Shown piece after piece: positions 1 to 23,352 of a DNA stretch of 23,352 nt. The stretch is from positions 1 through 23,352 of IMG/VR virus record IMGVR_UViG_3300017708_002046. The stretch is one strand, 5' to 3'. Made by a program: the position numbers and the translations under genes. Position 1 is the stretch's first letter. Every line of letters starts with the position of its first letter. This DNA comes from a virus. A model generated the notes under the pieces. It worked only from the letters and a program-made list of their open reading frames with translations, was not told where the DNA came from and did no database searches.

Positions 1-1190
1 AAAACATTTCCCATTGAGAAGGGAACTAAAGATGTAGGGACATTATTAGTATCTCTTGGTTTGGGCAAATCAATAATTCTTGTCCCTGTTACCTGAACAT
101 CATATCCTTTAACATATGCCTTTCCTGGACCAATCTGCAAACATGCAATATCTTCAGATGGAATAGCACCATCTCTAGTTATTTGATCACTACCAAAAAT
201 ACCATTATTGTTTTGCTCATCGTTTAAACTCTCTTCAACGTTAAAGTTAAATGGAGTTACTACATAATCTCCAGATTCCTCAAAAGTTCTTTTCGCAAAA
301 TAATCTCTTAGATGATCATATTCGTTTTTTCGTTGAAGTTTTACAATCTCGCCGTCAATGATACGAAGTAATTCTACAAAAGTTTTATCGTCAATATCAT
401 CAATATCTTTCTTTACTAATTTTAATTCAAACTTAAATCTATCGGCACCAGGAGCTGAGAAATTATTAAATCCCCTTGCATTGTCATATAGACTAGTGTC
501 TTCACTAGAATTTACACTGGTCTCAATAATGTTTAGACCAACTCTATATGTTGGGGTATTTGAATATTGATCTAGAAGAATACTCTGCTTTTCAACTCGT
601 GCAAAGTATCCTCTGACAAAATAAATACCATCATCAATATTAATAGCAGATCCAATTGCTGTAGCATTCTGAGGAATTACCTGAGAAAAAGAAGATCCTG
701 CATCGATGGTGGTGTTTCCATAAATGACAGTTTCATCTGCAATTAAAAGTTCACCATCTTCAAATGCAGTAAATTCTTGGTTAATTGCAGAATTTAAATA
801 CTTAACATAGATGGTAAGATCTCCTGTTTCGGAGTCATTTGCGGATAGAATTTTTGAAACTGTTGCAGTAACTTGTGAATTTTGACCCCTAATTCTTTTC
901 CCTACAAACTGGTCAATGTAAGTAGATACCGATAGTCCTAAGAAATTTGCATTTATTTTGACTGCATAATAATCTTCATCATAAGTAATTCCACCAGGAA
1001 TTACTACTGCACCATCTTTAAAAAAGTGATCGGCAAAACTTTCAATCTGCCCCTGCAGCATAGTCTGGAGACTATTTAATTCCCTAGCTTGTATTGGGAA
1101 TCCAGGTTTAAATAAAACCTTGTAATAATCACTATCAGAATTAAAATCGTCAAAATATGGTGAGACGTTTAAATTAGTCTTTTGGGGCAT
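1..1190 (-). CDS. DUF4815-type phage structural (baseplate/tail fibre) protein, 3' end missing
   Basis: The ATG at 1190-1188 opens a frame that stays open for 396 codons to the window edge, so the C-terminus is missing. It begins MPQKTNLNVSPYFDDF, then YYKVLFKPGFPIQAREL (residues 22-38) and LQTMLQGQIESF (41-52). This is the N-terminal signature I associate with DUF4815-type proteins of T4-like marine phages, a virion family placed just after gp8 (known from the family; recognised by eye). A later stretch, around residues 170-300, has the mixed beta-rich look of a structural protein. The start lies four bases after the gp8 stop (TAA GAAA ATG), with no clear Shine-Dalgarno, so translation is probably coupled to gp8. 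By position it replaces T4 gp9/gp10, but I see no specific similarity to either. Certain as a gene, fairly sure of the family, unsure of the exact baseplate role. Confidence 0.8.
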   Translation of the reverse strand, partial: MPQKTNLNVSPYFDDFNSDSDYYKVLFKPGFPIQARELNSLQTMLQGQIESFADHFFKDGAVVIPGGITYDEDYYAVKINANFLGLSVSTYIDQFVGKRIRGQNSQVTATVSKILSANDSETGDLTIYVKYLNSAINQEFTAFEDGELLIADETVIYGNTTIDAGSSFSQVIPQNATAIGSAINIDDGIYFVRGYFARVEKQSILLDQYSNTPTYRVGLNIIETSVNSSEDTSLYDNARGFNNFSAPGADRFKFELKLVKKDIDDIDDKTFVELLRIIDGEIVKLQRKNEYDHLRDYFAKRTFEESGDYVVTPFNFNVEESLNDEQNNNGIFGSDQITRDGAIPSEDIACLQIGPGKAYVKGYDVQVTGTRIIDLPKPRDTNNVPTSLVPFSMGNV

Positions 1191-1194
1191 TTTC

Positions 1195-2757
1195 TTAGAA
1201 TTCCAGTACTACTTTGATATCTTCTTTTTGGCGAGCATTTCTCGCTACAGTTGGGCGATTATCAAGATAAATTATTTCACCTGACCTCTTATTTATCTGA
1301 GGTTGAGCGACTCCATCTGCGAAGTTTACACCTAGATTTATTGTAGTATCAGCAATGACTGTAGTGATTCCACTAAATGTAGAATCGACAGATGCCGAGA
1401 AACCACCAGTAGAATTTACATTTTCAGATGACGACTCAAATTTCACAACTCTTGCTTCAGAAGAAACTCCAACATAGTCCCTCTGATCACCCGATGTTTT
1501 ATTGAAATATAGTGATCTATCTTGAGTGTACTTAACTACATTAGTTTGTTCGTCAAATGAAACCACATAACCAGTGGCTGTAGTTGTTCCTACCACTTGC
1601 TTAATCTGATCTCCAACAGTCAAGCTTCCAGTAACATTTACCAATTTGAGAGCATCAACTAATGAAAAGTTATTATCTTTATAGACACTAGTTGATCCCA
1701 AAGAAGTTGGATTTTTTACAATACCAATTTGTGCGAATTGTGTATCTGTTGGGAAGTTTGCCGTACTATCATCAAATCTTGTGTATAGGAGAACTTTTTC
1801 TGCTCCTAATTCCTTATACAAATCATACCCATGACCCTTTGAGGGTGGAATGATTGGAATTAGTGTAGCAAGTTCCGAAATACTACCAGACTGAATTGGT
1901 CCTAAATCAACAATACCATAACTATAACCTTTTCCACCAGAAGAGACTTGAGCGGTTACAATCCTACCACTACTATCTGTAGAAATAATAGCCTTTCCAC
2001 CCTCACCATCTCCTAAAATATCAACCTCAATATCAAGACCTAGACCATATCCAAATCCAGACCTCTCAATGCTAATATGCTTTAATTGGTTTTCATTGAT
2101 ATCCGAATTTCCAGCAGATCTAACAGCTTGAATCTGAGAATCTGTAGAACCTAACCAATTTGATGGTAGAGTGATATATTCAGTAGAATCAAATTTGATA
2201 ATATCTGCTGGGTTAACAGTAAATAGATATTTCCAAATATAACCATCTCCACTCTCACCAGCTCTAGTTGGTTCTAAATCTGTGAATCCTGGTTCGTCCT
2301 GAGAGGCATTACCAATCAAGTTTGAATATGTAGATCCATTATCAATACAAATATAAACTCTATATTCAGCGTTCATTACAAAATATCTAGCATCATATAA
2401 ACGTGTAGATCCAGTTACTGGAGAAACGTTATTAATGCTATAGTCATGTCTGTATTTTTCATAAATTGTTCCTTGAGTCCAGTCAACTCGTTTTACAATT
2501 CTTCTAACATTTGAGTTGGTAACTTTCCTACCAAACATTGTAGTATCATAAACATGATTTGAATAATTGTTATTATCAATCGGACTGGGAGCACCAGCTG
2601 CATTAGTATTCCAATCTGCAGTTCTACCAAATCCAACCGATAATGAAGGATTTGGTAGGGACGTAAAGATATAGTAAGAGTTATTGGAATTCTCTACAGA
2701 CTCAATAAAGTTATTGACATTCAATATTCTAAATTGGTCCGTTACAATAGAAGCCAT
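1195..2757 (-). CDS. gp8: Baseplate wedge subunit gp8
   Basis: A 520-aa protein starting MASIVTDQFR, with an N-terminal domain typical of T4-like marine gp8: the FTSLPNPS segment (31-38), DTTMFGRKV (71-79), a VDWTQGTIYEKYRHDY stretch (91-106) and SGDGYIWKYLF (169-179). In T4, gp8 binds gp7 and gp10 in the wedge. T4 gp8 is about 334 aa, so this version is about 190 aa longer. The extra length includes residues about 228-290, where two glycine-rich segments (RSGFGYG and SSGGKGYSYG) match the GGxGY motifs of the neighbouring gp7-like protein. The C-terminus (GEIIYLDNRPTVARNARQ, 493-510) looks typical of the marine forms. The gene has its own late promoter just upstream, inside the 39-base gap after gp7. 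No strong Shine-Dalgarno is seen; an AGAG sits about 14 bases before the ATG. Confidence 0.9.
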   Translation of the reverse strand: MASIVTDQFRILNVNNFIESVENSNNSYYIFTSLPNPSLSVGFGRTADWNTNAAGAPSPIDNNNYSNHVYDTTMFGRKVTNSNVRRIVKRVDWTQGTIYEKYRHDYSINNVSPVTGSTRLYDARYFVMNAEYRVYICIDNGSTYSNLIGNASQDEPGFTDLEPTRAGESGDGYIWKYLFTVNPADIIKFDSTEYITLPSNWLGSTDSQIQAVRSAGNSDINENQLKHISIERSGFGYGLGLDIEVDILGDGEGGKAIISTDSSGRIVTAQVSSGGKGYSYGIVDLGPIQSGSISELATLIPIIPPSKGHGYDLYKELGAEKVLLYTRFDDSTANFPTDTQFAQIGIVKNPTSLGSTSVYKDNNFSLVDALKLVNVTGSLTVGDQIKQVVGTTTATGYVVSFDEQTNVVKYTQDRSLYFNKTSGDQRDYVGVSSEARVVKFESSSENVNSTGGFSASVDSTFSGITTVIADTTINLGVNFADGVAQPQINKRSGEIIYLDNRPTVARNARQKEDIKVVLEF

Positions 2758-2784
2758 TATTGGTACTTACTCTAGGGTTTTTTT

Positions 2785-2792
2785 TATTTATA
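2785..2792 (-). promoter_or_regulatory. T4-type late promoter for gp8
   Basis: The minus strand reads TATAAATA, an exact match to the T4 late promoter -10-like element used with the gp55 sigma factor and gp33/gp45 activators. It lies in the 39-base gap between the gp7 stop and the gp8 ATG, 27 bases before the ATG, which leaves a leader of about 20 bases. An A-run follows it. Position and exact match make chance unlikely even in AT-rich DNA. Confidence 0.75.
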
Positions 2793-2796
2793 TTGT

Positions 2797-5700
2797 TTAG
2801 ATGAATACCTTCTTGGATATATTTCCAGTATTCCGTAATCCAAAACCTTTTCTGGTTACAGTTGGGTACGTACTCAGACCAACGTCATATGTATTTCCGT
2901 TGGGTTCAAATGATAATGCACCCTCAACTCTATTGAAGCTGCTCAGTTTGCCCCAAGAGAATTCACCAACATAATCTCCGTTTGAAGAAATGCCAGATGT
3001 AATAGTATCAGACTTGATATTGGATGTTATGACACCAACATTACCATTAAATGAAATGCTACTTACATAATAGATGTTATCAACAATTGTGCTGATGCCC
3101 ACAATTTCAGAGTCAGAACTGTCAACTGATGTGATTCCTGTTCCAACAACAGTGGTATTTTGAACCACGATTGGATACCCAACTAATAAAGTTTGTAGTA
3201 GAGCTGGACTACCAGATTTGGATAGATCCAATTCAAACTTCATTGCGAGAGGGTGTCCAGAAATTCCAGTGGTTGTTCCAATACCTGTGATAATACCAGA
3301 ATAACCTAGGATAACTTCTGCTTCTTTAATTGTATCTTTGATTGGTTTTGCAAGTTCAACAATTACTTGTGGAACATTTGTATGTGTGTAACCAAATCCA
3401 GGTTCATCGATTGTAACACTGGTCAATTGACCACCAGAAGCAGTTCCAGTCAATTCTGCGGTACCACCAATACCAATGATGTTGAATAGTGAATTATCAA
3501 CCTTTTTAGGTGCTTGAATCTTAATTTCAATTGCACCATCAGGATAACCAGAACCACCATTAACAATTGTAATTTCACTAATTGTTCCAGCAGCAGAAAC
3601 GGTAGCAGTAGCAGCTGCTGCAACTACATTTTGATATCCAATAATGTCTGCATCACAAACAACTTCTGCTAGATTTGCTCCAGGTGCATTTTCTTCATAC
3701 TGGAAGAAGTCTGCATTGTCAAGGAATATTTCAGTATCGCTAGAACTAAAGTTTTTAATTACCTTAGCAACTGGCATAATCTGCGCTTCAAGCGAATCGC
3801 GAATTTTAGTAATCTTCTCTTCAAAGATAACCAAATCTCTCTTTTGCTTAGTTACATCAATTGGTCTGAATATATTTTCATTAATGCCCTGATTTCTATA
3901 GATGTTTGTTTCTACTTTTTCGGATTCAACAATAGCACTTAGAACTCTATCATTTTGTTCAAAAATTGAGCTAGGACGATCACCTTTCAGTCTTAATATG
4001 TCACCAGCTTTTAGTGATTCAAAGACAGTAACAATCTTACTATCAACATCCTTAGTTCCTCTATAGAAATAGATGGCAATATTATCAGATTTGAGTGGTG
4101 CAGCCGTAAAGTTGAAATTGAAACTTGTACCACCAGAGAAGAAGTAATCTTTCCCAGGAGTTTGTATCACGCCGTTCACAAATACTAGAAGAACAGCATC
4201 AAGATCAATTAGTGCTGATTGTGGATTTTGCTCATCCTTCTGGAAACTGAGACTAGCTCCATTCAAATTTAGAGGGAATCTAGTTCTCACACCATTTTGC
4301 AGAGAACTAATTGAGTCAATATAGTCAACTTGTCCGAAGTTCCAAGAAGAGAATGTATCATTTGAAATTTCAGTAACTTCAAAGATCATGTCAGTAAAGA
4401 TAGTTCCCACTCCAGTAGCAGTAACTAAACCGACTGGTTTGAACTTATCACCACGTCTAAATCCAAATCCAGTATCAGCAAGTCTAAATCCACTAGCTTC
4501 AAACACTGTCGAACCAATACCTGTTGTTGTAGAAGCAGAAACAATAACATTAAGTTTCGCAGCGAATCCAGAATCAGTTGTTTCGCCAACAGCAACACGA
4601 GATACACCCACTACAGGCATTTCAGAGTAATTTGGATCTTCAATATTAATTGTTGGAGATGTATAACCTGTTCCAGCGTTAGTAATTGAGAAGATCGCTG
4701 TTCCACCTAAACCTGCAGTAGCAGTGATTGATGCATTAGTTCCTTCATGACCAACTTCTTCAATATCTACGTTAATTGCACCAAAATAACCAGATCCAAA
4801 CGTTAGACCAGAATAATATTCGGCCGCTTCTCCACTAGGAACACCTCTTCTTCTGCTAGGAACATATGTATGTGCAAAACCAACTTTCAATACATCAACT
4901 TCAAATTTATTATCATCTATAATTGTTCTGATGGAATATGGGTTGGCATACTTAACACCAAATACAACACCATGATCATCATAGATATGGTCAATTGTGG
5001 AAACTCCTACATTAGTGATAATTTGATTAGGAGCAGGAAGACTAAAGATCTTGAATTCAGATCCTTGAGTTCCATCTGGGAAAATTGAAGTTGTGATGCC
5101 AATTCTAACCTTACCAGTTCCAGAAACATAATCGTGAGCAATTGTAGAAATACCTACGTTTGTAACGATTGATGTTCCAGAACTTCCAGCATTAACATTA
5201 AAGTAGAAACCTTGAGTTCCATCTGGGAATATAGTTGTTGTCACGCCTGCATGAGGAGCTGCACATGAGAATTCAATATCGCGAAGCATTACCAAATCAC
5301 CATCACTTAAACCATGATTATCTGCTGTTAGGATTGTACTAACGCCAGTTGATGCAGTGTAATCAAAGTCATAGATAGCAATCTCATTACCATATGCAAG
5401 ACAAGTCATTGCAATTCCAGAGAGATTAATTACATCTCCAATGGCAAGACCACTGTAATTTTTCTTAGTAGTAATAGTTGAGAAACCAGTTGTCTTATCA
5501 TATTCAAAATTAGAGATTGCGAAAGGAATACCTCTATTGTCTGGGAATCTAGTGGTCGTGAATCCAGTCTCAACAACACCTCCACTATGAGCAACATAAG
5601 TGTGTGCAAATCCAACTGGTAGAGCATTTACTGAGAAGTTCTTAGAGTCGATTACTTTTCCAACTTTATAACCACCAACAAATTTGACACCTTGGGCAAC

Positions 5701-8700
5701 ACCATTAGCTGAATAAGTATGTGCAATTGTGGAAGGACCAACGTTAATCTTAATCTCAGTTCCAGAAGGAACATCTAGAACTTCAAACTCATCAATAATT
5801 GTGTCTGGGAAGATGGTTGTAGTTACTCCAGAGTGCTCTGAGGAACATGTAAATTCAATATCCTTAAGTCTTACAAACTCACCAGTAGTAATATTGTGAG
5901 TCTTTCTGGTTGCGATTGTGCTAACACCAGTTGCTTCAGTATAATCGAATCCAGAAATTGCCCATTCAATTCCAAGATCACTTGGGAATACGTTAGTCGT
6001 AATACCAGTTTCAACGTTTCCACCACTATAAGCAATGTATGTGTGAGCAAATCCAACAGTTGGAATCTGAGCTTCAAACTCAGTAGTGGAGTTGACCTTG
6101 GTTACATTGAATCCTTCATCATATTGAACTTCAGATAGGATACCATGTGCGGAATATGTATGGGCGATAGTTGAGATGCCAACGTTGACATTGATTGTAG
6201 AAGCGCCAACACCAGTTACCTTAAAGGTATCTCCTTGGGTACCATCAGGGAAGATAGTTGTTGTTACACCAGCATGTTCTGAAGAACATATAAATTCAAT
6301 ATCTTCTAGTTTGATATCTGTACCAACTGAAATTTCATGATTTCCAGATAGTGTGATTATGCTTGATCCACTGTTCTCAGTATATTCAAAGTTGACAATT
6401 GCAAACTGCTTACCTTCAGAACTTGGGAAGACATTAGTAGTAACACCAGACTGAACAAGACCACCACTTACATATGTGTGAGCAAATCCAACAGTGTCTA
6501 TCTGAGCCGTAAACTCTGTACCAGATCCTACATTTGTGACTGTGTATCCCTCAAGATACTTAACACCAGAGACAAAACCACCACTATCATAAGTATGTGC
6601 AATGGTAGAAATACCAACGTTGACTTTTAGTTCAGTTGCAGAGGGAACTGATAGAACTTCATATTCAAATCCTTGAGTGCCATCAGGGAATGTTGTTGTA
6701 GTAACGCCAGCGTGCTCTACATCACATGTAAACTCAATGTTTCTAATATCAACTGTTTCTCCAATAGTTATGTTGTGGTTTCTGTTGACGGTAATTGTAC
6801 CAACACCAGTAGACTCGGTATAATCAAATCCAGTAATTCCATATTGAATTCCAGCTTTGCTTGGGAACTTAGTTGTTGTGATTCCAGTTTCAACTGTTCC
6901 ACCACCAATTGGAATATGTGGAATAGTCGTTATACCGACCTGAGTAGTGAACTGAGTGGCGCTTAGAGTAGACTCTACGGTATTGAAGATTCTACCATTT
7001 GTGCCATCGGGGAAAATAGTTGTAGTGACACCAGCATGTTCTTCTGTACATGCAAATTCAAGATCAGCCAATCTCAAGGACATTCCTTTATTGAGAAGAT
7101 GATTGGTGCTTGTAGTGACAGTTAGGATACCAGAAACATGATCATACTCAGTACTGGAGATTCCCAATTGGGTGTCAAATCCCTTCTGACACTCCATTTC
7201 AAGATCATAGAACTTGACCTTCATATTTCTGTTTAGTTCGTGATCACCGATTGTGGAAACAGTGATAATACCAGAAACATTATCATAATCTGCTGTGTAG
7301 ATTCCAACCGTAGGTAAGAATTCTTTAGTACATTCAAACTTCAGGTCATGGAACTTGACCTTCATATTTCTATTCAGGTCATGTGCAGAACTTGTAGTTA
7401 CAGTAATGATTCCAGAGAGATGATCGTAACTAGCAGTAGAAACTCCAAGTAGATTGTCAAATCCTTTAGTACACTCAAACTTGAGATCTCTGAACTTAAC
7501 TTCCATATCTTTGTTCAGGAAGTGATCTGTCTTCGTCGTGACAGTCATAATGCCTGATACATTATCATAATCTAGTGCAGAAACACCGACCAGACTGTCA
7601 TATCCACTTGTACAATCAAATTCAATATCTCTCATAGAAACAAAGTCGCCAATCTTGAAACCATGTGCATTTTCAGTTGTTACTGTTCCAATACCAGAAG
7701 ATTGGGTATAGTCGAAGTTTGTGATTGTGCTGTAAGTTCCTACAGTTTCAACACCAACAACGGTTGTAATGGATCCAGAGGCATCTACATCTACAATAAC
7801 CTTAGCACCAACCAAAGGTGCTATTCCTGTACCACCAGTGTATGCCAGAGAAACAATAATACCACCCTTAGGAAGCTGGTTTGCGTTAACATCATCAAAT
7901 GATAGATATGGATCACCAGTAATTAACTTTGTACCACTAAATTGTAGATTTACACCCTCAGAATCTGTTTCTAGAGAATACACATTAAGTGGATTGTTAT
8001 CAGTAGTTTGTCCTTGATGAATACCATTGATGAATACCACACCACTTCCAGATGCAGTTTCTAATCCAACTGGCCTATTTCCTCCAGAAGTTAATCTAAA
8101 TGTCTGTGCAATTCCAGTAAATTGTGTGGATACATCATCATAGATTTCATTTAGACTATAATCTTGCTTTAGATAAACTCTTCCGCTGAAAGAAGATCTT
8201 GTATAGAATAGATTTCTATCATCGGTTAAGAAGTCAGCACCAGCACCTTTTGGCGGATCAGTAAAGTGAATTGTTGATTGGATAATATTATAAGCACCTC
8301 TAAACAACTCAACATCTGCACCATGTGAATACAAATCAACAACTTTCGTTCCTAGAGCAGCTCTATCCACATTAACAACATTAAATGTCCCAACACCAGA
8401 GATTGGGCCTACATTAGATGAAGCCGCACCAATGTTGCGAACTTTCATAAATTCATCATCAATTTTTAACAAATCTCCAGGAACAATAGTAGAAATTCCA
8501 GAAATTGCAAAGAATGTTCTGGAAGATCCAACTTCTTCTTTCGTCTGATAAACAATGTTTGTACTTGAAACAGGATCCTGAATAATACCATCAATAGTAA
8601 TAAACGTTTTGGATAGTTTCTTAGTAGTCTCAATTGTGTGAGCATTTCCACCACCAGTAGCAGTAATTGCCGCACCAATTTTTCTAGCAGCAAAATCTTT

Positions 8701-11700
8701 CTTAGTTGCAAACTTAATAGTGTTTGGATCAACAACAATTGCAAAGAGTTGACTTGGTAGAATATTTGTACTAATTCCAGTTGTATAATTCTGTCCTACG
8801 GTACTTGCAAGAGCCACTTGAGACATTGAAACTGCAATTCCAAGACGCTCAGAATAATATGTACTTCCAACGCCAACAGGCAAATTATTGTCTACAGTAA
8901 TAGAATTAATACCAATTGATGTGATTGTTCCAAAACCAGTTTCAGTATCAAGTTCTCTAATAGTATCTCCAATTGCCAAGACAGATGTATTTGCTACTCC
9001 ACTAATAATCTTGCCACCATCAGTATCCCCAAAGAAGAATCTGAAAGAAGATCCAATACTAACAATAGTAGTTCCTGTAGAAACAGTAACACCAATAATT
9101 TCATCTCCAACATTTATATTTAAATCTGTGCTTGCAGCAGAAACTATCTTAGAGTTAATTACAGAGTCGCCAATGAATTCTGATCCACCAGCAAGTGTAT
9201 TTGCAATACCAATAGATTCAGAATTGACACCAATAATTGATGATGCTGCAGTGTAAATAATTTCCTGTGTATTGAACAGGAAGTGGTTGGGAATATTAAG
9301 TTCTCCAGTTGATAGATCTAAAATTGAACTATTAGTTGGATTGAAAGATCTAGCAAAAATTAGATCACCATTGTGCTTGAGATCAAAATCTAACTTATCA
9401 TTTGGAGTATATACAGCTTGTGCAAGATCGTTAATTGATACTCCATATGGGAAATCTGGAATAGCAGCAATATTTGTATCTTGTTCTTTATAGATAATTT
9501 CACTATATTGAGAAATCTTAATGTTTTCTCCATTGTACTTACTATCGGGAATGAATAGTAAGTTTGCAAAAGGACCATTAAATTCACCACTAAAAGTACC
9601 AAGACCAATTGGTGTATTGACTCCAGTCTGTGCATATTCAAGAATCATTGTATCTACAAGACCATTATCCTGAGAGAATAGGACTTGACTCATAGAAATA
9701 GTTTCTCCAATTGCAACTCTAACAACAGATTTAGCGTATCTATCAATTAGTGTTGATAATCCGACAACAGTAATACCATAACCAGCAGATGTTTCTTCAA
9801 TTTTGTTGGACTCAACTCTTGCAGTTCTTTCAGATCCATCATCCTGACCAGCAAGTTTGATGTGATAAGAAGAAAGACCAACATTTGAATTCTGCAATCC
9901 AACAACATTGAATTTAATTTGTGTTGTTTGTGCAGTATTATTATGGAAATCAATCGCTAAAGTATCATTAGCAACTACATCAGTTTTTAGATATGCTCCA
10001 AAAGTACCGATAGCTCCAAATGATAATCTCTCCCTGTCATCAGAACTGAATCCATATTCAGACATATGAACATTTGTTCCATCGTTAATAACAGTTAGCT
10101 CAGAATAACTCAGTTCATTTGTAGTTGTATTTTTAATTTCAGCATATACCATTAAGGCATCATATTCAGAAGAACCTACTCCAATAATTGTAGTAGTTAT
10201 GCCCGTAAGAACTGGTTTTGTAATTCCAAATAGTTCAGTATCACCAACACTAAATGATCCAATTCCACTTGTTCTAGAGTCAAACAGTTGTCTGAAAACT
10301 TTAATGTTATATGTTTTGGTTGGATTTGATGGTGTAAATCTAACTTTTAAATCAATAGATATACTATCATAAATTGATGTAATCTCACCGATAGTTTCTT
10401 CCTCTTCAGGAATGAGTGGTAATACTCCAGAGGACTTAATCCTAGACTTTTCTAAGATGAATGAATTTTCATTACCATCATTAGTTACAATAACTTCATG
10501 AATTTCATAATGTGTTGGATCTAGTACATCAGTAACTAAAATATAAAGTTTAGATGTTCCCGCAATTGGTGGAAATACCAAAATATCTTTAAATGAACCT
10601 TGAAGGTTTTCACTATCAACGAATTCAGTACTAATATCATCAATTGTTAGAACTCTATTTGTAATACACTCAATATAAGAAGATAGTTTTTTAGAACCAA
10701 ATTTGATTGAACTTGTGGTACCTTCAGCTACATCGGTATCAACAGCAAAGTCAAAATTTCTCAGTGTAGTAGTATTTGTTTCACTAATATAATCAAGGAT
10801 AATATTTTGGGTTGTCGTATCTTTATAATCAGGAATAACTCCTACAGACTCAATCAACGTATTGGCAAAATTCTTTGTACCTGCAATATGAGTTAGTCTG
10901 TTTACAGGACCACTAAACTCAGTAAACTCTAAAGGACTACTAATAGAATAAGATAACTTTTGATAGTAATCATTATCAGGTATTACCTGATAATCAGTGT
11001 TAAGGAATCCAATCTCATCATCCCATCCAAAGTTTTGATTAATGCCATAATCAACGTCATAAGAACCTTCAAATCTATTAATATTTTTAATATTTGCCCT
11101 TGTACCAGAAACTGAACCAAAGATCCTATCACCAGACTCTAATACATAATCGCCAAAAGTTTTTAAAACATTTCCTTCAGATTTTGTTACAATTAGATCA
11201 GTGTCTACAAAATTTGCAGATAGTGGAGTCTTTACTTGCAGTCTCTCATTGATGGTAAAATTATCTGGTTCGATCGAAACTTCAAATGTTGGATAGTTTT
11301 CAAATTTAGAAACATTTCCAAAAATAACGTCAGTTACAGCGATACCAGCATTAGTTGTAAAGTCTTGAAGACTATATGTTAGAGTTGATGGATTAATACC
11401 GCCATTAAAACTCTGCACCTCAAAGAATGTGAATCCATAATCTTTAGAGTTGAATCCATCACCAACACTTCCAAATGTCTGAAGACCATCAATAAAGATT
11501 TTGTCTCCAGCCTTAAATGGTGACGTTGTGAATCCAAGAACAGGAGTTCTCAATGTTACAGTTACAATACCCGTATTAACACTGTCAACCTCAGTGATAG
11601 AAATTCCATTACTATTTGAAATACTATAAACACTATGTCCAACACCAGCTAGTCCAGAAGGTGTGCTTACAATTTCTACAGTCTCAATGGATCCAGAACT

Positions 11701-14700
11701 TAATTTTGCAATAATTTCTGCATCTTCAACTTCTGTTTTAGTTACTGAATTTACTAGTACTAAATCTGGAGGAGTAATAAAGTTTTGACCGCCATATACA
11801 GTCTTAATTTCTTTTACTTTATTGGAATTGCTAACATCATAATATGTTGGAATATCTGCAACAGGTTTTAGTGTTTTATCTTGAGAGAAATCAAATCCTG
11901 GTTTTTCAATAACAACAGACTGTAAAGCTCCAATAGTCTTAGACTCCGCAAATACCTCAGCGTTTACTCCTTCTTCACTTCTAATTGAAGTGATACCAGG
12001 TATTCTCTTATAAGAATCTCCTGCAGAAAGAATTCTAACATTTGAAATGCCACCGTTAGATGTTTTAGATCTAGTAGTATAGGATAGCACTTCACACTCA
12101 GTTTTTGCATAAGAAACCCTTTCTGGAGTTTGCTGTAGAGAAACTGTAAATGATGTTGTAGAAGCTGCTGCACCAATAACCTTTGTTTTAATATTATAGT
12201 TACTATCAATAAATGAAATCTTAGAATAGTTCTTTGATGCAAAATCTGGTTCAATAAGATCGCCTTTCTTAATATTGTAGAAGAGTTCGTTGGGTAGATC
12301 TTCAGTAAATTGTACGGTAAATGTGGCAGTAGTTCCTAATCCAACAGTTCCATTTCTGGTAACCTGGAATATATCGGTATTACCTGTACCAATAAATTCA
12401 GTTCTAAATGACTGATCTAGATATAGATCAAAATCATAGTTAAACAAAGATTGATGTGACAAATCAAATTTTATATTGTTATTCCTAACAATTCTCAAGT
12501 TTGGATTTATCTTGGCAATCGTATGTGAAGTTCCTCCAATTGAAGTGAAGGATACGGTTTTAATAGTTTTACCTTCTAGATCTTTCTTGGTTTCAACTAA
12601 GGAGAAATTATTTTTGTCAATTGAGTATACAAAGTACTTTCCAGTTGAAAATCCAGCTGGTAGTTCAGAGGAATTGTAGTAGACCAGATCTCCAGTCTCA
12701 AAACCATGATTATTAATGGTGAATTTTGAGCTAGAAATTCCAACTGAAGAAGAAGTGAATCCTACTGGATCAATAATGATGTTCTGAATATCTTCTTGGA
12801 ATTGAACCCTAATTTCAGTTGATGTTCCAATACCAACTGTTAGGTTTGGTTTTACTTGGAGAGTGACATCATCACCAAGGGATAATCCATGACGTGATGC
12901 TCCATTAATTGTTGCAGAAAGTCTAGAAACATCTCCCCTAACTTGTAGAGGTTGTGTTGTGAGTTTATATTGATAATTATCACTTCCAAAGTTGTGGAAC
13001 GCTAATTCTTCGCCGTTAATTTCTGTTTTAATACCAATTAAGTTTTTACCTTTATCGGTTAGATATACAATCTGAGAATCTGTGCCATCAGCAGGCAAAG
13101 AGAAAGTCGTCAATCCAACATTAGATGAAACAATTAATGGTAAAGTTGTACTTAGTTTTTCAAAAATTGCTTTTTGATTTGTATTGAATTTGTGATCTTG
13201 AATATGAATAGATTTTGATAAAATATCTCTTTCTGTCGTAAATCCAGATACTGTATATTCCCTAGTAGTTGTTAGACCAGCAATAGTTCCAAGACCAACT
13301 GTTTCTTTAGGATTGAAATATGCAATTTCTTTTTTGTTAGATACAAATCCATCGCCTGCAAGAGATATCTCAAAACTATTTGGTCGTAGATTTACAGGTG
13401 CTCCTATTGTATGCCCAATAGAAGTAGTGCCTCTTATAGCTCTAACTACACCAATGAATCTATTTGCAACGGTATTTGGTTTATAAACATTAAGTACAGT
13501 TAACTCTTCTCTATTACCTACAGTACCAATAGAAACTCTACCATCAGGTCTTAAAAACTCTGGAATTGGTGAGACTGTAATATCAGTTACAATACCACCA
13601 AAAGGTTCATTAGGCATTGATGTTTTTAATTTTGTAAATTCTGTCGGAACAGAAATTTCATGAGAATCTGCCAATCCACTAATAAATGTAGATAATCCAG
13701 ATATACTAATTATTTCTCCTGTGGAATATTGGTGGAAAGTTCCAATAACACCAGTTATTTTGTCTACATCAGTTCTTTCAAATACAATATCCTTATATGT
13801 TAGTGTAGATTCAACAAGTGTATCTACTGGTTTTCCTTTTAATTCAGAAACTTCTGCTGAAGCCCCACCTCCATTAGTCTCTTCATTGTTGAAATCAATC
13901 TTATCCCCAACTTTATAATCATCACCAGATTCAACAATTACAACAGACTCTATACCACCAGAGTTGATTTGATCTACAACAATTCTCTGATTTTCTAATT
14001 CATATGGTTCAACAAAAAAGTCATAGTCTGCGTTTTCTTCAGAAACTGCATATGGGTAAGTATTTCTAAGTACACCTGAATTATTAAAATCAAATTCTTG
14101 ACTTAATGACTCCTCTTGTCCAGAAAGATTCTCTACGACAACATTGGATCTATATGAATCACCAATGAAATATGGGAAACTTGGTTCTAGATCTCCACTG
14201 AGAGGATTAGTACTCTTGGTTGCATAGTATACATAAGTTCCTTTTGGAAACTCTGGAGTTTTTGCAAATCTACCATTAGATTCATCAAGATCTCCATTTC
14301 CTACAAAATAGTAATCTTCCACAAAAATTCCTTGTGGGAATCCAATTGGTCTATTACCCACTCGACTAATATCAATTTGATATCCTGATACTATTTCACG
14401 AATATCTGATACTGAGTCATTTGGGTCAACATATCCATATATTCCATAAATTGGATTGCCATCATAAGCCCAACCAATTAGGGGAGAATGTGATGTTTCA
14501 TCAGTATCTTCAAATTCGGTTGCAAGTTTACTTGTGTACCCCCCAACTCCATACTGTAAACCGACATCATCACCTTTATTCAATAAACTTACGCCAAGAT
14601 CATTTTTGAACTTATAATTTCTATTGATTGTAAGACTTCTAATTTTCGGTGCGATGAATCCCCTGTTTCCTCTAGGGATTGCAACAACTCTTGTTGTGTC

Positions 14701-17700
14701 AGAGTCGTATCCAATTCCCCCATTAATTACAGCAATAGAATCAATCTTTTGATTTTTTATAATTGCCCTAAAGATGGCACCAGTTCCTTTTAAATCTTCG
14801 GCTATGATATCTGGCACTGAGAAATATTCTTTTCCGCCTTCTTTTACAATTACGGAATTAATTCTTCCATTTATGATAGATGGCTCAAGTTCTGCACCTT
14901 TACCATTAAGAATGTCAACAGTTGGATTTTTTTCAAAGTTTAAGATATCAGAACCATAAGATGAACCTTTTTCATATAACAACGTATTGACAATAGAACC
15001 CTTAACAATTGCAGTTGCAGTAACAACACCAACTGTATTTGCAATGGATACATTTACATCTACAGTAATTGGGGGATAGTTAAATTCATGATATCCAGAC
15101 CCAATGTTTTCAAATTTTTCGGTTAATGATCTATCAAAGTTAGTTCTATCAGTACCACCAACTCCAGCAAATGCAATTCTAAATTTATCATCATTTACTT
15201 TTATAACAAAATATTGATTAGATGTACTAATACCTGTTAGAGGAGTGCCAGTTGGAGTATATGTAATTAACTCACCTGTTGAGAATCCATGATTTTTAAA
15301 TTCTAGTGTATTTGATACTGTAGAGATACCAGTAGTTTGAATGGATACTTTTCTATTCTCATAACCGCTACCAGAATCTAATACATTTACACCAATAATC
15401 TTTTTAGTTGGTCGTAATAATCTAAATGACTGTCTACCACCATAATTTCCTGTTGTAAAACCAACTGTATTGATACCACTGTTTAAATCATTAAGAGTTT
15501 CATAAAGTCTGAAAGTGGTTGGTGATAGAATTTCTGTATAGTAAACTCCGCCAGTCTCTAGGAATTTTCCAGTAGTTATTGTTGCACCAAAACCTGATGC
15601 TACAGGAATTGGGGCATTTCCTGCAGGATCGTATACTACAACTTCTCCACTTCCAAAATTGTGATTGCTGATGGTTTGAATTTTAGAATCTTCACCAAAA
15701 CCAACGCCACCATCATTTTCCTCAAGCTGTGACTTGAAAGAAACAGATCTAAAACTATCAACAACTACAGGTTCTACTAATGCACCAGATCCATTTCCAC
15801 CTTTTATTTCAATACCAAATACATTTTCAATATTGAAATCTTGACTATCAATTAATACAGTTTCTAAAGATCCACGGACAGCTAGGTTAGCTAAAGCGGT
15901 AGTCGCTCCAGAAACATTAGGTGCAGATATTCTAACTGCGGGTGGATTGGATACATCATAACCAGTTCCAGAACTAACAACAAAAATGCTTTCTAATGGT
16001 CCAAAATAAACTTTATCGTCAGTTTTATAGTTAACAATTTCCACACCATTCTTCAAAATACCAGTTGATCCTGGTACAGTGCTGAATTTTGCTCCAGTAT
16101 CAACTCTTGGTTGGATTGGAAATTTCTTTAGAATTTTTTGTGGAGCAATTTTTTTATTATATTGCTCTGATAAGGTAAATTTATGAGCTCCAACTGCATT
16201 TGATGGAACTTTAATTTTAATATTTTTGTTCTGGTCTACAAATGATCTTGCTAAGTATAGTCTTAATTTATTTGAATAGTTAATTACTTTTACATAATAC
16301 TTTCTACCATCCTCAAGACCTTCAATTGGATTCTGCCCAGGGTCAACAGAATATATGACTTCATCTCCAGTAATAAATGGAAGATTATCACTGAATGATA
16401 ATGTATTGTAAGTATCGTTAGTGTTTGAATCTAAATCCTGTATAGTTCCATTTAGAGGAGAAATATTAGTTAACTCTACTTGAGTATAATCAACTTCAAT
16501 ATTAAAAGAAGGTAATGATGAAGATGCGGCGTAAAGATTACTGTCATCACTAGAAATATAAGTATTCTGAATATCAGATGTTAGAATATTGTTTCCAAAT
16601 TCTAACTCAATTCCTGTACTAGTAGATTTTTTCTGCTTTCTTCTTATTTTATAAGAAATTCCTTGAACTAGATTTGAAATACCAGATCCTGCAAGAATTA
16701 CAACATTACTAGCAGATACAGTAACACTTGCACTAGAAATAAGAATTTCATTATTTCCACCATTAAGGATTTCTACTTCATCATTATTTTTTAGAAATGC
16801 CTTATCAATAGTTTGATCTAAAACAAATGTAGAGCCTGAAAAACTCTTTACATTAATTGTAACTGCAGTATTGTAATCCCAAGAATTGAATTTAATTTCT
16901 TCAATGGACTTATTCTTGATTGGATTCTTAATTTTCTTACCAATAGTCTGAACTCGGAATACCTCGTCCTCGTCATTATAAAAAATAGATCCTTTTCTAT
17001 TAAACTTTGAAATTACACCAGTTATCTTTAATTCTACTCTTTCCCCATCATCATTAAATGCATATGCAATATCATTTGTTCTGATTTCGTCAGTAGTTTG
17101 AATTTCTTCTGTTATTCCAGAACAATTCAAAAATTGATTGATTGTTTTATCCGTATATGTAATAATATTATTTCCACTAATCAATAACCCACTCTTAGGG
17201 AATCCAATAGTGCTATCAACAGTAATTACTTCTGCATTTACAGCAAAATTTCCAATTGCTCTCGTTTTGTTAGTTGCACTAAATTTACCATCAAATCCTG
17301 GAGCAGGATCGCTATATCTATCAATCAGAAATACGTTATAATATGGTTTTCCTCTTTTTGTAATAAATTCAACTTCGGAAATAGGTGCAGATGCGCCATC
17401 TATATTTGGATCATTTGCATTTGCGTCTTGAATTAGAGTTTTGCCAGTTAATGTTAGTGGATCTCCACTTACTTTTTCAGCTACAATAGTAACTCTTCTT
17501 TTAAAATTGGCAGTTGAAGATTGTATTAGTAAATCTGCTTGATTCTTAATATCAGACTCTTTTCCAAATAGAGCTGAGATAAGAATTTTAAATGAATCTA
17601 AAGTTCCCTTAGAAGTATAGAAGGATCTTAGGTTTTTTACAAAATTGTTAAGGTTCAGTGTAGATACAAAAGTCTCATCTTCAAATCCTGGAGCAAATGA

Positions 17701-18207
17701 AACTTTTAGATTTCTAAAAAATTCTTTTAAGAAAAGTACACTTAGATTAGTTACAGTTGTATCAGAACTATGACTAGACGCAGAACTCTCTTGGAATACT
17801 ACTTCCCCATTTTTATAATCTGTGACGCCACTAAATCCTCTAGCGCATCCAGTTAAATCATTCCCACTTACTTCTTTGTAGTAAATGATTTCACTACCAA
17901 CTTTAATTAAACCGTCATTTTTTGGCAGCCCTCTTGTAGAAGCAAGAGTAATCGTAGTATCAGTAGATGAGATACTAGATGATAGGGTGGTTTTTCCCTT
18001 GATTACATCAGGTGTAAGATTGTCAAATTTTAGATATTGATCTAAATTCTCAATAATATCAGATACCCCACCTTGGGAATCTTGTGTAAGGTAATATTGC
18101 TTTAAAAAGTCAATCGTCTTGGGACTTTCCGCGACGATATAAGATGGTAATAGACTTTCAACTAATTGTCCAATTTTAACGCGCTTGTTTATTCCGGCTT
18201 CAATCAT
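2797..18207 (-). CDS. gp7: Giant gp7-like (VrlC-like) baseplate wedge protein, 5136 aa
   Basis: One uninterrupted 15.4-kb frame lies between gp6 and gp8, the T4 slot of gp7, the wedge organiser. In cyanomyophages this slot holds a large protein often called VrlC-like. T4 gp7 is about 1032 aa, so this is about five times longer. Residues 1-300 (LPSYIVAESPKTIDFLKQYY at 20-39, FYTSKGTLDSFKILISALFG at 196-215) resemble, from memory, the C-terminal wedge part of T4 gp7. Next come ITLxxTxGxP-type beta modules (about 70-125 and 325-370), four copies of a ~70-aa NHGFxTGDxVxY module, a YHYH-like domain (1239-1355), many GGxGY segments, a hierarchical repeat array (about 3500-4450), and a C-terminal part with FVNGVIQTPGKDY. 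No signal peptide or membrane segment is evident. The ATG follows the gp6 stop by one base (TAAAATG), with AAGG as a close ribosome site. Gene and virion role are sure; gp7 equivalence is likely from position and the N-terminal motif. Confidence 0.85.
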   Translation of the reverse strand: MIEAGINKRVKIGQLVESLLPSYIVAESPKTIDFLKQYYLTQDSQGGVSDIIENLDQYLKFDNLTPDVIKGKTTLSSSISSTDTTITLASTRGLPKNDGLIKVGSEIIYYKEVSGNDLTGCARGFSGVTDYKNGEVVFQESSASSHSSDTTVTNLSVLFLKEFFRNLKVSFAPGFEDETFVSTLNLNNFVKNLRSFYTSKGTLDSFKILISALFGKESDIKNQADLLIQSSTANFKRRVTIVAEKVSGDPLTLTGKTLIQDANANDPNIDGASAPISEVEFITKRGKPYYNVFLIDRYSDPAPGFDGKFSATNKTRAIGNFAVNAEVITVDSTIGFPKSGLLISGNNIITYTDKTINQFLNCSGITEEIQTTDEIRTNDIAYAFNDDGERVELKITGVISKFNRKGSIFYNDEDEVFRVQTIGKKIKNPIKNKSIEEIKFNSWDYNTAVTINVKSFSGSTFVLDQTIDKAFLKNNDEVEILNGGNNEILISSASVTVSASNVVILAGSGISNLVQGISYKIRRKQKKSTSTGIELEFGNNILTSDIQNTYISSDDSNLYAASSSLPSFNIEVDYTQVELTNISPLNGTIQDLDSNTNDTYNTLSFSDNLPFITGDEVIYSVDPGQNPIEGLEDGRKYYVKVINYSNKLRLYLARSFVDQNKNIKIKVPSNAVGAHKFTLSEQYNKKIAPQKILKKFPIQPRVDTGAKFSTVPGSTGILKNGVEIVNYKTDDKVYFGPLESIFVVSSGTGYDVSNPPAVRISAPNVSGATTALANLAVRGSLETVLIDSQDFNIENVFGIEIKGGNGSGALVEPVVVDSFRSVSFKSQLEENDGGVGFGEDSKIQTISNHNFGSGEVVVYDPAGNAPIPVASGFGATITTGKFLETGGVYYTEILSPTTFRLYETLNDLNSGINTVGFTTGNYGGRQSFRLLRPTKKIIGVNVLDSGSGYENRKVSIQTTGISTVSNTLEFKNHGFSTGELITYTPTGTPLTGISTSNQYFVIKVNDDKFRIAFAGVGGTDRTNFDRSLTEKFENIGSGYHEFNYPPITVDVNVSIANTVGVVTATAIVKGSIVNTLLYEKGSSYGSDILNFEKNPTVDILNGKGAELEPSIINGRINSVIVKEGGKEYFSVPDIIAEDLKGTGAIFRAIIKNQKIDSIAVINGGIGYDSDTTRVVAIPRGNRGFIAPKIRSLTINRNYKFKNDLGVSLLNKGDDVGLQYGVGGYTSKLATEFEDTDETSHSPLIGWAYDGNPIYGIYGYVDPNDSVSDIREIVSGYQIDISRVGNRPIGFPQGIFVEDYYFVGNGDLDESNGRFAKTPEFPKGTYVYYATKSTNPLSGDLEPSFPYFIGDSYRSNVVVENLSGQEESLSQEFDFNNSGVLRNTYPYAVSEENADYDFFVEPYELENQRIVVDQINSGGIESVVIVESGDDYKVGDKIDFNNEETNGGGASAEVSELKGKPVDTLVESTLTYKDIVFERTDVDKITGVIGTFHQYSTGEIISISGLSTFISGLADSHEISVPTEFTKLKTSMPNEPFGGIVTDITVSPIPEFLRPDGRVSIGTVGNREELTVLNVYKPNTVANRFIGVVRAIRGTTSIGHTIGAPVNLRPNSFEISLAGDGFVSNKKEIAYFNPKETVGLGTIAGLTTTREYTVSGFTTERDILSKSIHIQDHKFNTNQKAIFEKLSTTLPLIVSSNVGLTTFSLPADGTDSQIVYLTDKGKNLIGIKTEINGEELAFHNFGSDNYQYKLTTQPLQVRGDVSRLSATINGASRHGLSLGDDVTLQVKPNLTVGIGTSTEIRVQFQEDIQNIIIDPVGFTSSSVGISSSKFTINNHGFETGDLVYYNSSELPAGFSTGKYFVYSIDKNNFSLVETKKDLEGKTIKTVSFTSIGGTSHTIAKINPNLRIVRNNNIKFDLSHQSLFNYDFDLYLDQSFRTEFIGTGNTDIFQVTRNGTVGLGTTATFTVQFTEDLPNELFYNIKKGDLIEPDFASKNYSKISFIDSNYNIKTKVIGAAASTTSFTVSLQQTPERVSYAKTECEVLSYTTRSKTSNGGISNVRILSAGDSYKRIPGITSIRSEEGVNAEVFAESKTIGALQSVVIEKPGFDFSQDKTLKPVADIPTYYDVSNSNKVKEIKTVYGGQNFITPPDLVLVNSVTKTEVEDAEIIAKLSSGSIETVEIVSTPSGLAGVGHSVYSISNSNGISITEVDSVNTGIVTVTLRTPVLGFTTSPFKAGDKIFIDGLQTFGSVGDGFNSKDYGFTFFEVQSFNGGINPSTLTYSLQDFTTNAGIAVTDVIFGNVSKFENYPTFEVSIEPDNFTINERLQVKTPLSANFVDTDLIVTKSEGNVLKTFGDYVLESGDRIFGSVSGTRANIKNINRFEGSYDVDYGINQNFGWDDEIGFLNTDYQVIPDNDYYQKLSYSISSPLEFTEFSGPVNRLTHIAGTKNFANTLIESVGVIPDYKDTTTQNIILDYISETNTTTLRNFDFAVDTDVAEGTTSSIKFGSKKLSSYIECITNRVLTIDDISTEFVDSENLQGSFKDILVFPPIAGTSKLYILVTDVLDPTHYEIHEVIVTNDGNENSFILEKSRIKSSGVLPLIPEEEETIGEITSIYDSISIDLKVRFTPSNPTKTYNIKVFRQLFDSRTSGIGSFSVGDTELFGITKPVLTGITTTIIGVGSSEYDALMVYAEIKNTTTNELSYSELTVINDGTNVHMSEYGFSSDDRERLSFGAIGTFGAYLKTDVVANDTLAIDFHNNTAQTTQIKFNVVGLQNSNVGLSSYHIKLAGQDDGSERTARVESNKIEETSAGYGITVVGLSTLIDRYAKSVVRVAIGETISMSQVLFSQDNGLVDTMILEYAQTGVNTPIGLGTFSGEFNGPFANLLFIPDSKYNGENIKISQYSEIIYKEQDTNIAAIPDFPYGVSINDLAQAVYTPNDKLDFDLKHNGDLIFARSFNPTNSSILDLSTGELNIPNHFLFNTQEIIYTAASSIIGVNSESIGIANTLAGGSEFIGDSVINSKIVSAASTDLNINVGDEIIGVTVSTGTTIVSIGSSFRFFFGDTDGGKIISGVANTSVLAIGDTIRELDTETGFGTITSIGINSITVDNNLPVGVGSTYYSERLGIAVSMSQVALASTVGQNYTTGISTNILPSQLFAIVVDPNTIKFATKKDFAARKIGAAITATGGGNAHTIETTKKLSKTFITIDGIIQDPVSSTNIVYQTKEEVGSSRTFFAISGISTIVPGDLLKIDDEFMKVRNIGAASSNVGPISGVGTFNVVNVDRAALGTKVVDLYSHGADVELFRGAYNIIQSTIHFTDPPKGAGADFLTDDRNLFYTRSSFSGRVYLKQDYSLNEIYDDVSTQFTGIAQTFRLTSGGNRPVGLETASGSGVVFINGIHQGQTTDNNPLNVYSLETDSEGVNLQFSGTKLITGDPYLSFDDVNANQLPKGGIIVSLAYTGGTGIAPLVGAKVIVDVDASGSITTVVGVETVGTYSTITNFDYTQSSGIGTVTTENAHGFKIGDFVSMRDIEFDCTSGYDSLVGVSALDYDNVSGIMTVTTKTDHFLNKDMEVKFRDLKFECTKGFDNLLGVSTASYDHLSGIITVTTSSAHDLNRNMKVKFHDLKFECTKEFLPTVGIYTADYDNVSGIITVSTIGDHELNRNMKVKFYDLEMECQKGFDTQLGISSTEYDHVSGILTVTTSTNHLLNKGMSLRLADLEFACTEEHAGVTTTIFPDGTNGRIFNTVESTLSATQFTTQVGITTIPHIPIGGGTVETGITTTKFPSKAGIQYGITGFDYTESTGVGTITVNRNHNITIGETVDIRNIEFTCDVEHAGVTTTTFPDGTQGFEYEVLSVPSATELKVNVGISTIAHTYDSGGFVSGVKYLEGYTVTNVGSGTEFTAQIDTVGFAHTYVSGGLVQSGVTTNVFPSSEGKQFAIVNFEYTENSGSSIITLSGNHEISVGTDIKLEDIEFICSSEHAGVTTTIFPDGTQGDTFKVTGVGASTINVNVGISTIAHTYSAHGILSEVQYDEGFNVTKVNSTTEFEAQIPTVGFAHTYIAYSGGNVETGITTNVFPSDLGIEWAISGFDYTEATGVSTIATRKTHNITTGEFVRLKDIEFTCSSEHSGVTTTIFPDTIIDEFEVLDVPSGTEIKINVGPSTIAHTYSANGVAQGVKFVGGYKVGKVIDSKNFSVNALPVGFAHTYVAHSGGVVETGFTTTRFPDNRGIPFAISNFEYDKTTGFSTITTKKNYSGLAIGDVINLSGIAMTCLAYGNEIAIYDFDYTASTGVSTILTADNHGLSDGDLVMLRDIEFSCAAPHAGVTTTIFPDGTQGFYFNVNAGSSGTSIVTNVGISTIAHDYVSGTGKVRIGITTSIFPDGTQGSEFKIFSLPAPNQIITNVGVSTIDHIYDDHGVVFGVKYANPYSIRTIIDDNKFEVDVLKVGFAHTYVPSRRRGVPSGEAAEYYSGLTFGSGYFGAINVDIEEVGHEGTNASITATAGLGGTAIFSITNAGTGYTSPTINIEDPNYSEMPVVGVSRVAVGETTDSGFAAKLNVIVSASTTTGIGSTVFEASGFRLADTGFGFRRGDKFKPVGLVTATGVGTIFTDMIFEVTEISNDTFSSWNFGQVDYIDSISSLQNGVRTRFPLNLNGASLSFQKDEQNPQSALIDLDAVLLVFVNGVIQTPGKDYFFSGGTSFNFNFTAAPLKSDNIAIYFYRGTKDVDSKIVTVFESLKAGDILRLKGDRPSSIFEQNDRVLSAIVESEKVETNIYRNQGINENIFRPIDVTKQKRDLVIFEEKITKIRDSLEAQIMPVAKVIKNFSSSDTEIFLDNADFFQYEENAPGANLAEVVCDADIIGYQNVVAAAATATVSAAGTISEITIVNGGSGYPDGAIEIKIQAPKKVDNSLFNIIGIGGTAELTGTASGGQLTSVTIDEPGFGYTHTNVPQVIVELAKPIKDTIKEAEVILGYSGIITGIGTTTGISGHPLAMKFELDLSKSGSPALLQTLLVGYPIVVQNTTVVGTGITSVDSSDSEIVGISTIVDNIYYVSSISFNGNVGVITSNIKSDTITSGISSNGDYVGEFSWGKLSSFNRVEGALSFEPNGNTYDVGLSTYPTVTRKGFGLRNTGNISKKVFI
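5269..7065 (-). repeat. Long composite repeat modules in the gp7-like gene
   Basis: Anchored on the recurring codons for (I/L)EFxC, the copies start at 7054, 6730, 6292, 5851 and 5269. Spacings are 324, 438, 441 and 582 bases (108, 146, 147 and 194 aa), all in frame. Each copy carries HAGVTTTIFPDGT-like, VGISTIAHTY-like and (in most) VGFAHTYVSGG-like segments. The 146/147-aa forms exceed the 108-aa form by 38-39 aa, which is a second copy of the AHTY subunit. The 194-aa form exceeds 147 by exactly 47 aa, the core unit of the adjacent array. A degenerate last copy runs on to about 4850. Confidence 0.85.
7054..7629 (-). repeat. Tandem 141-bp (47-aa) repeat in the gp7-like gene
   Basis: The codons for D(L/I)(K/E)FxC recur at 7618, 7477, 7336, 7195 and 7054, an exact 141-base step each time, giving four full 47-aa units (about residues 3527-3715). 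The consensus runs YDxVSGIITVTTxxxHxLNRNMKVKFxDLKFECTKGFD-like, with one conserved Cys per unit. The two middle units share a 21-base identical block (7210-7230 and 7351-7371), so at least that duplication looks recent. These are coding repeats in a predicted beta-rich shaft or spike, not a CRISPR or an intergenic element. Confidence 0.9.
14143..14493 (-). other. YHYH-like domain inside the gp7-like protein
   Basis: Residues 1239-1355 read SHSPLIGWAYDGNPIYG (1239-1255), then GDLDESNGRF (1305-1314), PEFPKGTYVYYAT (1318-1330) and FPYFIGDSYRSN (1344-1355). This order matches what I remember of the YHYH domain (Pfam PF14240): a G-x-A-x-DG-x-PIYG core, an LDE.NGR segment, a TPEFPxGTYxY segment and a terminal FPY.IG. 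The N-terminal Tyr-His-Tyr-His motif that names the family is not visible just upstream. The family has no firm biochemical function that I know of; here it is probably a folded insertion exposed on the baseplate. Confidence 0.65.
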
Positions 18208-18208
18208 T

Positions 18209-20119
18209 TTACCTTGTTAACTTACCATTGGAGTAACTTGATGTAACGGGGAACCCTAGACCAGAAACTTGTTCTCCTGATGTAATGGTATCCTTCACCA
18301 TATTTATGGTGCTTTTATCGGTCGCTAAGACAACAAACAGATTACTCAATCCTATGATGTCATTACTTTCTGGAAATGCCTGAACTTCAATAATTCCACC
18401 AGAAATTTGTGTTCCTACAATGTTTGTAGTGCTTAGAATTATTTCGCCAGTTACATAATTAACAGTTCCAGCATTTTTTACTAATACTGTAAAATTATCA
18501 GAAACTTCTTCAGAAACAAATGATATAACACCAGTTTTCAGATCATCATTTGGTGTATCTGTCATATAAAGCAATTTACTAATTCCATTTATATTAAATC
18601 CAGTAGATTTAATATTTTTTCCATCTTTAGAAACATGGAAACGATTTCCAAAACACAATTCATATTGAGCATCTCTATTTAAAGATGCTCTCAAATCTCT
18701 TCTAATCTTTATTCTTGTAATGTTTGAAGTAATGGATGTATTTGTAGAATCAATCTCATTCAGAAACTTACTATATTTGAATCTACCGCCAAAATTGTTC
18801 AAATCTTCAGATGCAGCAAAATCATTCAATGATTGACCAATTAGACTCTTTAGATCATTAACACTAACAACCTTACTTGAGTTGTAATATACAAAAGTGT
18901 CATATTCAATGGAAAGAATCTCAAGGTCAACAATAGACTGTCTAATTCCAGCTAATGAGTACTGTTTTAAGTTTGCAAGAATTTGTTGTTTATTAAATTC
19001 TGAAATATAGAGACTATTTTTTGGTTTGATACTGATCTGGACCTCTCCAAATCTTGGTGGATCCAATTCTTCACCACCAACTACTGCTACAGACTCAGAT
19101 TCTGGATAAACTAACTTGACAATGGTCTCATAATCACTAGCCGTAACCGCTCTGTACTGTGATGAATAGAGTCTAGGAGCAAAGTATTTAACAGAGCGTA
19201 AAGACTCAATTGCAGCGCCTCCTTGCGCCTTCTGAGTGGTTGTTATGTTGACTGTATTGGATGGTTGAATAACTTCATCTGTTCCACCTCTGGCATTTCC
19301 AGAAAAACTGAACACAGATGCACCATTACTATCTTTACCATCAGTTATAATATAAGAAACATCGATGACGCTACCAGTTTCTAGTGCTTTTCCAAAAATT
19401 CCATCACCAAATAGCAATTCATACTTTTCATCCTTGACTTCTTGGATGAAATAAATTTCTGAGTTTGAATCTAGAGTGGTTATACTATCAATTTTCCTAT
19501 ATTCTTTGCCAGCAGTTGTATCTGCAGGACCTTTTACCCTAACAACAAGTGTTGAAGTATCAATTGAAATATTATTGAGAATAAATCTTTGATCTAGAGA
19601 AGTATCTACGGTAAAACTTTCTCTTGAAAGAGTTCCTTGGTAGATTTTTAAATTATTAAATGTAGCAGTTCTAGGGCCAACTAAAATATCACTCGCAGAG
19701 TCGAGAGGAGATGTTGTAACGATGTCTTCTGGTAGCGAGAATACAAAACTACTATTATTAGTGTTTCCTACGCAAATAAGACCCGCTTTTAACGTTACAG
19801 TTTGACTTTCTCCATTAAATTTAATTGAAAATGTAACTTCAGAGATAGCAGACTTTTTGGATATTGGAACATATCCAACATTTCTAGCCAAAGAGACGAC
19901 ATTTTCTCTTAAAGTGGCAGATTCAATGAAAGATTCATTCACTGCCATGTTCGCATTGAACGCAGTGATGTAAGTATTGTATGCTAATGCGTCAATTAAG
20001 ACAGAAAAGTTAGAACCTTCAAAATCAAAGTCGGAAAAATCTGAATTTGACCTCAGATAATCTTTAATTGACGTTTTTATTTGGTCAAAATCAATATTTG
20101 TGTAATTTGTAAATGGCAT
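18209..20119 (-). CDS. gp6: Baseplate wedge subunit gp6
   Basis: A 636-aa protein, close to T4 gp6 (660 aa). The N-terminus has the gpJ/gp6 pattern: MPFTNYTNIDFDQIK, then NESFIESATLRENVVSLARN (about 60-80) and a NVGYVP-like turn. The middle holds KYFAPRLYSSQYRAVTASDY and a Pro/Gly-containing PRFGEVQISIKP stretch, typical of the baseplate J-like fold. In T4-like phages, gp6 dimers link adjacent wedges into the inner baseplate ring, together with gp25 and gp53. The ATG overlaps the gp25 stop by one base (TAATG), and GAGG lies ten bases upstream (20130-20133), so the two are translationally coupled. The 3' end carries an inverted repeat with a late-promoter-like core that could serve gp7. Confidence 0.92.
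   Translation of the reverse strand: MPFTNYTNIDFDQIKTSIKDYLRSNSDFSDFDFEGSNFSVLIDALAYNTYITAFNANMAVNESFIESATLRENVVSLARNVGYVPISKKSAISEVTFSIKFNGESQTVTLKAGLICVGNTNNSSFVFSLPEDIVTTSPLDSASDILVGPRTATFNNLKIYQGTLSRESFTVDTSLDQRFILNNISIDTSTLVVRVKGPADTTAGKEYRKIDSITTLDSNSEIYFIQEVKDEKYELLFGDGIFGKALETGSVIDVSYIITDGKDSNGASVFSFSGNARGGTDEVIQPSNTVNITTTQKAQGGAAIESLRSVKYFAPRLYSSQYRAVTASDYETIVKLVYPESESVAVVGGEELDPPRFGEVQISIKPKNSLYISEFNKQQILANLKQYSLAGIRQSIVDLEILSIEYDTFVYYNSSKVVSVNDLKSLIGQSLNDFAASEDLNNFGGRFKYSKFLNEIDSTNTSITSNITRIKIRRDLRASLNRDAQYELCFGNRFHVSKDGKNIKSTGFNINGISKLLYMTDTPNDDLKTGVISFVSEEVSDNFTVLVKNAGTVNYVTGEIILSTTNIVGTQISGGIIEVQAFPESNDIIGLSNLFVVLATDKSTINMVKDTITSGEQVSGLGFPVTSSYSNGKLTR
18296..18311 (-). promoter_or_regulatory. 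Inverted repeat with late-promoter-like core in the gp6 3' end
   Basis: The arms CACCATA (18296-18302) and TATGGTG (18305-18311) are perfect reverse complements around a two-base centre. On the minus strand the centre reads CATAAATATGG, which contains ATAAATA, one base short of the T4 late motif. It lies about 90 bases upstream of the gp7 ATG, inside gp6 codons. It could be an internal late promoter for the giant gene, or chance in AT-rich coding DNA. Confidence 0.3.
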
Positions 20120-20520
20120 TATCGTGTTGCCTCTAAGATAAACGTAAATTCTTGAGTAGGGACAGATAACCCAACAATATTATATGCTACTACACACTCA
20201 AATTCATTCAAATCTGGTCTGGGAGAAACTTCTACCATGACATTATCAACTCTTGGTTCAAATTCTTCAACAACTTGCTTGATTTGTTCCCTAATTTCGG
20301 TCGAAGCACCAAAATCAACAAATTCAAACATTAAATCACCAACGGAAGACCCAAGATCAGGGGAAAAAAAGCGTTCGTTGAACTGTGTTTGTACTAAATT
20401 ACGCACAGCTCGCTGAATTGCTCTATCATTTTTTAGTATAGGAAGGTCCTTTGTGACAGGATGAGGATCAAAAGACAAGGAAATGTCCTTAAATCCCTTT
20501 GAAACCTTTAAAACTGCCAT
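20119..20520 (-). CDS. gp25: Baseplate wedge subunit gp25 (gpW/gp25 family)
   Basis: At 133 aa it is nearly the same length as T4 gp25 (132 aa). The middle holds the family signature NERFFSPDLGSSVGDLMFEF (about residues 48-67), followed by an amphipathic helix EIREQIKQVVEEFEPRV and a closing beta sheet (NVMVEVSPRP, then CVVAYNIVG). In T4 and in related contractile systems this small protein sits in the inner baseplate and nucleates the tail sheath. It is the first gene after a late-promoter motif placed 21 bases before its ATG, and it overlaps gp6 by one base. No good Shine-Dalgarno is visible ahead of the ATG. Confidence 0.95.
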   Translation of the reverse strand: MAVLKVSKGFKDISLSFDPHPVTKDLPILKNDRAIQRAVRNLVQTQFNERFFSPDLGSSVGDLMFEFVDFGASTEIREQIKQVVEEFEPRVDNVMVEVSPRPDLNEFECVVAYNIVGLSVPTQEFTFILEATR

Positions 20521-20536
20521 TTATCGACCATGAACT

Positions 20537-21205
20537 TTATGTATTTAGAGAGGTTTCCTCCTGTTCTTCAGGAGTTTCCCAGAAATATTCATCAGTATCT
20601 CCTAGTCTACCCCATCTCACATTATTCTCAACTTGGAAATAGTGTGTGGAAACCTTAAAATCGGGTACAAGAGGTTCTTCTGGGGTAATAGAAAGATCAT
20701 AAATGCGCGTTCTATTATTTGGGTACAACGCAAACTGTCCGTTTTCAAGCTCAATGCAGTTATGCGACTTATGTTCCTCTGGAATTTCACTTACATTTGT
20801 ATTTGTAATATCAACATCAGGATGAAAATTATCTAAGGTAAACAAATATTCACCTTTTATGTTTCCATAGTTTCGCGTTCTTAGTTCAAAATCCATTGAA
20901 CCGATAAATTGCTTCTCAATACATCTTAATCCATAGTCCATGCAGTTCCAAAACTGCAAATTTGGCAAATCTAAATCAGGAGTAGGTGTCTCTGGACGTG
21001 AGACAAATGCGGAGATTGGCAATTTATCAAACATTGCCGCATACTTTGGTAAATATGTCTCAAAATAAAAAGCGCGTCCAGGAATCGACTTAGCCGATAC
21101 CCAAACGCCCTCTACAAATTCGCCAAAACCATCTTTAAAATCTCGTAAATATTCTTTACGTACCCAGACTTTTTGTGCTGGTAAATTGACGACTAATTGA
21201 CTCAT
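20537..21205 (-). CDS. Conserved T4-like marine phage protein of unknown function, 222 aa
   Basis: I do not know a function for this protein. It begins MSQLVVNLPAQKVWVRKEYL, contains VEGVWVSAKSIPGRAFYFE (about 32-50), PDLDLPNLQFWNCMDYG (about 75-92), NGQFALYPNNRTRIYD (about 154-169) and ends in an acidic tail with RWGRLGDTDEYFWETPEE. From memory, close relatives of these blocks occur just upstream of gp25 in cyanomyophages, so it belongs to the conserved neighbourhood. There is no signal peptide or membrane segment, and many Trp/Tyr/Phe residues suggest a compact beta-rich fold. The ATG lies two bases after the stop of the oxygenase gene (TAACTATG), so expression is probably coupled. Its last codons double as the gp25 late promoter. 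It could be an unrecognised baseplate or tail component; T4 gp53 (about 196 aa) is not evident elsewhere in the window, but I see no gp53 motif here. Confidence 0.85.
   Translation of the reverse strand: MSQLVVNLPAQKVWVRKEYLRDFKDGFGEFVEGVWVSAKSIPGRAFYFETYLPKYAAMFDKLPISAFVSRPETPTPDLDLPNLQFWNCMDYGLRCIEKQFIGSMDFELRTRNYGNIKGEYLFTLDNFHPDVDITNTNVSEIPEEHKSHNCIELENGQFALYPNNRTRIYDLSITPEEPLVPDFKVSTHYFQVENNVRWGRLGDTDEYFWETPEEQEETSLNT
20541..20548 (-). promoter_or_regulatory. Cyanophage-type late promoter motif for gp25-gp6
   Basis: The minus strand reads CTAAATAC. CTAAATA is the late-promoter variant of T4-like cyanophages as I remember it. It lies in the final codons (Leu-Asn-Thr) of the 222-aa gene, 20 bases before the gp25 ATG, so the start of transcription would fall in the short gap. 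Position supports it; the motif is short. Confidence 0.55.
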
Positions 21206-21207
21206 AG

Positions 21208-21741
21208 TTAATCAAACCATCTAAAGTTGTTATGCCATGATAATATAGTTTTTCGTTCATCACTTTTGTTTTCCGAAGCTCTATGTACAATATAACTTGG
21301 GAACGTAAGGATATCACCTTCTTTCACTGAATCAATAGAAATAACTTTTTTTGTTGTTAAATCCATGAATTCTGTATATGGAGCAGTTTTAGAAAACTCC
21401 AGATAGTAAACAGAAGTGAAGACACAATCATGATGAACGTGCCATCCATGTTTACCACCTCTATAGTATCTTTGATACCATATATTATCTATATCGCATT
21501 GATCATACCCCATAAATTGACCCACTTTATCCATATAGTTAGTGAGTGATTTACTTAGGATTTGAAAATAAGGTTGATCTTTTTTACCATAGTCAGTATA
21601 GATGTCCATGGTATCACCTTCCAATTTTCTTTCAAACATTGAAATGTCTGTATCGATCAACCCTAAAACCTTTTCTTTAAAGTCTAAGTGACGAGAAAAG
21701 GGGTGTATGACATAGGGTGCGTCATACTTATATAACTTCAA
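21208..21741 (-). CDS. 2OG-Fe(II) oxygenase family protein (TTG start)
   Basis: A 177-aa protein with the motifs of small phage 2-oxoglutarate/Fe(II) dioxygenases. The metal-binding segment is GGKHGWHVHHDCVFTSVYYL (95-114), giving H101/H103 or H103/D105 as candidate proximal ligands. The distal His is in FPSYIVHRAS (H153), and R163 in SDERKTILSWHNNF is placed to bind the 2OG carboxylate. Such enzymes hydroxylate or demethylate proteins, nucleic acids or small molecules; the substrate here cannot be told. The start is TTG: a TAG stop lies five codons upstream in frame, the first in-frame ATG is codon 35, and AGAGG stands nine bases before the TTG. The TTG overlaps the TGA of the preceding 49-aa gene (TTGA). 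It is followed two bases later by the 222-aa gene, just before the baseplate block, so modification of a virion protein is possible but unproven. Confidence 0.85.
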   Translation of the reverse strand: MKLYKYDAPYVIHPFSRHLDFKEKVLGLIDTDISMFERKLEGDTMDIYTDYGKKDQPYFQILSKSLTNYMDKVGQFMGYDQCDIDNIWYQRYYRGGKHGWHVHHDCVFTSVYYLEFSKTAPYTEFMDLTTKKVISIDSVKEGDILTFPSYIVHRASENKSDERKTILSWHNNFRWFD

Positions 21742-21887
21742 CGCCCTTGACCTCTATATTGTTTACGAGCCGAGTTTCGCGACGACGCCGCGTATTTTGT
21801 GTTCTTACCAGAACCCTGACGAGTTCTTTTGGGTTTACCTGGTGTCCAACCATCTTTGCTGATACCAACTTTTGAACGTACTGCCAT
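21738..21887 (-). CDS. Small highly basic conserved phage protein, 49 aa
   Basis: This ORF is short but well supported. The ATG at 21887-21885 is preceded by GAGGAG with a ten-base spacer, and the frame ends in TGA overlapping the TTG start of the oxygenase. The protein starts MAVRSKVGISKDGWTPGKPK, then RTRQGSGKNTKY, and ends RKQYRGQGR. About one residue in three is Lys or Arg, with many Gly and Ser and no acidic residues except one Asp. I recall near-identical small proteins in many T4-like cyanophages, but no function is known to me. The composition suggests an unstructured nucleic-acid-binding or virion-internal peptide (inference). It sits in a tight cluster with the 61-aa gene (seven bases upstream) and the oxygenase. 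Confidence 0.8.
   Translation of the reverse strand: MAVRSKVGISKDGWTPGKPKRTRQGSGKNTKYAASSRNSARKQYRGQGR
21751..21755 (-). promoter_or_regulatory. Ribosome binding site supporting the TTG start of the oxygenase
   Basis: AGAGG on the minus strand stands nine bases before the TTG at 21741. It lies inside the last codons of the 49-aa gene. With a TAG five codons upstream in the same frame, no other initiation codon is available before codon 35. Confidence 0.6.
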
Positions 21888-21894
21888 AATTAAT

Positions 21895-22080
21895 TCACTC
21901 CTCTAGTAATTGCTTCATTTCATGACGATAGTTTGCAGGATTCATTGCAGGATCCTGTGTCATATAATATTCATGGGCATAGTATTCCATCTGATCCATG
22001 AATTCAGTCTCGGTAAGTTCTTCGTGAACGAGTTGCGAGCCACGAAAGACGTTGTAATAATAATTCTTTTTCTTAGCCAT
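21895..22080 (-). CDS. Small acidic hypothetical protein, 61 aa
   Basis: I do not recognise a function. The protein begins MAKKKNYYYNVFRGSQLVHE, continues ELTETEFMDQMEYYAHEYYM and ends HEMKQLLEE: a short basic start followed by an acidic, Tyr/Met-rich and probably helical body. The frame extends upstream to 22281, but that stretch lies within the glycosyltransferase gene. The ATG at 22080 is chosen because it starts ten bases after the upstream stop and has GAGGT about nine bases before it. The stop is seven bases from the start of the 49-aa gene, whose GAGGAG ribosome site is encoded in its last codons, so the two are coupled. Confidence 0.7.
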   Translation of the reverse strand: MAKKKNYYYNVFRGSQLVHEELTETEFMDQMEYYAHEYYMTQDPAMNPANYRHEMKQLLEE

Positions 22081-22090
22081 TGCATGTACC

Positions 22091-22849
22091 TCAGATAACG
22101 CGAGTTTTTTCGTGACCAACCCTGATACGGGGATCACACCAAATCTTATAATCTGCAGCAATTGCATCCAAACAGAAGGATACATCTTCACCGCACATAT
22201 CTTGAACTTCACCACTATCAAAGACTTGCATCTTCGGAGCAAACCAAGGATACTTAATTTGTTCGTTCTCAAAGACTCCATGCTTGATTAGGATCCATCC
22301 GAAACCTGCATAATCAACTGTGAACGGTTTCTTACGATTCTGCATCGTGTCAAGTGTCTCATGATTCATAACCCCACCATTCTTGGCAAAGTCCTCTTCC
22401 TCTAGCCAGTGCGCCACAGAGGTGGTTCTTCCGTCTTCTGTGCAATACCAACCAGAAGCAATGTCTTCGTCCATCAGAACCAATTGATAGAACTTCTCAG
22501 TGTTGAATACAATATCACTATCAATCCATAATTGATAATCATACTGCAACTTTCCATCCCAGGGAATCTGATCAGGTCCCCTAAGGACATTCGCTCCAAG
22601 ACACTTGCATCTTGCAAAGTTTACCATGGAGGAATAGTCTTGACTAATCTGAATCGCTGCACCAGCTTGCACTAAATCAAAACAGAGTTGTACGAAGTTC
22701 TTTAGATACGTATAAGATACCCCTCGACCAGGTAGACAGAATACTACTGTCTTACCTTTGACCATTTCTTTGGCTTTATCATAGTCCCATTCAGGAGCTG
22801 TGTTCTTCGCCGCAGGCGGTTTCGCCTTTACTGTAAATCCTTTTGCCAT
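22091..22849 (-). CDS. GT-A fold glycosyltransferase-like protein
   Basis: The 252-aa protein has the layout of a small family-2-like nucleotide-sugar transferase. After a Lys/Pro/Ala-rich N-terminal tail comes a first beta strand, KTVVFCLPGRGVSY (33-46), then YDYQLWIDSDIVF (103-115) with the metal-binding Asp-Ser-Asp (110-112). VDYAGFGWILIKHGVF (178-193) forms the acceptor-side loop. CGEDVSFC (219-226) supplies the candidate catalytic acidic pair, and RVGHEK (243-248) has the terminal His that often completes the metal site. It would transfer a sugar from a nucleotide donor; the acceptor is unknown (surface polysaccharide, virion protein or DNA). A GTG lies one codon upstream, but the ATG at 22849 is the simpler start (MAKGFTVK). 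It has its own sigma70-like promoter and no strong Shine-Dalgarno. The 61-aa gene follows ten bases downstream. Confidence 0.82.
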   Translation of the reverse strand: MAKGFTVKAKPPAAKNTAPEWDYDKAKEMVKGKTVVFCLPGRGVSYTYLKNFVQLCFDLVQAGAAIQISQDYSSMVNFARCKCLGANVLRGPDQIPWDGKLQYDYQLWIDSDIVFNTEKFYQLVLMDEDIASGWYCTEDGRTTSVAHWLEEEDFAKNGGVMNHETLDTMQNRKKPFTVDYAGFGWILIKHGVFENEQIKYPWFAPKMQVFDSGEVQDMCGEDVSFCLDAIAADYKIWCDPRIRVGHEKTRVI

Positions 22850-22872
22850 CACTCAGAATGCTGTACTTCAGT

Positions 22873-22902
22873 ATTGTAACTCATTATATATCAACTTGTC
22901 AA
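22873..22902 (-). promoter_or_regulatory. Sigma70-like (early) promoter for the glycosyltransferase
   Basis: On the minus strand, TTGACA (22902-22897, perfect -35) is followed after 18 bases by TACAAT (22878-22873, five of six at -10). Transcription would start near 22866, giving a leader of about 17 bases before the ATG. The -35 overlaps the stop codon of the 62-aa gene. Confidence 0.6.
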
Positions 22903-23087
22903 TCGTCTATTTCACATTCCTCAGAAACTTCTAATACAATGTCGTTCCCATCACTATTCGCTATGAGACACGTACCATCATACCATCCCATATCATTCAC
23001 CAAATACTCTGGAAGTAATATCATGAATTCGTGAGTTACTGGATCAACCTCTACAGTCAAATAAACTGGCCCAGAATTTTTTTTCAT
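22899..23087 (-). CDS. Small conserved phage protein with AbrB-like appearance, 62 aa
   Basis: The protein reads MKKNSGPVYLTVEVDPVTHE, then FMILLPEYLVNDMGWYDGT (21-39) and DIVLEVSEECEIDD at the end. The pattern of a short beta strand, a LPEYLVNDMGW helix turn and a strongly acidic end recalls AbrB/SpoVT-type swapped-hairpin proteins and similar small proteins that I remember from T4-like cyanophages. This is an impression and no DNA-binding residues can be pointed out; the acidic tail argues against simple DNA binding. The frame extends to a GTG at 23174, but the added 29 residues are Phe/Tyr-rich and unlike the rest, and a TATAAT box lies between, so the ATG at 23087 is preferred. No strong ribosome site is visible. 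Confidence 0.65.
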   Translation of the reverse strand: MKKNSGPVYLTVEVDPVTHEFMILLPEYLVNDMGWYDGTCLIANSDGNDIVLEVSEECEIDD

Positions 23088-23108
23088 ATCGCTATTTTCA
23101 TTCTTGGA

Positions 23109-23135
23109 ATTATATATGGGGTAGAAGTTTTCCAA
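23109..23135 (-). promoter_or_regulatory. Possible sigma70-like promoter for the 62-aa gene
   Basis: A perfect -10 TATAAT (23114-23109) is preceded by a weak -35 TTGGAA (23135-23130, four of six) at a short 15-base spacing. It lies about 20 bases before the ATG at 23087 and after a terminator, where a new promoter is expected. Confidence 0.4.
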
Positions 23136-23227
23136 AAAGTATACAATGAAACATATAGAGTGCTTGGGTAACACTTTGTAGACTAGGGGTTCCTTTCGTT
23201 TTTATATACGGGGGGCCATCACAATAT

Positions 23228-23253
23228 AACAAATAAGGGGCACGATCGCCCCT
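23228..23253 (-). terminator. Rho-independent terminator after the partial gene
   Basis: On the minus strand, AGGGGC (23253-23248) pairs with GCCCCT (23241-23236) around a six-base loop, followed by TTATTTGTT. It begins 15 bases after the TAA of the partial gene at the right edge and separates it from the 62-aa gene. Apart from this hairpin and the possible promoter, 23088-23268 shows nothing I can name. Confidence 0.7.
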
Positions 23254-23268
23254 AACTGTCAATAACTG

Positions 23269-23352
23269 TTATTCAAATGTAGGGATCTTATCTAATGCTT
23301 CCTGCTGATACTTCTCAGAGAGTACACCTGCAAAGAATGAAGCTTCAGAGGG
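23269..23352 (-). CDS. C-terminal end of an unidentified gene
   Basis: The minus strand is open from the right window edge for 27 codons to a TAA at 23271-23269. The encoded tail ends FAGVLSEKYQQEALDKIPTF plus Glu. The sequence is too short to assign to a family. Codon use and a following hairpin terminator make a real coding end likely. The start and most of the protein lie outside the window. Confidence 0.6.
   Translation of the reverse strand, partial: PSEASFFAGVLSEKYQQEALDKIPTFE

Follow-up and report, generated by a model that had tools for sequence, protein, structure and literature searches.

A giant protein at the gp7 position of a cyanophage baseplate operon contains a ~1000-aa insert, a modular array of two repeat units that is probably an exchangeable, host-facing domain of the baseplate. 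The protein is encoded in a 23,352-nt stretch of viral DNA (IMG/VR record IMGVR_UViG_3300017708_002046, analysed at its full length and hereafter called the window). Comparison of sequences from related phages has shown that the array acts as a recombination cassette within an otherwise intact protein, because the motifs at its unit junctions (R-D/N-I-E/Q-F-D-C, GVTTTxFPDGTQG and STIxHxY) are sites at which stretches of units are exchanged, lost or gained in frame. Repeat-rich, mosaic receptor-binding proteins are already known as a kind; what is new here is the two-unit grammar, its place inside a gp7-position baseplate giant, and crossovers mapped within junction motifs.

The array-bearing open reading frame is flanked by baseplate genes in the order gp25, gp6, giant, gp8 (gp25, gp6 and gp8 assigned from Pfam and PHROGs matches):

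20119-20520: gp25
18209-20119: gp6
2797..18207, minus strand: giant protein of 5136 aa, at the gp7 position
14206-14526, minus strand: YHYH domain (PF14240) within the giant, residues 1228-1334, E 1.4e-27
1195-2757: gp8
3-1190: DUF4815 protein

Most of the giant is covered by phrog_2885, a baseplate wedge subunit family (2300 and 968 bits for its two halves; E=0 over 2-2701, E=2e-290 for the C-terminal part). The nearest annotated phages, the Synechococcus phages S-T4 and Sf-CH5/CH8, share ~50% identity with it in this protein. The window therefore represents part of the baseplate operon of a Kyanoviridae-type (T4-like) cyanophage. The gp6-giant-gp8 order recurs in S-T4, Sf-CH8 and S-CAM7 (S-T4 and Sf-CH8 have been grown on Synechococcus WH7803 and WH8102), and the phrog_2885 giants of S-T4 and Sf-CH8, labelled 'baseplate wedge initiator' in GenBank, are homologous to ours over their full length. 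A profile of eight N-terminal regions, searched against PDB sequences at E 0.1, found no homology to a solved T4 gp7 chain, and T4 Gp7 is absent from cyanomyophages and pelagimyophages according to a published comparison (PMC7029224), which also counts YHYH domains among the host-recognition-linked domains that related marine myophages encode in their baseplate operons. Other PDB sequence searches returned chance matches or nothing, and the window contained no Rfam family or tRNA. Adjoining the operon on the minus strand is a 2OG-Fe(II) oxygenase-type protein (PF13759; 21208-21741, TTG start). A 222-aa protein (20537-21205, minus strand) matches phrog_3704, labelled ferredoxin, with E 2.5e-108 and has no Pfam match; the gene in its place in Sf-CH8 is annotated as a transcriptional regulator, and the ferredoxin label may be wrong.

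The array occupies residues ~3491-4454 of the giant, on the minus strand. The best self-alignment segment scored 489, whereas none of 30 shuffles exceeded 60, which excludes chance as the source of the repeats. Strong self-comparison diagonals at offsets of 47, 94, 108, 141, 145-147 and 194, plus larger ones, were confined to residues ~3480-4460, with the exception of one weak pair elsewhere. Core units start at residues 3500, 3547, 3594, 3641, 3688, 3796, 3942, 4089, 4236 and 4283, and the resulting spacings (47, 47, 47, 47, 108, 146, 147, 147 and 47) agree with the module-length arithmetic of a preliminary description of this DNA. HMMs built from the copies resolved two unit types: c, of ~47 aa with its linker (consensus ITxFxYDxxTGxxTVTTxxxHxLxxGxxVxLxDIEFxC), and B, of ~48 aa (range ~48-50; consensus GVTTTxFPDGTQGxxFxVxxVxSxTxxxVNVGxSTIAHTYxxGG). 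Profiles of c and B share no sequence similarity (P=0.5). The window array reads c c c c cB cBb cBb cBb c cBBb, a content of 10 c and 10 B/b units, where b is a 39-aa shortened B (profile alignment by hhalign, P=98.2, E=3e-14). Every complex module begins its extra sequence 3-5 residues past the EFxC cysteine, the one insertion site that the preliminary description had proposed. The parts list of the preliminary description needs recasting: its 61-aa insert is present, as one B plus ~12 aa that restart GVTTTxFP before the next core and not as a natural unit; its ~39-aa piece is the shortened B and not a separate element; its '194' is the sum of two spacings (147+47); and the last module, cBBb (~181 aa), was missed. 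The features are as follows, all on the minus strand:

4744..7755: whole array region, residues 3485-4488, from blastp against orthologous giants and the empty-site sequence
7174..7737: simple units c1-c4, residues 3491-3678, from the HMM decomposition and the unit tree
6850..7173: module M1, cB, 108 aa, residues 3679-3786
6886..7035: B unit of M1, beginning AGVTTTIFPDGT, residues 3725-3774
6412..6849: module M2, cBb, 146 aa, residues 3787-3932
5971..6411: module M3, cBb, 147 aa, residues 3933-4079
5530..5970: module M4, cBb, 147 aa, residues 4080-4226
5389..5529: simple unit c9, 47 aa, residues 4227-4273, its position kept in close relatives
4846..5388: terminal module M5, cBBb, residues 4274-4454

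Tandem Repeats Finder did not detect the array, to which it is blind because the DNA copies are just ~58-67% identical. A DNA pattern search for EFxC and an NCBIfam search gave no match, neither Pfam nor NCBIfam offers a family that clearly covers the two units, and no paper describing them was found in literature searches that reached few subscription journals.

The array is predicted to be all beta. An AlphaFold2 model of 391 residues (pLDDT 59.7) has about four strands in each unit, c and B alike, and its best matches among viral structures were tail-fibre-like proteins of Synechococcus phages; a model of 1101 aa was too poor for use (mean pLDDT 38.2). Searched against the PDB with Foldseek, the 391-residue model, at that low confidence, matched human Uba1 (prob 1.00, E 0.007); in line with this, the E1_FCCH profile (PF16190) of the ubiquitin-activating enzyme E1 gave a weak match at the c unit in 10/10 arrays scanned (best E 8e-7). 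The whole-array score of 29.5 bits equals the cut-off of 29.5, single modules fall below it, and only profile positions 3-28 of 70 (~26) align. We regard the likeness to Uba1 and E1_FCCH as a lead on the fold and not as an assignment.

Twenty IMG/VR loci carry the array, and a second scan of contigs from its left flank returned the same set of phages. Replacement of the array region between otherwise near-identical phages was seen twice, once with a donor of the window type (loci L006 and L022) and once with a donor of the type of locus L016 (L017 and L019). L006 and L022 differ at 0-1% of third positions in the flanks and at 42% in the array, whose architecture also differs. The array of L006 is instead 98.7% identical to that of the window over 2634 nt, with 34 differences in the tract, and divergence between these two drops from saturation in the flanks (dS 1.1-1.35) to 0.013-0.048 in modules M1-M4; sliding windows delimit a sharp-edged block at about residues 3525 and 4405. 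In a triplet test of L006, L022 and the window, informative sites within the tract split 356:9 and those beyond it 5:1319, and none of 2000 permutations was as extreme (0/2000). These patterns identify L006, at the level of sequence, as a natural recombinant, an L022-type phage that carries a window-type array. Its left crossover falls in the MRD of the c1 motif MRDIEFDC, and its right crossover at STIDHIYDDHG; in window coordinates, all on the minus strand:

4984..7632: tract shared with L006, residues 3526-4408, 98.7% DNA identity
7627..7635: left crossover interval, codons M-R-D of c1 MRDIEFDC, residues 3525-3527
4969..4992: right crossover interval, B/b junction just past STIDHIYDDHG, residues 4406-4413

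The second natural recombinant, L017, has the backbone of L019 and an L016-type cassette, and the left edge of its tract lies at DMRNIQFDC of c1, the same motif as the left crossover of L006. Its tract is noisier than that of L006 (192:49 informative sites inside), which points to a donor related to L016 but distinct from it. The giant of L016 has, at residues ~1844-2077, a ~230-aa extra stretch with c-like units relative to the otherwise very similar cassette of L017. A milder drop in divergence within the array is seen between S-T4 and L012. For a diversity-generating retroelement target, one would expect adenine-directed variation with a reverse transcriptase and a template repeat nearby; the array differences are block replacements, and no reverse transcriptase gene occurs among the identified ORFs of the window.

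Closely related viruses thus swap the array and change its length through recombination at its motifs, and we propose that they probably do so to alter contact with the host. The array would project from the baseplate and contact the cyanobacterial surface as a putative receptor-binding region; its exchange or change in length may alter adsorption or reach, and exchange would be kept for its effect on adsorption, analogous to the swapping of tail-fibre tips but within a baseplate wedge protein. As indirect support, the same c and B units occur in Synechococcus phage proteins that carry the annotation tail fibre, long tail fibre or endosialidase. These tail-fibre-like arrays (phrog_3442 and phrog_17885; a 3967-aa protein of ACG-2014f, S-CAM9, S-SCSM1 and S-PRM1) follow a similar grammar, but are encoded by separate genes with other N-terminal parts, and their units are only ~25-45% identical to those of the giant. 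Tail-linked recognition domains are variable among near-identical marine phages (Mizuno et al. 2014, PMC3909814), and adaptive mutations of cyanophages, including host-adaptive ones in tail-fibre and baseplate genes (PMC6224464), collect in baseplate and fibre genes (PMC6224464, PMC9910659). The likeness to such metaviromic islands is that a tail-linked, recognition-type region varies in near-identical phages; here, in contrast, what varies is a repeat cassette internal to a baseplate wedge giant, and its crossovers have been mapped to repeat motifs.

The main competing explanation makes the array a structural spacer or rod, whose repeats set the length of a baseplate arm, with copy number and exchange as neutral by-products of repetitive DNA in phages that recombine. 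Copy number does vary widely among relatives and isolates, the array is wholly absent from some orthologous giants, and in the one pair compared the units are under purifying selection (dN/dS about 0.06-0.39) with no signal of positive selection. Against a spacer stand the recurrence of the units in proteins annotated as tail fibres and the replacement of the cassette, twice, in giants that are otherwise 97-99% identical, which goes beyond slippage. We consider the spacer a distinctly less probable reading than a host-facing domain, though one to be taken seriously. Exchange could also be neutral mosaicism aided by the repeats and not a product of selection on host range.

Among relatives, the architecture of the window is shared by L005 and L006. 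S-T4, Sf-CH8 and L008-L012 have c c cB cBb c cBBb in the same place in the giant (6 c and 6 B/b units in S-T4, against the 10 and 10 of the window), and more distant array carriers have c c cB cBb cBb. The giants of S-CAM7 and ACG-2014f hold a small cB-type array without a simple run, that of S-8S56 lacks the array, its flanks lying ~24 aa apart, and that of P-TIM68 has ~110 aa in its place. The array splits a region of GxGY-type repeats (GGTGIAPL..., GLTFGSGYF..., NAGTGYTSPTI), which is continuous in the array-free giants of S-8S56 and P-TIM68:

~7740-7890 and ~4620-4775, minus strand: GxGY-type repeats flanking the array, residues ~3440-3490 and ~4479-4530

In a tree of c units, built on few columns, unit position is conserved across phages. 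Units c2, c3 and c4 of the window group with c2 of the relatives, c9 with their c5 and c10 with their c6, all well supported; c6 and c8 group weakly with their c4 (85/69), and the placement of c7 is unresolved. A shortened variant in M4, IFPDTxxDEFEV, is common to the cBb module of S-T4 and Sf-CH8. The tree makes c3 and c4 copies of c2 that are specific to the lineage of the window, and the long simple run a derived feature; by its groupings, this lineage most likely acquired two further c2-type units as well as two cBb modules. Very recent slippage was rejected as the origin of these extra units because the window copies are old.

This history bears on the order of events in the preliminary description, in which a simple 47-aa repeat came first, was elaborated by insertions and was then reduplicated. 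The insertion site, the gain and loss of whole units there and the later reduplication all hold up; the starting point is not supported, every close relative being already c c cB cBb. In favour of a simple beginning, inserts enter at a single point past EFxC, and the c cBBb of S-T4 and the window corresponds in some relatives to cBb, a difference that amounts to a cB stretch right after xxTC of c9; loss, however, explains this as well as insertion does. With cB and cBb already present in all near relatives, a four-unit simple run that is lineage-specific, and distant giants that have cB-type arrays but no simple run, we judge a simple-first origin very improbable.

A change in length at a junction motif is seen in isolates, the only isolate-based event, in a protein separate from the giant. 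The tail-fibre-like array protein of the ACG-2014f-type phages US7 and US26 measures 3967 and 1365 aa, respectively, with DNA ~99% identical on both sides:

L049:12258-16355 and L050:10678-22581: the ACG-2014f-type pair of tail-fibre-like array proteins, differing by 2602 codons

The US26 protein is shorter by exactly 2602 codons, the join lies inside TTTVFPDGTQG, and this motif is present in US7 at both ends of the piece missing from US26; the FPDGTQG motif singled out in the preliminary description is therefore a recombination point there. The clear recombinants L006 and L017, as well as L022, are metagenome contigs and their arrays are repetitive, so chimeric assembly or collapsed repeats might be suspected, but we think such an artefact very improbable, given parental overlaps at the L006 junctions (~5 nt on the left and about 20 nt or less on the right) too short to be joined through k-mers, the 34 sites at which the L006 tract departs from the window, two separate events in different metagenomes at the same motif, the independent occurrence of the window architecture in L005 and L006, and the fact that US26 and US7 come from isolates, with genomes recorded as complete.

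Cyanophages rank among the major killers of marine picocyanobacteria, and the determinants of their host range are only partly known. We tentatively suggest, at somewhat less than even confidence, that c and B constitute an unnamed repeat family whose junction motifs double as recombination sites, a built-in means of exchanging and resizing a host-contact domain while preserving the reading frame. The analysis describes in concrete terms how a repeat protein can grow, shrink and be exchanged in frame, with crossovers in FPDGTQG, EFxC and STIxHxY. It also defines a cassette of ~2.6 kb and natural recombinants that, within the giant, differ almost only there, and a role of the array in host range is therefore directly testable.
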